Made by a program: the position numbers and the translations under genes. This document shows positions 1 to 64,000 of a DNA stretch of 64,000 nt, piece after piece; the stretch's first letter is position 1; each line of letters opens with the position of its first letter. The stretch covers positions 62,001 to 126,000 of the forward strand of contig NC_010644.1 in the NCBI RefSeq assembly GCF_000020145.1. Direction: 5' to 3'. The notes under the pieces were generated by a model. It ran no database searches, was not told the DNA's origin, and was given only the letters and a program-made list of their open reading frames with translations. Source of the stretch: Elusimicrobium minutum Pei191. GTDB lineage: Bacteria; Elusimicrobiota; Elusimicrobia; Elusimicrobiales; Elusimicrobiaceae.

Positions 1-998
1 TAAACGCTTTAATTAAAGAAATGTCCGGGCACAAAAATTTTAACGCCCAAACTCTTTATATAGGCGGGGGCACGCCAAGCGTTTTGTCTGAAGAAAATCT
101 TGAGAAATTATTTAAAGCTGTTGAAGAAAATTTTGGCCCCGTAAAAAACTTTTTGGAATCCACTTTTGAAGCTAACCCCGAAAGCCTTACCGAAGAAAAA
201 ATAATTCTGCTTAAAAAATACGGTTTTAACCGTTTAAGCATGGGTTTGCAAAGTTCTAACGATGATATTTTAAAAAACTTAGGCAGAATCCACGACAGAC
301 GTATGTTTATAAAATCTTATTCGGACGCGCGCTCAATGGGTTTTGATAATATTAATATTGATTTAATAGCGGGTTGCCCTTCTCAAAATTTAGAAAATTT
401 TAAAGAGGATATTTCTTTTGTTCTTACCCTAAACCCCGAACATTTTTCCGTTTACGGCATGGAAATAAGCGAAGGCACAAAATTCTTTAAAGAAGGTTAC
501 GCGCCGGATGACGCGCTTGTAAAAGAAATGCTTTTGTACGCGCATAATTTTTTACCCAAACGAGCTTACTCCCATTATGAAATATCTAATTTTTCAAAAC
601 ATGGTTTTGAAAGCGTTCACAATAATAATTATTGGCTTGGCGGTGATTATCTTGGCCTAGGTTGTGCGGCTGCCGGGTATTTAAACGGAACCCGCAGTTC
701 TAATACTGATGACCTGAATAAATATATTAACAATATGGAAAAAGGGTTAGGCGTTAAAGATTTTGAAGAAAAACTTGAAGGTAAGAAGAAAACGGGTGAA
801 AGCGCTATGATAGCTTTGCGCCGTTTGGAAGGGGTTAAACTTACTTCTGAAATCAGCGGATATTTCGGACAGGAAATTGACGCGCTTGTCAGCCGCCGTC
901 TTCTTACAAAAGAAAACGGATGCATAAAACTTTCCGAGCAGGGTTTGTTTTTCGCTAACAAAGTTTTTTCCTGTTTTGTGGAACCTTTTGGGGTGTAA
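1..998 (+). CDS. hemW: HemW-like radical SAM protein, 5' end outside window
   Basis: The reading frame is open to the first base of the window, so the gene begins upstream; the ATG at 21 is internal. The conserved blocks LYIGGGTPS, NRLSMGLQSS, IDLIAGCPSQ, VYGMEISEGT and HNNNYWLGGDYLGLG are those of HemW, formerly called oxygen-independent coproporphyrinogen III oxidase-like. HemW is a haem chaperone of the radical SAM superfamily; the HNxxYW block separates it from HemN. About 50-60 N-terminal residues are missing, including the expected CxxxCxxC iron-sulfur motif, so that motif cannot be checked here. The stop is one base before the start of the CofE-like gene, which suggests co-transcription. 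Confidence 0.88.
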   Translation, partial: NALIKEMSGHKNFNAQTLYIGGGTPSVLSEENLEKLFKAVEENFGPVKNFLESTFEANPESLTEEKIILLKKYGFNRLSMGLQSSNDDILKNLGRIHDRRMFIKSYSDARSMGFDNINIDLIAGCPSQNLENFKEDISFVLTLNPEHFSVYGMEISEGTKFFKEGYAPDDALVKEMLLYAHNFLPKRAYSHYEISNFSKHGFESVHNNNYWLGGDYLGLGCAAAGYLNGTRSSNTDDLNKYINNMEKGLGVKDFEEKLEGKKKTGESAMIALRRLEGVKLTSEISGYFGQEIDALVSRRLLTKENGCIKLSEQGLFFANKVFSCFVEPFGV

Positions 999-999
999 C

Positions 1000-1704
1000 A
1001 TGAATTTTAAACCCAAAAAAACAAGCGTTTTTAAAGAAGGGGATAATCTTTCTTTCTTTATAAAAAAGCATATAAAAAAAATAAAAGAAAACGGCGTTTT
1101 GGTAATATCCTCAAAAATAGTCGCGCTTTCGGAAGGCCGTGTTTTGCCTCCTTTAACCGTTAAACAAAAAGAATCGCTTATAAAAAAAGAAAGCACTGGT
1201 TATATAAAAACAAAACTTTGTTTTTTTACTATTAAGGACGCAATGGTAATGACAAACGCGGGAATTGACGAATCAAATTCCGAAGGCGGCAAAATTATTT
1301 TACTTCCTAAAGACTGTTATAAAACAGCGTCTGAACTAGTAAAGGAACTTAAAAAATTTTATAAAGTAAAAAACTTTGGCGTAATAATTACCGATAGCAT
1401 GATACTTCCTTTAAGAGCGGGCGTTATAGGCGCGGCGGTGGGTTACTCCGGTTTTAAAGGCGTAAAAAATTATATTGGTAAAAAAGATATTTACGGACGC
1501 AAATTAAAAATGACAATGGTTGATATCGCCGACAGCCTCGCTTCCGCGGCAAGTTTGCTTATGGGCGAAGCAGACGAAAAAACGCCCCTTTGCGTTATAG
1601 AAAACGCGCCCGTTGTTTTTTGCGCTAAAGATAAAAAAGGTGAAATAAAATATCCTTTGGAACAAGATTTATATTATCCTTTTTTTAAAAAACTTTTAAA
1701 GTAA
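1000..1704 (+). CDS. CofE-family (F420-0:gamma-glutamyl ligase-like) protein
   Basis: 234 residues from the ATG at 1000, chosen over the in-frame TTG at 976 because it directly follows the hemW stop. The motifs are those of the CofE fold: VISSKIVALSEGR near the N-terminus, TNAGIDESN, ITDS, an RAGVIGAAVGYSG block, then DIYGRKLK and DSLASAASLLMGE. In methanogens and actinobacteria CofE adds glutamate to F420-0. No other F420 gene is visible here, so the real substrate may be different (inference). A terminator follows directly. The family call is confident; the exact reaction is not. Confidence 0.75.
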   Translation: MNFKPKKTSVFKEGDNLSFFIKKHIKKIKENGVLVISSKIVALSEGRVLPPLTVKQKESLIKKESTGYIKTKLCFFTIKDAMVMTNAGIDESNSEGGKIILLPKDCYKTASELVKELKKFYKVKNFGVIITDSMILPLRAGVIGAAVGYSGFKGVKNYIGKKDIYGRKLKMTMVDIADSLASAASLLMGEADEKTPLCVIENAPVVFCAKDKKGEIKYPLEQDLYYPFFKKLLK

Positions 1705-1720
1705 TTTCTGCAAAACAAAT

Positions 1721-1752
1721 AAAAAACCCTCCTTTTTAGGAGGGTTTTTTAT
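1721..1752. terminator. Bidirectional intrinsic terminator
   Basis: AAAAAACCCTCC, a short loop, then GGAGGGTTTTTT: a perfect stem with an A tract on one side and a T tract on the other. It lies between the convergent CofE-like and pilin-like genes and can end both transcripts. Confidence 0.85.
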
Positions 1753-1770
1753 TTGTAAATATTTAACCGT

Positions 1771-2280
1771 TTACGGTCTTTCAAGGCCCAGCTTGCCCGC
1801 GCCGGATGTTCCGATATGGCTGACAGGGTTTTTAAAGCCAAGGTCAATGCACGCGTCATAAGCTTCGGTATCGCCGTTTGTATAAACACAAACCGCTGAT
1901 AAAATATCCCCTTGATGCACATGCATTTCCAAAATATAGTTAGGAGCGCCTACTTTAACCGCGCTTACAAATGTTGGCGCGTTTGCTACGCCAAGGTCAT
2001 TGCCTGTGTAGTATGTAAAGTATTTAGTTTGGTATCCTGTGCCTGTTTTTGTGCCCGGCATAGCTATATCGATACTGTCCCATTGGTTGGGGCCGAGGGG
2101 GTATCTGCGTAGCTTTTCGGCTCTTTGTACGCTTTCGGCTAAAGCTTTTAAAGTTAAAAGAGCTTCGGAAGCGCGGCCCCTTTCAACAATCTTTGTATAT
2201 TGGGGTACAGCTATGGCCGATAAAATACCTATAATTAAAACTACAACTAAAATTTCAAGTAAAGTAAAACCTTTTTTCAT
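1771..2280 (-). CDS. Type IV pilin-like protein
   Basis: 169 residues. It begins MKKG|FTLLE, the type III (prepilin peptidase) signal with Glu at mature position 5, followed by a hydrophobic helix ending in AIAVPQY. This is the major-pilin or pseudopilin N-terminal class. The globular part is distinct from the other three pilin-like proteins in the window but keeps a C-terminal cysteine pair (C-x12-C, in VCVYTNGDTEAYDACID) that could form the D-region disulfide. It stands alone, convergent with the CofE-like gene and divergent from lysS, with a Shine-Dalgarno AGGAG upstream. Whether it is a major pilin, minor pilin or pseudopilin cannot be told. Confidence 0.85.
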   Translation of the reverse strand: MKKGFTLLEILVVVLIIGILSAIAVPQYTKIVERGRASEALLTLKALAESVQRAEKLRRYPLGPNQWDSIDIAMPGTKTGTGYQTKYFTYYTGNDLGVANAPTFVSAVKVGAPNYILEMHVHQGDILSAVCVYTNGDTEAYDACIDLGFKNPVSHIGTSGAGKLGLERP

Positions 2281-2342
2281 AATATACTCCTTTTTAAAAT
2301 CCTATCTTTTATTCTATACCATTAAACAAAGCCCTGTCAATT

Positions 2343-2351
2343 TGATAAAAT
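2343..2351 (+). promoter_or_regulatory. Extended -10 promoter of lysS
   Basis: TTTGA-TAAAAT: TG, one base, then TAAAAT, about 29 nt before the lysS ATG at 2380. The same element precedes tRNA-Val at 36653. An AGAGG ribosome-binding site lies between it and the start. Confidence 0.5.
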
Positions 2352-2379
2352 TATATTAATACAAAAGCAAGAGGTCTTT

Positions 2380-3876
2380 ATGACAGAAAACAATGAACAG
2401 AAATTACAAAATTCTTTACAAGAAATAATTTCCCAAAGATATAAAGAAGCGCAGGAATTAAAAGAAGTCGGTATTAATCCTTATCCCGCGAGAAGCGGCG
2501 CCGAGAACAGAGCCAAAGAAGCGCTTGACGCTGATATTGACACTCAGGTTACCGTATCGGGACGTGTTGTCCAGCTCCGCCTTATGGGAAAAGCGGCTTT
2601 CGCACATATAAGGGATTTTACAGGCAAAGTACAGTTTTACGCTCAGAAAGATACTCTTGGGGAGGAAAATTATAATTTTTTTAAAAAACATATTTCAGTA
2701 GGTGATTTTGTTACGGTAAAAGGCCACATGTTTTTAACAAAAACGGGTGAAAAAACAATTAAGGCCGACAGCATTACCTTAATTTCCAAAGCTATAAGGC
2801 CCATGCCTGAAAAATGGCACGGCGTGCAGGATACTGAAATAAGGTTCAGAAACCGCCACGTGGATTTAATTGCCAATGAAGATATTAAAGAAATTTTTGT
2901 AAAACGCTCCAAAATCATCAGTTCAATAAGAAAAACTTTAGACGGGCTTGGTTATTTGGAGGTTGAAACCCCGACCTTAACTCCCGACGCGGGCGGCGCT
3001 ATAGCCAGACCTTTTGAAACTTTCCATAACGCTCTTAAAATGCCGCTTTACATGCGCATAGCTTTGGAACTTTACCACAAACGTCTTATTGTCGGCGGAC
3101 TCGACAGAATTTATGAAATAGGTAAAATGTTCCGTAACGAAGGTATTGATACTACGCATAATCCTGAGTTTACCATGATGGAGCTTTACCAGGCCTACGG
3201 CGATGTTAACACAATGGCTGATGTTTTTGAAGCCGTTTTGGCAAACGCGGCCGAAGCTATAGGCGCGGAAAAAGTTACTTTTAAAGGTAAAGAAGTTAAT
3301 TTAAAACCGCCTTATGAAAGGGTTTCTATGCCTGAAGCATGGCAGAAATACGTTGGTGAAGATATTCACAATATTTTAGACGGGCGTGATTTTAAAAGGG
3401 CCGAGCTTATCGCCCTTGCCAAACGCCTGGGATTAAAAGTTGACGAAGAGGAATCGAGCGGTAAAATTTTTGACATGATTTTTGACGAAAGAATTATTGT
3501 TAACTACACAAACCCGATGTTAATGATGGATTACCCCACGGCGGTAAGTCCGTTTTCCAAAACCAAAGAGGGTGATTCGGCCATTGTTGAACGTTTTGAA
3601 GCTTTTGTTTGCGGAAGCGAGCTTGGCAACGCGTATACCGAGATTAACGACCCCGCCGACCAAGCCCAGCGTCTTAAAGACCAGGCCGCCCAAAAAGCCA
3701 AAGACAATGAAGATAATTCCGAAATTGTCGACACTGCTTATATTGAGGCATTGGAGTCGGGCATGCCGCCTACAGGCGGTATGGGCATAGGCATTGACCG
3801 AATGATAATGTTACTTACCGGCCAGGACTCAATTAGAGAAATTGTGTTTTTCCCTCTTCTTAAAAAATTAGATTAA
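2380..3876 (+). CDS. lysS: Lysyl-tRNA synthetase, class II
   Basis: 498 residues, full length for bacterial LysRS. An N-terminal OB-fold anticodon-binding domain (about residues 55-150, VSGRVVQLRLMGKAAFAHIRD) is followed by the class II catalytic core. Motif 2 is seen in IGKMFRNEG...THNPEFTMMELYQAYGD, and motif 3 in GMGIGIDRMIMLLTG, followed by the usual C-terminus ending FFPLLKK. It charges tRNA-Lys in the cytoplasm. It is transcribed alone, from a TTTGATAAAAT promoter to the hairpin at 3893. No anomaly seen. Confidence 0.98.
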   Translation: MTENNEQKLQNSLQEIISQRYKEAQELKEVGINPYPARSGAENRAKEALDADIDTQVTVSGRVVQLRLMGKAAFAHIRDFTGKVQFYAQKDTLGEENYNFFKKHISVGDFVTVKGHMFLTKTGEKTIKADSITLISKAIRPMPEKWHGVQDTEIRFRNRHVDLIANEDIKEIFVKRSKIISSIRKTLDGLGYLEVETPTLTPDAGGAIARPFETFHNALKMPLYMRIALELYHKRLIVGGLDRIYEIGKMFRNEGIDTTHNPEFTMMELYQAYGDVNTMADVFEAVLANAAEAIGAEKVTFKGKEVNLKPPYERVSMPEAWQKYVGEDIHNILDGRDFKRAELIALAKRLGLKVDEEESSGKIFDMIFDERIIVNYTNPMLMMDYPTAVSPFSKTKEGDSAIVERFEAFVCGSELGNAYTEINDPADQAQRLKDQAAQKAKDNEDNSEIVDTAYIEALESGMPPTGGMGIGIDRMIMLLTGQDSIREIVFFPLLKKLD

Positions 3877-3892
3877 TTTTTAATAAGAAAAT

Positions 3893-3928
3893 AAAAAAGC
3901 GGCCGTTTAAAAACGGCCGCTTTTTTTT
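3893..3928. terminator. Bidirectional intrinsic terminator
   Basis: AAAAAAGCGGCCGT, a loop, then ACGGCCGCTTTTTTTT between the convergent lysS and pilin-like gene. It is a strong GC stem with T tracts in both directions. Confidence 0.9.
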
Positions 3929-3938
3929 GTTTTTCAAA

Positions 3939-4394
3939 TTAGTTCATGAGGTATTGGCTATATCCCGTTTCGCCTAGGTTTATGGCATCGGGCGTGCTTT
4001 TACCGCTAAGCATTACGCATATTTTTTTAGCTTCTTCATTTGAAGTGGCCGCAGCGCAATAAACATAATTCTTTCCGTAATAATAGGCAAGATAAAAATT
4101 TGTGCTGTTGTAAGTTCCGAGTACCTGGGCGTAGGTAGCTCTTAAAGAATAATCGCTAAAGTATTTTGACTGTGCCGGAACGCCGATATCAAGAGAATCT
4201 TTATCCGTAGTATATGCACGCGTGGCTAGAAAAACGCGTTCCTGCGCGTCCCCTATAGCTTTTAAATTTATAAGAGCCTCTCTCGTTTTTGCTTTAAGCA
4301 CGGCTTTTTGGTATTGCGGCAACGCTATGGCGGCAAGTATGCCTATAATTAACACAACCACTAAAAGCTCAATAAGCGTAAAACCTTTTTTCAT
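3939..4394 (-). CDS. Type IV pilin-like protein
   Basis: 151 residues starting MKKG|FTLIE, with the helix running to AIALPQYQKAV. Glu5 and the prepilin peptidase site are intact. The C-terminal region has the cysteine pair C-AAATSNEEAKKI-C, which almost matches the one in the pilin-like gene at 38987 (C-AAATSNATANKI-C). Those two are therefore close paralogues despite different middle regions. An AGGAG site lies before the start. It is upstream of nothing obvious: mazG ends 27 bp before its start on the same strand, so mazG and this gene may be co-transcribed. Specific pilus role unknown. Confidence 0.87.
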   Translation of the reverse strand: MKKGFTLIELLVVVLIIGILAAIALPQYQKAVLKAKTREALINLKAIGDAQERVFLATRAYTTDKDSLDIGVPAQSKYFSDYSLRATYAQVLGTYNSTNFYLAYYYGKNYVYCAAATSNEEAKKICVMLSGKSTPDAINLGETGYSQYLMN

Positions 4395-4421
4395 AAAAAC
4401 TCCTGTTTAAAATAATATAAC

Positions 4422-4805
4422 TTACTTTTTTGCTTCTTTTTCTTTGGCTTTCATTTTCTTCCAAAGAGCAAGGCTTTCTTCCGGGGTGTCGGCCTTTTCG
4501 CTCCCGAAAACATGCGGGTGCCGGCGGATAAGTTTATCGTCAATACCTTTAATAACGTCGTTTATTGTAAATTTGCCTTCTTCTTCCGCTAAATTAGCGT
4601 GAAAAACAACCTGCAAAAGCAAGTCGCCAAGTTCTTCTTGCAAATTGACAAAATCTTTATTTTCAATAGCCTGCACCACTTCCTCGCTTTCTTCACGCAG
4701 GCATTTTATTAAACTTTCATGAGTTTGTTTTTTGTCCCACGGACAGCCGCCTGCTCCGCGAAGCGCTTTTGTGGTATTTACAAATTTTTTAAATAATTTT
4801 TCCAT
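4422..4805 (-). CDS. mazG: MazG-family nucleoside triphosphate pyrophosphohydrolase
   Basis: 127 residues, about half the length of E. coli MazG: a single MazG domain. The helical metal-binding signature is present as LREESEEVVQAI and EELGDLLLQVVFHA (the EExxE and ExxD pattern), preceded by GGCPWDKKQTHESL and followed by RRHPHVFG. The family hydrolyses NTPs to NMP and pyrophosphate for nucleotide-pool cleaning. The C-terminal repeat domain of the two-domain enzymes is absent, as in many short homologues. It has an AAGGCGG ribosome-binding site and is divergent from the exported protein at 4841. Confidence 0.92.
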   Translation of the reverse strand: MEKLFKKFVNTTKALRGAGGCPWDKKQTHESLIKCLREESEEVVQAIENKDFVNLQEELGDLLLQVVFHANLAEEEGKFTINDVIKGIDDKLIRRHPHVFGSEKADTPEESLALWKKMKAKEKEAKK

Positions 4806-4840
4806 GCAAAAACCGCCTTAAAATGGTATATATCTATTAT

Positions 4841-6178
4841 ATGAAAAAACTTTTATCAACCCTAATAATTTTTACTTTTACAACATCTCTTTTTGCCGCA
4901 GATATAGCTTATGTGGCCAAGCAGGAAGGAAAAACAGTTTATCTTGATATAACTGAAATAAAAAATCCCGTTTATAAAGGAGACAAGCTTAAGTTAATAC
5001 TTTCCGAGGAAGAACTTAAAAACCATAAGGGCGAAAGCCTTGGCGTAATTTATAAATACGGCGCGGCGGCGGAAATAACCGGTGTTGAAGAAAAATACGC
5101 TGTAGCCGAACTTGCGGAACCTTACAAAACAAAACAAGGGCAGAAACTGGAGCTTGAAAAACAACAGACGGCAAGGCCCGTTCCGGCGGTTACATCCGCA
5201 ACAATTGCGGCGGAAGAAATAAGTAATGTCGAAAAGGCTTACAAATTTAATCCCGTAAAAGAAAGGCTTATTTCAGGCAGTTTTTTAAATATAAACGGCG
5301 TTGCGCACATCGCCGCGGCCGCCGCCTCAAATAAAATTAAAATTTTTAAAATAAACGGCGCTGAATTGGAACCGGTAACGGAATATTCCGTTCCTTCCTA
5401 TAAGGAGATTATTACGGCTTCCGCAGGAGATATAAAACAAACGGGCACGGCGCAGATTTTCGCGGTTATTTATGAAAGCGTTTCAAATAAAGTGTCAACG
5501 GTTGTTTTTGAAATTAAAGATAATAAACTTGAACAGACCGGCGTTTTAAAACACATAGCAAAAGTTTCTACCCGTGACGGCAAAGATGTTTTGTTGGGGC
5601 AGGAAATTTATTTTCATAACGGACTTAAAACAACACAAGTCAACGAGATTGTTTATGAAAAAGGCAAATTCAAAGCCCAAAAAACAAGCGTTAAAGCGGG
5701 AATGAACGCCAGCGTATTTTCATTTTCAATAGCTGATTTTAATAAAGATAAAAAAGACGATGTTCTTTTCGCCACAACGTACGGCAAAGTTAATTTATAC
5801 CTTAACGGCGGCAAAAAAATAGCTTTTACAAGCGGCGATTTTTCCACAACTCCTAAAAGAATAGCCTTCGCGGGCAATATATACCGTGTGCTTTTGCCGG
5901 TGCCCGTTTTCAAAAATGAGCAGGGAAATTATGTTTTCGCGGCGGCAGAAAACACGGCCAAACTTGGTATTGTGGCGGACAGTTTTGGCGCTTACCAAAA
6001 AGGCGCGGTTTACTTTGGCGGTTGGAATGACGTAACTTTAGCGGGGCTTGGCAAAACAGAAACGGACGGCGTTATTTATGATCTTTCTTACTGCGAGTAC
6101 GGCGCTTCCAAAGGCGTTTTAGCCACTTTGGTTTATGACAGCGATAATACCGTCTTTGAAATTTTCAAGTTAAAATAA
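4841..6178 (+). CDS. Exported protein with VCBS/FG-GAP-like repeats
   Basis: About 445 residues from the ATG at 4841; an in-frame ATG at 4823 would put a hydrophilic stretch before the signal peptide. A Sec signal (KKLLSTLIIFTFTTSLFA) is followed by a beta-rich protein. The stretch FSIADFNKDKKDDVLFATTYGKVNLYLNGG resembles one VCBS/FG-GAP propeller blade with an Asp-rich calcium-type loop (DFNKDKKDD). No catalytic motif recognised. It is probably periplasmic or on the cell surface. A TATA-rich -10 box lies only a few bases before the start with no Shine-Dalgarno, so the mRNA may be leaderless. Function unknown. Confidence 0.72.
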   Translation: MKKLLSTLIIFTFTTSLFAADIAYVAKQEGKTVYLDITEIKNPVYKGDKLKLILSEEELKNHKGESLGVIYKYGAAAEITGVEEKYAVAELAEPYKTKQGQKLELEKQQTARPVPAVTSATIAAEEISNVEKAYKFNPVKERLISGSFLNINGVAHIAAAAASNKIKIFKINGAELEPVTEYSVPSYKEIITASAGDIKQTGTAQIFAVIYESVSNKVSTVVFEIKDNKLEQTGVLKHIAKVSTRDGKDVLLGQEIYFHNGLKTTQVNEIVYEKGKFKAQKTSVKAGMNASVFSFSIADFNKDKKDDVLFATTYGKVNLYLNGGKKIAFTSGDFSTTPKRIAFAGNIYRVLLPVPVFKNEQGNYVFAAAENTAKLGIVADSFGAYQKGAVYFGGWNDVTLAGLGKTETDGVIYDLSYCEYGASKGVLATLVYDSDNTVFEIFKLK

Positions 6179-6221
6179 TAGAATAATATACACAATAATG
6201 TAAAACATACGGGAGAATATA

Positions 6222-6908
6222 ATGACACAGGAAATAGTTAAAGTTTTAGATAAAGGTTTTGTTAAGCTTGTCGATTTTATGGGCGGGGATATCCGCGTGG
6301 TAGCATCGGCGCGTGTTACTTTCGGTTCGGAAACCAAAGGCCCGGAAAAAGACAAAGCGCTTATAAAATATTTATTGGAAAACGCCCATCATTCTCCTTT
6401 TGAGCATACAAATTTTCAGTTTAACGTGCGCTGCCCTATTTATATAGCCAGACAGTGGATGAGGCACCGTTGGGGTTCTTACAATGAAGTCAGCGCCAGA
6501 TATACGGAAGTAAAGGACGAGTTTTATATACCTTCCGAATTCCGCATACAGGACACGCACAATAAACAAGGTTCTCTTTCTGGGGCGGATTTAAATAATG
6601 AAGAGCTTTTAAAAATTTACGAAGAAAGTGTTGAAGCTTCTTATAAAGCTTATAAAGCACTGTTGGAAAAAGGCGTGGCCAGAGAAATGGCAAGGGGCAT
6701 TTTGCCCGTATGCCAATACACACAATTTTATTGGACGGTAAACGCGAGAAGCTTGCTTAATTTTCTTTCTTTGCGCACTGATAAACACGCGCAGAAAGAA
6801 ATAAGGGATTACGCGGACGCTATTGCCCAAATCGTAGCGGAAAAAATGCCCTGGACCTGGGAAGCTTTTGTTAACATGAACAAAAAACTGGTGCCCAGCG
6901 CTAACTAG
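6222..6908 (+). CDS. thyX: Flavin-dependent thymidylate synthase ThyX
   Basis: 228 residues. The ThyX signature RHRWGSYNEVSAR is present around residues 82-94. N-terminal HHSPFEHTNFQF and C-terminal NARSLLNFLSLR blocks also match the family. ThyX methylates dUMP to dTMP using methylene-tetrahydrofolate, FAD and NADPH. It replaces ThyA, which is not in this window. The start has a GGGAG site at a normal distance. It is followed 57 bp later by glgC on the same strand, with no terminator between. Confidence 0.97.
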   Translation: MTQEIVKVLDKGFVKLVDFMGGDIRVVASARVTFGSETKGPEKDKALIKYLLENAHHSPFEHTNFQFNVRCPIYIARQWMRHRWGSYNEVSARYTEVKDEFYIPSEFRIQDTHNKQGSLSGADLNNEELLKIYEESVEASYKAYKALLEKGVAREMARGILPVCQYTQFYWTVNARSLLNFLSLRTDKHAQKEIRDYADAIAQIVAEKMPWTWEAFVNMNKKLVPSAN

Positions 6909-6965
6909 CGGAAATTAAATAAACAGAAGTAAAAAATATCGGCAGTAACAAAGGAGACGCACAGC

Positions 6966-8177
6966 ATGAAGGTTTTAGGCATGATAATGGCCGGAGGCAA
7001 AGGGGAAAGGCTGTATCCTTTAACAAAGGAGCGCAGCAAACCTTCGGTTCCATTTGGCGGGAAATACAGAATTGTTGATTTTGTTTTGTCAAATTTTGTT
7101 AATTCCGAAATATTTTCCTCCTATATTTTGGTGCAGTATTTGTCACAGTCTTTAATTGAATATCTGCGCACCACGTGGAGAACCACAGGTATTAGCAAGG
7201 ATCACTTTTTAACCTGTGTTCCTCCGCAAATGAGAATAGGCGAAATTTGGTACCGCGGCACCGCGGATTCAGTACGCCAAAACATAAACTTGATAAGAGA
7301 TTTTGCCCCTGACGTGGTCGCTATTTTCGGCGCGGACCATATTTACCGTATGGACATACGCCAAATGATAGATTTTCACGTGGCAAACAAAGCGGATGTT
7401 ACCGTTGCGGCAAACGTGGTTGATTTGGAGGAAGCCTCTTCTTTCGGTATTTTGGGGGTTGATTCCAAAAACCGTATTGTCGAATTTGACGAAAAGCCTG
7501 AAAACCCCAAACATATTCCGGGCAGGCCTAAAAAAGCTTTTGCTTCTATGGGTAACTATATTTTTAATACCGATTTTTTAATGAGAATTTTGCAAAAACG
7601 TTTTTGCGATGTTCCGGCATTAGATTTCGGTAAACATATTTTGCCTAAAATTTTAAGCGAGTACCGAACATTTGCTTATGATTTTGCCAGCCAAAAATTA
7701 CCGGGCGCCAAACCGTATGAAGAGCAGGGATACTGGCGAGACGTGGGAAATATAGAGTCTTTTTGGCAGACGCATATGGATCTTTTGGGAGCTAAACCTA
7801 AAATGGATTTAAATAATCCTCTTTGGCCTATAAGCACATCATTGTTTCACCTGCCTCCGAGCAAGTTTTTGGGCGGACATGTTGAAAATTCAATGATAAG
7901 CAACGGGTGTGTTATACATCCTAACGCCATAGTTAAAAACTGCGTTTTAGGCAGTAGTATAATTGTAGGCGAGGGCTGTGTGCTGGAAGACAGTATTGTA
8001 ATGGATTCATGCGAGTTTAAAAAAGGCAGTAAAATAAAAAAGACTATTGTTGACAGGTTTAACATAGTGCCCGAAAAGCAAAGCGTCGGGCATATAAGAA
8101 GTGAAGACGCGCAAAGATACTATATAGATCCTTCGGGCATTGTGGTTATACCGCGCGGCCGAAAGAAATTCATTTAA
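6966..8177 (+). CDS. glgC: Glucose-1-phosphate adenylyltransferase
   Basis: 403 residues. The N-terminal nucleotidyltransferase domain has GGKGERLYPLT (residues about 11-21), KPSVPFGGKYRIVDF and the GADHIYRMD metal-binding block. The C-terminal part is a left-handed beta-helix (VIHPNAIVKNCVLGSSIIVGEG). ADP-glucose made here is the glucosyl donor for glycogen synthesis. AAGGAG precedes the start. No glycogen synthase or branching enzyme is in the window. A short terminator follows. Confidence 0.96.
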   Translation: MKVLGMIMAGGKGERLYPLTKERSKPSVPFGGKYRIVDFVLSNFVNSEIFSSYILVQYLSQSLIEYLRTTWRTTGISKDHFLTCVPPQMRIGEIWYRGTADSVRQNINLIRDFAPDVVAIFGADHIYRMDIRQMIDFHVANKADVTVAANVVDLEEASSFGILGVDSKNRIVEFDEKPENPKHIPGRPKKAFASMGNYIFNTDFLMRILQKRFCDVPALDFGKHILPKILSEYRTFAYDFASQKLPGAKPYEEQGYWRDVGNIESFWQTHMDLLGAKPKMDLNNPLWPISTSLFHLPPSKFLGGHVENSMISNGCVIHPNAIVKNCVLGSSIIVGEGCVLEDSIVMDSCEFKKGSKIKKTIVDRFNIVPEKQSVGHIRSEDAQRYYIDPSGIVVIPRGRKKFI

Positions 8178-8178
8178 T

Positions 8179-8211
8179 AAAAAGGCCCGTGCTAAGCGGG
8201 CCTTTATTTTA
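8179..8211 (+). terminator. Terminator after glgC
   Basis: AAAGGCCCG, a loop, then CGGGCCTTTATTTT immediately after the glgC stop and before phoH. The stem occupies most of the 47 bp gap. Confidence 0.8.
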
Positions 8212-8224
8212 TAAAGAAAACAAG

Positions 8225-9154
8225 ATGATTAAAAAAATAAAGCTTAAAAACCAAGATGAAATTTTTTTAGTTTTAGGCGAACAGGACACCAGGCTTAAAG
8301 CTTTTGAAAAAGAATTTAAAGTTGAGATTTACGTGCGTTATAATGAAGACGGGGAAGGCGCGGAAATTTCAATTTCGGGCGTTAATTCGAGGGTGGATAA
8401 ATGCGCGGATAAAATTAAAAAACTTTTATCTAATAAAGATATTGTAACCTCGTTACAAAAAAACGCGTACGATAAGCCTTTTAAAGACGGCATTATCTTC
8501 TATCCCGACCATGCCGCCCCCATAAAACCGCGCACTAAAAACCAGCAAAAATATATTGAAACTATTTTCGCCAACGATTTAATTATTTCTTTGGGGCCCG
8601 CCGGCACGGGCAAAACTTTTTTAGCCTGCGCGTGCGCTTTACGCGCTTTAGAACTTGGCATGATAAGCCGTGTAATAATTTCACGCCCTATAGTAGAAGC
8701 CGGCGAAAAGCTGGGCTTTTTGCCAGGGGATATTAATGAAAAGGTTGATCCGTATCTAAGGCCTGTTTACGACGCGTTTAACAGCATGCTGGGTATAGAA
8801 AAATTTAGGGCTATGCGTTATAACGGAACTCTTGAAATAGTTCCGCTGGCTTACATGCGCGGGCGCACTTTGGAAAACGCTTTTATTATTTTAGACGAGG
8901 CGCAAAACACTCTTCCCGAACAGATGAAAATGTTTTTAACCCGTATGGGAAGCAACTCCAAAATGATAATTAACGGTGATCCTACCCAAATAGACCTGTC
9001 CGTAAAGAAAGAAAGCGGGCTTATAACAGCGGCTAAAATTTTAAAAAATATTGACGGCATAGCCGTGGTTGAATTTGAGGAAGAGGATATAGTAAGGCAC
9101 CCAATCGTTAAAGCGGTTATAGAAGCTTACGCTAAAGCGGAAAAAAGAAAATGA
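8225..9154 (+). CDS. PhoH-family ATPase
   Basis: 309 residues from the ATG at 8225. The upstream in-frame TTG at 8189 lies inside the glgC terminator and is rejected. An N-terminal KH-like region (residues about 5-75) precedes the PhoH ATPase core: Walker A GPAGTGKT at 124-131 and Walker B ILDEAQNT at about 222-229. The family is linked to RNA metabolism, and PhoH is commonly next to ybeY, as here. The stop overlaps the ybeY start (ATGA). Molecular substrate not known. Confidence 0.93.
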   Translation: MIKKIKLKNQDEIFLVLGEQDTRLKAFEKEFKVEIYVRYNEDGEGAEISISGVNSRVDKCADKIKKLLSNKDIVTSLQKNAYDKPFKDGIIFYPDHAAPIKPRTKNQQKYIETIFANDLIISLGPAGTGKTFLACACALRALELGMISRVIISRPIVEAGEKLGFLPGDINEKVDPYLRPVYDAFNSMLGIEKFRAMRYNGTLEIVPLAYMRGRTLENAFIILDEAQNTLPEQMKMFLTRMGSNSKMIINGDPTQIDLSVKKESGLITAAKILKNIDGIAVVEFEEEDIVRHPIVKAVIEAYAKAEKRK

Positions 9155-9582
9155 TAATAAATGTTTTTTATAAAACCAAAGTTCCTTCCCACTTTAGAAA
9201 AACATCTCTTTTTAAAGCGGGCGTAAGCGCCGCTTTAGGTAAATTCGCGTCAAAAAAAGGCGAGGTAAACTTAATTTTTGTCGATGGGAAAGAAATACAT
9301 AAAATAAATAAAGAATTTCTTAACCACGATTATAAAACCGATGTTATTTCTTTTAATTACCCGTTTCCTCAAAAAGGCGGCGAAGGCCTGCCGTTCGGCG
9401 ATATTTTTGTATGTTACGATGTAGCTAAAGAAAACGCCTCTCTTTACGGACAAGGCGTTTTAAAAGAAATGTTAACTTATGCCGTTCACGGGGCTTTGCA
9501 TCTTGCGGGCATGGATGACGCCACGCCAAAAGAACGCTCCGCCATGGACGATGAGACAGGGCGGATCATCCTTAAAATATAG
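9151..9582 (+). CDS. ybeY: Endoribonuclease YbeY
   Basis: 143 residues, overlapping the phoH stop by four bases. The zinc motif region reads HGALHLAGMDD at about residues 112-122. The first two His ligands are intact, but the third, normally the His of GxDH, is Asp here. YbeY acts in 16S rRNA 3'-end maturation and ribosome quality control. Other family blocks (VNLIFVDGKEIHKIN, DYKTDVISF, FGDIFVC) are intact, so this is very likely a working homologue with an altered ligand. Its 3' end overlaps the convergent DUF4190-like gene by 11 bp. Confidence 0.92.
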   Translation: MIINVFYKTKVPSHFRKTSLFKAGVSAALGKFASKKGEVNLIFVDGKEIHKINKEFLNHDYKTDVISFNYPFPQKGGEGLPFGDIFVCYDVAKENASLYGQGVLKEMLTYAVHGALHLAGMDDATPKERSAMDDETGRIILKI

Positions 9583-9883
9583 TCGCGAGTCCAACCGCTC
9601 CGCCAAAAAGAAGCACAAAAAAGAATATAAGGGCTATCCAGGGTAAAATAACTAAAGCTATGGCTATCCAACCGAAAACATTTGCCATTTTGCTTGCCTG
9701 AAGCGCCCCTTCTAAATCGTTTAATGCTTTTTTATCGTCTACCCGTAAGGCGAAAATAAGCGACGCTATCGCCGCGGGTATGGCAAAAAAGCCCCCCAGG
9801 CAAGATAAACATAAAGATACAACCGCTAAAACAAGATGGTTAGGAATGTCTTTTATATTGGGATGTAGGTTTGTTTCTGTCAT
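9572..9883 (-). CDS. Small membrane protein, DUF4190-like
   Basis: 103 residues with two or three predicted membrane segments (LVLAVVSLCLSCLGGFFAIPAAIASLIFAL and a C-terminal Ile/Val/Phe-rich stretch). The pattern of an N-terminal helix pair followed by a short loop and another hydrophobic segment resembles DUF4190 proteins, whose function is unknown. It stands alone, convergent with ybeY and divergent from gatC. Confidence 0.7.
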   Translation of the reverse strand: MTETNLHPNIKDIPNHLVLAVVSLCLSCLGGFFAIPAAIASLIFALRVDDKKALNDLEGALQASKMANVFGWIAIALVILPWIALIFFFVLLFGGAVGLATIF

Positions 9884-9930
9884 AATAACCCCCGGGAGTT
9901 AAGTAAAATACAACATTTGTGTAAATTATA

Positions 9931-9942
9931 TAAAATATATAT
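9931..9942 (+). promoter_or_regulatory. -10 box abutting gatC, leaderless type
   Basis: TAAAAT followed by 6 nt and the gatC ATG. No Shine-Dalgarno sequence is visible in the AT-only stretch before the start. The same geometry occurs at about nine other genes in this window. Confidence 0.4.
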
Positions 9943-10215
9943 ATGGATACTAAATATATAGAAGGCTTGGCTTTAAGCGCCAAACTAAAATTTACTCAGG
10001 AAGATATTAAAGACTGGAATGAAAACATGTCTAACATTTTCCAATGGCTTGATCAGCTTGAACAGGTTGACACAAGCGGAGCTAAGGCCGATTTCGCCCA
10101 AATACCCCAGCATGTGAGGGAAGATATTGCCGTAATTTCACAAGACAGGGAGGCTATTGTTTGCGCCCTTCCGGAAGTTGAAGATAATATGGCTAAAGTT
10201 AAAAAGGTGCTCTAA
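9943..10215 (+). CDS. gatC: Asp/Glu-tRNA(Asn/Gln) amidotransferase subunit C
   Basis: 90 residues with the typical GatC layout: YIEGLALSAKLKFTQEDI, an amphipathic middle, then a proline-poor C-terminal helix. It stabilises GatA in the GatCAB complex that converts misacylated Glu-tRNA(Gln) or Asp-tRNA(Asn). gatA follows after 3 bp; gatB is not in the window. GltX is present at 25725, in keeping with the indirect route, but the genome must be checked for glnS and asnS. Confidence 0.94.
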   Translation: MDTKYIEGLALSAKLKFTQEDIKDWNENMSNIFQWLDQLEQVDTSGAKADFAQIPQHVREDIAVISQDREAIVCALPEVEDNMAKVKKVL

Positions 10216-10218
10216 TTT

Positions 10219-11643
10219 ATGAAAGCTTTTGAAATAGTACAGGCTGTAAAACAAGGTAAATTAACCGCTGTGGAAGCGGCCAGGGCCAGTTTAAAAATAA
10301 TTAAAGAAAAAAACCCGAAAATCAACGCTTTTGTTGAGGTTTTTGAGCAAGAAGCCCTGCAAAGAGCCAAAGAAATAGACGCCAAAAAAGCAGCGGGCAA
10401 AGAACTTGGCGAATTAGCGGGCGTACCTGTGGGTATTAAAGATAATTTGCTTTATAAAGGCCATAAAGTCACATGCGCTTCCAAAATGCTTTTAAACCAT
10501 ACCGCTGCCTATACAGGCACGGTAGTGCAAAAATTAATTGATGCGGACGCAATTATAATAGGCCGTCTTAATATGGACGAGTTTGCCATGGGTTCCACAA
10601 CGGAAAATTCCGTTTACGGCCCTACTAAAAACCCAATAGACCATACAAGAGTAGCCGGCGGTTCAAGCGGCGGCAGCGCGGCCGCGGTAGCTGCGGGCAT
10701 GGTTCCGTTAACGTTAGGTTCGGATACCGGGGGTTCTATAAGACAGCCCGCCAGTTTTTGCGGTATTGTGGGCATGAAACCCACATACGGCAGAGTTAGC
10801 AGATACGGTATTGTGGCTTTCGCTTCCAGCGCGGACCAAATAGGCCCCTTAGCGGGTGATGTTAAGGACGCGGCCCTTTTATTTAAAGTAATAGCGGATT
10901 TTGATGAAAAAGACTCAACCGTTTCTTCAGCACCCGTTCCTGATGTTTTGGCGAGTCTGAAAAATACGTTAGAAGGCGTTAAAGTCGGTATCCCGGTAGA
11001 CTTTTTTGATAATTTGAATCCTGAAATTAAAGACTCTTTTGACAGAGCAAAAGAAATTTTAAAAAGTTTAGGGGCCGAACTTAAAGAAATTTCGCTTCCT
11101 TTCGCAAAATACAGTGCGCCTTGTTATTATATGATTACCGGCGCGGAAGCGAGTTCCAATCTTTCCCGCTTTGACGGGGTAAGATATGGGTATTCAACGC
11201 CCGTTCCCGCTAACCTTGACGAGGTTTACAGCAAAACCCGTATGGAAGGTTTTGGCATGGAAGTAAAAAGACGCATTATGATAGGGCACTATGTTTTAAG
11301 CAGGGAAAAATATGAAACATGTTTGGTTAAAGCTAAGGAAGTGCGCTCTTTAATAAGAAAAAATTTTAAAGACGCTTTTAAAAACGTTGATATTATTTTA
11401 ACGCCCACTTCCCCCACTGTCGCTACAAAGCAGGGCGCCGCCGTTTTGGACCAGGTTAACACTTATTTAGCGGACCTGTACACCTGCCCCGGAAATATGG
11501 CAAATTTGCCCGGCATTTCCGTTCCCGCGGGGAACAATAAAGAAGGTCTTCCCATAGGGTTACAATTTTATACGGACGAATTTAAAGAGGATGTTTTATT
11601 CCAAGCGGCTTACGCTTACGAAGCAGCTGTAAAAGGTAAATAA
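10219..11643 (+). CDS. gatA: Asp/Glu-tRNA(Asn/Gln) amidotransferase subunit A
   Basis: 474 residues of the amidase signature family. The catalytic Ser-cisSer-Lys triad can be placed: Lys in GVPVGIKDN, cis-Ser in AGGSSGGSAAAVA, and the nucleophile Ser in GSDTGGSIRQPAS. It releases ammonia from glutamine for transamidation. The stop codon shares its last base with the nudix start (TAATG), so gatC, gatA and the nudix gene form one operon. Confidence 0.97.
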   Translation: MKAFEIVQAVKQGKLTAVEAARASLKIIKEKNPKINAFVEVFEQEALQRAKEIDAKKAAGKELGELAGVPVGIKDNLLYKGHKVTCASKMLLNHTAAYTGTVVQKLIDADAIIIGRLNMDEFAMGSTTENSVYGPTKNPIDHTRVAGGSSGGSAAAVAAGMVPLTLGSDTGGSIRQPASFCGIVGMKPTYGRVSRYGIVAFASSADQIGPLAGDVKDAALLFKVIADFDEKDSTVSSAPVPDVLASLKNTLEGVKVGIPVDFFDNLNPEIKDSFDRAKEILKSLGAELKEISLPFAKYSAPCYYMITGAEASSNLSRFDGVRYGYSTPVPANLDEVYSKTRMEGFGMEVKRRIMIGHYVLSREKYETCLVKAKEVRSLIRKNFKDAFKNVDIILTPTSPTVATKQGAAVLDQVNTYLADLYTCPGNMANLPGISVPAGNNKEGLPIGLQFYTDEFKEDVLFQAAYAYEAAVKGK

Positions 11644-12086
11644 TGATTGTATCGGAATTTTCCTGCGGAGGAGTAGTTTTAGAAGGCAGAAAAGTGCTTC
11701 TCGTGCAAGTTAAAAACATGAAGGGCAAAAAATTGTGGACGTTTCCCAAAGGTCATATTGAACCCGGTGAAACGCCGCGCCAGGCCGCGCTTCGCGAAGT
11801 GTTGGAAGAAACCGGGCATAAAGCTTCTATAGTAAGGCCTATTATAAGAGTTAAATACGCTTTTACATTTCAGGGAAACTACGTTAAAAAAACGGTGCAG
11901 TGGTATTTAATGAAAAAGCTTGGCCGTATAGGCAAGCCCGACGCGTCCGAAATACTTGCTGTCAGGTGGGTGTCAGTAACAAAAGCTAAAGAAATGGTGC
12001 AGTATCCAAGTGACTTAAGGCTTATTGATATGGTAGAAACAACACTTCCGCCCGGCCCTGAAGTGGCAGATGATTTTGAAGAATAA
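11643..12086 (+). CDS. Nudix hydrolase
   Basis: 147 residues with a complete Nudix box at about residues 37-59 (GHIEPGETPRQAALREVLEETG). It begins SEFSCGGVVLEGRKVLLVQ, a pattern seen in diadenosine polyphosphate or ADP-ribose type hydrolases; WTFPKGHIEPGE resembles Ap4A hydrolases of the MutT group. The substrate is not decidable from sequence. It overlaps gatA by one base and ends at a strong terminator. Confidence 0.93.
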   Translation: MIVSEFSCGGVVLEGRKVLLVQVKNMKGKKLWTFPKGHIEPGETPRQAALREVLEETGHKASIVRPIIRVKYAFTFQGNYVKKTVQWYLMKKLGRIGKPDASEILAVRWVSVTKAKEMVQYPSDLRLIDMVETTLPPGPEVADDFEE

Positions 12087-12119
12087 AAAAAACCGCCTCT
12101 TATAAGAGGCGGTTTTTTT
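12086..12119. terminator. Bidirectional intrinsic terminator
   Basis: AAACCGCCTCT-TATA-AGAGGCGGTTTTTTT between the convergent nudix gene and the DMT transporter, with a perfect 11 bp stem. Confidence 0.92.
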
Positions 12120-13005
12120 ATTTCTTTATCGGTTTTTGAATCATTAATAAACTTATAAAAATTAAGAATACGCCAAAAAATTCATTACCCGCGGGTATTC
12201 TGCCTGTTGACCCAAAGTCTAAAATAAGCGCGACTATAGGAACAAGATATGTTACTGCCGATGCTCTTAAAGCGCCAAGTCTTCTTATTAACTCAAGCAA
12301 AAGTAAAAACGCTATAGCGCTTGAAAATACGCCCACATAAATCATTGAACCCAGCACTTTGGGCTGGGTTAAAGTTTCGGCCGATGGCATTGTGCCGAAG
12401 CAAACGCTTATAATTGCCAAAATAACCGCGGAAAAAACATATTGGTGGAAAATATTTCCTTCTATTGAGATTGTATTATGGTCAACCATTAAATGTTTAG
12501 TGGCAACATTTCCGGCCGCGTAAGAAATTGCCATGCCAACTAAAGCTAAGCAGCCGTAAAATTCGCTCATTTGCCCGCTGAAATGCACTTTGGGAAGCAT
12601 AATACAAAGTATACCGCCGACGCCTATTAAAACGCCGCCGGCTCTTCTCCAGGTAAAGGAATCAACGCCTTTTAAAAATGCGGCTCCCATGACAAAAGCC
12701 CATATCGGAACGGTGCCGTTAAAAATGCCCGCCACCCCGGAAGGAATGTGCTGCTGGCCCCAAAACATTAACATAAAAGGTAAGGAGATAAGCAATGAAC
12801 TTAATACCCACGGTTTCCAAATTTCTTTAAGGGGTATTTTAATGCTTTTGCGTCTTACAATAAAAAGAATTATAAAAAATAAAAGGCCGAAAAAAACCCT
12901 TGATAACGCGCCGTAATAAGGGTCAACTTCCGTTACTATATTTTTTGTAGCTAAAAAAGCGCTGCCCCAGCAAAAAGCCAAAGCAAGAAAATAAAATTGT
13001 GTCAT
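12118..13005 (-). CDS. EamA/DMT-family transporter
   Basis: 295 residues with about ten hydrophobic segments in two repeats, each of the EamA (DMT) type: ALAFCWGSAFLATKNIV at the start and an inner repeat with GCLALVGMAISYAAGNVATKHLM. The family exports or imports small metabolites; the substrate cannot be predicted. AGGAG precedes the start. It is divergent from the PAT-family transporter gene. Confidence 0.9.
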   Translation of the reverse strand: MTQFYFLALAFCWGSAFLATKNIVTEVDPYYGALSRVFFGLLFFIILFIVRRKSIKIPLKEIWKPWVLSSLLISLPFMLMFWGQQHIPSGVAGIFNGTVPIWAFVMGAAFLKGVDSFTWRRAGGVLIGVGGILCIMLPKVHFSGQMSEFYGCLALVGMAISYAAGNVATKHLMVDHNTISIEGNIFHQYVFSAVILAIISVCFGTMPSAETLTQPKVLGSMIYVGVFSSAIAFLLLLELIRRLGALRASAVTYLVPIVALILDFGSTGRIPAGNEFFGVFLIFISLLMIQKPIKK

Positions 13006-13077
13006 TTTTTTTTAATCTCCTTTTTAATATTATATTATGTTTTTAGGATTAAATACGCTAACTGTAACGGAATGAAT

Positions 13078-14343
13078 ATGAAAAAAACTTGGTTCTTTAT
13101 ACCCACGCTGTATTTTGCCGAAGGCTTGCCGTTTGTTATTGTAAACGTGGTGTCGCCCGTTATATATACTAAACTCGGCGTGGCGGAAAACATTATGTCT
13201 TTTTATACCGGCTTTTTGTACCTGCCCTGGGTTTTAAAAATGTTTTGGAGCCCTCTTCTTGAAAACAAAAGCAAAAGAAGCTGGGTTTTGGGCACCCAGT
13301 TGGCTTTGTCCGCGGTATTTGTATTGATAGCTTTAAGTTTTCAGCTTAACAATTATTTTCTTTATTCCTTAATTGGGTTTTTTACGGGCGCTTTTATAAG
13401 TGCTACATATGATATCGCTACCGACGGATATTACATGCTCGCTTTAGATAAAAAGGAACAAGCTTTTTTTGTGGGCATAAGAACATTTTTTTACCGTCTT
13501 GCCATGATTTTCGCAAGCGGTATTTTGGTTATGATAGCGGGTGTTATAGAGGAGCGGACGGGAAATATTCCTTTAAGCTGGACAGCGGCTATGTTTATAG
13601 CGTCGGGCGTTTTTGGCTTATTTTTTGTGTTTCATATTTTTATTTTACATAAAGAACGCATTGAGGAAACAGTAAAAAATAATACGGTTTTTACAAATTT
13701 TTTTGATTCATTTAAAGCTTATTTTACACAAAAAAACATTGTGATAATAATTTGTTTTATATTGTTTTACCGGTTGGGTGAGGCCAGTTTTGAAAAAATG
13801 ATACCGCCTTTTTTAACAAGTGCGCGCGAATTGGGCGGGCTTGGAATGAGCACCAAAATGTACGGATTTGTTAAAGGAACTATAGGCATTATATCTTTAA
13901 TGGCCGGGAATATTTTAGGCGGTATAGCTCTTTCTAAATACGGTTTTAAAAAATGTATATGGCCTTTTGTGATAATGCTTAACGTACCTACGGTTTTTTA
14001 CGTTATACTTGCCATATTCCAGCCGGGCGCTTTAGTAACTGCGGCTTTACTTAGTTTTGAACAATTCGGTTATGGGCTTGGTTTTATGGCATTTACCGTT
14101 TTTATAATGAACGTGAGTATAGCAAGTAAATACGCTACGTCGCATTACGCGATATCAACGGGTATAATGGGCCTTGGAATGATGGTGCCCAGCATGTTAA
14201 GCGGCAGCCTGAAAATGGCGTTAGGTTATACAAATTTCTTTATTTTAGCCTGCTTTTTAAGCATTCCCAGCTTTTTGCTTATTCCTTTTGTGCTTAAAAT
14301 CTATAAAGGCCTGGAGGGCGGGGCTTTGCACAATGCTGATTAA
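13078..14343 (+). CDS. Major facilitator transporter, PAT/AmpG-like
   Basis: About 421 residues from the ATG at 13078 (an ATG at 13072 is equally possible). An upstream in-frame start at 12997 would overlap the divergent gene and is rejected. It has about 12 membrane segments. The N-terminus TWFFIPTLYFAEGLPFVIVNVVSPV and the loop WVLKMFWSPLLEN (with LKxxWxP) are typical of AmpG/PAT permeases, including muropeptide and acetyl-CoA transporters. A muropeptide role would fit the NagZ-like enzyme at 28391, but the substrate is inference only. Confidence 0.85.
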   Translation: MKKTWFFIPTLYFAEGLPFVIVNVVSPVIYTKLGVAENIMSFYTGFLYLPWVLKMFWSPLLENKSKRSWVLGTQLALSAVFVLIALSFQLNNYFLYSLIGFFTGAFISATYDIATDGYYMLALDKKEQAFFVGIRTFFYRLAMIFASGILVMIAGVIEERTGNIPLSWTAAMFIASGVFGLFFVFHIFILHKERIEETVKNNTVFTNFFDSFKAYFTQKNIVIIICFILFYRLGEASFEKMIPPFLTSARELGGLGMSTKMYGFVKGTIGIISLMAGNILGGIALSKYGFKKCIWPFVIMLNVPTVFYVILAIFQPGALVTAALLSFEQFGYGLGFMAFTVFIMNVSIASKYATSHYAISTGIMGLGMMVPSMLSGSLKMALGYTNFFILACFLSIPSFLLIPFVLKIYKGLEGGALHNAD

Positions 14344-14356
14344 AACATGTAAACTT

Positions 14357-14365
14357 TGGTATAAT
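14357..14365 (+). promoter_or_regulatory. Extended -10 promoter of rpmB
   Basis: TTTGG-TATAAT: TG, one base and a consensus TATAAT, 32 nt before the rpmB ATG. No good -35 box is visible. Confidence 0.55.
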
Positions 14366-14397
14366 ATATATATAAATTAAATAATCAGGAAGTGAAT

Positions 14398-14592
14398 ATG
14401 TCATACAAATGTCAATTATGTGGGAAAGGCTCCGTAACAGGCGGTTCTTACAGTCACTCACATAGAAATACAAAAAGAACTTTTAGACCAAACCTTCAAA
14501 AACAAAAAGTTGTTCTTGAGGGCAAAACACAAACTGCCTATGTCTGCACAAAATGCATCAAAAGCGGTTTTACAACAAAACCTGTCAAATAA
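14398..14592 (+). CDS. rpmB: Ribosomal protein L28
   Basis: 64 residues from the ATG at 14398, with AGGA upstream; the GTG at 14392 is not needed. The L28 pattern is clear: CQLCGKGSVTGGSYSHSHRNTKRTFRPNLQ, then VCTKCIKSG. The C-x2-C near the start and C-x2-C near the end make this the zinc-binding form. It is a single-gene transcript between its own promoter and terminator. Confidence 0.97.
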   Translation: MSYKCQLCGKGSVTGGSYSHSHRNTKRTFRPNLQKQKVVLEGKTQTAYVCTKCIKSGFTTKPVK

Positions 14593-14612
14593 GGAAAAGT
14601 TTGTATTTTTAA

Positions 14613-14652
14613 TAAGCCCGTGCTTAAGAGTTTGAGTACGGGCTTTTGTTTT
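14613..14652 (+). terminator. Terminator after rpmB
   Basis: AAGCCCGT, a loop of about 14 nt, then ACGGGCTTTTGTTTT. Confidence 0.75.
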
Positions 14653-14688
14653 ACAATTATTATTTGAAAGGTTAAATATTTTACAAAA

Positions 14689-17007
14689 ATGAAAAAAATA
14701 CTATTTTTATTATTAATTTTAACATCCGCAGGCCTTTTCGCGCAGGAAACGGAAATGAACGCAACCGGCCCGTGGATGGTGTGTGAAGTAGCCGTATCCG
14801 GGTTAAAAAACGTAGCTAAAAAAACAGTAACCAAAGCGGTGCACGCCAAAAAAGGCGTTATGTATGAACGAGGTTTTGTTTACGACGATATGCAGGCAAT
14901 CATTTCTTTGGGAAGTTTTGATAATGCGGAAGTAGACATAAGCCCCATGGAAGGTGAGCGCAAAAACAAAGAAGATAAAGAATTTCACCCCTGTTTTAAA
15001 GTTACCTACATTGTAAAAGAAAAACCTATTTTTGACGCTATTACCTATGAAGGAAGGAAAAGATTAAGCCGAACCGCGATTACCGAGGCTATGACTTTAA
15101 AAATTAAAGATCCTTTTAATGAAACAAAGCTGGTTTCCGATTTAGAACGCATTAAAGCCAAATATGCGGAAAAAGGATATATTAACGCCGACATTAAATA
15201 TGAAACAGAAGTTAATGAAAAATTAAATATTGTTACCGTAAAGTTTATTATTGACGAAGGCCAAAGGGCGAGGGTTAAAGAGGTTGGTATCGAGGGTGCG
15301 AATTTAATACCTTCTAGAAAACTTGTTAAAAAGACCGCAAACAGGCCCGGAAAAGTTTTCAAACCACAAAAATTGCAGCAAGATTATGTAAAGATGACTC
15401 TTTACGGCCGCAACAAAGGTTTTAGCGAGTATGAAATAACCCCGCCGCAGATTGACATGAATGATGAAAAAAGCGAGATTACTATTAACTATGATGTAAC
15501 GGAAGGAGCAAAAGCGCAATACGGAACAGCTGCTTTTGACGGCAATACTGTCTTTACCGATGAAGAATTACAAAAGCAAATTTTTTTCAGGGAAGGCAAA
15601 ACATATACCCAAAAAAGCTTTGATATGACTATGCGTGATTTGCAGGAACAATACGCTAACAAAGGGTATTTAAACGCAAAAATTAATCCCATAAGAACAA
15701 TTGACGACGCGGGCAGACTTAATATCCTTTTTGATATAAGCGAAAGCCATATTTTTTACATTGACCATGTTGACGTTACCGGGTATGAGACTACAAGAAG
15801 AAACGTTCTTGCCCGTGAAATAACGGTTAAACCCGGCGATTTATTTGATTATTCTAAGATACGCAGATCGCAAACAAGGCTTTTAAACTTAGGGTTTATT
15901 AACGATGTGCAGCTTGATATTTCGCCTACGGCGTATCCCGACAGGGTAGACGTAGGCTTTAACGTAGTTGAAGGCCGTCCCGGCATGTTTACTGCCGGTG
16001 TCGCCATGTCTTCTTTAGACGGTTTATACGGTGAAGTCAGCGTCAGCCACATGAATTTATTCGGGCGGGCACAAAGGCTTAATTTAAGAACGCAGTTTGG
16101 TAAAAATTTACTTGACTATACGATAGGCTGGTCTACGCCGTGGGTTTTTGACAGGCCTGTTTCTTTCGGAGTGGATGCTTTTAACACAAGGCGTTACCGC
16201 CCTTTTAGGAGTGAATCGCGCGCGTATACGGATAGAAGGATTGGCGGAAGGGTAAGAGTCGGGCCTAGATTTTCAGATGATATTTACCAATTGGCTTTTT
16301 CCTATACATTCCAAAACATTGATATTTATGACATAGATGACCAGTTTAAAGGGGACATTGACAGCGAAAGGTTAAACTCTTCCTCTTTCAGCGCGGATTT
16401 CGCAATAGACACGCGTGATAATATTTGGGACCCTACCACCGGTTGGCGTAACTCCATCGGGCTTGAACTTACCGGCGGCCCTTTAATGGGAGATTTGGAT
16501 TTATGGACAATAAATTTACGCTCAATTTTTAACCGTACTTTAATAAATATCGGCGGTAACTATCCTATAGTTTTTGTGTTGTCTAATAAATTCGCGTCAA
16601 CAAATGCTTACGGAAGGACGGGAGAGGTGCCCGTGTTTGAAAGATTTTTTATAGGCGGCGCCGATACAATAAGAGGTTATGACCATAACGGACAAGTTGG
16701 GCCGCAGGACGGCGGTAATATGTATTTTGTATCTTCGGCGGAAGTTCGTCTTCCTCTCGCAAGAGAGGGCAGAAGAAGCATTGCCCAGCTTGCGGCGTTT
16801 TTTGATATAGGAAACTCATGGAAAAGCGCAAGCGATGTAAGGTTTAGAATGGGCCCCGAAGAGGACGAGTTTAAAGCCGGCGTAGGTTTGGGGTTAAGGT
16901 TTGCCACTCCGCAGCTTCCCATACGTATAGACTGGGGGTATGGTTTGAACCACAGGCCGGGTGAATCAAGAACCAAGTTCTATTTTAATATGTCTAACGC
17001 GTTTTAA
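14689..17007 (+). CDS. bamA: Outer-membrane protein assembly factor BamA
   Basis: 772 residues. A signal peptide (KKILFLLLILTSAGLFA) is followed by POTRA repeats over about residues 25-420 and an Omp85 barrel. The L6 signature IRGY is seen in GADTIRGYDHNGQ, and the protein ends in an aromatic residue (NMSNAF), as expected for an outer-membrane barrel. It inserts beta-barrel proteins into the outer membrane. It opens a same-strand block with skp and the lpx genes, the usual order in many diderms. Confidence 0.96.
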   Translation: MKKILFLLLILTSAGLFAQETEMNATGPWMVCEVAVSGLKNVAKKTVTKAVHAKKGVMYERGFVYDDMQAIISLGSFDNAEVDISPMEGERKNKEDKEFHPCFKVTYIVKEKPIFDAITYEGRKRLSRTAITEAMTLKIKDPFNETKLVSDLERIKAKYAEKGYINADIKYETEVNEKLNIVTVKFIIDEGQRARVKEVGIEGANLIPSRKLVKKTANRPGKVFKPQKLQQDYVKMTLYGRNKGFSEYEITPPQIDMNDEKSEITINYDVTEGAKAQYGTAAFDGNTVFTDEELQKQIFFREGKTYTQKSFDMTMRDLQEQYANKGYLNAKINPIRTIDDAGRLNILFDISESHIFYIDHVDVTGYETTRRNVLAREITVKPGDLFDYSKIRRSQTRLLNLGFINDVQLDISPTAYPDRVDVGFNVVEGRPGMFTAGVAMSSLDGLYGEVSVSHMNLFGRAQRLNLRTQFGKNLLDYTIGWSTPWVFDRPVSFGVDAFNTRRYRPFRSESRAYTDRRIGGRVRVGPRFSDDIYQLAFSYTFQNIDIYDIDDQFKGDIDSERLNSSSFSADFAIDTRDNIWDPTTGWRNSIGLELTGGPLMGDLDLWTINLRSIFNRTLINIGGNYPIVFVLSNKFASTNAYGRTGEVPVFERFFIGGADTIRGYDHNGQVGPQDGGNMYFVSSAEVRLPLAREGRRSIAQLAAFFDIGNSWKSASDVRFRMGPEEDEFKAGVGLGLRFATPQLPIRIDWGYGLNHRPGESRTKFYFNMSNAF

Positions 17008-17026
17008 TTTTTTTAGGCGGGTACGA

Positions 17027-17851
17027 ATGACGGGTAAAAAAACAAGTGTATTAATGTTTCTTTTTTTACTGGCCTCTTTAGTTTACGGACAGGGGAAAAA
17101 TGTTTTGTCCGCCGACGGCCCCGATAAGGTAATTACGGGCAAACCGGTTGTCGCTTATATTGACATGGATTATGTTTTTAAAAACCACCCGTGGACTTCT
17201 TTGACTAAAACAGAACTTCAAAACCGGCTTAAAAGCAAAGCTTTGGAAATTGACGGGTTAAAAAAAGATATTGAAAATTTAAAAAATGAAAACATTGAGC
17301 TTAGCGAGGGGCTTGACGTTATTCGCCCTTTTTATCAAAAAAGATATGTAAGCCAAATGTCGGAAATAAAGCCCGTAGGCCCCGATTGGGCCGAGCAGGA
17401 AAAAATATACCAAATAGCGGATGAGCTTGCTTTTTCCGGCGCGGATATAAGGTTTAACAGCCCTTTAGATTCTAATAAATATATAGAAGAAACAGAGGCA
17501 AAGATAGAGGATAATACAAGGCAGATAATGGAGAAAAGCCTTAAAATAGATATAGAAAGATTTGAAACAAGAAATAAAGTAAAACAGGAAGAGCAGGTTG
17601 AAGTCCAGGAAATTCTTGAAGATATTTATGCCGAGCTTAAATTATTTTGCATGAAAAGGAATGTGGCTATAGTAGTAAATAAGAAAGATATTTTATATGG
17701 ACAAAAACCGGTTGATATAACCACGGAATTTGCGCAAAGAATCCAGAAAACAAGAAAAGACGGAAAAAGTAAAAAGAAAAATAAAAGTCCGGTGATTTTG
17801 GAACTGGATTCTAAAAAAGCGCCCGAAATTAATATAAAAAAGGAGGAATAA
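17027..17851 (+). CDS. Skp/OmpH-family periplasmic chaperone
   Basis: 274 residues from the ATG at 17027, which has an AGGCGGG site; the ORF can be extended into bamA but that would bury the signal peptide ([15 protein letters not shown]). [13 protein letters not shown], a long coiled-coil region, and the closing block [20 protein letters not shown]...[10 protein letters not shown] match OmpH/Skp. It is longer than E. coli Skp (about 161 residues), with an inserted segment and a Lys-rich tail. It likely carries outer-membrane proteins to BamA. Confidence 0.85.
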
Positions 17852-17855
17852 TATA

Positions 17856-18881
17856 ATGCAGATTTCATTAGAAGAATTAGTAAAAATCACAGGCGGGGAA
17901 TTAAGAGGAAATAAAGATTTTCAAATTACCGCTCCCTGCAGCATAGACAACCCTAAAGAAGACGCCGTTTGTTATTTTTCCGACGGGTCTAAAGCGGAAT
18001 CTATTTCTTCTATAAAGGCGGGCTGCTTTATACTGCCTTCTAAAATTAAAGAAACTTTTAAAACGGATAAAAACGTTATTTTCGCAGATAATCCGGAATG
18101 GGCTTTTACGCTTTTTTTAAGACATTATGACAGCTCCAAACCAAAATTTGACAGAGGCGTGCACCCCACGGCTGTTATAGGTAAAAATGTTGTGTTGGGA
18201 AATAATATTACCGTAGGCGCATACAGCGTTATTGAAGATGATGTAACATTAGGTGATAATACCGTTATTTACCCGCACGTTTATATAGGCCGAAGAACTT
18301 TTGTAGGCAAGGATTGTATTCTTTACCCAAATGTTGTGGTAAGGGAAGAATGTATTATTAAAGACAGGGTTATAATTGAAGCGGGCGCGACAATAGGGAC
18401 TGACGGGTTCGGTTTTGTGTTGGTTAATTACAAACATGAAAAAATACCCCAAGTAGGCAATGTTATAATTGAGTCAGACTCTGAAATCGGCGCGAACACC
18501 ACAATTGACAGAGCCAAAATTGACAGCACGGTTATAGGCGTTAATGTTAAAGTTGACAATCTTACGCAACTTGCGCATAATGTTAAGGTTGGGCAGGGAA
18601 GCATTATTATATCCCAAGTGGGGGTAGCCGGGTCGACCGAAATAGGCCGGGGCGTTGTTTTAGCGGGGCAGGTTGGCGTGGCAGGCCACATTAAAATAGG
18701 CGACGGCGTACAAGTAGGCGCGCAGTCAGGCATTATGCAAGATATTCCCGCGGGTAAAAAAATGTTCGGTACTCCTGTCAGAGACTATATGGAAACTTTA
18801 AAACTTTACGCGGCGCTGCCGTATCTTTCTGAAATGGTAAGAGAATTTAGGAAGCGTAAAAAAACAGAAGAAAATAAATAA
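17856..18881 (+). CDS. lpxD: UDP-3-O-acylglucosamine N-acyltransferase
   Basis: 341 residues. An N-terminal uridine-binding domain precedes a long run of hexapeptide repeats. The catalytic His is expected in QLAHNVKVG, followed by the family block [12 protein letters not shown] and GQVGVAGH. It catalyses the third step of lipid A synthesis. AGGAGG precedes the start. It sits between skp and lpxC in the lipid A operon. Confidence 0.97.
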
Positions 18882-18896
18882 AAGGGCAACTAAAAA

Positions 18897-19730
18897 ATGT
18901 TTAGGCAAACAATAGCGGAAAGAAAACTAGTAAAAGGCATAGGGCTGCATACCGGGCGCGACTGCACCATGACGTTTGAGCCTTATGACCGTGAGGGGAT
19001 ATATTTTTTAAGAACTGATATTAAAGATTCAAAACCTATAAAAGCGTTTGTTGGTAATGTATCTTCAACAATGAGGGGAACTAACCTTACTTATGAAGGG
19101 GCGGAAGTTCATACCGTTGAACACGTTTTATCAGCCTGCAGCGCTTTGGGGATAACCGATATTTTAATTTCCATGGATGGGCCAGAACCGCCCGTTATGG
19201 ATGGGTCCTCGCAGGAATATTCCAAGGTTTTAATCTTGGCGGGCATAAAAAGGCTTGATAAAAAAGTGCCTGTTTTAACAATTAATAAAAAAATAGAAAT
19301 GAGTGAAAACAATGTTTTGTACACGGCCGAACCGGCGGATAAACTTACAATGACATTTCTTTTTGTGCATACGCACCCGCTTGTAAGCAGGTTGGAGCAC
19401 ACGTTAGAATTTAGTAAAGATAACTATCTTAAAGAAATAGGACCTGCCAGAACTTTCGGCTTTGTTGAAGAGTTGGAATTTTTAAAAAAGCACGGTCTTG
19501 CAAAGGGCGGCTCAACCGAGAACGCTGTTGTTATAACTAAAGATGGTTTTTCATCCCCGTTAAGGTTTGAGGGTGAAATGGTAAGGCACAAAATACTTGA
19601 TATGATTGGGGACTTTGCCCTTACCGGCTGTATTTTGGATAATATGAAAATTTACGCGCGCGGGGGCGGGCATAAATTTAATGTTGAATTCGCAAAAAAA
19701 TTATTAAAAGAGGGAGTAATTAATGGCTGA
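18897..19730 (+). CDS. lpxC: UDP-3-O-acyl-N-acetylglucosamine deacetylase
   Basis: 277 residues. The zinc ligands are present: His in HTVEHVLSAC, and His and Asp in RHKILDMIGDFAL. The catalytic His is in RGGGHKFN. LpxC carries out the committed step of lipid A synthesis. It overlaps fabZ by 8 bp but is a separate polypeptide, unlike the LpxC-FabZ fusions of Bacteroidota. Confidence 0.97.
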   Translation: MFRQTIAERKLVKGIGLHTGRDCTMTFEPYDREGIYFLRTDIKDSKPIKAFVGNVSSTMRGTNLTYEGAEVHTVEHVLSACSALGITDILISMDGPEPPVMDGSSQEYSKVLILAGIKRLDKKVPVLTINKKIEMSENNVLYTAEPADKLTMTFLFVHTHPLVSRLEHTLEFSKDNYLKEIGPARTFGFVEELEFLKKHGLAKGGSTENAVVITKDGFSSPLRFEGEMVRHKILDMIGDFALTGCILDNMKIYARGGGHKFNVEFAKKLLKEGVING

Positions 19731-20199
19731 AGAAAAACTTGATTTGTCGTTTCTGCTTAGCAAAGAAGAAACGGCAACAATAAGTCATGATGAAGTTTTG
19801 AGCACAATACTTCACAGACCGCCTTTTTTATTTGTAGATTATGTTAAAGTGATCGAAGAAGGCAAATACTTCTTAGGAGTTAAAAAGTATTCGGGAGAAG
19901 AGGACTTTTTTAAAGGCCACTTTCCGGGTATGCCGGTTATGCCGGGCGTTTTAACAATTGAAAGTATTTCACAATGCGCGGGAGCGGCTTTAATGCGCGG
20001 TATTGAAAATAAAGTGCCTTTGTTTCTCAGTATAGAAGAAGCTAAATTTAGAAGCGTAATTAAACCGGGAGACACCGTTTGCATGCCTTTTAAGATTTTG
20101 CGTTTTGGCAAAATCTCGCGCATTTACGCGGAGGCTTACGCTAACGGAGCATTATGCACACAGGGATACTTTAACTATATATTGACGGATAAAAAATAA
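19723..20199 (+). CDS. fabZ: 3-hydroxyacyl-ACP dehydratase FabZ
   Basis: 158 residues, hot-dog fold. The catalytic His lies in FKGHFPGMPVMPGVL and the catalytic Glu in the following LTIESISQ; the N-terminal HRPPFLFVD block is conserved. It dehydrates 3-hydroxyacyl-ACP in fatty-acid elongation, drawing on the same substrate pool as LpxA and LpxD. The start lies inside lpxC, so translational coupling is likely. Confidence 0.96.
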   Translation: MAEEKLDLSFLLSKEETATISHDEVLSTILHRPPFLFVDYVKVIEEGKYFLGVKKYSGEEDFFKGHFPGMPVMPGVLTIESISQCAGAALMRGIENKVPLFLSIEEAKFRSVIKPGDTVCMPFKILRFGKISRIYAEAYANGALCTQGYFNYILTDKK

Positions 20200-20217
20200 A
20201 TTTAAGTTAATAAAAAA

Positions 20218-20255
20218 GCGGGTTTATATGCCCGCACCCGGCGGTTTGCGCCGCC
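20218..20255 (+). other. Two small hairpins in the fabZ-lpxA gap
   Basis: GCGGG-loop-CCCGC (20218-20235) and GGCGG-loop-CCGCC (20240-20255) lie in tandem between fabZ and lpxA. They are followed by a CAGGAGAA ribosome-binding site. There is no T tract after them, so they are not classical terminators. They may stabilise or process the operon mRNA (inference). Confidence 0.4.
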
Positions 20256-20275
20256 AAATACAGGAGAATTATAGC

Positions 20276-21079
20276 ATGTCTTTAAAAATACATCCTTCGG
20301 CTGTTGTTGATAAATCTGCAGTATTGGAAGATAATGTTGAAATAGGTCCGTTTGTCGTAATCGGCGCCAATGTCAAAATAGGCAGCGGTTCCTATGTGGG
20401 TCCTCACTGCGTTGTGGAAAATTGTGTGATGGGCAAAAACAATGAACTTGTAGCGGGTTGTTATGTAGGTATTAAGCCGCAGGATTTGTCGTATAAAGGC
20501 ATTCCCAGCATGGTTGTTATGGGTGACGGCAACAAAATAAGAGAGGCCGCCACGATACACCGCTCTTCCTCTGTTGAAACGCCCACAAAAATAGGAAGCA
20601 ATTGCTTATTTATGGCAGGTTCGCACGTAGCGCATGACTGTGAAGTCGGCAACGGAGTTATTATAGCCAATGTTACTGGCATTGCGGGGCATTGTATTAT
20701 TGAGGATAAGGCCATTATCTCCGGCCTTGTAGGCGCGCACCAGTTTTGCCGAATAGGAACCATGTGCATGGTTTCAGGAGCTTCGGGTGTTCATAAAGAT
20801 ATCGCACCTTATTGTATTGCCCAAGGTTACAGAGCGGGACTGGTTGGATTAAACGTTATCGGTTTAAGACGCAACGGTTTTAGCCGTGAAACAATTAAGT
20901 CAATTAAAGACACTTATAAAAATTTATTTTTATCAGGCTTAATTTTTAGCGAAGCTGTTGAAAAAGCCGCGGCCGAAGCGTCAACGCCGGAAGCGAAACA
21001 TATGGTTGATTTTTGCCGCAACTCGAAGCGCGGTATGGCAATAGCAAGAATGAAAATGACGGGTGACGAAATAGAATAA
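20276..21079 (+). CDS. lpxA: UDP-N-acetylglucosamine acyltransferase
   Basis: 267 residues from the ATG at 20276, behind an AGGAG site. The upstream ATG at 20228 would translate through the hairpins and is rejected. It is a left-handed beta-helix with the catalytic His block GSHVAHDC and the GAHQFCRIG block, plus the C-terminal helical domain. It is the first acyltransferase of lipid A synthesis. Its stop overlaps the lpxI start. Confidence 0.97.
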   Translation: MSLKIHPSAVVDKSAVLEDNVEIGPFVVIGANVKIGSGSYVGPHCVVENCVMGKNNELVAGCYVGIKPQDLSYKGIPSMVVMGDGNKIREAATIHRSSSVETPTKIGSNCLFMAGSHVAHDCEVGNGVIIANVTGIAGHCIIEDKAIISGLVGAHQFCRIGTMCMVSGASGVHKDIAPYCIAQGYRAGLVGLNVIGLRRNGFSRETIKSIKDTYKNLFLSGLIFSEAVEKAAAEASTPEAKHMVDFCRNSKRGMAIARMKMTGDEIE

Positions 21080-21900
21080 TGGAAAAAATAGGCATAATAG
21101 CGGGCGAAGGCAAGATGCCGGTTTATATAGCGGCCGAGGCTAAAGAAAAAGGCGTGGCCGTGTATGTGGCTTGCATCAAAGGCAATGCTTTCCCCTCGGA
21201 TTTCGAGGCTTACTCAGCCAGCACTGTTGAATTTAAAATGGGCCAGCTTAGTAAAGGCATTAACTTTTTTAAAGAAAACGGAGTTACAAAAGTTTTAATG
21301 GCAGGCCGAGTTAAGCATACTGCTATTTTCAGCAATATTATGCCTGATTTGCGCGGCGCAAAAATGCTTGCGGGTTTAAAAGATATGAAAGCGCAAACTA
21401 TCCTGCGTGCGATTATTAATGAGTTTGAAAAAGAAGGTATAAGTTTTATAAGTTCCGTTTCTTTTTTAGAAAAATATATGCCCGGGCCTGGGCTTTTGGG
21501 TAAAAGACCTCCTACTGAAGAGGAAAAACTTTCTATTGAGTTCGGTATAGAAATAGCTAAAGCATTGTCGGGCTTAGATATAGGTCTTACGGTAGTTGTG
21601 GCCGACAGGGCCGTTGTGGCTTTGGAAGGAATGGAAGGCACGGATGAATGTATAAAAAGAGCGGGTATGCTTTATAAAAACAGCTCTAAAAAAAATAAAA
21701 GCCTGGTTGTTGTTAAGGTTGCCAGGCCGCAGCAGGATTTCCGTTTTGATTTGCCTATTATAGGTAAAGGAACAATAAAATCAGCGGTTGAAAGCGGAGC
21801 AAAAGTTGTGGTGATAGAAGGACGTAAAACCCTTATATTAGACATGGATGAAGTTATAAAAATGGCTGATAAGGCATCGATAACTTTGCTGGCTTTCTAA
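21079..21900 (+). CDS. lpxI: UDP-2,3-diacylglucosamine pyrophosphatase LpxI
   Basis: 273 residues, overlapping lpxA by one base. The family (formerly DUF1009) is recognised by IGIIAGEGKMPVYIA at the start, VLMAGRVKH near residue 75, and the C-terminal KVARPQQDFRFDLPIIG...GTI block. LpxI hydrolyses UDP-diacylglucosamine to lipid X and UMP. It stands in for LpxH, which enterobacteria use. lpxB is not in the window. Confidence 0.94.
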   Translation: MEKIGIIAGEGKMPVYIAAEAKEKGVAVYVACIKGNAFPSDFEAYSASTVEFKMGQLSKGINFFKENGVTKVLMAGRVKHTAIFSNIMPDLRGAKMLAGLKDMKAQTILRAIINEFEKEGISFISSVSFLEKYMPGPGLLGKRPPTEEEKLSIEFGIEIAKALSGLDIGLTVVVADRAVVALEGMEGTDECIKRAGMLYKNSSKKNKSLVVVKVARPQQDFRFDLPIIGKGTIKSAVESGAKVVVIEGRKTLILDMDEVIKMADKASITLLAF

Positions 21901-21919
21901 CCGTAAAAAAGGGGGTTGT

Positions 21920-22588
21920 ATGTGTAAGGGTTACGGAAAGGAAATAACTTTCTTAGTTATAATTTTATGTATTGGCGTTTTGTTTTTTGCTTTTGCTAAG
22001 GTTAAAGAATCCGTCAATATGCGTGCCGAGGTTGAAAGCGCTCTGCAAGCGATTAATATTCATAAAGCTTGGCAGGAATCGGCACAAAGATTTAAAGAAA
22101 AAACAGGTGAACAACCTGACCAAAAAATATACAGGCTTTGGGGCGAAGCGGCTAAAAACGGCGATAAAAGTAAAATGGATAAAATATTTGCCGACGTTTA
22201 CGGAGCGTTGGACTATCAAATTCCTAAAAGCAAAATTGAAAGTTTTGCCCATGTAGGACAGAATTGGAAATATTTTATACATAATGACAATATCGGAGGT
22301 GGTAAAATTTCCACAGGGCTGGTTTCAAGGTTAAATGACTTTCACAAGGATAACCCCCAAGAAACAAGAGTTTCCGATAACAGGATTGATTTTGTTATAG
22401 GATATTTGGATTCACAAGAGGGCGATGTCCGCAATATTGAAATTCAGTGCCTTCCGGCGGATAAATATCATGTGAAAGTATGTAAAAAAGTTTTTAAAGA
22501 ACTTAAAAAACAAAATAACGAAAAAGTAAATTTTATTTTTCCTCAAAATAAAATTACTGTTAACGACATAGAGTTTGAAACAAATTAA
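21920..22588 (+). CDS. Membrane-anchored protein of unknown function
   Basis: 222 residues, last gene of the bam/lpx block. One N-terminal membrane segment (ITFLVIILCIGVLFFAFA, about residues 9-26) is followed by a soluble, probably periplasmic domain with many Lys and Asp residues. No family recognised. Two cysteines near the C-terminus (IQCLP and KVCKK) might pair. A GGGGG-rich ribosome-binding site precedes the start. It is separated by only 19 bp from lpxI, so it is probably expressed with the lipid A genes. Confidence 0.6.
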   Translation: MCKGYGKEITFLVIILCIGVLFFAFAKVKESVNMRAEVESALQAINIHKAWQESAQRFKEKTGEQPDQKIYRLWGEAAKNGDKSKMDKIFADVYGALDYQIPKSKIESFAHVGQNWKYFIHNDNIGGGKISTGLVSRLNDFHKDNPQETRVSDNRIDFVIGYLDSQEGDVRNIEIQCLPADKYHVKVCKKVFKELKKQNNEKVNFIFPQNKITVNDIEFETN

Positions 22589-22593
22589 TTAAT

Positions 22594-22626
22594 ACCCCCC
22601 GCCAATACCGCAGGGGGTTTTGTTTT
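22594..22626 (+). terminator. Terminator of the bam/lpx block
   Basis: ACCCCC, a 12 nt loop, then GGGGGTTTTGTTTT just after the last gene. Confidence 0.8.
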
Positions 22627-22664
22627 AATGTTTTATATAAAAATTTTTAAGGTTTACGGTTAAT

Positions 22665-22702
22665 AAAAAACTCCCGCGGTAAAACCGCGGGAGTTTTATT
22701 TT
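22665..22702. terminator. Terminator of the gltX-pilT operon
   Basis: AAAAAACTCCCGCGGT-AAA-ACCGCGGGAGTTTT. A very strong stem just downstream of pilT on the minus strand, also able to stop plus-strand readthrough. Confidence 0.88.
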
Positions 22703-22710
22703 GTAATATT

Positions 22711-23780
22711 TTATTTTGACATTTGCTGTTGCAGATAATTTTTAAAGTCATTAGCGTCCGTGCAGTGAAAAACAGCGTCTTGGTAGGTGATTTTCTTTTG
22801 CATATATAAATCTCCCAAGGCTTGGTTCATGGTTATCATGCCCGCAGCTCTGTTTGTTTGCATTACGTTGATAAGCTGCTCGGATTTTTTGTCTCTTATA
22901 ATACTTCTGGCGGCCGAGTTAGCAAGCAAAACTTCCGCAGCCATAATACGCCCTTTGCCATCCGCTGTAGGTAAAAGCTGTTGGCAAAAAACCGCTTCTA
23001 AAACGAAAGAAAGCTGCATTCTAGCCTGTTCCTGCTGGTGCGGCGGGAATACGTCAACAATACGGTTAACGCTTTGGGCCGCGTCTGACGTGTGAAGGGT
23101 GGCAAAAACCAAGTGGCCTGTTTCGGCGATATTTAAGGCTGCTTGAATGGTTTCAAAATCTCTCATTTCGCCTACTAAAATAACGTCGGGGTCTTGACGC
23201 AGAACGTGTCTTAAAGCTATGCCAAAATCCTTTGTGTCCGCGCCTACTTCACGTTGGTTAACAATACTTTTTTATGGTTGTGAACAAATTCTATAGGGTC
23301 CTCAACAGTCATAATATGGTAGTTATAATTTGTGTTAAGGTAGTTTATAATACTTGCTAAAGTGGTTGATTTGCCCGAACCCGTAGGCCCCGTAACAAGA
23401 ACCAAACCTTTGTTTAAACGCACTATGGTGTTGACTGCCGGGGGAAGGCCCAGTTCTTCAAAAGATTTAAACTCAAAAGGAATGGAACGTATAGCGGCGC
23501 CTATGGTGTTGCGTTGTTTAAAAACGTTCATACGAAGTCGTCCGAAATTTTTCATACCGAAGGCAAAGTCAAGTTCCTGGTCCTGCTCAAAGCGTTGTTT
23601 TTGTTCGTCGTTCATAATGGAGTAGATTAAAGTTTGCGCTTTTTCGGCGGTTAATACTTCAAAAGGAGTTGAAAATAACCTTCCGTTAATACGCAAGATA
23701 GGAGCCGCGCCCACGGTAAGGTGTATATCTGATGCGCCGTTTTCTTTCATTAGTTTAAAAAGTTCGTCCATTACCAACAT
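22711..23780 (-). pseudogene. pilT: pilT, twitching-motility ATPase, interrupted by a one-base frameshift
   Basis: Two open frames together give a normal PilT. The 5' part (23780 down to 23244, 178 residues) has the N-terminal SDIHL block, Walker [10 protein letters not shown] at residues 131-139 and VEDPIEF. The 3' part is recognisable from about 23270 and has NQREVGAD, the Walker B block QDPDVILVGEMRD and the His block TLHTSDAAQS; it has an internal ATG at 23166. The frames join at a run of six A residues (23268-23273). Seven would restore [16 protein letters not shown] without other change. No other damage is visible on either side. The shift may be a recent mutation, phase variation, ribosomal frameshifting or a sequencing error. 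PilT retracts type IV pili. Confidence 0.88.
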
Positions 23781-23824
23781 AATAAAAACCTCTCTTTTTT
23801 GTTTTTTTAATAACCCTGCTTATA

Positions 23825-25702
23825 TTATTGCATATCTAGAAGGTCAAGTGACCAGTTATTTAAAGCCCCTGACACGATGTTCTTTTTTGTGTCTACTTCA
23901 AATATATAAATAACGGGTTCTTTTCTGGGTTTTACAAGCCTGTATTTTACTATGTAAATGTCTTTATGAAGCGGTTCGGCCGACCAGGATGCCGTATATC
24001 CTTGTTTTACGTATTCTTCAAAATAAGAATTTAAAAAACCGTCTATAGACATACCTTTCTTTTTAAGCATGTGGTTTTTAGCTATGTCCACAGCTCTTTC
24101 CTGTACGGTTAAGTCAACGGCTGCTTTAGCGGGAGGCGGCGGTAAAGGTGCGGGGGCGGCCGGGGCTTTTTGCACTTTTTGCGCCGGCATTTTTGGCTGC
24201 GGATCAGTTTTTATTAATTCAGGCCTTTCCTGTTTAACAGGCAGCGGAGCGGCTTTGAATTGCTGTTCGGAAGATTTTTTTGCCTGTGAAAGTAAAATAA
24301 ATAATCCAACCGTTAAAAGTATAAAAATGGTGCCTGCGGTTAAAATAACAGGTTTTACGCTTTCTTTTTTTGTTCTTGGGTCAATTGCGCTTCTTTCTTT
24401 TTTATGTTCTACAAAAGAATCTGCCGGAATATGTTTTCTTTGCACACCGAAAGCGACAGGATTTTCCTCTTCTTCGGAGGCATCTTCCGGACGCACTGTT
24501 TTAATGGGCTCTATTAAAGGCTGTCCTTCCACATGTGATTCTTGTTTTAAGACAGGGGCTTCTTTCAGGGACTCTTGTTGTGGTAAAGTTTTTTCTTCTT
24601 CTTCAATAATTTTTAAAATATCAGGCTGCAAAAAATCTTCTTTAATAGGCGCGGGCTGAGCTTCTGAAATTACAGGTAGATTTTCTTGTTTGGCGGTTGC
24701 AGGCGTAATTTCTTTTTTTTCTTCTGGCTGCCCAGGTTTTTTAGGAGATTCTTTTTTTTGTTGGGGAGCCCCGGGCCGAATGTTATCTTTACTCACAGGA
24801 TTATCCTGTTTCACAACCGGCGTTTCAGTTTCTTTCTTTATTTCGGGTTGAGAGGCTTCTTTACTTTGTTTAGTTGCTGCGGGCGCAGGCTCTTTTTTTG
24901 TTTCAATTTTAACGAGCTCTTCTTTTTTTTGCGTCGGCGCGGGTTCTTTAATAACGGGTATTTGCGGCTGCAGAGGTTTTTTTTCTTTTATTGCAGAAGG
25001 CGGAGTTTCTTTAATTTCCTCTTTTTTGGGAGGAATATTTTTTTGTTCCGCAGGTTGGGCCGAGGCGGATAAAGAAGAATTAACCTTCGTTTCTTCTTTA
25101 GCGGAAGGTTCTTTTAACGCGGGGATTAAAGGTATATCCGCCTTTTGCTCCTTTGTTTCATTATGAGTTGCTTTTTCCCGGGTTGTCAGCGGCGGTGCGG
25201 GCGTAGTTTTCCTGTCTTGTTTTTTTTCCTCTTTTACCTGTTCTTTTTCATTTGCAGAAAGAATTTTTCCTTTAGCGCCAAAAGATTTTTCTTTATTAGC
25301 GGAACGCTTTTCCTTACCCAGTTCTTTTTTCAAAAGACGGTCTAAATAGAGATCCGAGTTTTCAAGATTGTCGGGGATACCTAAAACATTGCTTAATTCA
25401 TGGCTTTCAGTGTGGTATATCTTATCAAAATATTCTTCTATTGAAAGGGGGTTTTCCTCTTTTTTAGTTTCTTGTTTAGGGGGCGGGGTAACGGTTTGGG
25501 GTTTATCTGTGTTTTGGGCTTTAGGCTTTGAGTCTTGCGGTGTGAAATCAGCGTAAAAGGACGCTTCTCTCCAATGAGTATGGTCGTCCCCGTGGCTTTC
25601 CGGGCACACAAGATTGGCTAAAGAAAAATCTTCCCTTTTCTTTAATTCTTCCGCCTCAAAAGGGCCGATAACATCTCCCTTTTCCAAAATCCAGTATCTC
25701 AT
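23825..25702 (-). CDS. GYF-domain single-pass membrane protein with a long charged linker
   Basis: 625 residues. Residues about 1-55 form a GYF_2-like domain (WILEKGDVIGPFEAEELKK...HWREASFYADF). Residues about 60-445 are low-complexity Lys/Glu/Pro/Gln sequence. One membrane helix follows at about 452-473 (VILTAGTIFILLTVGLFILL), then a Pro/Ala linker and a folded C-terminal domain of about 95 residues (VDIAKNHMLKKK to the end). The likely topology is a cytoplasmic GYF domain and a periplasmic C-terminus. It lies between gltX and pilT on one strand, so a role in pilus assembly or envelope coupling is possible but inferred. GYF domains bind proline-rich peptides. Confidence 0.75.
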   Translation of the reverse strand: MRYWILEKGDVIGPFEAEELKKREDFSLANLVCPESHGDDHTHWREASFYADFTPQDSKPKAQNTDKPQTVTPPPKQETKKEENPLSIEEYFDKIYHTESHELSNVLGIPDNLENSDLYLDRLLKKELGKEKRSANKEKSFGAKGKILSANEKEQVKEEKKQDRKTTPAPPLTTREKATHNETKEQKADIPLIPALKEPSAKEETKVNSSLSASAQPAEQKNIPPKKEEIKETPPSAIKEKKPLQPQIPVIKEPAPTQKKEELVKIETKKEPAPAATKQSKEASQPEIKKETETPVVKQDNPVSKDNIRPGAPQQKKESPKKPGQPEEKKEITPATAKQENLPVISEAQPAPIKEDFLQPDILKIIEEEEKTLPQQESLKEAPVLKQESHVEGQPLIEPIKTVRPEDASEEEENPVAFGVQRKHIPADSFVEHKKERSAIDPRTKKESVKPVILTAGTIFILLTVGLFILLSQAKKSSEQQFKAAPLPVKQERPELIKTDPQPKMPAQKVQKAPAAPAPLPPPPAKAAVDLTVQERAVDIAKNHMLKKKGMSIDGFLNSYFEEYVKQGYTASWSAEPLHKDIYIVKYRLVKPRKEPVIYIFEVDTKKNIVSGALNNWSLDLLDMQ

Positions 25703-25724
25703 TTAGTATCCCTCTTAGGGGTAT

Positions 25725-27191
25725 TTATATGTTGCTATATTTAGCGGCTTCGTTTAATCTTTTGATAACAGTTTCCTTACCTAAAAGTTCAAGCATTTTA
25801 AAAAGCGTCGGGCCGTGCGTTCTGCCGGATACCGCAACGCGTACGGGGTGGAAAATCTGCCCCGTTTTAAACCCATTGTCTTTGGCAAACGCTCTTGTGG
25901 CAGCTTCAAGGTCAGCTTCTTTAAAAGGTTCAATATTCTGGTAAACTCGGGTAATACCTAAAAGGACATCTTTAGATTCGGGCTTGCCGTAAACTTTTTC
26001 CTTAGCGCCTTCTTCAAAGACAACATCTTCAAAAAAGAATTTTATAAGACCGGGGATTTCTTTAAGCGTGCGGTATTTTTCCTGCTCAATAGCGATAATG
26101 TTTTCAAGCGCGGCTCTGTCCGTTTTGCTGATATCAATGTTTTCTTCTTTAATGAAAGGTATCGCTAAATCCGTTAATTTAGAAATAGGCGTAGCTCTGA
26201 TATATTCACTGTTCATCCAGTCAAGTTTGGCGTTGTCAAAAATAGCGGGGCTTTTTTGTACGCCTTTAATATCAAATTTTTGTTCAAGTTCACCCGGGGC
26301 AAAAAGCTGCTGCGATTCGGAATTGGACCATCCCAAAAGCGCCAAATAATTTACAAGCGCTTCGCTTAAATAGCCCTGCTTTTGGTATTCAATAACGTTT
26401 GTCGCTCCGTGGCGTTTGGAAAGCTTTGTCCCGTCCGAACCGTGAATCATGGGCAAGTGCCCGAATTCGGGCGGCGTCCAGCCGAAGGCTTTATACATTT
26501 GTATCTGCATGGGGGTGTTGGAAATGTGGTCCTCGCCTCTTATAATGTGTGACATTTCCATAAGATGGTCGTCAATCACGCAGGCAAAATTATATGTGGG
26601 AAAACCCGAAGGTTTTGAAATAACTAAATCATATAAATCTTTGCTGGCAAAACTTACGGGGCCTCTTATTAAATCGGCCCATTCCACGGAGCCTTCCGAA
26701 GGCATGTTAAAACGTATTACGGGCTTTCTGCCTTGGGCTTCAAGCGCGGCCTGCTCGTCTTTTGTTAAATGTTTGCATTTGCCAGGATATCTGGGGGGCA
26801 GTTTTTTAGCCGCCGCTTCTTCACGCATGGCTTCAAGCTCTTCAGGAGTGCAATAGCATTTGTAGGCTTTGCCTTCTTCTAAAAGTTGGTCAATATATTT
26901 TTGGTAAATGCCCGCTTTTACACGTTCCGACTGAAGGTAAGGCGGGTAGGGCCCGTTTTCTTTCCCGTCGCGGAAAGGGCCTTCGTCCCATAAAAGTTTA
27001 GTCCATTCTAAACCGTCAAAAATAGCCTGGGTTGATTCTTCGGTTGAGCGAAGTTCGTCGGTGTCTTCTATTCTTAAAACAAAGGTTCCGCCGTATCTTT
27101 TTGCGAAAAGGTAGTTAAAAAGAGCGGTTCTTACGCCGCCTATATGTAAAAATCCAGTTGGGCTTGGGGCAAATCTTACTCGTATTTTCAT
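25725..27191 (-). CDS. gltX: Glutamyl-tRNA synthetase
   Basis: 488 residues, class I. The HIGH-like motif is in APSPTGFLHIGGVRTALFN (residues 8-26) and the KMSKS-like motif is KLSKRHG in mid-protein. A cysteine-rich segment (CYCTPEEL...GKCKH) marks the zinc-binding type. With GatCAB it probably also supplies Glu-tRNA(Gln). It is the first gene of the gltX-GYF-pilT unit; the next gene starts 22 bp after its stop. Confidence 0.97.
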   Translation of the reverse strand: MKIRVRFAPSPTGFLHIGGVRTALFNYLFAKRYGGTFVLRIEDTDELRSTEESTQAIFDGLEWTKLLWDEGPFRDGKENGPYPPYLQSERVKAGIYQKYIDQLLEEGKAYKCYCTPEELEAMREEAAAKKLPPRYPGKCKHLTKDEQAALEAQGRKPVIRFNMPSEGSVEWADLIRGPVSFASKDLYDLVISKPSGFPTYNFACVIDDHLMEMSHIIRGEDHISNTPMQIQMYKAFGWTPPEFGHLPMIHGSDGTKLSKRHGATNVIEYQKQGYLSEALVNYLALLGWSNSESQQLFAPGELEQKFDIKGVQKSPAIFDNAKLDWMNSEYIRATPISKLTDLAIPFIKEENIDISKTDRAALENIIAIEQEKYRTLKEIPGLIKFFFEDVVFEEGAKEKVYGKPESKDVLLGITRVYQNIEPFKEADLEAATRAFAKDNGFKTGQIFHPVRVAVSGRTHGPTLFKMLELLGKETVIKRLNEAAKYSNI

Positions 27192-27299
27192 AAAATGCGT
27201 ATGGCTCCGGTAAATGATAAATGATATTATATATTATACTATAAAGAAAAAAGTAAGTTCGGCCGGTCTGACGGCGGAACTTAGGAGGGGCAACATCAT

Positions 27300-28385
27300 A
27301 TGTGGGCTTTCTATGCGCTGGCGTTTTCTGTTTTTATAATTCTTCATGTTTTTTGTTCGGGTACTTTTTATTATTTCTTTCCGTCCGCCGTAACTAAAAC
27401 GGCTTTTTGGGCGGCTCCTGTTTTTTGCACGGGGCTTATTGTTTTAAGTTTTGCTTTAAACCGCCGCTCGACAGGTTTTTTTGAAGGTATAGTTACAATG
27501 CTCGGACATTATTGGACGGGAATTATTTTTATAATTTTTTCCGTTGCTATATTAATGGTTTTTAGCGAAATCATTTTCAATTTTTTTAAAATACCCGCCA
27601 AATTGTGGATAGGCCGCGCCGGATTATGCGCGATGGCGGTATTTATTATTTTGGGTATTATCGGCGGGCTTATGCCCCCTAAGACGGTAACAATTAACTT
27701 AAAGTCTGATAAACTGCCTGTTGAAAAATTAAAAGTTGTTCAAATTTCCGACACTCATTTGGGCACGGGCGTAGCTGTTAAAAGGGTAAAAAAAATGGTT
27801 GACCAGGTTAACGCGCTAGAACCTGATTTAATTGTTGTAACAGGCGACTATTTTGAAAACGGCGAAAAGTTTAGAGCAAAAAACGCGCACGCATTAAAAC
27901 AAATGAAAGCAAAATACGGCGTGTACGGGGTGTTCGGCAACCATGAGTTTTACGGCGGGGTCAAAAAATCGGTTGAGTTTTTTAAAATGGCCGGCACCGA
28001 ACTTTTAAGAAACGATTCCGTAGAGCCGCTGCCCGGCGTTGTTGTAAGCGGGGTTGACGATTTTGCGAGCGCGCATATAAGCAGAAGCGATTTCGCGGAA
28101 TTTTTAAAAACAATTAACCCTCAAAAATATAACATTCTTCTCCAGCATGAGCCAAGGTTCTATGATACAGCTGAAAATAAGGTTGATTTAATGCTTTCAG
28201 GACATACGCACAGGGGGCAAATTTTCCCTTTCCATTTTTTAGTAAAAGCCAGATATCCGTATTTTTACGGTTTATACACAAGAGGCGAAACAAAATATTA
28301 TGTTACTTCGGGCGCTTTTTACTGGGGCCCGCCGATGAGGCTTTTTAGCAGAAACGAAATTGTTTTATTTAATATAGAAAAATAA
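27300..28385 (+). CDS. Membrane-anchored metallophosphoesterase (YkuE/YaeI-like)
   Basis: 361 residues. Four N-terminal membrane segments (residues about 1-130) precede a calcineurin-like phosphoesterase domain with the full set of metal motifs: SDTHLG, TGDYFEN, GNHEF, LQHEP and SGHTHRGQ. Homologues of this type act on envelope lipids or UDP-diacylglucosamine-like substrates, but the substrate here is unknown. AGGAGG precedes the ATG. It is followed after 5 bp by the GH3 gene, so they are co-transcribed. Confidence 0.9.
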   Translation: MWAFYALAFSVFIILHVFCSGTFYYFFPSAVTKTAFWAAPVFCTGLIVLSFALNRRSTGFFEGIVTMLGHYWTGIIFIIFSVAILMVFSEIIFNFFKIPAKLWIGRAGLCAMAVFIILGIIGGLMPPKTVTINLKSDKLPVEKLKVVQISDTHLGTGVAVKRVKKMVDQVNALEPDLIVVTGDYFENGEKFRAKNAHALKQMKAKYGVYGVFGNHEFYGGVKKSVEFFKMAGTELLRNDSVEPLPGVVVSGVDDFASAHISRSDFAEFLKTINPQKYNILLQHEPRFYDTAENKVDLMLSGHTHRGQIFPFHFLVKARYPYFYGLYTRGETKYYVTSGAFYWGPPMRLFSRNEIVLFNIEK

Positions 28386-28390
28386 AAATA

Positions 28391-30016
28391 ATGAAAAAAC
28401 TATTTTTTGTTGTATTTTTTACGGCTGTTTTTGCCCACGGGGCTGTGCCTGATTTTGATTCCCTTACATTGGACCAGAAATTGGGACAGACGCTTGTTGC
28501 TTTTGTCGATACGGACAATGCTCATAAATACCAAAGTGCTATAGAAAAAGGGTTGGTTGGCGGTGTGCTTGTGCAATGGGGCAACTACTCTTTAGAGCAA
28601 ACGACCGAGCTTGCGGCCAAATTACAAAGCTGGGCGGCCAAATCCCCGCATAAAATACCTTTATTAATTTCAATAGATTATGAAGGCGGCACGGTTTATA
28701 CTCCGGTTACTTTAGGTTTTGAATATCTTCCGCCAAACATGATGATAGCCGCCGCTAATGATGAGGAAGCAGCGGCCAGAATATTTTATCTTGCCGGCCT
28801 TGAACTTAGAAAAGCGGGTATACATATAAACTTTTCGCCCGTGGTTGACGTTAACATTAATCCGGGCAACCCTATAATAGGGGTACGCTCTTTCGGCTCC
28901 TCGCCGGAATTAGTGGGACGTATGGGCGCGGCTGTTGTAAGTGGGCTTAGCGCGGCGAACGTAATGTCCGTGGCGAAACATTTTCCCGGCCACGGCAACA
29001 CTGTTTTGGATTCTCATTACAGCCTTCCTGTTTTAAACATAACAAAAAAAGAAATGCAGGATGTTCATCTGGCTCCATTTAAAAAAGCAATAGAAGCAGG
29101 TGTGCCGGGTATAATGACGGCTCATATTATTTATAAAAATTATGACCCCAAAAATCCCGCCACATATTCCAAAAGGATATTAAATGATTTATTGCGTACG
29201 GAGATGAAATTTAAAGGCGTAATTATATCAGACGCGCTTGATATGAAAGGCGCTACCTTAGACGGCAACATCGCTTTAAGCGCGGCTAAGACGCTTGAGG
29301 CGGGTTCCGATATGGCGCTTTTGGGCAGGTTTTTAAACGCGGATAAAACTTTTAATAAAATTTACGGTTATGTGGGAACGGAACTTTCACAAAAAAGAAT
29401 TGAAGAAGCTTCTAAAAAAATACTTGATTTAAAAAAACAAATGGGTTTGTTTGACGAACAGAAAGAACCTTTTACCTCCACTTCCAAAGCTTACGCCGCC
29501 GCGGCGGAAGTTATAGCCAAAAAATCAGTAACCGTTTTAAGAAATAAAAATAATAAAATTCCGTTAAAAGAAGAGTTTGCTAACACTCCGGGTAAAAAAG
29601 TGTGCGCCGTGTTTTTTGCCCCTACAAGATTCGCGGAGGAAATAACTTCGTTTAACAAACCGTTTTTGGAAAAGGGATGGAAGGTAAATTATTATAACGC
29701 TATTATGAAACCCACAAGCAAAGATTTAAAACGCGCAAGAGAATGCGCTAAAGGAGCGGACCTTTTTGTTATAGGAACTTTACAGTGGGCGGCAAAACCT
29801 TTTTACAAACAAACAGCCGTAATAGGCACTTTGCTTGAAGAATTTCCCGACGCGGTTGTTATATCAACAATGAGCCCGTACGAAGTAAAAACTTACCCCG
29901 GCGCTAAAACTGTTTTATTAACTTACGGCATAAGCAAGCATTCAATGAAGGCGGCGGCGGACGTGATTGTGGGCAATATCCCCGCGCAGGGTAAGCTGCC
30001 CATAGAATTGGAATAA
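28391..30016 (+). CDS. Exported glycoside hydrolase family 3 (NagZ-like)
   Basis: 541 residues with a signal peptide (KKLFFVVFFTAVFAHG). The GH3 N-terminal domain shows DYEGG, VRSFGSSPELVG, and the NagZ loop AKHFPGHGNTVLDSH, whose Asp-His dyad is characteristic of beta-N-acetylglucosaminidases. The nucleophile Asp lies in VIISDALDMKG. A C-terminal GH3-C-like region (residues about 360-541) is present, unlike the short E. coli NagZ. It likely trims GlcNAc from peptidoglycan fragments or chitin outside the cytoplasm. Confidence 0.9.
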   Translation: MKKLFFVVFFTAVFAHGAVPDFDSLTLDQKLGQTLVAFVDTDNAHKYQSAIEKGLVGGVLVQWGNYSLEQTTELAAKLQSWAAKSPHKIPLLISIDYEGGTVYTPVTLGFEYLPPNMMIAAANDEEAAARIFYLAGLELRKAGIHINFSPVVDVNINPGNPIIGVRSFGSSPELVGRMGAAVVSGLSAANVMSVAKHFPGHGNTVLDSHYSLPVLNITKKEMQDVHLAPFKKAIEAGVPGIMTAHIIYKNYDPKNPATYSKRILNDLLRTEMKFKGVIISDALDMKGATLDGNIALSAAKTLEAGSDMALLGRFLNADKTFNKIYGYVGTELSQKRIEEASKKILDLKKQMGLFDEQKEPFTSTSKAYAAAAEVIAKKSVTVLRNKNNKIPLKEEFANTPGKKVCAVFFAPTRFAEEITSFNKPFLEKGWKVNYYNAIMKPTSKDLKRARECAKGADLFVIGTLQWAAKPFYKQTAVIGTLLEEFPDAVVISTMSPYEVKTYPGAKTVLLTYGISKHSMKAAADVIVGNIPAQGKLPIELE

Positions 30017-30667
30017 TTATTTTTTTGAGAAATATTTTGCCTTAACAATTTCATAAACCGCCGGCAAGCAGGATATTACCACGATAGTTACTATAATATA
30101 GTGGAAATGGTTTTGCACCACAGGCAAATCCGCAAATTTATAGCCCGCCAGAGTAAAAATAAGCACCCAGGCCACAGCGCCTATAACGTTATAACTTATA
30201 AAAAAACGGTAAGACATTTTGCCTATTCCCGCCACAAACGGGGCAAATGTTCTTATAACAGGAATAAAACGCGCTAAAATAATTGTTTTCCCGCCGTATT
30301 TTTCATAAAAATCATGGGTTTGCTGAAGGTGCTTTTTATTAAGCAGCCAGCCTGTGTCTTTTGTAAATATCTTAGGGCCTATGTGTTTTCCTATTTCATA
30401 ATTTACGCTGTCACCCGCTATGGCGGCTACAATTAAAACAATTATTATAAGAGGCAGATTTATAGGGCTTTCGGGCAAAGCGGAAAGCGCGCCCACCGCG
30501 AATAAAAGAGAGTCGCCCGGTAAAAAAGGGGTTACAACTAAACCTGTTTCACAAAATATAACTACAAAAAGCAAAACATAAAGCCAAGGCCCCAAAGCGC
30601 CCGCTAATGAATTTAAATAAACGTCAAGATGTAAAAAAACATCTAATACTGTTGAGAATATTTCCAT
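30017..30667 (-). CDS. DedA-family membrane protein
   Basis: 216 residues with DedA signatures: FCETGLVVTPFLPGDSLLF, IAGDSVNYEIGKHIG and the GGKTIILARFIPVIRTFAPFVAG block containing the essential Arg. DedA proteins affect membrane lipid carriers and proton-motive homeostasis. It is convergent with the GH3 gene with no gap between the two stops. Upstream, TAGAAT lies 6 nt before the ATG and there is no clear Shine-Dalgarno. Confidence 0.93.
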   Translation of the reverse strand: MEIFSTVLDVFLHLDVYLNSLAGALGPWLYVLLFVVIFCETGLVVTPFLPGDSLLFAVGALSALPESPINLPLIIIVLIVAAIAGDSVNYEIGKHIGPKIFTKDTGWLLNKKHLQQTHDFYEKYGGKTIILARFIPVIRTFAPFVAGIGKMSYRFFISYNVIGAVAWVLIFTLAGYKFADLPVVQNHFHYIIVTIVVISCLPAVYEIVKAKYFSKK

Positions 30668-30693
30668 GGATAAATTCTACCTTTTTTATTCTA

Positions 30694-30727
30694 TTGAAAA
30701 AAGGTAATAAATTTATATAATCATTTT
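30694..30727 (+). promoter_or_regulatory. Promoter placing the start site at the ATG (leaderless type)
   Basis: TTGAAA, 16 bp, TATAAT, 6 nt, then ATG at 30728. The expected transcription start is at the start codon, and there is no ribosome-binding site. Confidence 0.55.
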
Positions 30728-31654
30728 ATGGCAAACGAAAGAATTTTAATAGCTGATGATAATAATGCGATACGGGAACTTGTTGAAGATATTTTAAAAG
30801 ACGCGGGATATGAAGTGGTTACCGCCGTTGACGGGGATGACGCCCTTGAAAAAATATATATGCAAAATCCCGCGCTTTGTATCTTAGATTATGAGATGCC
30901 CAACAAATCAGGCTTTGATGTTGTAAGAGAGGTGCGCGGGCGCGCCGGTTATGTAAGTATGCCTATTATGATTTTTACCGCTATCTCCGACAGGGATATC
31001 AAAATACAGGGTCTCGGTCTTGATATTGACGATTATTTAAATAAACCCGCGGACGCTGAGGAAATTATAGCGCGCGTTAAACTTTTGTTAAGAAGAACAA
31101 AGCAAAGGCTTGACTCAAACCCGCTTACCCGTTTGCCCGGCAATCCTTCAATACAGGCGACGATCGAAAGCAGAATACAAGAGCAGTTGAAATTTGCGGT
31201 TTTGTATTGTGACTTAAACAATTTTAAAGCTTTTAATGATAAATACGGCTTTGAAGCGGGCGACAAAATTATTAAATTTACCGCCATGACAATTCTTGAA
31301 GCTGCTAAATTAGACCCTGAAAACTTTGTCGGGCATATAGGCGGCGATGACTTTATAGCCATAAGCAGCCCGGAAACAGCCGAGACTATAGCAAAAACAA
31401 TTATTGAGGTGTTCGACGCTAAATCTCCTTCTTTTTATAATGAAAAAGACAGGGAACAGGGATTTATGGAATCATTTAACAGAAAGGGGGAGCAACAGAA
31501 GTTCCCGTTTCTTTCAATAGGTATTGGAATAGTACATAATACAAAACGCCCGATAACATCTTACGCTATGGTAAGCAATATAGCGGCCGAGCTTAAAGGA
31601 TTTGTAAAACAACAGCCCGGCAGTGCCTATGTTTTTGATAGAAGAGATAATTAG
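30728..31654 (+). CDS. Response regulator with degenerate GGDEF domain
   Basis: 308 residues. The receiver domain (1-120) has the acidic pair D10-D11, phospho-acceptor D54, T84 and K106. A GGDEF-like domain follows; the signature at 205-209 reads GGDDF, so the fourth residue is Asp instead of the usual Glu. Upstream conserved pieces (CDLNNFKAFNDKYGFEAGD) are intact. It could be a weak diguanylate cyclase, a c-di-GMP or GTP-binding switch, or inactive. No partner kinase is adjacent. Confidence 0.88.
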   Translation: MANERILIADDNNAIRELVEDILKDAGYEVVTAVDGDDALEKIYMQNPALCILDYEMPNKSGFDVVREVRGRAGYVSMPIMIFTAISDRDIKIQGLGLDIDDYLNKPADAEEIIARVKLLLRRTKQRLDSNPLTRLPGNPSIQATIESRIQEQLKFAVLYCDLNNFKAFNDKYGFEAGDKIIKFTAMTILEAAKLDPENFVGHIGGDDFIAISSPETAETIAKTIIEVFDAKSPSFYNEKDREQGFMESFNRKGEQQKFPFLSIGIGIVHNTKRPITSYAMVSNIAAELKGFVKQQPGSAYVFDRRDN

Positions 31655-31666
31655 CTTATAATTTTT

Positions 31667-31702
31667 AAAACCCCCGCGGTTTTGGTCCGCGGGGGTTTTT
31701 TT
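31667..31702. terminator. Bidirectional intrinsic terminator
   Basis: AAAACCCCCGCGG, a loop, then CCGCGGGGGTTTTTTT between the convergent response regulator and mnmA. Confidence 0.9.
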
Positions 31703-31724
31703 ATAATGAAAGCATTATGTCTAA

Positions 31725-32789
31725 TCAGTCTATTATTCCGCCGCCTAAAACGATGTCTCCCTGATAAAAAACAACGCTTTGCCCTGCGGTGATAGACATT
31801 TGTGGCTCGTCAAATTTTACTTCAGCTCTATTGCCCGGCAAAGGCGTTAAAGTTGCGTTTGAGGGAGTATGCATCTGACGTATTTTAGCTTGCACTTTTA
31901 CAGGTTCTTTAGGTTCCTCAACTGAGCCCCAGTTAATTTCTGACGCGGTTAAAACATCTTTATATAAATCTTTTTTAGTGCCGACCACAACAAGGTTTTG
32001 CTTTGGCAAAAGTTCTATTACGTACATAGGTTCTTTAGCGCCGCTGATGCCGACACCTTTTCTTTTGCCTATTGTATAATTCCAAATGCCGTCGTGTTTG
32101 CCTAAAACGTTGCCTTCTTTATCCACAATGCTGCCGGGTTGAGCGGAAAACTGTAAAATATCATTATAATCGCCGCAGTAGAAATCCTGGCTGTCCGCTT
32201 TTTCGGCTGCAAGAAGGTTTTTTTCTTTAGCTAAGGCGCGTACTTGTTTTTTTGTATATTCTCCTAAAGGAAAAAGAGTTTCGGACAGTTGTTTTTGTGT
32301 TAAACGGTATAAAAAATAAGTTTGATCCTTGGCTTCGTCCAAAGCTTTTCTTAGTTGGTATCTTCCTGTTTCCTCATTAAAAATTATTCTGGCGTAGTGG
32401 CCTGTGGCAAACTTGTCAAAAATCACGCCCTGTTTTTTTGCCGACGCGGGTAAAGCGCCGAATTTAATAAAACTGTTGCACCAAATACACGGGTTTGGAG
32501 TACGGCCTTTTTTATATTCGTCTTTAAAATTCTCTATTACAATTTTTTTGTACTCTTCACGGCAATCTATTACATGAAAACCGATGCCTATTTCTTTAGC
32601 TACGGCGGAGGCGGTTTTTATATCCTCCTCTTCCGGGCCTAAGCAGGCGTTATTTGGTGTTGCCGGCGTGGGAAGGCTTGGGTCCCATATAGACATTGTA
32701 GCCCCCGTAACCTCATATCCTTTATCTTTTAATAATGCGGCCGTGAGGGAGGAATCAACCCCGCCGCTAAGTCCTACAAGTATTTTCAT
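31725..32789 (-). CDS. mnmA: tRNA 2-thiouridylase MnmA
   Basis: 354 residues. The PP-loop SGGVDSS is at residues 8-14. The two catalytic cysteines are in NPCIWCN (the first Cys) and in DSQDFYCGD. The C-terminal KRKGVGIS and GQSVVFY blocks match the family. It thiolates U34 of tRNA-Lys, Glu and Gln. A TATAAT on the minus strand at 32796-32801 lies exactly 6 nt before the ATG, with no Shine-Dalgarno, so the mRNA is likely leaderless. Confidence 0.95.
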   Translation of the reverse strand: MKILVGLSGGVDSSLTAALLKDKGYEVTGATMSIWDPSLPTPATPNNACLGPEEEDIKTASAVAKEIGIGFHVIDCREEYKKIVIENFKDEYKKGRTPNPCIWCNSFIKFGALPASAKKQGVIFDKFATGHYARIIFNEETGRYQLRKALDEAKDQTYFLYRLTQKQLSETLFPLGEYTKKQVRALAKEKNLLAAEKADSQDFYCGDYNDILQFSAQPGSIVDKEGNVLGKHDGIWNYTIGKRKGVGISGAKEPMYVIELLPKQNLVVVGTKKDLYKDVLTASEINWGSVEEPKEPVKVQAKIRQMHTPSNATLTPLPGNRAEVKFDEPQMSITAGQSVVFYQGDIVLGGGIID

Positions 32790-32821
32790 AACAATATTAT
32801 ATCTTTTTTGATACGTAACAT

Positions 32822-32853
32822 AAAAAACCCCGGATTTAAATCCGGGGTTTTTT
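32822..32853. terminator. Intrinsic terminator of the exported protein gene
   Basis: AAAAAACCCCGGA, a short loop, then TCCGGGGTTTTTT, downstream of the gene at 32872-33531 on the minus strand. Confidence 0.85.
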
Positions 32854-32871
32854 ATGTTTACGAAAGCAAAT

Positions 32872-33531
32872 TTAAAGGTCAGTTACTCTATAATGCCTAG
32901 CGACGCTGGGCTCCAGTTTTGATATATTCGCTTTGGCGACATCAACGCGTTCCGCAAGCATGTTTCTTATTGAAGGATTGCGTTTCAAACGTTCAATAAG
33001 GGTCTGCTCATATATAAATAACTCAGAATCAGGCAAAATGTACAATATTTCTTTGGCGACATCTAAACACTTTTCATTTTGGCACCCTACAGAGGTATAC
33101 GCCAGCGGAATCATATATGAGTTAAATATTTCCGCGACATAATGCCAAAGGTCCCTTCTGCCTATTGTTATAAAGTGCCCAAACGCGGTTGTGCCGTTAT
33201 GATCCTCAGCCTTAAGAAGAAAGAGTTTGGGGGTATCTTTCACGTCAGTATACATTACTACGGAAGAGGATGTGCTTACCTGTCTTTTAAATAGTTTAAT
33301 AAGATGGTCAATATCTTCTTTTGAATTTACGAAGAAGAATAAAGTTTTACCATCGGCATCGCGCATTGAGTCAATTTTTTGTGTAAAATTGCTTGATAAC
33401 AAAGTTGTTGCCTTGCCGTCTTTAACTCTTTGGAAAACCTGTTGTGTCGTCAATTTTTCAATTGCGAATGAGGATACGGCAAAGGATAAAGCTATTAAGC
33501 TTAGGGTTATTTTTTTTGCAAAAAATTTCAT
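32872..33531 (-). CDS. Exported protein of unknown function
   Basis: 219 residues from the ATG ending at 33531, behind an AGGAGG site. The longer frame adds a second hydrophobic stretch before a good signal peptide (KKITLSLIALSFAVSSFA) and is rejected. The mature part has no recognised domain; it contains a single C-x4-C (GCQNEKC), which could be a disulfide or metal site. It is monocistronic, with its own terminator. Probably periplasmic. Confidence 0.7.
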   Translation of the reverse strand: MKFFAKKITLSLIALSFAVSSFAIEKLTTQQVFQRVKDGKATTLLSSNFTQKIDSMRDADGKTLFFFVNSKEDIDHLIKLFKRQVSTSSSVVMYTDVKDTPKLFLLKAEDHNGTTAFGHFITIGRRDLWHYVAEIFNSYMIPLAYTSVGCQNEKCLDVAKEILYILPDSELFIYEQTLIERLKRNPSIRNMLAERVDVAKANISKLEPSVARHYRVTDL

Positions 33532-33694
33532 TTTAATCCTCCTTTGAATTTGTGAAACTAAGTTATATAGAATACAAAGCGAGTATATTAAAAGTTTAAT
33601 ATTTTTATTACTAAAATGCAACACCTTTTTTTATTTATATGAATTATGTTAATTCATATCATCTAAATGTATAGAATTACTTTCCAAAAGGGGG

Positions 33695-33723
33695 TGTACA
33701 AAAACGCGTTTATTTGCTATATT
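33695..33723 (+). promoter_or_regulatory. Upstream promoter of rplU-rpmA
   Basis: TGTACA, 17 bp, TATATT, with TG one base before the -10 (TTTGC-TATATT). Transcription from here would give a leader of about 95 nt before rplU. Confidence 0.5.
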
Positions 33724-33749
33724 ATAAACAACTTAAGTAAGGTTAAAAA

Positions 33750-33819
33750 GGGCCCGGCTTAACTCTCCGTATATATAAAAAGCGGGGTGGTTGGGTTTTT
33801 TGCCCTTTTTTGATATAAT
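33750..33819 (+). promoter_or_regulatory. rplU leader hairpin and proximal promoter
   Basis: AAAAAGGGC (starting near 33748) can pair with GCCCTTTTT just before rplU, enclosing about 40 nt. It could be an L21-type autoregulatory leader. Within the same stretch TTGGGT (33791-33796), 17 bp and TATAAT (33814-33819) form a second promoter whose -10 is 6 nt before the ATG. Use of either is untested. Confidence 0.4.
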
Positions 33820-33825
33820 AATAAC

Positions 33826-34140
33826 ATGTACGCAATAATAGAAACAGGTGGAAAACAATACTGGGTTAAACCCGGTCAAAATCTGCAGGTTGAAAGACTT
33901 AACGCTGAAGTTGGCGCCAATGTTGAAGTAAAAGTACTTTGGGCAAACGACGCGGAAGGCACCTCAGCAGATGCCAAAGCGGGAACAGATTCCGCTAAGG
34001 TCACCGCTCAAGTGGTAAGACATTTGAGAGGCAAAAAAATCATAATCTTTAAAAAAAGGCCCAAAAAAGGTTATGAAAGAACACAAGGGCACCGTCAGGA
34101 TCTTTCCGAAATTAAGATTACCGACATCAAAATAGGTTAA
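33826..34140 (+). CDS. rplU: Ribosomal protein L21
   Basis: 104 residues beginning MYAIIETGGKQYWV, with the C-terminal RPKKGYERTQGHRQ block of L21. It binds 23S rRNA near L20. Slightly longer in the middle (ANDAEGTSADAKAGTD) than usual. rpmA follows after 16 bp, and obgE lies further downstream behind a terminator, the classical rplU-rpmA-obgE order. Confidence 0.97.
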   Translation: MYAIIETGGKQYWVKPGQNLQVERLNAEVGANVEVKVLWANDAEGTSADAKAGTDSAKVTAQVVRHLRGKKIIIFKKRPKKGYERTQGHRQDLSEIKITDIKIG

Positions 34141-34156
34141 GGAGTTGTGAGATAAT

Positions 34157-34501
34157 ATGGCTACAAGTAAATCACAAGGTTCATCCTCTAACGGAAGAGA
34201 CTCCCACGGTCAACGATTAGGTATTAAAAGATACGGCAATCAATTCGTTAATGCCGGGGAAATTATTGTTAAGCAGCGCGGCACAAAGTTTTTGCCGGGC
34301 GTTAACGTTTCCAAAAGCAGTGATGACAGCTTGTTCGCAAGAAAAGCGGGTATAGTCACTTTTGAATGGGCTTACAGAGGCAAAAAACAAGTTTCTGTCT
34401 ACCCTAAAACAGAAGAAAAAGCCGTTAAAGCAGAAGCAAAAAAGCCTGCTAAAAAAACGGCCGCTAAAAAACCTGCGGCTAAAAAAGAAGAAGCTAAATA
34501 A
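34157..34501 (+). CDS. rpmA: Ribosomal protein L27 with a Lys/Ala-rich tail
   Basis: 114 residues; the core [23 protein letters not shown] through VSVYPK is normal L27. Two things are unusual. The N-terminal arm that reaches the peptidyl-transferase centre reads [13 protein letters not shown] instead of the usual basic Gly-rich sequence. About 28 extra residues of Lys/Ala/Pro repeat ([11 protein letters not shown] type) follow the normal end. The tail probably binds RNA non-specifically (inference). Confidence 0.94.
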
Positions 34502-34520
34502 AAATATTTAGACTTATTTA

Positions 34521-34553
34521 AAAGCACATGCCGTAGCAGGCATGTGCTTTTTT
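34521..34553 (+). terminator. Terminator after rpmA
   Basis: AAAGCACATGCC, a short loop, then GGCATGTGCTTTTTT. Confidence 0.85.
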
Positions 34554-34598
34554 CTTCACAAAAGAACGTGAAACTGTTGGATTTTATATAACCGGGGT

Positions 34599-34620
34599 TT
34601 ATACATTATAGTTTGTATAA
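34599..34620. promoter_or_regulatory. Inverted repeat upstream of obgE
   Basis: TTATACA, 8 bp, TGTATAA: perfect 7 bp arms overlapping a TATAAT (34616-34621). The placement is that of an operator over a -10 box, 102 bp before the obgE start. Confidence 0.35.
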
Positions 34621-34722
34621 TTAAGTAGTAACGCGAACGGGCGTATTTTAAAAATTTTAGATTAAATATTTTTATGGTTTATAAATAAACCTAAAGCCGC
34701 AAGGCTTAAAAAGAGGTAGAAA

Positions 34723-36099
34723 ATGAGTTTTTTAGACAGAGTAAAAATTTATGTTAAAGCGGGTAAAGGGGGGGACGGCTGCCTTTCTTTCAGAAGGGAA
34801 AAGTTTATTGAATTCGGCGGTCCCAACGGTGGCAACGGCGGTAAAGGGGGGGACGTTTATATAAAAACCGAGCGTAACCTTACCACCCTTCTGGAGCTTG
34901 CCTACAACCCGCATATAGAAGCAAAAAACGGGGAAAAGGGCGGTACTTATAATAAAACAGGCGTCGGAGCAGATGACCTTACAATTTATGTTCCTTGCGG
35001 CACAATAGTAAAAAAAGACGGCGAAATAATAGCCGACCTTACTGAAGAAGGCCAAAGCGTTTTGGTAGCCAAAGGCGGCCGCGGCGGCAGGGGCAACCAA
35101 AGTTTTAAAACGCATTCTAACACGGCTCCGCGTATTTCGGAAATAGGGCAGCCCGGCGAAGAAATTACTTTGTATTTAGAACTTAAAGTTTTGGCCGACC
35201 TTGGGCTGGTTGGCTTTCCCAACGCGGGTAAAAGCACCTTTTTATCAAGGGTGTCAGCCGCCAGGCCTAAAATAGCGGACTATCCTTTCACTACATTAAA
35301 CCCGAACCTTGGTATAGCCATGCATAAGAAGGTAAGTTTTGTTATAGCCGATATCCCGGGTATTATTGAAGGTGCCAGCGAAGGCAAAGGTTTGGGGCAC
35401 CAGTTTTTAAAACATATTGAGCGTACCCGCGTGCTTTTACATCTTGTTGATCCTATGGGGTTTAAAGATATCGACGCAGTTGAATCCGTAAAAGTTATTG
35501 AAAAAGAATTAAAAACTTTTGACCGTGAGCTTGCAAAAAAACCGCGTATTATAGCGCTTAACAAAGCGGATTTGCCGGAAGCGAAAGAAGTTTATAATAA
35601 AATTGTAAAGAAATATAAAAAACATAAAGTTTTTTTAATCTCGGCTGCTACGGGGGAAGGAGTTGATAAAGTTTTAAATGAAATTGTAAAAGTAATTTCA
35701 GCCACGCCTGTTCCTAATGTGGCAATATCAAAATCAACCGTTGCAGTGCACGGCGTTGAACCGCTTTTTAAAATTGTTCCGCTTGAAGACGGGCGCGTGC
35801 AGGTTTTCGGCCGTAAAATTGAGGACATGGTTAATATGACCCACTTTAACCAGCTTCAAGGCGTGGAACGTTTAAGAAATATTTTTAAGAAAATCGGCCT
35901 TGAAAAAGCGCTCATTAAAAAAGGCGTTATGCCCGGCGATATAATTGTGGTTGGCCAAAAAGAGTTTGAGTGGAGCGGCACGGAGTTAGATAGCGAAAGG
36001 GCCGAACAACCTGACTTTGAAGGCTATAAACGCAGAACTACTCAGGCTGAACGTTTGGAAAAACGCAGACAGAGAAGACTAAAAAAAGAAGAAAAATAA
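34723..36099 (+). CDS. obgE: GTPase ObgE/CgtA
   Basis: 458 residues. The glycine-rich Obg domain (1-157, with GKGGDGCLSFRREK and GGPNGGNGGKGGDV) precedes the G domain with GFPNAGKST (G1), DIPGIIEGA (G3) and NKAD (G4). A C-terminal OCT-like domain (about residues 345-420) and a basic tail follow. It is a ribosome-assembly and stress GTPase. An AGAGG site precedes the start. The pilin-like gene starts 22 bp after its stop. Confidence 0.97.
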   Translation: MSFLDRVKIYVKAGKGGDGCLSFRREKFIEFGGPNGGNGGKGGDVYIKTERNLTTLLELAYNPHIEAKNGEKGGTYNKTGVGADDLTIYVPCGTIVKKDGEIIADLTEEGQSVLVAKGGRGGRGNQSFKTHSNTAPRISEIGQPGEEITLYLELKVLADLGLVGFPNAGKSTFLSRVSAARPKIADYPFTTLNPNLGIAMHKKVSFVIADIPGIIEGASEGKGLGHQFLKHIERTRVLLHLVDPMGFKDIDAVESVKVIEKELKTFDRELAKKPRIIALNKADLPEAKEVYNKIVKKYKKHKVFLISAATGEGVDKVLNEIVKVISATPVPNVAISKSTVAVHGVEPLFKIVPLEDGRVQVFGRKIEDMVNMTHFNQLQGVERLRNIFKKIGLEKALIKKGVMPGDIIVVGQKEFEWSGTELDSERAEQPDFEGYKRRTTQAERLEKRRQRRLKKEEK

Positions 36100-36121
36100 T
36101 TGAAGTTAAAAAAGAGGTAAT

Positions 36122-36631
36122 ATGAAAAATGGCTTTACTTTGATAGAGCTTTTAGTTGTGGTTTTAATAATAGGCATATTAGCCGCGATAGCTTTACCGC
36201 AATATAATAAAGCTGTTGAAAAGAGCAGAGCTTCGGAAGCTCTTTTAATTTTAAAGTCTTTGCATCAGGCTCAAAAAATATATTTCATGCAGACGGGGAC
36301 GTTTACTTCAAATTTAGATAACCTTGACATTGAAATATCAGGCGCGTCAGATAAAAACATGGGGTCGGTTGGTATAGTAGGCAAACAAACAAAATATTTT
36401 GTTTTTTACACTAACTTTGACGCTAACGGAGCCACTGGCCTGGGAGCTAGAAGAATAGACGCCACCGGCGCTACCTTATACGCTTTTAATATCGGGGAAT
36501 CTTCGAAAGACGATCTTTTCAGGTGCTGTTATATGCAGGAAAAATATAAAGACGTTTGTAATGTTATGGGGTTTAATACAACCGCTTCCGCGTCATATTT
36601 TTCAGGTTCATTGGGTTGTTTTTACCAATAG
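36122..36631 (+). CDS. Type IV pilin-like protein
   Basis: 169 residues starting MKNG|FTLIE with a helix to AIALPQYNKAV; Glu5 and the prepilin peptidase site are intact. The C-terminal region has CC-x9-C (RCCYMQEKYKDVCNV), in the place where the other three carry C-x12-C. It lies 22 bp behind obgE on the same strand and is preceded by AAAGAGGTAAT, so it may be expressed from the obgE transcript. Pilus role unknown. Confidence 0.86.
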   Translation: MKNGFTLIELLVVVLIIGILAAIALPQYNKAVEKSRASEALLILKSLHQAQKIYFMQTGTFTSNLDNLDIEISGASDKNMGSVGIVGKQTKYFVFYTNFDANGATGLGARRIDATGATLYAFNIGESSKDDLFRCCYMQEKYKDVCNVMGFNTTASASYFSGSLGCFYQ

Positions 36632-36652
36632 CGGATAAATGTATTAAAAATT

Positions 36653-36661
36653 TGATAAAAT
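36653..36661 (+). promoter_or_regulatory. Extended -10 promoter of tRNA-Val
   Basis: TTTGA-TAAAAT, 8 nt before the first tRNA base. No convincing -35 box is present, and the same string occurs before lysS. Confidence 0.5.
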
Positions 36662-36669
36662 ATAAATAT

Positions 36670-36745
36670 GGGTCGGTAGCTTAGCTGGTAGAGCACCTCC
36701 TTTACACGGAGGGGGTCGTAGGTTCGAGTCCTATCCGGCCCACCA
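36670..36745 (+). tRNA. tRNA-Val (UAC)
   Basis: A 76 nt cloverleaf: acceptor GGGTCGG/CCGGCCC with one G-T pair, anticodon stem CCTCC/GGAGG with loop TTTACAC giving anticodon TAC, T arm GTAGG-TTCGAGT-CCTAT, and encoded CCA. Confidence 0.95.
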
Positions 36746-36756
36746 TTTTTAGTAAT

Positions 36757-36791
36757 AAACCCCCTTGGGCTTAACTCGCCGAAGGGGGTTT
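36757..36791 (+). terminator. Hairpin after tRNA-Val
   Basis: AAACCCCCTT, a loop of 15 nt, then AAGGGGGTTT; a 10 bp stem with a weak T tail. From here to 37029 there is only AT-rich non-coding sequence, with a possible extended -10 (TTTTGG-GATAAT) at 36965-36974 for the next gene. Confidence 0.6.
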
Positions 36792-37029
36792 GTATATTTA
36801 TTAAAACAATGATACTAAAAATTTATTTTCCGCTGAAATATCCGTTTTTACGACATAAGTGGTTTGCTTTTTACTGTAATATTCCGCAATAAAAGCTTAA
36901 AAAATTAAAAAAACTATAGGACTTTTTTTTGGGTACTTATTTTACTTTCCGACGGTAAAAAATTTTGGGATAATTTATATATAAGAATTTAACCAATATA
37001 TAATTAGTTAAAACAGAGGAGAGTAAATT

Positions 37030-37611
37030 ATGAAGAAAATAACAAAAATAACATCGGCGGCCTTTTTAGCGGTATTGTTATCGGTTTGCGCTTTTGCCAG
37101 CGTTAATATTTTTGAACTTGCCGCCAAAGGCGATATCGCCGCGCTTAAAAGAAATGTATCTAAAGAAAATATTTTGACAAAGAATGAAAGAGGCGAAAGC
37201 CTTTTCCATGTAGCTAAAGATGAAGCTACCGCGGAATTTCTTTTTAGTGTTTTAAAAGAAAAGAAGCATCAAGAGGCTTTAAACAAAATACAGATAGTAT
37301 CAAAAGATATGCCCACAGCGCCTTTTGCTTTGTCTTTCGCCGCATCGTCCGAAGCTAAAACGGAAATAGCCAAACTCAAAGATAATAAAAACAATAATGC
37401 CTTAGAAGCCGCTCTTGAAAAACATAACAGTTCAGCAGATTTTTACGCTAAATTCTTAAAAACTAAACCAACAGAGACTTTAGCTAAAAAAACAGTCGAA
37501 AAAATGTCTGATAAAAAGGCCGTAGAAGCTAAAAAAAAGGAAATTACTTTAGGATACGCCGCTTATTTTGCTGCTTTTGAATCCAAATTCGGGCGTTCCA
37601 GCTTCCAATAA
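37030..37611 (+). CDS. Exported ankyrin-repeat-like protein
   Basis: 193 residues. A signal peptide (KITSAAFLAVLLSVCAFA) is followed by NIFELAAKGDIAALKRNVS...NERGESLFHVAKDEATAEFLF, which has the helix-turn-helix and loop pattern of one or two ankyrin repeats. The remainder is Lys/Ala-rich and helical, with no recognised domain. AGAGGAGAG precedes the ATG. It is monocistronic between its own promoter region and a terminator. A periplasmic binding role is possible but unproven. Confidence 0.65.
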   Translation: MKKITKITSAAFLAVLLSVCAFASVNIFELAAKGDIAALKRNVSKENILTKNERGESLFHVAKDEATAEFLFSVLKEKKHQEALNKIQIVSKDMPTAPFALSFAASSEAKTEIAKLKDNKNNNALEAALEKHNSSADFYAKFLKTKPTETLAKKTVEKMSDKKAVEAKKKEITLGYAAYFAAFESKFGRSSFQ

Positions 37612-37630
37612 GTATAGAATAACACTACAT

Positions 37631-37665
37631 AAACTCCCGCTTTAAAACGGGAGTTTTTTTATTTT
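37631..37665 (+). terminator. Terminator after the ankyrin-like gene
   Basis: AAACTCCCG, a loop, then CGGGAGTTTTTTTATTTT. Confidence 0.85.
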
Positions 37666-37704
37666 GTCTAATGTTTTTATATAATTATAAAAAGGAGAAA
37701 GCGC

Positions 37705-38931
37705 ATGGCGGATAAAATATGGATTTTTAACGTAGATGATTTTATTTATAAATCACAAGCCCTTGCCGTTTTAAAAGAGCATGCGCTTACCTATTTGCAA
37801 ATCTTAAAACCTAACGATATGTGCATAGTTTCACCTTTTACCGAAAAGGATGAATATTTTACGGCTTATACAGCAGCTATAAAAGGGCTTAAACATAAAA
37901 AATGGATGTTCCAGCCAAAGAAACATGCCAAGGATGAAAGTCTTATCCAGGCTATTATGAAGGATAAGGCGCTTGTCGGTAAAATAAAAAATTTCTGCAA
38001 ACACGGTTTTGTGTTAATACCTTTAAAATATACGGAAGAGTTTCAAAAGCTAAGTAAAATGTGCGGTAATAAACTTCTTAACAACAGCATAGCCATACAG
38101 GAAGCCAATAATAAGCTGCGCTTTAAAAAGCTTTGCAAGGAATTCGGCATCCGCACCATGCAGCCCGTTTTTGAAAGAAAGGACGGTAAGGACAAATCTC
38201 ATATACTTGCTTTTATTAACGCCAATGAAACTTATTTGTTAAGGCGGCCTTCATCAATGGGCGGCTACGGCAATATTGCCGGTAAAATAACAGATTTGCT
38301 GCCCTTAATGCGCCTTTTTAATAAAGACGGCGATTTTTTTATAGAAAAATATAAAAAAGTTGAAAAAACTTTGGGCTCTCTTTGTATATTAAAAGACGAC
38401 GGCGCAGCCTTCGTTGGCATTGACTGCCAGTTCCCGCACAGGGAAGGGTGGGAGGGAAGATTTTTTCCTTTTAAAAAATTTGACAAAAAGATTTTAGAAA
38501 GGATAAAAGAAAAATCAATGTTGATGGCTGAATATTTCCATAAAAAAGGCGTGCGCGGGCAGGTTAATTTTAATTGGGCTATAACAATAAAAGATGGTGA
38601 ATATAAATTGAGAGGCCTTGAATGTAACTCCAGATATAACGGTTTTGGTTTATGTTTAAGGCTTGCAAAAACTGTTTTTGACATACCGCAGGAAAAGCTG
38701 CATTTTTATTTAGACACTAATATCGCTATTGACGAATCCTACACCACAAAAGATATTATTAAAATTATTTTTAAAATAAACACCGGCGTTAAGTTTAAGG
38801 GAGGCATAGTTCTTACTTCTGCCGTGAAAAACGGACGGATGGCTATGTGTTTTATTTCAACAAGCCCTAAAAACGTTCAGCTGTTAAGGCTGGCTTTAAA
38901 AAGGGCTGTTAAAAATATCGATTTAAACTAA
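37705..38931 (+). CDS. ATP-grasp-like protein of unknown substrate
   Basis: 408 residues, no signal peptide. The order of motifs suggests an ATP-grasp ligase: NKLRFKKLCKEFGI (136-149, linker after an N-terminal pre-ATP-grasp region), LLRRPSSMGGYGN (178-190, candidate glycine-rich loop with a basic residue), FIEKY (213-217), and GQVNFN plus LECNSRYNG (285-313, resembling the metal-binding E-x-N of the family). An additional C-terminal domain follows. The family joins a carboxylate to an amine or thiol. No neighbour reveals the substrate. AGGAG precedes the start. Confidence 0.6.
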   Translation: MADKIWIFNVDDFIYKSQALAVLKEHALTYLQILKPNDMCIVSPFTEKDEYFTAYTAAIKGLKHKKWMFQPKKHAKDESLIQAIMKDKALVGKIKNFCKHGFVLIPLKYTEEFQKLSKMCGNKLLNNSIAIQEANNKLRFKKLCKEFGIRTMQPVFERKDGKDKSHILAFINANETYLLRRPSSMGGYGNIAGKITDLLPLMRLFNKDGDFFIEKYKKVEKTLGSLCILKDDGAAFVGIDCQFPHREGWEGRFFPFKKFDKKILERIKEKSMLMAEYFHKKGVRGQVNFNWAITIKDGEYKLRGLECNSRYNGFGLCLRLAKTVFDIPQEKLHFYLDTNIAIDESYTTKDIIKIIFKINTGVKFKGGIVLTSAVKNGRMAMCFISTSPKNVQLLRLALKRAVKNIDLN

Positions 38932-38941
38932 AGCAAAAAAC

Positions 38942-38975
38942 AAAAAAGCGCCTGACTTTAGTCAGGCGCTTTTTT
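38942..38975. terminator. Bidirectional intrinsic terminator
   Basis: AAAAAAGCGCCTGAC-TTTA-GTCAGGCGCTTTTTT between convergent genes, with a perfect stem. Confidence 0.92.
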
Positions 38976-38986
38976 GTTTTGCCTGT

Positions 38987-39478
38987 TTAAATTTTTACGG
39001 CATAGTAATTCCAGCTGGCACTGCTTTCGTTCGGGGTTGAACTGCCGAAGGATTTGCAAATTTTGTTTGCCGTTGCGTTAGAAGTTGCGGCCGCGCAGGC
39101 GAAAGAGTTTTTTATTGAATGAATATTTTCATAGTGGGCAATAACAAGCTCGCCTGTTATTTTTCTGGCGGCGGGGCCTTGGTCCCAAAGCTCATAATAG
39201 TAATTTTTGTCTTTTATTTTTTCATAAGGTTCAGTGGTTGAGGAAGAGTATTTGTCCCCTGGAACTCCGATATCTAAATCATCAAACGTTTTTGGCTTTT
39301 CCCCTGTTGCCAGTTGATATCGGTCCGACGCGTCCTTTATAGCTTTAACCATAATAAAAGCCTGCGACGCGCGCGATTTTTCAACCGCAATTTGGTATTG
39401 TGGCAAGGCGATAGCGGCTAATATGCCTATTATTAAAACCACAACCAAAAGTTCTATTAACGTAAACCCTTTTTTCAT
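38987..39478 (-). CDS. Type IV pilin-like protein
   Basis: 163 residues starting MKKG|FTLIE with a helix to AIALPQYQIAVEKSRAS. The cysteine pair C-AAATSNATANKI-C near the C-terminus is nearly the same as in the gene at 3939. The mid-region (DLDIGVPGDKYSS) shares a D(L)DIGVP motif with that gene (SLDIGVPAQSKYFS). The two are therefore close paralogues about 35 kb apart. Monocistronic. Confidence 0.87.
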   Translation of the reverse strand: MKKGFTLIELLVVVLIIGILAAIALPQYQIAVEKSRASQAFIMVKAIKDASDRYQLATGEKPKTFDDLDIGVPGDKYSSSTTEPYEKIKDKNYYYELWDQGPAARKITGELVIAHYENIHSIKNSFACAAATSNATANKICKSFGSSTPNESSASWNYYAVKI

Positions 39479-39498
39479 AAAAAGTCCTTTTAAAAAAA

Positions 39499-39510
39499 TA
39501 TAATTAAGTT
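39499..39510 (+). promoter_or_regulatory. -10 box 6 nt before msrC (leaderless type)
   Basis: TATAAT (39499-39504), TAAGTT, then ATG at 39511. No Shine-Dalgarno is present. Confidence 0.45.
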
Positions 39511-39954
39511 ATGGAAATTATACTAAAACAAATTGAGATGTTGTTAAGTCCCGAAATTGACGCCGTTGCCAATATGGCAAACACGGCAGCTGTTATTTTT
39601 AACTCTTTACCGCGGCTAAACTGGGCCGGGTTTTATATTTTGAAGGGGGACAAGCTTGTTTTGGGTCCCTTTCAGGGTAAACCAGCCTGCGTAAGAATTT
39701 CGCTAGGCAAAGGCGTTTGCGGCGTTTCGGCGCGGGAACGCAAAACGCTGGTGGTGTCTGATGTGCATGAATTCCCAGGACATATAGCCTGCGACAGCGC
39801 CTCCCAAAGCGAAATAGTTGTTCCCATAATAAAAAACGGTACGCTTTTTGGCGTGCTTGATATAGACAGTCCGATAAAGAACCGTTTTTCAGATGAAGAT
39901 AGAATATTTTTTGAAAAAGTTGTTGGGCTTTTTTCCAAATATTCCGATATTTAA
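39511..39954 (+). CDS. msrC: Free methionine-(R)-sulfoxide reductase, GAF domain
   Basis: 147 residues, a GAF domain with the fRMsr signature: LNWAGFYILKGDKLVLGPFQGKPACVRI, GKGVCG and FPGHIACDSASQSEIVVP. The three redox cysteines are C60, C70 and C94, with the same spacing as in the E. coli enzyme. It reduces free methionine-R-sulfoxide, giving oxidative-damage repair. The mRNA may be leaderless. Confidence 0.94.
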   Translation: MEIILKQIEMLLSPEIDAVANMANTAAVIFNSLPRLNWAGFYILKGDKLVLGPFQGKPACVRISLGKGVCGVSARERKTLVVSDVHEFPGHIACDSASQSEIVVPIIKNGTLFGVLDIDSPIKNRFSDEDRIFFEKVVGLFSKYSDI

Positions 39955-40024
39955 AAAACCTTTTTTATGGTTAATTTGGTAAAGTCTGTCTGTGTTGCCC
40001 GTTAATTTATCTTTGTGTATTAAA

Positions 40025-40057
40025 ATAAAGCCCCGGATTTTCCGGGGCTTTATTTTT
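40025..40057. terminator. Bidirectional intrinsic terminator
   Basis: AATAAAGCCCCGGA, a short loop, then TCCGGGGCTTTATTTTT between msrC and the convergent exported protein gene. Confidence 0.88.
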
Positions 40058-41030
40058 ACAATCCTAAAGCTTCTTTAATTCTGGTTTCAACATCTTCTGT
40101 AAGTTTGTCTTTGTGTTTAAGAGGTATTTTAAACAGTGCGTCATTAGGTACGCTGTTTTTTCTTCTTAATTGATAAGCAATGCCGCTTTCCACGGGAATT
40201 ACAAGTATTTCAGCTTCTATAAAATATTTATTTACAAATTTTGCATTTGTAAGCTGTTGTATTTTTACGGCTACGGATTTTGGTATGAAGGTGGCGTCGT
40301 CATTGTTTAACAAGCGCGGGCTGTATTGCACAAGCATCAAAACCGGCCTGCCTATTTTATTTATTGTAAAAATTCCGCCGCCTTTTAATATGCCTGAAAA
40401 ACCTTCAATATAACAATATTCAACATCTAAAAAATTAACATAGCATTTAAGTTTGCGTTTGGCGGTATTTCCAGTAACAACGCGGGTCTTTTTATCTTTT
40501 GGGGAAAGAAATTGTTTTAGTTCAGCGTCGCTTTTAAATAACATTATAGACGGGTTGTACGCTTTATTTAACTGCGTTTTAAAATCCTCGGGAATATTCC
40601 AATTTGAAAAATTTAAAAGAGCGAAATCCTGTCTTCTGTCATCTTCTTTTGATAAAAGAATTTGCCCGAAATCCTGCACGTTTTCATCCTGTTTTTTTAT
40701 TTTCGGGTTAAATGTAGCGATGGCGGATTTCTTTTGGTGTATTATACGGATGTTTTTAAGATAATTATTATGTTTTTTTCCTTTTAAAAGGGTAAATTCG
40801 GAATTTCCTTTGGGAAGGCAGGATTTTCTTGTTAAAATCCAGTTTTTGTCAATTATAACGCCATCGCACCTTGTTTCTATGGCCGGGGTATTATCTGTCT
40901 TTGAATCCTTGTAATGGTTAAAATATAATGATACGGTGGCTTGTTTTATAAGAAAATTTGTATTTTGCGCGGCCGCTGGCAAAGCGCATGCGGCAAGCGA
41001 AACTAAAAGCAACATTAATGGGTTCTTCAT
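40056..41030 (-). CDS. Exported degenerate trypsin-like protein (paralogue A)
   Basis: 324 residues from the ATG ending at 41030, which follows GGAG; a signal peptide (LMLLLVSLAACALPAAA) comes next. CDGVIIDKNWILTRKSC (residues 55-71) has the spacing of the chymotrypsin His loop (CGGxxI...WxLTAAHC), but the His position is Lys. RRQDFALLNF at about 132-141 matches the catalytic Asp strand. No GDSGGP is present. It is therefore probably a non-catalytic protease-fold protein in the periplasm, or its function depends on other residues. The next gene upstream is a paralogue in the same orientation. Confidence 0.65.
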   Translation of the reverse strand: MKNPLMLLLVSLAACALPAAAQNTNFLIKQATVSLYFNHYKDSKTDNTPAIETRCDGVIIDKNWILTRKSCLPKGNSEFTLLKGKKHNNYLKNIRIIHQKKSAIATFNPKIKKQDENVQDFGQILLSKEDDRRQDFALLNFSNWNIPEDFKTQLNKAYNPSIMLFKSDAELKQFLSPKDKKTRVVTGNTAKRKLKCYVNFLDVEYCYIEGFSGILKGGGIFTINKIGRPVLMLVQYSPRLLNNDDATFIPKSVAVKIQQLTNAKFVNKYFIEAEILVIPVESGIAYQLRRKNSVPNDALFKIPLKHKDKLTEDVETRIKEALGL

Positions 41031-41084
41031 AAACATCTCCTTAGGTAACTGCATTTATAATATTACGGTTAAACCCATATAAAA

Positions 41085-41130
41085 AAAGGGTCAAAAGACC
41101 TATTTGTAATATAGGTCTTTTGCCTTTTTT
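41085..41130 (-). terminator. Hairpin between the two paralogues
   Basis: AAAAGACCTAT, a short loop, then ATAGGTCTTTT, flanked by AAAGG and CCTTTTTT. It lies after paralogue B on the minus strand, so the two genes are probably separate transcripts. Confidence 0.75.
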
Positions 41131-41137
41131 ACAAAAA

Positions 41138-42148
41138 CTAATTATCATTTATCAAATTAGAAATTTTCTTTTTTATTTGCTTAAAGGTATTTTCATTTTG
41201 CTTTTTCATTTTTTCAAAATCAGCTTTTCTATATCCAGGTTTGGGAATTAGAAAGAAAGAAGGTTCTCCGTTTTCTTTTACAAAAGCTTTCTCTATAGCT
41301 ATAGGAGTAAACTCGTTGTCTACTAGGTTTAATGTGGCGGGCTGTATGGATGTCTGTATTTTATAAATAATATTTTTAGGGATAAAAGTTGATTCATCTT
41401 TTTTATCGTAAGACATTAAAAGCATAACGGGGGTTTGTTTGTGAGGGTTTTTTATATATAAGGCGGCCCCGTTTTTTACGCTGACCCCGCCTTGCGTATA
41501 AAAATATTGGCTTATCCCTCGGCTTTCGATTTTTTTGCCTTTACCGCTTGTTTTACCATGATAGAACAAATTAACCGAGTCCCCTTTGCCGGAAAAGAAA
41601 AAGTAGTGCGCGTGGTCTGCTGAAGGGAAAACCATAATTTGGGCAGGGACAGCTTTTTCTAGATGTTCTTTAAAATCTTTTGACAAAGGCCATTTGCTTA
41701 AATCAATTATGATAAAATCCTCTGTTGGGGAGTCGGCATTGAATCTGTATACAATTCCCAAAGGCTGTTGTTTTTTATATAGTTTGCTTCTATGGTCAAA
41801 AAAATCTTTTACATCAAAATTTATGGTCGTTTTTTTGCCGTTATTTTCTATTTCGGCGTAAGCCATATAATCGTGCCGGGTTACAAGGGGTTTTTTTGAT
41901 ATTCTTCCCGTTCCGCCCGGAAAACAGGAACTTCGGGTAAGCATTATATTTTTTGCGATTATCACTCCGTCGCAGCTAAAAAGCTTTGATGAATACCTTG
42001 GGTCAGGCTCGGCGGTTACTTTTATAAGTCCGCCAGCGTGGTTAATTTTAAATTTTACATGAGCGGAATTAATTTTATCCGTAAAATCATTTGCAAAAAT
42101 ATTTGCCGCTAAAGCTAAAACAGTTGCCATTATAAGAATTTTTCGCAT
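41138..42148 (-). CDS. Exported degenerate trypsin-like protein (paralogue B)
   Basis: 336 residues from the ATG ending at 42148, behind AGAGGCGG. The signal peptide is MATVLALAANIFA. CDGVIIAKNIMLTRSSC (residues 59-75) keeps the same 15-residue cysteine spacing as paralogue A and again lacks the His. EDFIIIDLSKW corresponds to the Asp strand. The block STFIPKNIIYKIQ matches ATFIPKSVAVKIQ in paralogue A. No catalytic Ser motif. The pair arose by tandem duplication and has diverged strongly. Function unknown. Confidence 0.65.
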   Translation of the reverse strand: MRKILIMATVLALAANIFANDFTDKINSAHVKFKINHAGGLIKVTAEPDPRYSSKLFSCDGVIIAKNIMLTRSSCFPGGTGRISKKPLVTRHDYMAYAEIENNGKKTTINFDVKDFFDHRSKLYKKQQPLGIVYRFNADSPTEDFIIIDLSKWPLSKDFKEHLEKAVPAQIMVFPSADHAHYFFFSGKGDSVNLFYHGKTSGKGKKIESRGISQYFYTQGGVSVKNGAALYIKNPHKQTPVMLLMSYDKKDESTFIPKNIIYKIQTSIQPATLNLVDNEFTPIAIEKAFVKENGEPSFFLIPKPGYRKADFEKMKKQNENTFKQIKKKISNLINDN

Positions 42149-42292
42149 AATCCGCCTCTGAAAAACACAATATATTTTTGTTTTTTGCATGGTCTGGCTA
42201 ACACGGGGCCCGGTAAACGGCAAAAGACAATTCTTTAAACAGTCGTAGATGCCACGCCGGGTTTTATATGTCAGATTATATATATAGTATAT

Positions 42293-42324
42293 AAAAAAAC
42301 ACCCCGCTTTTGCGGGGTGTTTTA
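42293..42324 (-). terminator. Terminator of hrcA-grpE-dnaK
   Basis: AAAACACCCCGC, TTTT, GCGGGGTGTTTT directly downstream of dnaK; it faces AT-rich sequence before the next minus-strand gene. Confidence 0.88.
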
Positions 42325-42336
42325 AACTGTTGCTTA

Positions 42337-44196
42337 TTATTTATCAACAACTTCAGCTTCAACAACATCTTCTTTGCCGCCGTCGTTGGGCTGGCCTTGG
42401 GCTTGCGCGCCCGGTTGAGGGCCTGCCGCGCCTTGTGCTTTAGCCTGGGATTCTTTATATATTATTTCCCCAAGTTTTTGGCTTGCAGCAAGCGCGTCGT
42501 CTTTGGCTTTTTTAATTCTTTCAACATCGTCGCCTTTTAACGCTTCCTTAAGGTCTCCTAAAGCGCGGTCAATGTTAAGTCTGTCTTCCTGGGGAACTTT
42601 ATCGCCGTGTTCTTTAAGCGCTTTTTCCGTTTGGAAGAGCACTGAATCAGCCTCGTTTTTAGCGTCAACTCTTTCTTTGGTTTTCTTATCTTCATCAGCA
42701 AATTTCTCTGCTTCTTTAACAAATTTTTGTACTTCATCGTCGCTTAATTTTGTTTTGGAAGTAATTGTAATATGCTGTTGTTTGTTTGTGCCCAAATCTT
42801 TGGCGGAAACGTTTAAAATACCGTTAGCGTCAATGTCAAAGGTAACCTCGATCTGCGGTACGCCTCTCGGCGCTGGTGGAATGCCGTCTAAATCAAACTT
42901 GCCTAAAGGCACATTGTCCTTTGCCATGGGGCGTTCGCCCTGAAGAACGTTAATTGTAACCGCGGGCTGATTGTCCGAAGCGGTGCTGAAGACCTGAGTT
43001 TTTCTGACAGGTATGGTTGTGTTTCTTTCAATAAGCCTTGTTGTTACTCCTCCTAAGGTTTCAAGACCTAAGGATAACGGGGTAACGTCTAATAAAAGAA
43101 CGTCTTTAACGTCGCCCGTTAAAATACCCGCTTGTACGGCGGCGCCTGTGGCAACGCATTCCATAGGGTCAATGCCGCGTTCAATTTTTTTGCCGGCATG
43201 GTCTTCAACATATTTTTGGACTATAGGCATTCTTGTGGGGCCGCCTACTAAAATAATCTTGTCTATTTCGGTTGATTTAAGCGAAGAATCGTTTAAAGCC
43301 TGGTCAATGGAAGCGCCGCAGCGTTTTACAATGGAATCAACTAAGCTTTCAAGTTTAGCTCTGGAAAGTTTAAGCTCCAAATGTTTCGGGCCGTCGGCTC
43401 CAGCGCTAATAAACGGAAGGTTAATGTCGGTTTCCATTGTAGTGGAAAGTTCGATTTTTGCTTTTTCCGCGGCGTCTTTTAAGCGTTGCGCGGCCTGTTT
43501 GTCGGCTGATAAGTCAATGCCGGTTGATTTTTTAAATTCGCTTACCATCCATTCAATGATGGCGTTGTCCATATCAGTACCGCCGAGTTTTGTGTCGCCG
43601 GAGGTGGATAAAACGTCAAATGTTCCTTCTTTACCCATTTCCATTATTGTAACGTCAAGCGTACCGCCGCCTAAGTCAAATACCATTATTTTTTGTTCTT
43701 TGCCCGCTTTATCAATACCGTAGGCAAGGGCGGCCGCGGTAGGTTCGTTAACAAGTCTTACAACTTCTAAACCCGCGATTCTGCCCGCGTCTTTGGTGGC
43801 CTGTCTTTGGTTGTCGTTAAAATAGGCGGGTACGGTGATAACCGCTTTTTCAACAGGTTCTCCTAAGAACGCCTCGGCGTCTTTTTTAACTTTCTGTAAT
43901 ACGAAAGCCGATAACTGCTGTGGTGTAAATTCCTGGCCTCTTAGAGTAAATTTGTAATCTTCGCCCATTCTTCTTTTGAAAGCTGTAACCGTGCCTTCAG
44001 GATTGGCGATAGCCTGCCTTCTGGCGGGTTCGCCTACCAATCTCTGTCCGTCTTTGGTAAACGCCACGTATGAAGGAAACGCTTTGCCTCCGATAGAGCT
44101 GCCTTCTGCTGAAGGAATGATTGTGGCCCTGCCGCCTTCCATGGCCGCAGCAGCCGTATTTGATGTTCCTAAGTCTATACCTATGATTCTTGCCAT
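42337..44196 (-). CDS. dnaK: Hsp70 chaperone DnaK
   Basis: 619 residues. The ATPase domain shows IGIDLGTSN at the start, [28 protein letters not shown] and [10 protein letters not shown]; the substrate domain starts near [16 protein letters not shown]-terminal Gly/Gln/Pro-rich tail ([14 protein letters not shown]) is followed by the acidic end VVEAEVVDK. It is the last gene of the heat-shock unit; dnaJ is not adjacent. GGGAGA precedes the start. A 19 bp inverted repeat separates it from grpE. Confidence 0.98.
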
Positions 44197-44218
44197 ATTA
44201 TTATTTCTCCCTATTTGA

Positions 44219-44290
44219 GCCTGTTAACACTAATAACATTTTATGTTTTAATATTAACCTGTTTTTATATAGTTATTACTGTTAACAGGC
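44219..44290 (-). other. Long inverted repeat between grpE and dnaK
   Basis: Arms 44219-44237 and 44272-44290 are complementary over 18 of 19 positions (GCCTGTTAAC-A-C/G-TAATAAC), enclosing 34 nt. There is no T tract, so it is not a standard terminator. Placed in the mRNA just before the dnaK ribosome-binding site, it could be an RNase processing or stability element that raises dnaK over grpE and hrcA. Confidence 0.6.
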
Positions 44291-44311
44291 CCATAAATTT
44301 TTTAAAAATGT

Positions 44312-44872
44312 TTACTTCTTTTTTGCGGAATTTTCTTTTTTATCCGCGATTTCTTCTTCCGCGTTTTTTTCAGCGGATTCTTCCGGGGCTTTTCCCACGC
44401 AAACTTTAGCGTGCCTTAAAACCCTGTCTCCTACCTTAAAACCTTTTTGTACTTCTTCTACCACAAATCCGTCTTTTTCACCGTTACAGGGAAGCATTGT
44501 TAAAACTTCCTGTTCCATGGCGTTATAAGGTTTACCCAAAGATTCCATAGGGATTACGCCGTTATCTGAAAACACTTTTTTCATTTCCTTAAAAATAATA
44601 TCAAGGCCGTGTTGTAAGTACTTCGCGTCGCCGTGGCCGGTTTTTTTTATTTCGCCTTCCGCTTTTACCATAGCGTCATATAAAGGTAAAAAGCTTAAAA
44701 GTACCTGTTCCGCTCCGAAGGCCACTAACTGGGATCGCTCCCTTTCCGTTCTTTTGCGGTAATTGTCAAACTCGGCTTTTAGTCTTATAAGCTGCTCATA
44801 ATAGTCGGGTTTTTCTTCTTGGGCCGGGCAGGACTCCCCTTCTAATTCAATATCTTTTTCTTCTTTACCCAT
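44312..44872 (-). CDS. grpE: Nucleotide exchange factor GrpE
   Basis: 186 residues. An acidic N-terminal region and a long helix (YEQLIRLKAEFDNYRKRTERE) lead into the beta-domain with PYNAMEQEVL and a final VGDRVLRHAKVCVGK block. It accelerates ADP release from DnaK. Its start abuts the hrcA stop with no gap, so translation is coupled. It has a Lys/Glu-rich tail. Confidence 0.96.
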   Translation of the reverse strand: MGKEEKDIELEGESCPAQEEKPDYYEQLIRLKAEFDNYRKRTERERSQLVAFGAEQVLLSFLPLYDAMVKAEGEIKKTGHGDAKYLQHGLDIIFKEMKKVFSDNGVIPMESLGKPYNAMEQEVLTMLPCNGEKDGFVVEEVQKGFKVGDRVLRHAKVCVGKAPEESAEKNAEEEIADKKENSAKKK

Positions 44873-45964
44873 TTATTCTTCTTCCTCCGTTTCTATAAGA
44901 GTACCCCAATTGTTCATACTGTTTTCCAGCAAGTCTCCGATAAAATTAACCAGAGAAATCATGCGGGTATATTCCATATGTTTTGGGCCTATAATCCCAA
45001 GCATACCGATGGTTTTATCCCCCACCTTATATGCGGACGAGATGATACTCAAATTTTTAAATTCTTTTAATCCGTGTTCGGAGCCTATCGTAACGCTGAT
45101 TTTATTGCCGCTGTGCTGCAAATCTTTTATTCTTTCTTCCATCATAGCGGCAAAAGATTTTCTTTCTTCGACAATCCGTAACATTTGCCTTAAATCATCG
45201 TAATCGGTGTCCGTAATGCCTTCAAGCAGCTGTCCCAGGCCTTCTAAATAAATTTCGGAGTTATTTTGGGCCTCCGAAATTTCTTCCAAAACTTTTTTGG
45301 CTAAAATAAGAACATCGTTAATCTCATTATTACCGGTGTTCATTGATTCCCAAAGCACTCTTTGCGCGTCAACCACGGTAAGGCCTGCAAGTTTTTCGTT
45401 AATAACATTGCTTAAAAATCTTAATCTGGCCGGGGAAATAGTGTAATTTGTTCTTAACGGAAGGTGTTTTACGCTTCCGCTTTCCGTTACCAAAACGGCC
45501 AAAATATGTTCGGGCGCTAAAGGTATAAAATCTAATCTTTTGACAACTTGTTCAGCTATGCTGGTTGTATATACAAACCCGGCCGAATTTGAAAGAGCTG
45601 CCAGCATTCTTGAGGTTTGTACCATAGTTCTGTCCAGTTCTGAGCTGGCGTCCTCATATTCTTTTTCAATGCGTATTTTTTCCTGCGCCGCTATTTTTTG
45701 TACTTTTGATAAATAATCAACATAAAATCTGTAAGCTTTATCGGTAGGAATGCGGCCGCCCGAAGTATGCGGTTGTAATAAGTAGCCTTCTTCCTCAAGC
45801 TTCTTCATAATATTTCTTATGGTGGCGCTTGAAATGCCCGGCAAAGCGTGTTTAGCTACAAGCTCCGAACCGATAGGCCTTCTTGTTTCAACAAACTTTT
45901 GTATTACCCAGCGAAGAAGTTTTTCCTCTCTTTCCTGGGCTACTTCAGGTTTTAGTATTCGCAT
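44873..45964 (-). CDS. hrcA: Heat-inducible transcription repressor HrcA
   Basis: 363 residues. The N-terminal winged helix (LLRWVIQKFVETRRPIGSELVAKHALPGISSATIRNIMKKLEEEGYL...GRIPTDKAYRFYVDYL) is diagnostic. The HrcA effector domain follows. It represses its own operon through the operator at 45991-46017. First gene of hrcA-grpE-dnaK, the usual order. Confidence 0.96.
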   Translation of the reverse strand: MRILKPEVAQEREEKLLRWVIQKFVETRRPIGSELVAKHALPGISSATIRNIMKKLEEEGYLLQPHTSGGRIPTDKAYRFYVDYLSKVQKIAAQEKIRIEKEYEDASSELDRTMVQTSRMLAALSNSAGFVYTTSIAEQVVKRLDFIPLAPEHILAVLVTESGSVKHLPLRTNYTISPARLRFLSNVINEKLAGLTVVDAQRVLWESMNTGNNEINDVLILAKKVLEEISEAQNNSEIYLEGLGQLLEGITDTDYDDLRQMLRIVEERKSFAAMMEERIKDLQHSGNKISVTIGSEHGLKEFKNLSIISSAYKVGDKTIGMLGIIGPKHMEYTRMISLVNFIGDLLENSMNNWGTLIETEEEE

Positions 45965-45990
45965 AGATTACCTGTTTAACTTTTGCTTAA

Positions 45991-46017
45991 TTAGCAGACT
46001 TTAAAGCTGACTGCTAA
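45991..46017. promoter_or_regulatory. CIRCE-like operator for HrcA
   Basis: TTAGCAGAC, 9 bp, GACTGCTAA. It keeps the CIRCE layout (9-N9-9), but the consensus arms TTAGCACTC/GAGTGCTAA are changed at their inner bases. It starts 1 bp after the -10 box and covers the transcription start. Confidence 0.85.
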
Positions 46018-46018
46018 T

Positions 46019-46047
46019 AGTATAAAAAATTTTTTTATTTTTGTCAA
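46019..46047 (-). promoter_or_regulatory. Promoter of hrcA-grpE-dnaK
   Basis: On the minus strand, TTGACA (46047-46042), 17 bp, TATACT (46024-46019). It is a near-consensus sigma-70-type promoter with the CIRCE operator immediately downstream. A third operator-like half-site, GTCTGCTAA, lies at 46059-46067. Confidence 0.8.
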
Positions 46048-46133
46048 TTTGTTTTTTAGTCTGCTAATTATAAGCTTGTTTTGTTGACGGCAGGAAAAAA
46101 TAAAACCATTATAAAAAAGTATAATATATGTAT

Positions 46134-46937
46134 ATGGATATACATTTTATAGACTCGCACGCGCATATGACAGACCCTGCCTTTGATTCCGATAGGGACG
46201 CTGTTATAAAAAGCTGTTTTGAAGCGGGCGTTAAAAATATTATTGAAATAGGGTGCGACACGGCTGAGTGGGCGCCCTCGCTCGCGCTGGCGGATAAATA
46301 TAAGGGAAATATTTACACTGTTTTAGGTATTCACCCAAGCTGCGCTAATAATTACAGCGAGGCTGCTTTGGAGGAGTTAAAAAAACTTTTACTCCTTCCC
46401 TCTGTTGTCGGGTTTGGGGAAATCGGACTTGACTATATTCATACCAGTACTTCTATAGAAGAACAAAAACAAATTTTTTCAGACCTTCTTTGCATAACCA
46501 AAGAAATAAGCAAACCGATTGTTTTGCACGCCAGGAAAAATAATGACCCCGAAGATTACGGCGTTTATGGGGATATGTTTAAAATATTAAAACAATCTTG
46601 GACGCCTTCCAAAACGGCGGGCGTTTTACATTGTTTCAGCGGGCGTTATGAACACGCGGTAAGCGCGCTTGATATGGGTTTAAAATTAGGTATTAACGGT
46701 ATTATTACCTATAAAAAAAATAATGATTTAAGGGAAACGCTTAAAAAGGTAGGTTTGGAAAATATTTTATTGGAAACAGACTGCCCGTATTTGCCGCCGC
46801 AAAGCATAAGAGGTCAGCGCAACAGCCCAAGGTATATACCTGAAATAGCAACTTATATTGCCGATTATCTCGGGATACAAGTTGAAAAAGTAGCCGAAAT
46901 AACCACACACAACACTAAAGAAATGTTTTCTTTATAA
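46134..46937 (+). CDS. tatD: TatD-family metal-dependent deoxyribonuclease
   Basis: 267 residues from 46134 (an ATG at 46128 would add two residues). Metal motifs: DSHAHMTD at the start, FGEIGLDY near residue 100, a His in VLHARKNN, HCFSG, and ETDCPYLPP. The family has 3'-5' exonuclease or tRNA-processing activities. TATAAT lies at 46120-46125, a few bases before the start, with no Shine-Dalgarno. Confidence 0.94.
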   Translation: MDIHFIDSHAHMTDPAFDSDRDAVIKSCFEAGVKNIIEIGCDTAEWAPSLALADKYKGNIYTVLGIHPSCANNYSEAALEELKKLLLLPSVVGFGEIGLDYIHTSTSIEEQKQIFSDLLCITKEISKPIVLHARKNNDPEDYGVYGDMFKILKQSWTPSKTAGVLHCFSGRYEHAVSALDMGLKLGINGIITYKKNNDLRETLKKVGLENILLETDCPYLPPQSIRGQRNSPRYIPEIATYIADYLGIQVEKVAEITTHNTKEMFSL

Positions 46938-46949
46938 AAAACTTTTGCG

Positions 46950-47513
46950 TTAAGGCTTATAGAACCTTATTGTCCTTATAAGATTGTTTTGGTGACGGTT
47001 TGCCTCATTATAGTCAGTTTCTTTGGCGCCCATATAAAAACAGGTTGTGTGTCCGTTGTTATTAAAAAAGAAAAACTTGCCTATAACCCCGCCTTCCATA
47101 CCTGCTATATATAGAACGGGAAGCCCTTTTATTGTGGTATACTCTTCTTTCATAATTTCAAAATCGGGTGAGTTTAAATTAAACAAAGCCTTGGAAGTGT
47201 CTGCGAAATGTTTTTTTGCTTCGTCATTATCTAGAGAAATTTCGGAAGAATCCAGAAGGGAAACGCTTAAATCATATTTATGTTCGGGCACGCTGAAAAA
47301 GAATTCCTGCGCGCCTAAAGTATTTTGTTCATATAAAAAAGGCGCGGTACTTACAAAACTTAAACCAAGGCAGTCGTTAAAAAAAGTGTTGCCCATGAAT
47401 GTGGTTTGGCGCATGCATTCCTGGGATGATATTTTTTCTTCCTTATCTTTTTTCCCGCAGGCGTTTAATAAAAGCGCCGAAAATAGAATGAAAATGAAAA
47501 GTTTAACTTTCAT
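46950..47513 (-). CDS. Predicted lipoprotein of unknown function
   Basis: 187 residues. The lipobox LNAC (Cys at residue 19) follows a hydrophobic leader. No recognised domain in the mature part. Residues around the N-terminus and C-terminus hold two more cysteines. The gene lies 10 bp downstream of the dGTPase gene in the same direction, so it may be co-transcribed. Confidence 0.72.
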   Translation of the reverse strand: MKVKLFIFILFSALLLNACGKKDKEEKISSQECMRQTTFMGNTFFNDCLGLSFVSTAPFLYEQNTLGAQEFFFSVPEHKYDLSVSLLDSSEISLDNDEAKKHFADTSKALFNLNSPDFEIMKEEYTTIKGLPVLYIAGMEGGVIGKFFFFNNNGHTTCFYMGAKETDYNEANRHQNNLIRTIRFYKP

Positions 47514-47523
47514 TAAAATACCT

Positions 47524-48654
47524 CTATAATTTAAATTTTATCGCCGTGGGCAGCATAATATCTTTTAAAGTTTCAAGGGCGTAGCTGTCTGTCATGCCGG
47601 AAATATAGTCCGTTATTATTTGGTTTTTTAAAGATATATCTTCTTTATAAAGATTATTCATTGATTTTATATAGTTGCCGAATGATGATGAAATTCTTTT
47701 TTTACCCTCGTCATATTTCGGGTAATAAAAACCGTTTTTATCAAACAGCTCTCCAAAAAAAGCAAACATTTCCGCAATGCCTTTATCAATCATGCGTTTG
47801 CGTTCCTGCATTTGTTCATTATAATAAATGTTGGAATAATTAAATTTCCTAAGTTCTGTTACTATATCAAATTTCTCTCTTGAAAAGCCTATAACGCCGT
47901 TTTTTTCGGCGTGGCTTATCAGGTCAAGCGTAAGAGTGTTAATAATTTCACCATTAGAGGCGCCGATTTCTTTTCTTATAATTTCAGGTATATCGGTTTT
48001 AGTTATAAATTTTGCTTTAATAGCGTCCTCAATATCACGGCCGAGATAGGCTATTTTATCTGATAATCTTACAATACAGCCTTCATAGGTGGTGGGGAGG
48101 AAAACGCGTTTATCAATTTTATCTAAATCATTAAGTACGGTTGTGGGTTTAAGGGCGTTATTATTAAAATCTTCCCCGCAATGGCATAAAATACCGTCTT
48201 TAACCGCGTATGTTAAGTTAAGGCCTTCCCCGTAATTTGCTAAATATTCAACAACACGGTAGGAATTTATTTCATGCATAAAAGGAGCGGGGGTTATACA
48301 CTTAGCGATTGCTTTTTCACCCTCATGGCCGAAGGGCGCGTGTCCTAAATCATGGGCCAGGCCTATCGCATAGGCAAGGTCTTCGCATAATTCCCATTCT
48401 CCCGTTTGGTTAAGCCCGCGGCATATTGTGGCCGATATTGTGGCTACGTGGAGCACATGCTCTATACGTGTGCAAATATGGTCATTATCAGGGGCAAAAA
48501 ATACTTGCGTTTTGTGCTTTAACCTTCTGAAAGGAAGAGAATGGATAATTTTAGTCTGGTCTCTAAAATATTCACCGCGCACATCTTTTTTATGTGGTTT
48601 TGTGCGTTTTATATATACTTCATTATCAAACGGATTTCTGTATTTTATAGCCAT
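47524..48654 (-). CDS. dgt: dGTPase-like HD-domain triphosphohydrolase
   Basis: 376 residues. RRLKHKTQVFFAPDNDHICTRIEHVLHV and GLAHDLGHAPFGHEGE carry the HD metal ligands, and RLSDKIAYLGRDIEDA the downstream Asp. It matches the dGTPase subfamily, which hydrolyses dNTPs to nucleoside and triphosphate. The start is separated by only 23 bp from coaD on the other strand; TATCAT lies 6 nt before the ATG. Confidence 0.92.
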   Translation of the reverse strand: MAIKYRNPFDNEVYIKRTKPHKKDVRGEYFRDQTKIIHSLPFRRLKHKTQVFFAPDNDHICTRIEHVLHVATISATICRGLNQTGEWELCEDLAYAIGLAHDLGHAPFGHEGEKAIAKCITPAPFMHEINSYRVVEYLANYGEGLNLTYAVKDGILCHCGEDFNNNALKPTTVLNDLDKIDKRVFLPTTYEGCIVRLSDKIAYLGRDIEDAIKAKFITKTDIPEIIRKEIGASNGEIINTLTLDLISHAEKNGVIGFSREKFDIVTELRKFNYSNIYYNEQMQERKRMIDKGIAEMFAFFGELFDKNGFYYPKYDEGKKRISSSFGNYIKSMNNLYKEDISLKNQIITDYISGMTDSYALETLKDIMLPTAIKFKL

Positions 48655-48677
48655 AATATTATGATATCATTATTTAT
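48655..48677. promoter_or_regulatory. Compact divergent promoter of dgt and coaD
   Basis: The perfect palindrome ATGATATCAT (48661-48670) gives TGA-TATCAT, an extended -10, on both strands. It sits 6 nt before the dgt ATG and 7 nt before the coaD ATG. Both genes would be leaderless and could not be transcribed from this site at the same time. Confidence 0.5.
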
Positions 48678-49163
48678 ATGAACAAAAAACTGGCAATTTA
48701 TCCCGGTACGTTTGACCCGGTTACAAACGGGCATATTGATATAGTGGAACGCTCATTAGATATTTTTGATGAGATTATTATAGCCGTTTTGGTTAATAAA
48801 AACAAAAAACCTGTTTTTTCTACCGAAGAACGCGTTTCCTTATTAAAAAAAGCAACCGCCCATTTAAATGGTGTAAAGGTTGGAAGTTACGACGGTCTTT
48901 TGGTTGACTATTTGCGCAACAACAAATGCAATGTTGTTTTGCGCGGGTTAAGAGCGGCTACCGATTTGGAATATGAATTCCAGCTCGCCACAACAAATAA
49001 CATGATGGACCCGGGTATAGAAACCGTTTTTCTTATGACAAGCAATAACTATACTTTTTTAACCTCAAGCGTAATAAGGGAAGCGTATTCCTGCGGAGGG
49101 GAACTGCCAAAATGCGTGCCGGACGTTGTGCACAAAGCGTTAAAGGAAAAGTTTTCTAAATAA
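48678..49163 (+). CDS. coaD: Phosphopantetheine adenylyltransferase
   Basis: 161 residues. YPGTFDPVTNGHIDIVERS holds the (T/H)xGH nucleotidyltransferase motif, and NYTFLTSSVIREAYSCGG the ISSxxIR-like motif. It makes dephospho-CoA from phosphopantetheine and ATP. A single-gene transcript ending at a strong hairpin. Confidence 0.97.
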   Translation: MNKKLAIYPGTFDPVTNGHIDIVERSLDIFDEIIIAVLVNKNKKPVFSTEERVSLLKKATAHLNGVKVGSYDGLLVDYLRNNKCNVVLRGLRAATDLEYEFQLATTNNMMDPGIETVFLMTSNNYTFLTSSVIREAYSCGGELPKCVPDVVHKALKEKFSK

Positions 49164-49164
49164 T

Positions 49165-49197
49165 AAATACCCGCCTTTTAAAAGGCGGGTATTTTTT
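49165..49197. terminator. Bidirectional intrinsic terminator
   Basis: AAATACCCGCCTTTTAAAAGGCGGGTATTTTTT between coaD and guaD, with the stem continuous through the centre. Confidence 0.9.
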
Positions 49198-49687
49198 AAT
49201 ATTCGATTTTATTTTCCTGCTTATTCCAAAGGTTAAAAGGATCTTCTTTATTTTCTAAATTTATTATATGCGTTCTAATACTGCGTTGTTCATATGGCAA
49301 AGCGATTTGTTCATAAATAAATTTATCGTCAAAACCGTACTTAGCGGCGGTATGTTTATCCGCGGCGAAGTATAGAGCTTTTGGCCTTGCCCAGTAAATG
49401 GCTCCAAGACACATGGGGCACGGCTCGCACGAGGAATAAATAATGCAGCCCGTAAGCTCAAATGAACCTAATTTTTTGCACGCTTTTCTTATAGCGTCAA
49501 CTTCGGCATGTAAAGAAGGATCATTGGAAGAAGTTACCCGGTTGTATCCTTTAGCCACCATTTTGCCGTCTTTTACTATAACCGCGCCAAAAGGCCCGCC
49601 TTTTCCCGCCTTGACGCCTTTTTCGGCCATTTTTACGGCGGCGCGTAAAAATTTTATATGCAATTTATGTTCTTCATTTGTTTTCAT
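49196..49687 (-). CDS. guaD: Guanine deaminase, CDA family
   Basis: 163 residues. The zinc site is LHAEVDAIR and SSCEPCPMCLGAIYWARPK. The C-terminal block AAKYGFDDKFIYEQIALPYEQR...FNLW matches bacterial GuaD (Bacillus type), not TadA. It converts guanine to xanthine. On the minus strand TATACT lies 6 nt before the ATG with no Shine-Dalgarno. A general purine or tRNA deaminase cannot be ruled out, but the C-terminus favours GuaD. Confidence 0.85.
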   Translation of the reverse strand: MKTNEEHKLHIKFLRAAVKMAEKGVKAGKGGPFGAVIVKDGKMVAKGYNRVTSSNDPSLHAEVDAIRKACKKLGSFELTGCIIYSSCEPCPMCLGAIYWARPKALYFAADKHTAAKYGFDDKFIYEQIALPYEQRSIRTHIINLENKEDPFNLWNKQENKIEY

Positions 49688-49729
49688 AATAATAGTATAC
49701 TTAAGTTAATAGTTAATTTGGAGGGAAAT

Positions 49730-50200
49730 ATGTTAAAAAAGAGTTTGGTAGGCGTTGTGCGTGAATTTAAAACATTTGCCATGCGGGGCAATGTTATGGA
49801 CATGGCCGTCGGTGTTATTTTGGGCGCGGCGTTTGGTAAAATAGTTGATTCTTTAGTTAAAGACGTTTTAATGCCTTTTTTGGGCTTATTGCTCGGCAAA
49901 ATAGATTTTTCAAACTTATATTTGGTAATTAAACAAGGTTCCGTGCACGGGCCTTATGCTACCTTGCAGGCGGCGCAGAGCGCGGGCGCGTCCACAATTA
50001 ATTACGGTATGTTTTTAAACAATATTATAAGTTTTATTATAGTGGCGTTTGCTATTTTTATAATGATAAAGTTTATGAATAATCTTAAACGTAAAGAAGA
50101 GCCTGCCCCTGTAACCACAAAAAGCTGCCCTTTTTGTTTTAGCGACATTAATATACAAGCAATTAAATGCCCTGACTGTACGGCTGATTTGAATAAATAA
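49730..50200 (+). CDS. mscL: Large-conductance mechanosensitive channel with zinc-ribbon tail
   Basis: 156 residues from the ATG at 49730, behind GGAGGG; the longer frame overlaps guaD and is rejected. VVREFKTFAMRGNVMDMAVGVILGAAFGKIVDSLVKDVLMP is the MscL TM1, and a second membrane helix runs at about 98-118. The C-terminus has CPFC (133-136) and CPDC (147-150), a zinc-ribbon-like motif, in place of the usual cytoplasmic helix bundle. It releases osmolytes on hypo-osmotic shock. Confidence 0.94.
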   Translation: MLKKSLVGVVREFKTFAMRGNVMDMAVGVILGAAFGKIVDSLVKDVLMPFLGLLLGKIDFSNLYLVIKQGSVHGPYATLQAAQSAGASTINYGMFLNNIISFIIVAFAIFIMIKFMNNLKRKEEPAPVTTKSCPFCFSDINIQAIKCPDCTADLNK

Positions 50201-50208
50201 AATATTAT

Positions 50209-50243
50209 AAAAAACGCCCGCTTTTTTAAGCGGGCGTTTTTTT
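50209..50243. terminator. Bidirectional intrinsic terminator
   Basis: AAAAACGCCCGCTT, a short loop, then AAGCGGGCGTTTTTTT between mscL and comF. Confidence 0.9.
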
Positions 50244-50979
50244 AATGCTTAAAAGGCTCTCTTGCTATTGTAAGAGCGTAAATATTTTTTGCCCCGGCTT
50301 TTTTTAACGCTTCGGCGCAGGCTTCCAAAGTAGAGCCTGTTGTGGCAACATCGTCAATTAATAAAATGGTTTTGCCGGTTATTTTCCCTGCTGCTTTAAA
50401 AGCGTTTTTCATGTTAGAGGCTCTTTTTTCTTTATCTAAATTCACCTGGCTTTTTGTGTTTTTTATTCTTTTTAAGCTTTGCGGCACATAAGAAATATGT
50501 GTTGAGGCGGATAGTTTTTTTGCCAAAACCGCGCTTTGGTTGTACCCGCGCGCGCGGTAACGTAAACAGCTTAACGGAACGGGAACAACAATATCAACTT
50601 TTTTAAATTCGGGCGTTTGGTTAAATGTTTTTAAGAGCGCACTATTAAAAAAGTGTTTAAGGCGCAGGTGTTCATGATATTTAAAATTATGTATTAAACT
50701 TCTTATCTCAGGAGTAAAAATAAAGCAGGAACGGATTAGGGAACACTTAAATTTTTTTGCTTTTGCCCCGCTGCAATTAAAACAATATGTTCCGCCGGAG
50801 TCTAAATTTATACCGCATCTTTTACACTTAAGCGCGCCCATATCTTTTAAATTGCCGGCGCATTTTAGGCAAAGGGGTTCTTTGTAGTCTGCGGACAAAT
50901 CGCATTTACAATGGTGGCAGGTTTTTGGCAGCAAAAAATTTGCCAGGTAATTCTTTAGAGTTTTAATAATATTTTTCAT
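50242..50979 (-). CDS. ComF-family amidophosphoribosyltransferase-like protein
   Basis: 245 residues. Two N-terminal zinc-ribbon units (CHHC...CLKC and CKRC...CFNC) precede a PRTase domain ending in ILLIDDVATTGSTLEAC, the PRPP-binding loop. ComF proteins support DNA uptake in naturally competent bacteria, where type IV pili also take part. It ends the minus-strand unit after the SprA-like gene, starting 2 bp past its stop. Confidence 0.9.
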   Translation of the reverse strand: MKNIIKTLKNYLANFLLPKTCHHCKCDLSADYKEPLCLKCAGNLKDMGALKCKRCGINLDSGGTYCFNCSGAKAKKFKCSLIRSCFIFTPEIRSLIHNFKYHEHLRLKHFFNSALLKTFNQTPEFKKVDIVVPVPLSCLRYRARGYNQSAVLAKKLSASTHISYVPQSLKRIKNTKSQVNLDKEKRASNMKNAFKAAGKITGKTILLIDDVATTGSTLEACAEALKKAGAKNIYALTIAREPFKH

Positions 50980-50980
50980 G

Positions 50981-53900
50981 TTAGAACTGCAATGTTACCA
51001 TTGTTCCTATATTGTAACCTACGTAACTTTCAGATTCTACATACAAATGGTCTAATAATTGCACTCCGCCGTTTACTGTAAGGCGCAGATTTTTTGAAAA
51101 CTCGTAATCAAAACTGGTGTTAAAATCGTAATAATTTTTATTTTCCAAAACAACAACGTCGGAGCGCCGTTGGGTATAGGCGAAATTTGTGTTCCAGATA
51201 ATACGGTTTGTAGTGGCATAATTCCTGTTTATAAACGGAAGCCATATCCCGCCCGGCACGCTAAAATCCAAACGGCAGTTTAAGCTCGGGCTAAATTCTT
51301 CATACTGTTCGGTTACTATACCCATTCTTTGCTGGTTTTTGCTTTCAATAAAAGCAAGTTTAGGTGTTAAGCGGAACCGTTTAACAAAAAAGGATGTTTG
51401 CGCGCTGTATTCGTCACGAAGGATTTTTTCTGAAATTTCGTTGTTTCTTAAATCATTAGTGTCTCCGTCCCGGTGAGAATATATTAAAGCGGTATCAAAA
51501 ATTTTAATAAACATAAAACGCAGCTCAAGGCCGTAATTGTTTTCTTTTTTTAGCTGTGTGTTAAAAATTTCATTTTGTATATGCGTGTATCGCATTTTTA
51601 TATTTGTGGAAGTAAGCCAGTATGTTCCGCCATAAAGTTTTTCAAGTTCGCTCATGGTTATAACGGAGTCGGGCAAAGTACGTGAAGATGATTTTGATTC
51701 AGTTCCTGTTTCTTCCGTGGTTTGAAAACTTTGCGTAAAATTATTGATAATTGACAATGTTTTTAACGGCAGCAGATTCTCGGTAAACTCATATTCTCTG
51801 AAAGGGGACCACCTTTGGGAAGATGTAAAAGTATCCCTAAGCGTCATATTGCGCCGGAAAGCGTGTTTGTTTTTTGCGCCTAAATTGTTTCGTATCCACA
51901 AGTCGCTTTTTGAATCATAGCCGTCCTCAACGTACATATATGAATCAGCGTCTTGCAGCTTGTAGGAGTTAGATAAAACCAAATTGCCAAACAGTTTTGC
52001 TTTGGGGAAAATCTCTTTTACCGTAAGTGTTAACGCGACCCCGCCGTCCGCGCTTCTGTTAATGTTTTTAAGCTCACCTACACCGTATGCATCGCCGTTT
52101 GAGAAAGTAATTTCATTTAAATTATTTGTTTCATTGGTGCTTATATTGTAACTTACCGCGGGCATAAGCCATTTTGTTATTCTGAAATTACCGGTAAAAC
52201 CAGCCTGCTGTTGCATGCTTTTGTTATAACTTATAGCAGGAGCGCCGCCTCCGTCGCGGTCCTCTTTTACCGTGGTTAAACTGTAAGAAGGAGTGAAGGA
52301 GGAGCCTTTCCACGGCTCAAAACTTAACCGGGCGTTTACGCGTCTGGTATCTTCCGAAGAGTTGTAAGATGTGTTTGACGCTGAGTTAAGAAGCCTGTCG
52401 CTGTAATTAATATCATTATTTGCGCTTGTATACCCTAAACTTAAATCTCTTAAAAAAGATCCGCTTGGCAGAGTGTGGTTTACCGTAGCGTTATATGTGT
52501 TTCTAGCGTCATTACGCTCAGCCATATCATAGTCGGCGCGGTCAAAAATATATTCCATTCCCAGGCGAGGCATTTGCGGCTTAATAAAGTCCGCTTTAAT
52601 CTTTCCTGTTTTCTTTTCCACCACGCCTTGGTCTAAAGAAGTTATGGTGTTTGTATTGACGGAGTCGGAAATAGTTAAAGTTTCCACCCTGCTTTGCTCA
52701 TAAGTCGCGCTTATGGGAAGATAGTTAACTTTTGTAAGCCTCAAGTAGTAATCCTGAGTGGTATTTTTTTGATTAGTGTTGACGGTAACAGGCGTTTCAA
52801 ACTGGTCGTCTATACTTTTATATGTGCCGCCGGCTTCGCCCCAGCCGTTTAATTCCACTTTCATATCCGTTCTGTACGCGAGGCCTTTGGACGTAACTGA
52901 GTTCGCCATATGTATTTCATTAAGCCAAACCTCTCCCGAAGGGGAGCCCGGCATTCCCGTTTTTCTTTCGACACCGGCCAAAACCCGGCTTATTTTTTTG
53001 AAGTTAACGTTTGCCGGGCTTAAAGGGTCATTTACCGTGTCAACCGTAACGTTTGGGGTAATAGGTTCCAATATTTCGGGAATGCCGTTATTATCTTTAT
53101 CAGTAAGTTTTAATTTTATTAAATGCCATTTATTTGGAGCTAAATCTAAAGGAACATTTATCTGTTGGTAATTTTGGTCCGTACCCAAGCGCATAAAAAA
53201 CACGCTGTCAGGGTCGGAATCTTTTACGTGAAGGAGAAAGCGCAGCTCTTTATGCGTAGTCATATCCATGGAGCTGAAATTTCTGCTGGCATGTATTTCC
53301 TGATACGTCACTGTGTCATAATAAAAAGCTAAGGCCTGTTCAAAAATATTTTTATTTCTGCTTTCGGAACGGAGTTCGTCAAGAGAACCGTACAAATAGT
53401 TAAACACTTGTTTGCCGTCGCCGGCTGCGTCGTCAAATATAGGAAGATAATTGGTGTTGTCTGTTTTATTAATAGCCGTTATTTGGGATGTTTCCGAGTC
53501 TGGAGTCCACGCATTGCCTGAAACGCCGACATTTGCTATTTTTATTCTTCCCGTTCTGCTTCCGCCATTATATTTAAGGGAGATTCTTAAGTGTTTTATG
53601 TTTGTCCAGTTATCTTTTGTTAAAGAGGTTAAATTAAGGGGGGTTGTAAACGTTTCCCAGGTCGTGTTATTTAATATGCTCCCCGCCATGCCTGCTATAG
53701 GCTGGTTGATTGCGGCCGAAGCCGGGTAGCCGAAACTTCCGCCGATATTAGGGTTGCCGGTGTCTAAACGTCCGTTATTATCTAAATCTTGCGTATCCAC
53801 AATACCGTTAGGCTGTGAGAATCTGTTAAACTCATTATTTGCAAAAGGGTCATAACGCGCGGTCGTATTGTCCGGGTTAACAAACAGCCAGCCTCTGTCG

Positions 53901-56239
53901 TTTTCCGGAGATACCGAACCCCTGCAATAAAGGTCTTCGGTTTTAGGCACATAATCAGGCCAATATTTGCTGCAGGTTATAGTGTTGTCGCCTAAACTGC
54001 TGTCTGAGATTTCATTAATTTGGTCGAAATGCACGTTTATTAAAGGTCCGCTTGAATTGCCTAAAGCGGTTAATTCGAACATGGTTTTCTCTGACAGGTC
54101 AACACCGCTGTCACTCAAAGGATAAACTATTGAAACCTCATCCGAATTAGTGAAATCGTAATCAATAACCAAAACATCCTGTGAATCAGAAGAACTGCTT
54201 GCCGAGTTGGGGTTTATTTGAAGAGCGTTTATGCTCTGCGTATCCCAATGTACGGCTCCCCAATAAGAATTTTGCCCTGTGCTGGTCTCAAAGCCCGGGT
54301 TCGAAGCTATTTTCCAATCTCTAAAAATCACGCTTCCCGCGACCATTTGTTTCGCGTCGTCCATATTATCAATAAGAGCGTAGCCGAAGAGGTTTTTTTC
54401 CCTTACGCTTTGCGCCACTTCACCGGAAGCTGAAATTTTTAAATCCTCGGTAACCTGTACGTCTTTTGCTTTTATGTCCGCTTCATAAACTGTAAGCTGC
54501 TGTGTAAGAGAGTTAATATTGGGAGCGCTGTTTGAAGTGCTGCTCCCTTCTTGTAAAACAGTGGCGCCGACTCCTATGTTTTCAGTAAAATCGTAATCCA
54601 GCCTTGCTCCTAATAATGAAACATCCGAACTTGAACCGCCAGTTGTGTCATAAGTAACGTCTATGGTGGAGTCCTCCGTAACGGTGCCTTCTTTGTAAAA
54701 AGTTAAAAAACCGGAAGAGTAGTCAATATAATAATCCTCATTTCTTTTTAAAGTACGTCCGTTTACTTTAACGGTTTCAGATTGTACAACTATATTCGGT
54801 TCCACAAAATAGGATTTTACTTTTGAGTTTAATTCAACTCTGAAAGATAAGTTTCTTGTAGACAACGGCGTGTTGTTATAAACGCTGGCTTCATTTAAAC
54901 GTCTGTTAAGTTTGAATGTGCCTTTTTCAAAATCAACCTCAATATCTTGCGGGTAAATTTGTCCTTCTTGTTTGCTTATATTGTTCCCGTTAGCGTCTTG
55001 CAAAACAAGCGTAAAATTACCGTTGCCGTCATCACGCGTTATTTGTTTACGCCCGATATTATACATGGTTTTTACTTCCGTATATGTGCTTGCTCGGCCG
55101 GGCGCTATGGGTTTATCGTAAGCTGCTTTTAAAAGTTTATAAGTGCTTGCGGCGCCTATATCAAACAGGCGTTGGCCCGCGGTGTTTGTGTAATCAATAA
55201 CAACGCTGTCGCTTTCCGCGAGCGAGTTTCTAAAAACTATTAAACTGTTATTGTAGTCTATAGTATAATCAACACCTCTTTCCAAAAGTCTAAATTTTCC
55301 GCTTGATATAATTAAAGGGTCCGCCGTGTCTGAGTAAGATAAAGTTTCAAAGCGAAACTGGCTTGATGAAGACCCGTCATTAAGATAGATAAATTCGCTG
55401 TTTCTTGCTATTTGATATGTAAAAAAGGAGGCGCCGGGATCTGATGAGTCAAGCATTTCTCTTACGTTGTAGTATGTTCTTCGAATATAATCAATGTCGC
55501 GTATGGTAACAGTTTCAAAAACGCTGGTTCCCCTAAACTGTTTTGACCTGCTGGTACCTTTTGTTTTGCTGCCTATAAGTCTTAAGTTTGCTTTGTCATG
55601 CTGTAAATGCATTTTAGCGCCGAAAAGCTGTTTGTTAAAAGAAATAAATTCCGTTTTAGGCAGAGATAATTGTACGTCGCCAAATTCCGCGCTTTGGACA
55701 AGTTCCCCTTCTTTACCGCGGTATGACACAAAAATATCTCTGGTATCTTCGTTTTGGTTATCGTAATTGATATCAACAAAAATTCTGTCCACTATTCTGC
55801 CTTGCATTTTTACCTGCATTTGCTGTTCAAACGCGAAACTGCTAAAACTCTTTGAATCAGTAGAATTTTTGTTTTCGTTTTTATAATTTTTAGCTTCACT
55901 TTTAATACCTAATGTCTGTCTGCCTGTTAAGGAAATGCTTGTTCCTTGCAACGGGATCGCAAATGACGGACGCAGGCTGGTAATCGGCGGGGGGACATCT
56001 TTATCTAAAGGGTTATCTCCGTCTATAGAGCGGACGGCATCTCTCCAAAATTGTTCGGAATAATCCATCAGTTCAACATTGCTTAATTCTTCTGGCGCGG
56101 CGGGAAAACTATCCTCCGGTAATGCAAGAATAGTGTAATCTTCATCACCGAGGATTGATAAGCCGTATTCATTGCCAAATAAAGGCAACGATTGCGTTAA
56201 CAACAAAAGAGACAACGTTAAACTGATAATTTTTTTCAT
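50981..56239 (-). CDS. SprA/Sov-like giant outer-membrane protein
   Basis: 1752 residues with a signal peptide (LTLSLLLLTQSLPLFG). The N-terminal part has the SprA-type blocks VKMQGRIVDRIFVDINYDNQ and EFGDVQLSLPKTEF...LFGAKM, repeated beta-strand modules, and the protein ends VTLQF, typical of an outer-membrane barrel. In Bacteroidota SprA forms the type IX secretion translocon, but related proteins occur in phyla without a full type IX system. It is shorter than Flavobacterium SprA (about 2,400 residues). It lies in an envelope neighbourhood beside lptFG. No other type IX gene is seen here. Confidence 0.75.
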   Translation of the reverse strand: MKKIISLTLSLLLLTQSLPLFGNEYGLSILGDEDYTILALPEDSFPAAPEELSNVELMDYSEQFWRDAVRSIDGDNPLDKDVPPPITSLRPSFAIPLQGTSISLTGRQTLGIKSEAKNYKNENKNSTDSKSFSSFAFEQQMQVKMQGRIVDRIFVDINYDNQNEDTRDIFVSYRGKEGELVQSAEFGDVQLSLPKTEFISFNKQLFGAKMHLQHDKANLRLIGSKTKGTSRSKQFRGTSVFETVTIRDIDYIRRTYYNVREMLDSSDPGASFFTYQIARNSEFIYLNDGSSSSQFRFETLSYSDTADPLIISSGKFRLLERGVDYTIDYNNSLIVFRNSLAESDSVVIDYTNTAGQRLFDIGAASTYKLLKAAYDKPIAPGRASTYTEVKTMYNIGRKQITRDDGNGNFTLVLQDANGNNISKQEGQIYPQDIEVDFEKGTFKLNRRLNEASVYNNTPLSTRNLSFRVELNSKVKSYFVEPNIVVQSETVKVNGRTLKRNEDYYIDYSSGFLTFYKEGTVTEDSTIDVTYDTTGGSSSDVSLLGARLDYDFTENIGVGATVLQEGSSTSNSAPNINSLTQQLTVYEADIKAKDVQVTEDLKISASGEVAQSVREKNLFGYALIDNMDDAKQMVAGSVIFRDWKIASNPGFETSTGQNSYWGAVHWDTQSINALQINPNSASSSSDSQDVLVIDYDFTNSDEVSIVYPLSDSGVDLSEKTMFELTALGNSSGPLINVHFDQINEISDSSLGDNTITCSKYWPDYVPKTEDLYCRGSVSPENDRGWLFVNPDNTTARYDPFANNEFNRFSQPNGIVDTQDLDNNGRLDTGNPNIGGSFGYPASAAINQPIAGMAGSILNNTTWETFTTPLNLTSLTKDNWTNIKHLRISLKYNGGSRTGRIKIANVGVSGNAWTPDSETSQITAINKTDNTNYLPIFDDAAGDGKQVFNYLYGSLDELRSESRNKNIFEQALAFYYDTVTYQEIHASRNFSSMDMTTHKELRFLLHVKDSDPDSVFFMRLGTDQNYQQINVPLDLAPNKWHLIKLKLTDKDNNGIPEILEPITPNVTVDTVNDPLSPANVNFKKISRVLAGVERKTGMPGSPSGEVWLNEIHMANSVTSKGLAYRTDMKVELNGWGEAGGTYKSIDDQFETPVTVNTNQKNTTQDYYLRLTKVNYLPISATYEQSRVETLTISDSVNTNTITSLDQGVVEKKTGKIKADFIKPQMPRLGMEYIFDRADYDMAERNDARNTYNATVNHTLPSGSFLRDLSLGYTSANNDINYSDRLLNSASNTSYNSSEDTRRVNARLSFEPWKGSSFTPSYSLTTVKEDRDGGGAPAISYNKSMQQQAGFTGNFRITKWLMPAVSYNISTNETNNLNEITFSNGDAYGVGELKNINRSADGGVALTLTVKEIFPKAKLFGNLVLSNSYKLQDADSYMYVEDGYDSKSDLWIRNNLGAKNKHAFRRNMTLRDTFTSSQRWSPFREYEFTENLLPLKTLSIINNFTQSFQTTEETGTESKSSSRTLPDSVITMSELEKLYGGTYWLTSTNIKMRYTHIQNEIFNTQLKKENNYGLELRFMFIKIFDTALIYSHRDGDTNDLRNNEISEKILRDEYSAQTSFFVKRFRLTPKLAFIESKNQQRMGIVTEQYEEFSPSLNCRLDFSVPGGIWLPFINRNYATTNRIIWNTNFAYTQRRSDVVVLENKNYYDFNTSFDYEFSKNLRLTVNGGVQLLDHLYVESESYVGYNIGTMVTLQF

Positions 56240-56288
56240 TTAGCGGAAAATACTCCACTATACATAATATAAAATCATATAAATGATT

Positions 56289-56297
56289 TGTTAAAAT
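56289..56297 (+). promoter_or_regulatory. Extended -10 promoter of lptF-lptG
   Basis: TTTGT-TAAAAT, 56 nt before lptF. A second TAAAAT (56338-56343) lies 9 nt before the ATG. The 113 bp divergent gap to the SprA-like gene is almost pure A and T. Confidence 0.45.
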
Positions 56298-56352
56298 ATT
56301 AAAAAAATAATTAATATATATATATTTAAAAAAAAGTTAAAATATATAAACA

Positions 56353-57447
56353 ATGCGCATAAACATAATTTCCAAATACATGATTAAGAACCTGCTTACC
56401 TTCTTTTTAGGAGCCTTGTTTGTTCTTGTTTTCATCTTTTTCATGATGCACTTTATCAAACTCTTTAATCTCGCCATGACATTTGGCGCGGATATGCTGT
56501 GGGTTTTTAAAACACTTGTAAAACTTGTGCCGGATGTTTTTTCTTTGTGTGCCCCTATGGCGTTTCAACTTGCGGTGCTGCTTACTTTGGGCAACATGAG
56601 TGAAAACGGCGAGATTATAGCTTTGCGCGCGGCTGGTTTTTCTTTTAAAGAAATAACAAAACCTCTTTTTATTTTTGCCTTATTTTTGTTTCTTGTAATT
56701 TTCTCTTTCACAAACTGGATAACGCCTAAAAACACAAAATCGTTTTTAGACGCCAGAAATAACGTGCGCGGCCGCATAGGCAAGGTAATTCTGGAACCCA
56801 AAACTTTTATGGAAATAGGCGACTGGAGTTTGTATATGGAAAGCCTAGATCCCAAAACAAATCTTATGTCGCAGGTGCGTTTGTTAAACAAAAACGATTC
56901 TGCAAATTATACTACAAAAATTAACGCTTTAAGCGGTATAGTGAATGTTACAAGCGATTATGTGGGGCTTAAACTTTTTGACGGGCAGATGCAAAGAGTG
57001 TCTTCCGAAGATCCTTCTAAAATAATGGCCGCTAATTTTAAAAGCTATCATGTAACGTTTCCTCTTGTGAGAGCGAAAGAAAGAAGATTAAGAGAGGAGG
57101 AATTTACCACTCCGCAGCTTATAGCGCGTATTTATTCCGGCGAACTGACGGACAAAGAAAGAGCCGAGCATAAAACCAACGTAGCCATGAGGCAGGTTTT
57201 AGCCTTGTCGCCTTTGGTTTTGGTTTTACTAAGCTGTCCGTTGGTTTTTAGTTTCGGCAAAAGGGCTAATAAGGCTTGGGGTATGCTTTGGAGTATAGTT
57301 ATAGTTCTTTCATTTTACATGCTGCTTATGGCGGGTGTAAGCTTGGGTAAAAAATATGAAATTGCGGCGTATTTCGCGCCGTTTTTACCGATAGCGGCAG
57401 GGTTAATAGTTTCGAGATATTTATGGAAAACAAGATTGAAAAGATAA
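56353..57447 (+). CDS. lptF: LPS export permease LptF (YjgP/YjgQ)
   Basis: 364 residues with six membrane segments and the large periplasmic beta-jellyroll loop between helices 3 and 4. IISKYMIKNLLTFFLGALFVLVFIFF opens the protein, and LVLLSCPLVFSFGKR opens the C-terminal helices. With LptG and LptB it extracts LPS from the inner membrane. It overlaps lptG by 25 bp. Which of the pair is F or G is assigned by order only. Confidence 0.9.
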   Translation: MRINIISKYMIKNLLTFFLGALFVLVFIFFMMHFIKLFNLAMTFGADMLWVFKTLVKLVPDVFSLCAPMAFQLAVLLTLGNMSENGEIIALRAAGFSFKEITKPLFIFALFLFLVIFSFTNWITPKNTKSFLDARNNVRGRIGKVILEPKTFMEIGDWSLYMESLDPKTNLMSQVRLLNKNDSANYTTKINALSGIVNVTSDYVGLKLFDGQMQRVSSEDPSKIMAANFKSYHVTFPLVRAKERRLREEEFTTPQLIARIYSGELTDKERAEHKTNVAMRQVLALSPLVLVLLSCPLVFSFGKRANKAWGMLWSIVIVLSFYMLLMAGVSLGKKYEIAAYFAPFLPIAAGLIVSRYLWKTRLKR

Positions 57448-58535
57448 AACCTAAAATACTTTACAGATACATAGCCTCAAAATTTTGGATGCCGTTTTTC
57501 TTTGCGATGGCAATGTTTTGCATTTTAGTTTTGTTAGGTGATTTTTTTGAGAATATAAAAAGCATCACCAACGGCTATGCCACATTCAGACTGATTTTAA
57601 AATATTGTTTTTTAAATTTACCCAGCTGGCTGGGCATGCTTTTGCCGGTTGCCTGCCTGCTTGCTGTTTTATTTGTTATTTCCGACATGGTCGCCGGCGG
57701 GGAATGGACCGCCTGTCTGGCAAGCGGCTACAGGCCTGGGCAACTGTTTGTTCCTTTAATCGCGTGTGTTATTTTGGTTGTTTTTCTTAATTCCTTAATG
57801 CAGGAGTTTGTTTATCCGCGCGTCAGCCAAAAGGCTGAGCAGGTATTTCGCAGGCAGCTCCGGGGGGATAAAGATTTTCAAGCAGGTATAGAAAGAAATA
57901 TTACGTTAAGAATTAATCCCCGCCAAATGCTTTTGGCGCAAACTTTACAAAGCGGTTCCTTGACTATGTACGGCATAACAACGGAATTTTATAATGAAAA
58001 TTGGGAAATAGAAAAGCAGATAGTGGCCAGAAATCTTGTGTGGGATAAAGACGAAAAAATTTGGTTTTATAAAGACGGCGTAATACGTTATTTCGAAGAG
58101 GGTATAACCATAAGAGAAGAAGTTTTTGATACGCTTGAATCTGATTTAAAAGTAGCGCCTAAAGATATCAGCGTAGGCGATATTGAAGAAAAAGCAATCA
58201 GCGTGCGTGAGTTGCTTAAAAAAATAAGCTTTTTGGGCCGTAGTGGTTTAGTGACTTATAAAGAAAAAACAAATTTGCATAATAAACTGGCTATGCCTGT
58301 TATGACTATAATTATGTGCTTGATAGGAATGCCTTTCGCAGTAACCGTAAGAAAAAGGGGCAAAGTAATAAATATTATCGCCGCTCTTGTAATGTCTTTT
58401 TCTTTCTGGTGGGTAATGACAATGGCAAGCACAGCGGGGCAAAACGGAATTTTAAGCCCTTTTATAGCAGGTTGGGGAATTGTTGTTTTGGCCGCCGCCG
58501 CTGTTTTTATTGAATTTAAAATAATGAAAATATAA
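57423..58535 (+). CDS. lptG: LPS export permease LptG (YjgP/YjgQ)
   Basis: 370 residues, same fold as the gene before it: KILYRYIASKFWMPFFFAMAMFCILVLL, an inner periplasmic domain, and IIMCLIGMPFAVTVRKRGKV at the start of the C-terminal helices. It starts within lptF, so the subunits are probably made in equal amount. LptB, C and A are not in the window. Confidence 0.9.
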   Translation: MENKIEKIKPKILYRYIASKFWMPFFFAMAMFCILVLLGDFFENIKSITNGYATFRLILKYCFLNLPSWLGMLLPVACLLAVLFVISDMVAGGEWTACLASGYRPGQLFVPLIACVILVVFLNSLMQEFVYPRVSQKAEQVFRRQLRGDKDFQAGIERNITLRINPRQMLLAQTLQSGSLTMYGITTEFYNENWEIEKQIVARNLVWDKDEKIWFYKDGVIRYFEEGITIREEVFDTLESDLKVAPKDISVGDIEEKAISVRELLKKISFLGRSGLVTYKEKTNLHNKLAMPVMTIIMCLIGMPFAVTVRKRGKVINIIAALVMSFSFWWVMTMASTAGQNGILSPFIAGWGIVVLAAAAVFIEFKIMKI

Positions 58536-58547
58536 AAATAAAAGTAT

Positions 58548-58579
58548 AAAAAACGCCCTTCTAAGAAAGGCGTTTTTTA
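58548..58579. terminator. Bidirectional terminator
   Basis: AAAAAACGCC, an 11 nt loop, then GGCGTTTTTT between lptG and the response regulator. Confidence 0.82.
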
Positions 58580-58936
58580 TGTTGTTTTAAACTTTTGCAG
58601 GGCTAAAGTAAGATCATCGGTGCTGAAAGGCTTATAAATAATGTCGTCCGCTCCCAAACTTTGTGCTTCTTGCGTTATTATTTTTTGGTTCATTCCCGTG
58701 ATAATAATAACTTTAATATCTTTGTGATATTGTTTTAAAGCCCTTAAAGTATCTAAGCCGTTTTCGTTAGGGAAGAAAATATCAAGAAGTACAATATTAA
58801 CTTTATTTGTTTTAAGATAATCAAAAAGCTCCGCTGAGGAAGCCGCCTGACACATCACTTCATAACCGAAAGACTCCAAGGTGTTTGATATTGCGGCTCT
58901 TAGCATGTCTGAATCATCAACCAATGCTATTTTCAT
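58577..58936 (-). CDS. Single-domain response regulator, CheY-like
   Basis: 119 residues with D7-D8, phospho-acceptor D52, T80 and K102, all present; no output domain. It stands 10 bp downstream of the phosphohexomutase on the same strand. The partner kinase is unknown; a role in motility or pilus control is only a guess. Confidence 0.92.
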   Translation of the reverse strand: MKIALVDDSDMLRAAISNTLESFGYEVMCQAASSAELFDYLKTNKVNIVLLDIFFPNENGLDTLRALKQYHKDIKVIIITGMNQKIITQEAQSLGADDIIYKPFSTDDLTLALQKFKTT

Positions 58937-58946
58937 TATGCCTCCG

Positions 58947-60350
58947 TTATTTTATAAAAGGTACAGCTAATTTATAACCGAAATCCAGCAAAGCCTGGGT
59001 TTTTTTCTTATCCGAAGTTTCGGCATAAACCCTGAGCAGCGGCTCTGTACCCGAAGGCCTTATAAGAAGCCACTCATCATCTTCAAATATAATTTTAAGG
59101 CCGTCTTGCGTTATGGTCTGGGCTATTTTATAACCTAGAATCTTTGCGGGAACCTTTCTTTTAATTTTATCGGTTAAAAACCCTTTGTCCAGGGGTTTTT
59201 TTAAAGGATGGTCGTTTCTTAAATAAACGCTGGCGCCGTATTCTTTTTCAATATTTGCGACAAGTTCGCTGGCTTTTTTGCCTGTGCTTGCCATAATGTA
59301 AAGAAAAGTAAGGGCTACAATCATGCCGTCTCTGTCAGGCACAATACCTTTCCATGCGTATCCGCCGGATTCTTCCACACCGAAAGCGACGTCTTCAACC
59401 GCCATTTTTTCGGCTACGTATTTAAAGCCTATATTAACTTCCTCAAAGGGCATATTTTGTTTGCGGGCGATTCTTTTAAGCAAATATCCCATGGATAACG
59501 TTTGCACCACCCTGCCTTTTAATTTCTTGTTTTTAATAAGGTAGTTAAGCAATATGGCAGATAAAATTTCAGGCGTAAGGCAGCTGCCTTTTTCATCAAT
59601 AATTGTAACCCTGTCGCCGTCGCCGTCAAAAGCTATGCCCAGCGCGGCCTTGTTTTTTGTAACCGCCGTCATAAGCTCTGTCAAATTTTCAGCAATAGGT
59701 TCAGGCTTTATTCCTTTAAAAGAAGGGTCGTATTCTTCTCTTAAAGTTATTATTTTGTTTTTAGGCAAAACCTTTTCAGCTATACCGGCGGCGCTGCCGT
59801 ACATATAGTCAAAAACTATCGGGGATTTTATTCCTTGTATTTTTTTTGTGTTTATATGTGAGTTTAAATATTTAAGGTATACGTTTTTAAAATCTTTTTG
59901 TTCAGCTTTTTGACCGTGAAGGTAAAGCACTGGGCTTTCGTCTATAAAACCTTCAATTTCTTTTGTAATTCTGGGAGAGGCGGACGCGCCCTCAATTTTT
60001 ATTTTCACGCCGTTCCAATGCGGTTTGTTGTGGCTTGCCGTTACTATTATGCCCATCCAAAACTGTTCCATGCTTAAGCAACTTAATACGGGTGAGGAAA
60101 CCGGCTCGGAAAGTAAAATAACGTCAATTTTATTAGAACGTAAAATGGCGGCTATATCCGCGGCGAACCTGTCTGATAAGAACCTTCTGTCGTAACCTAC
60201 GGCAACCGTATGTTTGCCCGGTTCTGATGAGGGGGCGTTCTCATTTATAAAATCAGCCAAAGCTTGCGCGAGTCTTCGCACATTTTCAAAAGTAAAATCC
60301 CATGCGATAATGCCGCGCCATCCATCGGTAGTGAATTTTATATCAGCCAT
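58947..60350 (-). CDS. Phosphoglucomutase/phosphomannomutase
   Basis: 467 residues, alpha-D-phosphohexomutase family. The phospho-Ser loop is TASHNKPHWNGVKIK (usual form TASHNP, here with Lys for Pro), the metal loop is DGDGDRVTI, the sugar-binding block is GVEESGGYAW, and the phosphate site is IRPSGTEPLLRVYAE. It converts hexose 6- to 1-phosphate and could feed GlgC. Substrate (glucose, mannose or glucosamine) not assigned. AGGAG precedes the start. Confidence 0.93.
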   Translation of the reverse strand: MADIKFTTDGWRGIIAWDFTFENVRRLAQALADFINENAPSSEPGKHTVAVGYDRRFLSDRFAADIAAILRSNKIDVILLSEPVSSPVLSCLSMEQFWMGIIVTASHNKPHWNGVKIKIEGASASPRITKEIEGFIDESPVLYLHGQKAEQKDFKNVYLKYLNSHINTKKIQGIKSPIVFDYMYGSAAGIAEKVLPKNKIITLREEYDPSFKGIKPEPIAENLTELMTAVTKNKAALGIAFDGDGDRVTIIDEKGSCLTPEILSAILLNYLIKNKKLKGRVVQTLSMGYLLKRIARKQNMPFEEVNIGFKYVAEKMAVEDVAFGVEESGGYAWKGIVPDRDGMIVALTFLYIMASTGKKASELVANIEKEYGASVYLRNDHPLKKPLDKGFLTDKIKRKVPAKILGYKIAQTITQDGLKIIFEDDEWLLIRPSGTEPLLRVYAETSDKKKTQALLDFGYKLAVPFIK

Positions 60351-60498
60351 TTAAATCTCCTAAAATAAAAAATCTTAATATAAATAAAGCATATTTTGCT
60401 TGAACTTGCCAAACTATATATTTTGGGACGATTAGCGGTTTTTTTACGCTATTTTAGCTTTCCGCCATAATAAGCAAGCTTTATTAAAAAATATAAAA

Positions 60499-60841
60499 TG
60501 GAGGTGGGGGGATTCGCACCCCCGTCCAAGCACAGCATAATCTAGGCTACTACAGGTTTAGTTACGGTTAATAACAAAACCCAAGGCCCGTAACCGCCGG
60601 AGTTTTGTTCGCCTCGTAAGTCTTAAGTTCTAAAGTACGACGCTCGCCTTTAAAACAGCATCCCGCTTCTTGACCATATTCCCCGCTTCGCGGGAGAAAG
60701 CAGAGATATGGAAACTAGGCTGTAGCCCAGTTAAGTTCGGTTTGATTGCCGATTATTTTTTTTAGCCCTGTTTTAACTGGCCTGGCCAACCAGTACCTGC
60801 AACCAAGAGTAGACATGCACCTGTCGAAACTTGTCACCCCC
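60499..60841 (-). ncRNA. ssrA: Transfer-messenger RNA (tmRNA)
   Basis: The 5' end GGGGGTGACAAGTTTCGACAGG and 3' end pair as an acceptor stem (GGGGGTG with CACCTCC), with a T arm of five G-C pairs. The CCA is not encoded. The resume codon is taken as GGC after ATAATC, which resembles the E. coli context; the predicted tag is (A)GNQTELNWATA, ending at TAG. It rescues stalled ribosomes. An AAAACGGC/GCCGT hairpin lies just upstream (60854-60882). The stretch 60351-60498 downstream holds no gene. Confidence 0.93.
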
Positions 60842-60939
60842 GTGTATAAAAGCAAAAGACGGCTTTTGCCGTTTTAATTTTGCTCTCCTACCTTATAAGG
60901 GATTAATATTGTATCATTTTTATATAAGGATATAAAATA

Positions 60940-61347
60940 ATGTATATAAGCAAAAAACCATCAATTTATATAATTGACGGGCATAATTTTGTCCGAAGCT
61001 GTCTTAACGCCACCGCAGAAAATGAGGAAGAACTTACCAAAGAATTTCTTGATTTTTTAGAAGACTTGTCCGAAACGGAGCATTATTACGGTTCTTTTTT
61101 CAGGGTAATCTTTGACGGCGTGTTCAGACCCGTTGGCAGCACGGTAAGGCGCGCTTTAAAAGTTTACTTCGCCGAAGATATAAGCGCGGACGAACTTATA
61201 TACGAGCAGGCGCTTTATCTGCACAATAACGGCGAGCGCGTTACGGTTGTTACTTCGGATAGAAGTTTACAGCAATATGTCAAAGAATATGAGATTAAAG
61301 TAATGTTTTGCCAAAAGTTTTTCAATAAAACTAAAGATCTTGTTTAA
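60940..61347 (+). CDS. NYN-domain (YacP/Rae1-like) putative ribonuclease
   Basis: 135 residues. YIIDGHNFVRS at the start, FDGVFRPVG, ADELIYEQAL and TVVTSDRSL carry the four Asp residues expected in a PIN-like NYN active site. Bacillus YacP/Rae1 is a ribosome-associated endoribonuclease of about 170 residues; this one is shorter at the C-terminus. AAGGA precedes the start at a long spacing. Placed next to ssrA, but only by position. Confidence 0.8.
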   Translation: MYISKKPSIYIIDGHNFVRSCLNATAENEEELTKEFLDFLEDLSETEHYYGSFFRVIFDGVFRPVGSTVRRALKVYFAEDISADELIYEQALYLHNNGERVTVVTSDRSLQQYVKEYEIKVMFCQKFFNKTKDLV

Positions 61348-61427
61348 AGTACACTTTAATATAAAATAGAATGATTTTTATCTATAGTGAAAAATTGAAG
61401 TAGTTTTTTGTTTTAGCTTTATAAATT

Positions 61428-61457
61428 TTGCACAATATAAAATTTATTTGCTAAAAT
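61428..61457 (+). promoter_or_regulatory. Promoter of tRNA-Leu
   Basis: TTGCAC, 18 bp, TAAAAT, with TG one base before the -10 (TTTGC-TAAAAT). The expected start is a few bases before the tRNA at 61467. The rest of 61348-61466 holds no gene. Confidence 0.6.
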
Positions 61458-61466
61458 ATACACGTT

Positions 61467-61550
61467 GGGCTGGTGGCGGAATTGGTAGACGCGACAGACT
61501 TAAAATCTGTTGATCGCAAGATCGTGGGGGTTCGAGTCCCCCCCTGCCCA
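61467..61550 (+). tRNA. tRNA-Leu (UAA)
   Basis: An 84 nt cloverleaf with a long variable arm (TGATCGCAAGATCG). Anticodon stem ACAGA/TCTGT with loop CTTAAAA gives anticodon TAA. T arm GGGGG-TTCGAGT-CCCCC. The acceptor has one T-T mismatch at the fifth pair. CCA is not encoded, unlike the tRNA-Val here. Confidence 0.93.
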
Positions 61551-61598
61551 CACTTTCTTATGGGTTAAGACAAAAACTGTTTTGGGGGAGTGATAAAA

Positions 61599-62267
61599 AT
61601 GTTTGAAGATTTTAAAAATACTGTTGGACAGGCGTTTGGCTGGGTTTTTACAGTGCTTCCTGAGGCAAGAATTCCCGTTCTTTTAATTGCCATAGCCGGT
61701 GCACTGCTAGGCTGGTTTTTATGGTGCTGGCTTGGCATTATTGTTCTGGCTTTTGCCGTTTTTTGCGCGTTTTTCTTTAGAAGTCCTGAAAGAAACACCG
61801 TTTTTTCTAAGGATGAAATAGCTTGCCCTGCCGATGGCACGGTAATGTCTGTAAAAACAGAAGAAGACCCTAATGTAGTGGTAATCCGCATTTTCCTTTC
61901 TATTTTTAACGTACACGTTCAACGCGCCACTATGTCAGGCACGGTGGAAGATGTTGTTTATACACAGGGCGGTTTTTTGTTTGCCAATAATCCCGACGCT
62001 GATAAAAATGAAAGGAATTTAATTAAACTTTCAAAAAATTATAAGTTTGCCCATATTGAACAAATTACCGGCGCTATAGCCAGAAGAATTATTTGTAACG
62101 TTAAAAAAGGCGACGAATTAACCATAGGGCAGCTTGTCGGGCATATAAGGTTTGGCTCGCAGGTCGCGGTATATTTGCCGAAAGACGCTGTAAGAGTGTT
62201 GGTTAAAGAAGGACAAAAAGTTGAAGGCGGCGTTACTGTTTTAGGCCTTTGGCACCAGGCTCCGTAA
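61599..62267 (+). CDS. psd: Phosphatidylserine decarboxylase proenzyme, short type
   Basis: 222 residues from the ATG at 61599, behind GGGGGAG; a GTG at 61590 is the alternative. Two hydrophobic N-terminal segments are followed by CPADGTVMSV, IFLSIFNVHVQRA, and the self-cleavage site RFGSQVAVYLP, where the Ser becomes the pyruvoyl cofactor. It makes phosphatidylethanolamine. pssA follows in the same direction. Confidence 0.94.
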   Translation: MFEDFKNTVGQAFGWVFTVLPEARIPVLLIAIAGALLGWFLWCWLGIIVLAFAVFCAFFFRSPERNTVFSKDEIACPADGTVMSVKTEEDPNVVVIRIFLSIFNVHVQRATMSGTVEDVVYTQGGFLFANNPDADKNERNLIKLSKNYKFAHIEQITGAIARRIICNVKKGDELTIGQLVGHIRFGSQVAVYLPKDAVRVLVKEGQKVEGGVTVLGLWHQAP

Positions 62268-62287
62268 TTTTAGAGAACTTTGTTTTA

Positions 62288-62319
62288 TTGCCGCCAAAAA
62301 ACAACTTTTTTGGCGGCAA
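62288..62319 (+). other. Perfect hairpin between psd and pssA
   Basis: TTGCCGCCAAAAAA-CAAC-TTTTTTGGCGGCAA: a 14 bp perfect stem with a tetraloop. The T tract is inside the stem and the sequence after it is AATATTTT. It could be a partial terminator or an mRNA processing site within the operon. Confidence 0.65.
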
Positions 62320-62339
62320 AATATTTTAAGGCGGAAAAT

Positions 62340-63119
62340 ATGGAAAAGAAAAAGACTTTTGACGTAATTAAACATAAGGGGGCTATGGCTGTTCCGTCCC
62401 TTTTTACAATAGGTAATTTGGCTTGCGGCTTTTTCTCTATTTTGTCCTCATTCGGCGGCAATTTTTACAGAGCCGGCTGGCTTATTTTTTTAGGAATGGT
62501 TTTAGACGCTTTTGACGGAAGAGTGGCAAGGATGCTTCACGCCGAAAGCGAATTTGGCGTGGAAATGGATTCTTTGGCGGATATTATTTCCTTCTGCGCG
62601 GCGCCCGCTTTCCTTATTTATAATATGACGCTTAAAGATTACGGCGGAATAGGCACCTGCATTGCTTTTATATTTCTTTTGTGCGGAGCTTTAAGGCTTG
62701 CTAAGTTTAACGCTATGGCGCACGCGGGAACAGGTTCTAAAAAACATTTTTCGGGACTGCCAACCCCAGCGGCCGCCGCTATAATCGCCGCTTTTGCGGT
62801 TTCTTATATGGTATTTTTAGATTTGGGAAAAGGGCAGAATATTCCGTTTTTAAACATGATTCTTCCGTATATTTATAATTTTATGGCGTTGATAGTTATA
62901 GCGCTGTCTGTTTTGATGGTTTCAAATATACCTTACGCCGCTTTTAAAGATAAAAAAGAAAGAAAGAAGCGAGGCGTCGGTTTTATAATATTTATAGCCT
63001 TGCTTGTTTTCTTTACTTTTAAATATCCTCAAAATGTTATTTTTATTGTTTTCAGTTTGTATGTTTTTATGGGGATTTTTGCTCTTTTATTTAAAGCTTT
63101 TAAAAATTTAAAAGACTAA
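62340..63119 (+). CDS. pssA: CDP-diacylglycerol-serine O-phosphatidyltransferase
   Basis: 259 residues from the ATG at 62340, behind GGCGGAA. The CDP-alcohol transferase motif DGRVAR-x8-G-x3-D-x3-D is complete (about residues 59-83). It has about eight membrane segments. It makes phosphatidylserine, the substrate of the preceding gene product. Confidence 0.94.
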   Translation: MEKKKTFDVIKHKGAMAVPSLFTIGNLACGFFSILSSFGGNFYRAGWLIFLGMVLDAFDGRVARMLHAESEFGVEMDSLADIISFCAAPAFLIYNMTLKDYGGIGTCIAFIFLLCGALRLAKFNAMAHAGTGSKKHFSGLPTPAAAAIIAAFAVSYMVFLDLGKGQNIPFLNMILPYIYNFMALIVIALSVLMVSNIPYAAFKDKKERKKRGVGFIIFIALLVFFTFKYPQNVIFIVFSLYVFMGIFALLFKAFKNLKD

Positions 63120-63141
63120 AATAATAAAATTTACAATGAAG

Positions 63142-63171
63142 AAAAACCCCGGGTTTTTACCCGGGGTTTTT
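63142..63171. terminator. Bidirectional intrinsic terminator
   Basis: AAAAACCCCGGG, TTTTTA, CCCGGGGTTTTT between pssA and the metallophosphatase. Confidence 0.9.
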
Positions 63172-63176
63172 AAATC

Positions 63177-63953
63177 TTAAGACACGGTATAAACTTCAAT
63201 ATTTTTTTCATGTATTTTTAAATATTGTATCGAGCGGTGCAGGCCTATATCAGTAGCGATAATATTTTTATCGGGGTTTACCACAACCTCATCAACCATT
63301 GTGTGTCCCACAACCTGGCGTACCGGGCTTCTGGGAAAAGAAAGGTACAAATCCTCCAAGTCTTCCCAAAATATACCGCCGTATTTATCTCTTCCTCCGC
63401 GGGAAATGCTTATGTTAAATATGGGATGTTTAAAAAAAGAGTGTTTAACGCAGTTTGTAAAAATATTGTTTATTAAAGAAGCTACTTTGGCTTCCGTAAG
63501 CGAACCAAGTTGCATTTTTAATATATTAAGAAGCTTGTCGCACGCGCCGGCATGTGTAAATAAAAGGCCGCGCTGGTGGTATGCGGCTTTGTATTTGCCG
63601 CTGTAAATACCTTCAATAAGTTTTTTCTGGTATTTTTGGGCCGTTTCTTTAGACATTTCTGATATAAAAAAATTGCCCATTATAATTTCAAGTTCGTGAT
63701 TTCCGATAAGCCTTACAAATTCGCCGCCGGCCTCAGAAGCTTGTTTTTGCAGTTTGTCCGCCAATAAGTCAGTTTTTTCGGACTGCGGGCCGCGGTCAAT
63801 CAAATCGCCCATTTGCACGAATATGCTGTTGCCGCCTTTCCAGTTTAATTTGCTGTCCGCAAGTTCGGCCGCCTGGAGCATTATGGTAAACTCATCATAA
63901 TGTCCGTGAACGTCACCTAGAACAAAAACGTCTTTTTTGGGGGGAGTTGTCAT
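63177..63953 (-). CDS. Calcineurin-like metallophosphatase
   Basis: 258 residues. GDVHGHYDEF, GDLIDRGP, GNHELEI, LFTHAG and GHTMVDEV are the metal and catalytic motifs of PPP-family Ser/Thr phosphatases and symmetrical Ap4A hydrolases. It lacks a signal peptide. The substrate (phosphoprotein or dinucleotide) cannot be decided. It is convergent with pssA and runs to near the window edge. Confidence 0.9.
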   Translation of the reverse strand: MTTPPKKDVFVLGDVHGHYDEFTIMLQAAELADSKLNWKGGNSIFVQMGDLIDRGPQSEKTDLLADKLQKQASEAGGEFVRLIGNHELEIIMGNFFISEMSKETAQKYQKKLIEGIYSGKYKAAYHQRGLLFTHAGACDKLLNILKMQLGSLTEAKVASLINNIFTNCVKHSFFKHPIFNISISRGGRDKYGGIFWEDLEDLYLSFPRSPVRQVVGHTMVDEVVVNPDKNIIATDIGLHRSIQYLKIHEKNIEVYTVS

Positions 63954-64000
63954 AACATACTCTTTTTAATTTTACTAGAAATAGATTAGCATATTTTAAA

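What the first reader, a model, noticed from the sequence alone, without database searches (positions are those of the whole stretch)
40056..42148. Tandem exported trypsin-fold proteins without the catalytic His and Ser
Both paralogues keep the C-x15-C His loop (LTRKSC, LTRSSC) and an Asp strand, but lack His in the loop and any GDSGG motif. Two separate, strongly diverged copies, each with its own signal peptide, suggest a selected non-enzymatic function such as binding host or prey proteins, or an altered mechanism.
Basis: partly seen in the sequence, partly recalled or inferred. Interest (0 to 1): 0.52.

Follow-up and report, generated by a model that had tools for sequence, protein, structure and literature searches.

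The report
Exported protease look-alikes lacking catalytic histidine
A small gut bacterium carries two neighbouring genes for exported proteins that descend from a trypsin-like enzyme but have lost a part essential for cutting, so they probably bind other proteins instead; similar "dead enzymes" are already known, and what these two do is untested.

Summary
The two genes are real: P1 (about 324 aa) and P2 (336 aa), 27% identical, each with a signal-like N-terminus. They derive from an exported trypsin-like (S1) family found in 87 of 90 Elusimicrobiaceae genomes at E 0.01 (84 of 90 at E below 1e-17). The genome is probably Elusimicrobium minutum (recalled); intact members lie elsewhere in its chromosome.

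All 124 profile-found relatives that cover the site keep the catalytic His. P1 and P2 both have Ser there and share five derived His-loop residues, so the loss most likely predates their duplication. Asp is kept. P1 has GFSG and P2 GVSV, in remodelled loops whose register I could not settle.

No orthologue appeared in 294 phylum genomes. AlphaFold was poor (mean pLDDT 49 and 51); mainly the first barrel resembles chymotrypsin folds. P2 is tied to the family through P1 only.

Best reading: a lineage-specific pair of inactive serine-protease homologues kept for non-catalytic binding. Bacterial precedents exist (MamO; 42 putative inactive homologues among 966 serine proteases of five families). 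New member of a known kind; function untested.

The parts
40056..41030 (-). P1, exported inactive S1 homologue, 324 aa (332 aa if the ATG at 41054 is used)
   Evidence: ORF and start; family profile 33.2 bits against at most 4.1 in 400 shuffles
41138..42148 (-). P2, paralogue of P1, 336 aa
   Evidence: ORF; 27% identity to P1, E 9e-23; on its own not above shuffles against the family
40968..41030 (-). P1 signal-like segment; holds an LAAC stretch that could be a lipobox
   Evidence: read by eye
42092..42148 (-). P2 signal-like segment
   Evidence: read by eye
40818..40868 (-). P1 His loop C-x15-C, His57 position is Ser
   Evidence: 120 of 120 aligned relatives have His
41924..41974 (-). P2 His loop C-x15-C, His57 position is Ser
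40626..40628 (-). P1 retained Asp (D143, Asp102 position)
   Evidence: 120 of 120 relatives have Asp
41717..41719 (-). P2 retained Asp (D144, Asp102 position)
40374..40403 (-). P1 remodelled Ser loop GFSGILKGGG; position 195 is Lys224 or Ser220
   Evidence: alignment scan, register not settled
41462..41491 (-). P2 remodelled Ser loop GGVSVKNGAA; position 195 unsettled (Ser, Asn or gap)
41092..41122 (.). terminator-like hairpin between P2 and P1
   Evidence: the region holds 4 such sites against 3.1 expected in shuffles, so weak

Best explanation
P1 and P2 are a lineage-specific pair of exported, catalytically inactive homologues of an Elusimicrobiaceae S1 (trypsin-like) protease family. An ancestral copy lost the catalytic His (His57 to Ser) and had its Ser/oxyanion loop remodelled; it then duplicated, and the copies diverged to 27% identity while staying open and exported. 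They most likely act by binding through the former substrate face and loops: either modulating or titrating the intact exported paralogues, or binding protease inhibitors or other proteins in the gut. Shown here: descent (P1 directly, P2 through P1), loss of His, a shared derived His loop, open frames, intact paralogues in the same genome. Inferred: lack of proteolysis, export, a binding function and its target.
For: Family profile without P1/P2 hits P1 at 33.2 bits, shuffles at most 4.1; profile-profile match over the N-terminal 113 columns, probability 94.8%, E 5e-8; co-linear C-terminal match above 200 of 200 column shuffles. All 124 of 124 profile-found relatives that cover the site keep His. 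Five His-loop columns that are at least 94% invariant in the family carry the same new residues in P1 and P2 (D, G, I, R, S), and the tree joins the pair with SH-aLRT 99. Intact members in the same genome: L046/L090 and L027. Free-running frames of this length and composition would be open with probability 2.6e-11 and 1.5e-11. Precedents: MamO and inactive homologues in other prokaryotes.
Against: A Ser remains in the loop of both (GFSG, GVSV) and may still be the nucleophile. P2 has no significant match to the family on its own. The second half is poorly modelled and its sequence match is weak outside the profile-profile control. No orthologue was found, so constraint cannot be measured. Their branches are very long (2.8-3.0 changes per column) and P1's composition is unusual, so the tree position is unsure. 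No partner, expression or export data.
Confidence: 0.6

Rival explanations
1. They are still hydrolases with an altered mechanism: the loop Ser (P1 GFSG, P2 GVSV) is the nucleophile and something other than His57 (a nearby Lys, the substrate, or Ser57 with Asp102) assists.
For: Asp kept and the same new Ser at position 57 in both; a Ser in the loop of both; for P2 a Ser register scores best with all three profiles, for P1 it is close behind Lys224.
Against: The register is not settled and the joint alignment favours Lys in P1 and Asn in P2 with two of three profiles; the GxSG-[SG]-G context is broken in both; 124 of 124 covering relatives keep His.
Confidence: 0.08
2. They are decaying copies without function that have not yet been interrupted.
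For: Long branches; absent from all relatives searched; catalytic loops degraded.
Against: Both frames open over 324 and 336 codons at a path of 5.8 changes per column between them; signal-like segments and the Cys pair kept in both; codon-position G+C and codon use like neighbours. The open-frame odds assume the copies have long run free, which is itself inferred.
Confidence: 0.12
3. Only the first barrel is trypsin-like, and the C-terminal half is a different domain fused to it.
For: Single-sequence and HMM matches cover only about the first 160 residues; model confidence falls below 50 in most of the second half; a plain HMM search of the C-terminal halves is not significant.
Against: Global profile-profile score 19.5 against a maximum of 13.9 in 200 column shuffles and 6.0 for the reversed pair; predicted strands and a helix after the Ser loop come in the order expected of the second barrel (low confidence); V8- and Esp-like chains align over residues 2-255 of the second model.
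Confidence: 0.12

Closest known systems
Elusimicrobiaceae exported S1 family found here (own-genome members L046:1351-2406 and L027:1159-1851)
   Same: Signal-like N-terminus, C-x15-C loop, W-x-[LI/F]-T strand, D-x-A-L motif, similar length; own profile matches P1
   Different: Relatives keep His57 and G-x-S-G-[SG]-G and mostly two further Cys after the His loop, which P1 and P2 lack
MamO of magnetotactic bacteria (PMC4794232; outline, abstract and passages seen)
   Same: Bacterial trypsin-fold pseudoprotease that sits beside an active relative; duplication followed by loss of the triad
   Different: MamO is HtrA-like with a TauE transporter domain, keeps His and has Thr for Ser, and its metal-binding role is shown; P1 and P2 are short exported proteins that lack His
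Inactive serine-protease homologues of prokaryotes in the survey PMC2605481 (passages seen)
   Same: Serine-protease relatives with substituted catalytic residues: 42 among 966 proteins of five families in 91 genomes
   Different: That count covers five families, not S1 alone; the survey's list was not seen and this phylum's genomes were not checked in it
Haptoglobin and insect serine-protease homologues (recalled; haptoglobin chains appear)
   Same: Trypsin-fold proteins without a working triad that act by binding
   Different: Animal proteins; no closer sequence link than the fold; function of P1 and P2 unknown

Membership tests
Pfam Trypsin (PF00089) | Score at or above the gathering cut-off (20.6 bits) | tested here: not met
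   P1 16.3 bits, P2 no match; six intact relatives pass, 26.0-44.3 bits
Exported S1 family of Elusimicrobiaceae (this report) | Homology to the family | tested here: met
   P1 33.2 bits against at most 4.1 in 400 shuffles; P2 only through P1; C-terminal half above 200 column shuffles
Exported S1 family of Elusimicrobiaceae (this report) | Catalytic His | tested here: not met
   Ser in P1 and P2; His in 124 of 124 covering relatives
Exported S1 family of Elusimicrobiaceae (this report) | Catalytic Asp | tested here: met
   D143 and D144; 120 of 120 aligned relatives
Exported S1 family of Elusimicrobiaceae (this report) | Catalytic Ser in GxSG | tested here: inconclusive
   Lys224 or Ser220 in P1; Ser, Asn or gap in P2
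Chymotrypsin fold | Two beta-barrels | tested here: inconclusive
   Low-confidence models of P1 only; 50 of 50 and 49 of 50 listed VIA-align rows are chymotrypsin-fold chains by title, Z 4.8-6.4; Foldseek best E 0.0055
Inactive serine-protease homologue (pseudoprotease) | Lacks or substitutes a residue essential for catalysis | tested here: met
   His57 to Ser in both
Inactive serine-protease homologue (pseudoprotease) | No proteolytic activity and a non-catalytic function | not testable with these tools
   needs biochemistry
MamO | TauE transporter domain after the protease domain | tested here: not met
   Pfam scan shows no such domain in P1 or P2

The most novel reading that the evidence does not exclude
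A trypsin scaffold re-wired for other chemistry: both paralogues keep Asp102, share a new Ser at position 57 and keep a loop Ser with a Lys two to four residues further on. They could be a His-free Ser/Lys-type hydrolase or acyl-binding protein on the S1 fold.
Probability: 0.05. Interest if true: 0.75.

Novelty: new member of a known kind. Interest (0 to 1): 0.32.

Why it matters
If the reading holds, this is a clear natural case of an exported bacterial protease family in which every covering relative sampled keeps the catalytic His while one lineage kept a duplicated pair that lost it. Intact paralogues in the same genome give a built-in control, and E. minutum is in culture (recalled), so the role of an inactive homologue could be tested. 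Neither the pair nor the exported family turned up in my paper searches (open PMC library only).

Tried and rejected
Orthologues: only the own genome matched among 60 relatives (P2), and among 294 phylum genomes (pair profile, E 0.001). Among 90 family genomes (E 0.1) 12 others gave weak hits (E 0.002 to 0.09), at least some of which are intact family members. Viral contigs: none. Plasmids: none (P1 only). Metagenomes could not be scanned. The two same-genus genomes are incomplete (G001 66%, G002 88%), so absence there is not firm. At dnaK, six relatives had no P1/P2-like gene in the fetched flank, but the G002 contig ends about 650 bases past dnaK; the fRMsr-like gene of G002 is followed by a pilin-like gene.

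Mobile or defence gene: no PADLOC match, PHROG matches only at E 0.11, ordinary codon use (P2 rank 15, P1 rank 38 of 41 window ORFs, higher being more typical).

'Shared Ser-Lys swap' (Lys at position 195 in both): I entertained this and rejected it, since the ungapped pair alignment gives Lys in P1 but Asn in P2 and other registers place a Ser there.

A pair profile found no PDB chain. dN/dS was not attempted: no orthologue, and the pair is saturated.

Survey limits: loci L114-L172 were fetched by patterns demanding WFxTAAHC or GxSG motifs and were left out of the count; they are included. The list was cut, and I fetched 100 of its stretches besides loci. A relative as degenerate as P1 could escape the profile. 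The 87 of 90 tally includes three genomes with only weak matches (E 0.0016 to 0.008).

Full report
What is there. The window lies in a single-contig genome of 1,643,562 bases, which I take to be Elusimicrobium minutum Pei191 (by recall of size and content; one search confirms only that such a strain is in the taxonomy). Two minus-strand genes follow dnaK: P2 (41138-42148), then P1 (40056-41030, or from 41054). Beyond P1 lies a convergent gene that I take for a free-methionine-R-sulfoxide reductase, by recall. A terminator-like hairpin follows dnaK and another lies between P2 and P1, but the region as a whole has 4 such sites against 3.1 expected and 11 promoter-like sites against 8.6, so this is weak. 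An inverted repeat after P1 (about 40024-40057) was read by eye and was not reported by the scan.

Relation to each other and to trypsins. P1 and P2 are 27% identical. Pfam sees a sub-threshold Trypsin match in P1 (16.3 of 20.6 bits) and a sub-threshold DUF1986 match (18.8 of 25.2), and nothing in P2. NCBIfam and PADLOC give nothing, PHROGs only E 0.11.

The family behind them. The Pfam Trypsin model and a P1/P2 profile, run on relatives, led to exported-looking proteins of mostly 230-380 aa with C-[QH]-A..W-F-x-T-A-A-H-C, D-x-A-L and G-x-S-G-[SG]-G. A 23-row profile finds a member in 87 of 90 Elusimicrobiaceae genomes at E 0.01; 84 of 90 have one at E below 1e-17. P1 and P2 are among the rows, so their own hits are by construction. 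The own genome has an intact 352-aa member; its neighbourhood is conserved in two same-genus genomes, and in all three it follows a pilin-like gene. A second intact member of 231 aa lies elsewhere. Six relatives tested pass the Pfam Trypsin cut-off.

How firmly the pair belongs. A profile of 102 homologous proteins without P1 and P2 (it includes some sister-family and unrelated-phylum trypsins) gives P1 33.2 bits; 400 shuffled sequences reach 4.1. P2 gets 4.2 and so rests on P1. BLAST of P1 against 149 family proteins gives at best E 3e-7 over 155 N-terminal residues; P2's best is E 0.13. Pair profile against 15 relatives: probability 94.8% over 113 N-terminal columns. For the C-terminal halves, a plain HMM search is not significant and hhalign's own probability is 8-9%; yet the global score of 19.5 exceeds all 200 column shuffles (mean 3.3, sd 2.4, maximum 13.9) and the reversed pair (6.0), and the local score of 23.1 just exceeds the shuffle maximum of 22.4.

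The active site. In an alignment of 120 relatives (pattern-selected loci included), position 57 is His in 120, position 102 Asp in 120, position 195 Ser in 119 with one gap. In the profile-found set, free of motif selection, 124 of 125 proteins have the His and 122 of 125 the Ser; the exceptions are one C-terminal piece and three pieces that end before the Ser. P1 and P2 have Ser at 57 and keep the Asp. At five His-loop columns at least 94% invariant in the family they share the same new residues D, G, I, R and S, which places the loss before the duplication. The tree joins them (SH-aLRT 99) on a stem of 2.9 with tips of 2.8 and 3.0 changes per column; treekit warns that such long rows are placed unsurely and that P1's composition is odd.

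The Ser. Absence of GDSGG says nothing here: none of the 125 profile-found proteins contains GDSG. P1 reads YIEGFSGILKGGGIF, P2 YTQGGVSVKNGAALY. Forcing each residue onto position 195 against three profiles: P1's best is Lys224 each time (62.1, 41.7, 56.6 half-bits), with Ser220 at 56.1, 35.2 and 56.4. P2's best is the Ser of GVSV in two profiles and an upstream Ser (residue 213) in the whole-family one. Jointly the pair gives Lys and Asn in two profiles and a Gly/Ala register in the third. The loop is remodelled in both; whether a nucleophile survives is open.

Structure. Two AlphaFold runs of P1 with 37 and 39 rows gave mean pLDDT 48.9 and 50.5. First-barrel strands reach 84 with loops down to 37; most of the second half is below 50. 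Foldseek's best E is 0.0055 with none at or below 0.001. The tool warns that Z under 8 can be unspecific, and the alignment rows are themselves trypsin-like, so this supports the fold without proving it.

Selection. No orthologue was found, so dN/dS was not possible. Free-running sequences of that composition would stay open over 324 and 336 codons with probability 2.6e-11 and 1.5e-11; this assumes a long time since the loss. Codon-position G+C and codon use resemble neighbours. Retention is therefore likely, the function unknown.

What it works like. MamO (PMC4794232; outline, abstract and passages seen) has a degenerate site, activates a relative's proteolysis and binds metal, and the paper reports repeated duplication with loss of the triad. 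A survey of 91 prokaryotic genomes counts 42 putative inactive homologues among 966 serine proteases of five families (PMC2605481; passages seen). P1 and P2 fit this pattern. I commit to non-catalytic binding, with modulation of related proteases or of their inhibitors as the likeliest target class, at about one chance in three for that class.

Novelty. The kind is known. The pair and the exported family were not found in my paper searches, which cover open PMC papers only; the genome paper of E. minutum (recalled) was not seen.

Noticed in passing
L090:7016-8595, L088:7649-9187, L089:8274-9815: In the own genome and two same-genus genomes the intact 337-352 aa family protease directly follows a pilin-like gene.
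   Followed up: partly
L086:7833-9760, L087:7780-9680, L032/L049, L114:2021-3921: In another genus of the family the intact proteases come as adjacent pairs, overlapping or a few bases apart, suggesting repeated tandem duplication in this family.
   Followed up: partly
L119:2252-3001, L120:2261-2998, L121:2267-3001: Short (245-250 aa) intact members sit just upstream of longer ones; like P1 and P2 they lack the mid-protein insert (about 45 residues).
   Followed up: partly
L176 (G022:C106:2528-4621): One family gene is split into two frames in this genome; real decay or assembly error.
   Followed up: no
36122-36631 (+), 38987-39478 (-): Two pilin-like genes with near-identical N-termini (GFTLIELLVVVLIIGILAAIALPQY) lie within 4 kb of the pair.
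   Followed up: no

What the first reader, a model, noticed from the sequence alone, without database searches (positions are those of the whole stretch)
50981..56239. SprA/Sov-like outer-membrane giant outside a visible type IX locus
The 1752-residue protein has SprA-like N-terminal blocks and a barrel-type C-terminus, yet no por, gld or sprE/T gene accompanies it. It could be a distant secretion channel of its own kind. Its partners here are comF on the same strand and lptFG divergent.
Basis: partly seen in the sequence, partly recalled or inferred. Interest (0 to 1): 0.55.

Follow-up and report, generated by a model that had tools for sequence, protein, structure and literature searches.

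The report
SprA-type secretion channel in Elusimicrobiota
This giant gene encodes an outer-membrane protein-export channel of the kind thought to be confined to Bacteroidota and their relatives, here shared by nearly a whole other phylum together with its carrier and cargo proteins but without its known motor, which suggests a stripped-down version of that secretion system.

Summary
Confirmed and extended. The 1752-aa protein is a true, distant relative of SprA/Sov, the type IX (T9SS) outer-membrane translocon. Profile, PDB-profile and Foldseek searches all return SprA first, although it misses the curated SprA cut-off (114 of 200 bits). It is a phylum-wide gene: 57 of 60 Elusimicrobiota genomes. 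Of the three without it, two show no trace and one keeps a decayed remnant. Across the phylum PorV-family genes (59 of 60) and C-terminal signals (43 of 60) are abundant and sit as cargo-then-PorV pairs (28 of 28 in that order and strand; about 1.7 expected). In Bacteroidota type A cargo share one PorV. GldL, GldM and GldN were not credibly found in 60 genomes, but no positive control was reachable. Most likely a SprA–PorV–CTD export system, serving here one recognised cargo inside a Tad operon. No paper found by my searches reports it.

The parts
50981..56239 (-). SprA/Sov-like outer-membrane translocon, 1752 aa
56174..56239 (-). signal-peptide-like N-terminus (residues 1-22)
   Evidence: read from the sequence; no signal-peptide predictor was run
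55478..56098 (-). SprA block 1 (residues 48-254; TIGR04189 positions 41-251)
   Evidence: PDB profile match to F. johnsoniae SprA 150-267
54524..54796 (-). SprA block 2 (TIGR04189 positions 603-694)
   Evidence: PDB profile match to SprA 701-779
53132..53659 (-). SprA block 3 (TIGR04189 positions 1143-1335)
   Evidence: PDB profile match to SprA 1020-1627
52889..54397 (-). central region (about residues 615-1117) holding a carbohydrate-binding-module-like jelly roll
   Evidence: (CBM_11 in 3 of 24 relatives)
50984..52771 (-). C-terminal barrel region (about residues 1157-1752), 25 long strands in the model
50242..50979 (-). comF-like gene directly downstream; conserved neighbour, functional link not shown
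56353..57447 (+). LptF/LptG-type permease 1, divergent; conserved neighbour, functional link not shown
57423..58535 (+). LptF/LptG-type permease 2, divergent; conserved neighbour, functional link not shown

Best explanation
The gene encodes the outer-membrane translocon (SprA/Sov homologue) of a type-IX-like protein export system of the phylum Elusimicrobiota. Shown by sequence and predicted fold: it is a SprA homologue. Shown by genome search: the same genome holds one clear PorV-family protein, and that gene lies 13 bp downstream of one large signal-peptide-like cargo with a type-A-like C-terminal domain (CTD). Inferred by analogy with Flavobacterium johnsoniae: cargo crosses the inner membrane by Sec, its CTD enters the SprA pore, PorV docks at the pore's lateral opening, binds the CTD and carries the cargo to the cell surface. 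Inferred from gene pairing: a cargo tends to be served by its own PorV paralogue, unlike Bacteroidota type A cargo, which share one PorV. How export is energised is unknown: no recognisable GldL, GldM or GldN was found.
For: Homology: TIGR04189 E 3.3e-33, 24 of 24 relatives match it; the profile of 24 relatives matches only F. johnsoniae SprA in the whole PDB (2 distinct sequences, E about 1e-26, collinear). Fold: SprA chains are the top four Foldseek hits for both overlapping models (E 1.5e-44 and 6.6e-34; next unrelated chain 3.2e-4 and 3.6e-6). Distribution: 57 of 60 genomes. Partners: PorV_fam 59 of 60, type A CTD tail 43 of 60. Pairing: 28 of 150 listed PorV have a listed CTD within 1.5 kb, 28 of 28 same strand with the CTD gene 5', about 1.7 expected; in Elusimicrobiaceae 21 of 22 same-strand genes directly 5' of a PorV end in a CTD-like tail, the 22nd being cut to 70 aa by the contig. 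Own genome: PorV, cargo. Physical link: 10 of 25 SprA loci outside the window carry a CTD-bearing gene within about 7 kb. Co-loss: the three genomes without intact SprA have no TIGR04183 match.
Against: The protein misses the curated TIGR04189 cut-off (114 vs 200 bits). The own-genome PorV is just under its cut-off (86 vs 90). The own cargo's CTD is weak in curated models (Por_Secre_tail 0.01; the single own TIGR04183 hit is 8.2e-4). The tails resemble FlgD Ig-like domains, so some TIGR04183 hits could be non-signal Ig domains. Nine of 19 same-strand genes 5' of PorV outside Elusimicrobiaceae lack a CTD tail. G008 keeps a PorV-family gene (2.5e-25) without SprA. 14 of 57 SprA-positive genomes have no TIGR04183 hit. 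In the VIA-align look at the C-terminal model, TonB-dependent barrels tie with SprA. No transport was shown.
Confidence: 0.85

Rival explanations
1. A canonical type IX system: a GldL/GldM motor and GldK/GldN hub are present but too diverged for the models used.
For: SprA and PorV are themselves strongly diverged; GldL and GldM/GldN searches had no positive control among the 14 control genomes. Motor-deleted F. johnsoniae traps substrate in SprA, so some energy source is expected.
Against: GldM 0 of 60 at E<=0.001; GldN 1 of 60 at 0.084; GldL 10 of 60 at E<=0.1, best 1.8e-5, own none, with 5 of 14 control genomes ringing as well, whereas SprA and PorV models ring clearly in the same genomes.
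Confidence: 0.35
2. A SprA homologue with another job, such as outer-membrane or LPS biogenesis, given the conserved lptFG and comF neighbours.
For: LptF/LptG-type genes flank SprA in 23 of 26 loci and comF in 19 of 26.
Against: Phylum-wide PorV and CTD pairs, CTD genes near SprA in 10 of 25 loci, and loss of SprA without CTDs in three f6 genomes. An essential biogenesis role would not be expected to decay.
Confidence: 0.08
3. Not SprA at all: a generic large beta-barrel (TonB-dependent or LptD-like).
For: TonB-dependent barrels tie with SprA in the VIA-align look at the C-terminal model.
Against: Sequence profile and Foldseek evidence is specific to SprA by many orders of magnitude, and SprA leads in the N-terminal model (Z 18.4, 914 residues aligned, rmsd 12.2).
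Confidence: 0.01

Closest known systems
SprA of Flavobacterium johnsoniae (PDB 6h3i, 6h3j, 8gl6, 8gl8), TIGR04189
   Same: Three collinear sequence blocks and best fold match of both overlapping model halves
   Different: 1752 aa against 2403; 114 bits against a cut-off of 200; shares about 12-17% identity in structural alignments; found in Elusimicrobiota
Type A T9SS export with PorV (F. johnsoniae; PMC10994853, passages read)
   Same: SprA + PorV-family protein + C-terminal Ig-like signal in one genome and across the phylum
   Different: Many PorV paralogues, each tending to be encoded directly downstream of a cargo; no recognised GldL/M/N
Type B CTD with cognate PorP/SprF shuttle (PMC12618676, passages read)
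   Same: Shuttle gene directly downstream of its cargo gene
   Different: Here the tails match type A models and the shuttle matches PorV_fam rather than PorP/SprF best
NCBIfam NF052323 (T9SS-dependent M6-like inactivated metalloprotease) and NF052325 (PorV2)
   Same: M6-protease/CTD proteins and PorV-like barrels near SprA in other Elusimicrobiota classes match them weakly (2.3e-26 and 6.8e-10)
   Different: Far below their curated cut-offs (92 of 600 and 38 of 325 bits)

Membership tests
SprA/Sov translocon superfamily | sequence homology along the chain | tested here: met
SprA/Sov translocon superfamily | SprA fold as nearest solved structure | tested here: met
   Foldseek, both model halves; the whole chain was not modelled in one piece
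TIGR04189 equivalog (T9SS translocon Sov/SprA) | score over the curated cut-off of 200 bits | tested here: not met
   114.1 bits
SprA/Sov translocon superfamily | lateral opening that PorV docks on | not testable with these tools
Type IX secretion system | PorV-family carrier in the genome | tested here: met
   own 3.5e-24, 86 bits against a cut-off of 90; over cut-off in 39 of 60 genomes
Type IX secretion system | cargo with C-terminal type A signal | tested here: met
   over cut-off in 42 of 60 genomes; own cargo weaker but one strong hit to the family-specific profile, 4.0e-67, from an alignment that includes it
Type IX secretion system | GldL/GldM (PorL/PorM) motor | tested here: inconclusive
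   none credible in 60 genomes, but no control genome had them
Type IX secretion system | GldN (PorN) ring component | tested here: inconclusive
   1 of 60 at E 0.084, no control rang
Type IX secretion system | GldK, SprE, SprT, PorU, PorQ, PPI, Plug, SkpA | not tested
Type IX secretion system | export of cargo to the surface | not testable with these tools
   needs experiment

The most novel reading that the evidence does not exclude
A type-IX-like system that works without the GldLM/KN motor and hub. Each type A cargo has its own PorV, which leaves the translocon with it, and in Elusimicrobiaceae the one recognised cargo/PorV pair is coupled to a Tad machine (tadE-cpaB-secretin-tadA-tadB-tadC), which either supplies the energy or uses the cargo as its surface partner.
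Probability: 0.25. Interest if true: 0.87.

Novelty: new variant of a known kind. Interest (0 to 1): 0.68.

Why it matters
[quoted passage not shown] A phylum-wide SprA–PorV–CTD set in Elusimicrobiota contradicts that at the component level, implies either an older origin or an old transfer of the translocon, and gives a natural test of which parts of T9SS are the core. A genome with one translocon, one PorV and one recognised cargo of its type is an attractive minimal model for how SprA and PorV pass a substrate through the outer membrane and what drives it.

Tried and rejected
SprA_N (PF14349) rang nowhere, not even in this genome, though 2 of 24 relatives match it; it is too narrow for this lineage. 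phmmer with the single protein found nothing real in the PDB; the profile did. The genome-contig scan returned only Elusimicrobiota among the best 80 of 344, so it says nothing about other phyla. GldL hits were rejected as noise because 5 of 14 control genomes ring too. Other PorV_fam hits of the own genome (L178-L181) were set aside: L178 is a FadL/Toluene_X barrel, L180/L181 looks like L178 by eye, and L179 has no Pfam match.

Rows dropped: of 60 PorV loci, 11 failed my motif filter for the PorV ORF, 7 had no upstream gene in hand and 1 had an opposite-strand neighbour, leaving 41 (22 Elusimicrobiaceae, 19 other). The lists behind one search are cut at the best 150 hits each, so 28 is a lower bound. 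In one search the stricter rule (hit ends within 10 aa of the C-terminus) gave 17 of 41; the rule was then relaxed to a start within 160 aa of the C-terminus, because the Elusimicrobiaceae tail carries an insert, giving 31 of 41. The relaxation was made after seeing the first result. Under the relaxed rule 27 of 614 genes in 46 loci are positive. In the window's alignment set, antisense frames and one overlong or shifted ORF each were left out, 45 of 81 rows being kept.

Papers: search listings seen; passages read of PMC12204202, PMC8542988, PMC7031533, PMC4793230, PMC11205867, PMC11285876, PMC10994853, PMC12618676, PMC8857248, PMC12635249; no paper was read whole. The E. minutum genome paper (PMC2681670) is not held.

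Full report
What is there. The ORF at 50981-56239 (minus) encodes 1752 aa. comF starts one base after the stop, and two LptF/LptG-type permeases are divergent.

It is SprA. NCBIfam TIGR04189 (Sov/SprA) matches at 3.3e-33, 114 bits, below the curated 200, in three collinear stretches that are the only matches in the genome, with none in 14 control genomes. All 24 aligned relatives match it, best 6.6e-49. A profile of these 24 against all PDB chains hits two distinct sequences up to E 10, both F. johnsoniae SprA, at about 1e-26. Two overlapping halves (residues 40-1190 and 570-1752; mean pLDDT 76.7 and 84.1) were modelled from 45 sequences each. In Foldseek the four SprA entries lead both lists: 1.5e-44 against 3.2e-4 for the next chain, and 6.6e-34 against 3.6e-6. 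VIA-align agrees for the N-terminal half (8gl6_A Z 18.4, rmsd 12.2, 914 aligned). For the C-terminal half SprA (8gl8_A Z 16.3, rmsd 12.8, 973 aligned) ties with TonB-dependent barrels, which align over about 400 residues. The high rmsd and modest TM-scores fit open half-barrels; the closed pore was not modelled.

It is a core gene of the phylum. 57 of 60 genomes drawn from the phylum have it (30 of 31 genera), nearly always once and 1700-1900 aa long. With the profile, G008 and G050 still have none, and G017 has a remnant broken by stops. All three belong to one family (f6); G017 and G050 have 1.0-1.1 Mb genomes. That pattern fits a surface function lost in reduced genomes; that f6 includes protist endosymbionts is my recollection, not a call. 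Neighbours are conserved: LptF/G-type genes adjacent in 23 of 26 loci, comF directly downstream in 19 of 26.

It has partners. PorV_fam (NF033709) matches in 59 of 60 genomes, over cut-off in 39; type A sorting tails (TIGR04183) in 43 of 60, over cut-off in 42, up to 67 per genome. The three SprA-less genomes have no TIGR04183 hit; PorV hits there are 2 (G008), 1 weak (G017) and 0 (G050). Among the 150 best PorV and 150 best CTD hits listed, 28 PorV have a CTD within 1.5 kb, and in 28 of 28 the CTD gene is on the same strand and immediately 5'; random placement predicts about 1.7. With a profile made from eight TIGR04183 tails, 21 of 22 same-strand genes directly 5' of PorV in Elusimicrobiaceae have a CTD-like tail (the other is a 70-aa fragment), and 10 of 19 elsewhere; 27 of 614 genes in 46 loci are positive, the 27 being the genes paired with PorV in these loci, M6-protease genes near SprA, and one further gene (L037) that lies 5' of a PorV-like gene. 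Near SprA in other classes there are PorV-like barrels in 12 of 26 loci and M6 proteases in 10 of 26. A tested M6 protein carries an over-cut-off type A tail (28.5 against 23 bits) and matches 'T9SS-dependent M6-like inactivated metalloprotease'.

In this genome. One clear PorV (324 aa, 3.5e-24) lies 13 bp downstream of a 1397-aa protein with a signal-peptide-like start, FlgD-Ig-like repeats and a CTD-like end. A profile of 14 such tails, this one included, finds exactly one in the genome. The pair is followed on the same strand by tadE, cpaB, a short secretin, tadA, tadB and tadC. The arrangement recurs: 16 of 20 Elusimicrobiaceae loci fetched have PorV next to Tad genes. The other four are second-type or unrelated PorV loci (L233, L234, L239, L240).

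How it most likely works. By analogy with F. johnsoniae, where the CTD binds inside the SprA pore to PorV loops that enter by a lateral opening and the motor is needed for extraction (PMC10994853 passages), cargo should pass through SprA and leave with its PorV. In F. johnsoniae all type A cargo share one PorV, while type B cargo have a PorP/SprF encoded directly downstream (PMC12618676 passages). Elusimicrobiota combine a type-A-like tail and PorV with the type B habit of a dedicated downstream shuttle. Homology and gene pairing are shown; transport, specificity and energy source are inferred or open.

The motor. GldM 0 of 60, GldN 1 of 60 at 0.084, GldL only noise. No control genome carries them, so absence is not proven. 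GldK, SprE, SprT and PorU were not searched.

Against what is known. PMC11285876 says T9SS genes are absent outside the FCB phyla, PMC4793230 found them only in Bacteroidetes, and PMC11205867 limits T9SS to the FCB superphylum. Searches pairing SprA, PorV, T9SS or 'type IX secretion' with Elusimicrobi gave no paper describing this; only open-licence PMC papers were searched. NCBI's models PorV2 and M6-like T9SS-dependent protease show that curators have noted related pairs somewhere. I therefore file it as a SprA-superfamily translocon in a new variant of the type IX kind, not as a proven T9SS.

Noticed in passing
L182 758-14518 (own genome C1 about 1298757-1312517): Cargo and PorV genes sit in one direction with tadE, cpaB, a 248-aa secretin, tadA, tadB, tadC and a TPR gene; the order recurs in 16 of 20 Elusimicrobiaceae loci.
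   Followed up: partly
window 53762-53827 (minus): An Asp-rich, EF-hand- or dockerin-like loop in the SprA homologue, with conserved Asp and Gly across 24 relatives; looks calcium-binding by eye.
   Followed up: no
window about 54623-54781 (minus), residues 487-539: A short hairpin motif matches a phage tail-tube model in 14 of 24 relatives and a distal-tail model in 3 of 24.
   Followed up: no
A4; L177, L185, L191 and others: The CTD of Elusimicrobiaceae cargo carries an insert of about 45 aa flanked by well-conserved cysteines.
   Followed up: no
L186-L189, L202, L233, L234: A second cargo/PorV pair type (cargo 1160-1171 aa, PorV 367 aa) in one sister genus, not in the Tad operon.
   Followed up: partly
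G017:C1 about 953447-954112 (L219, L220): A decayed SprA remnant with several stops in a 1.1-Mb genome.
   Followed up: partly
G008: PorV-family match at 2.5e-25 although no SprA and no CTD tail were found.
   Followed up: no
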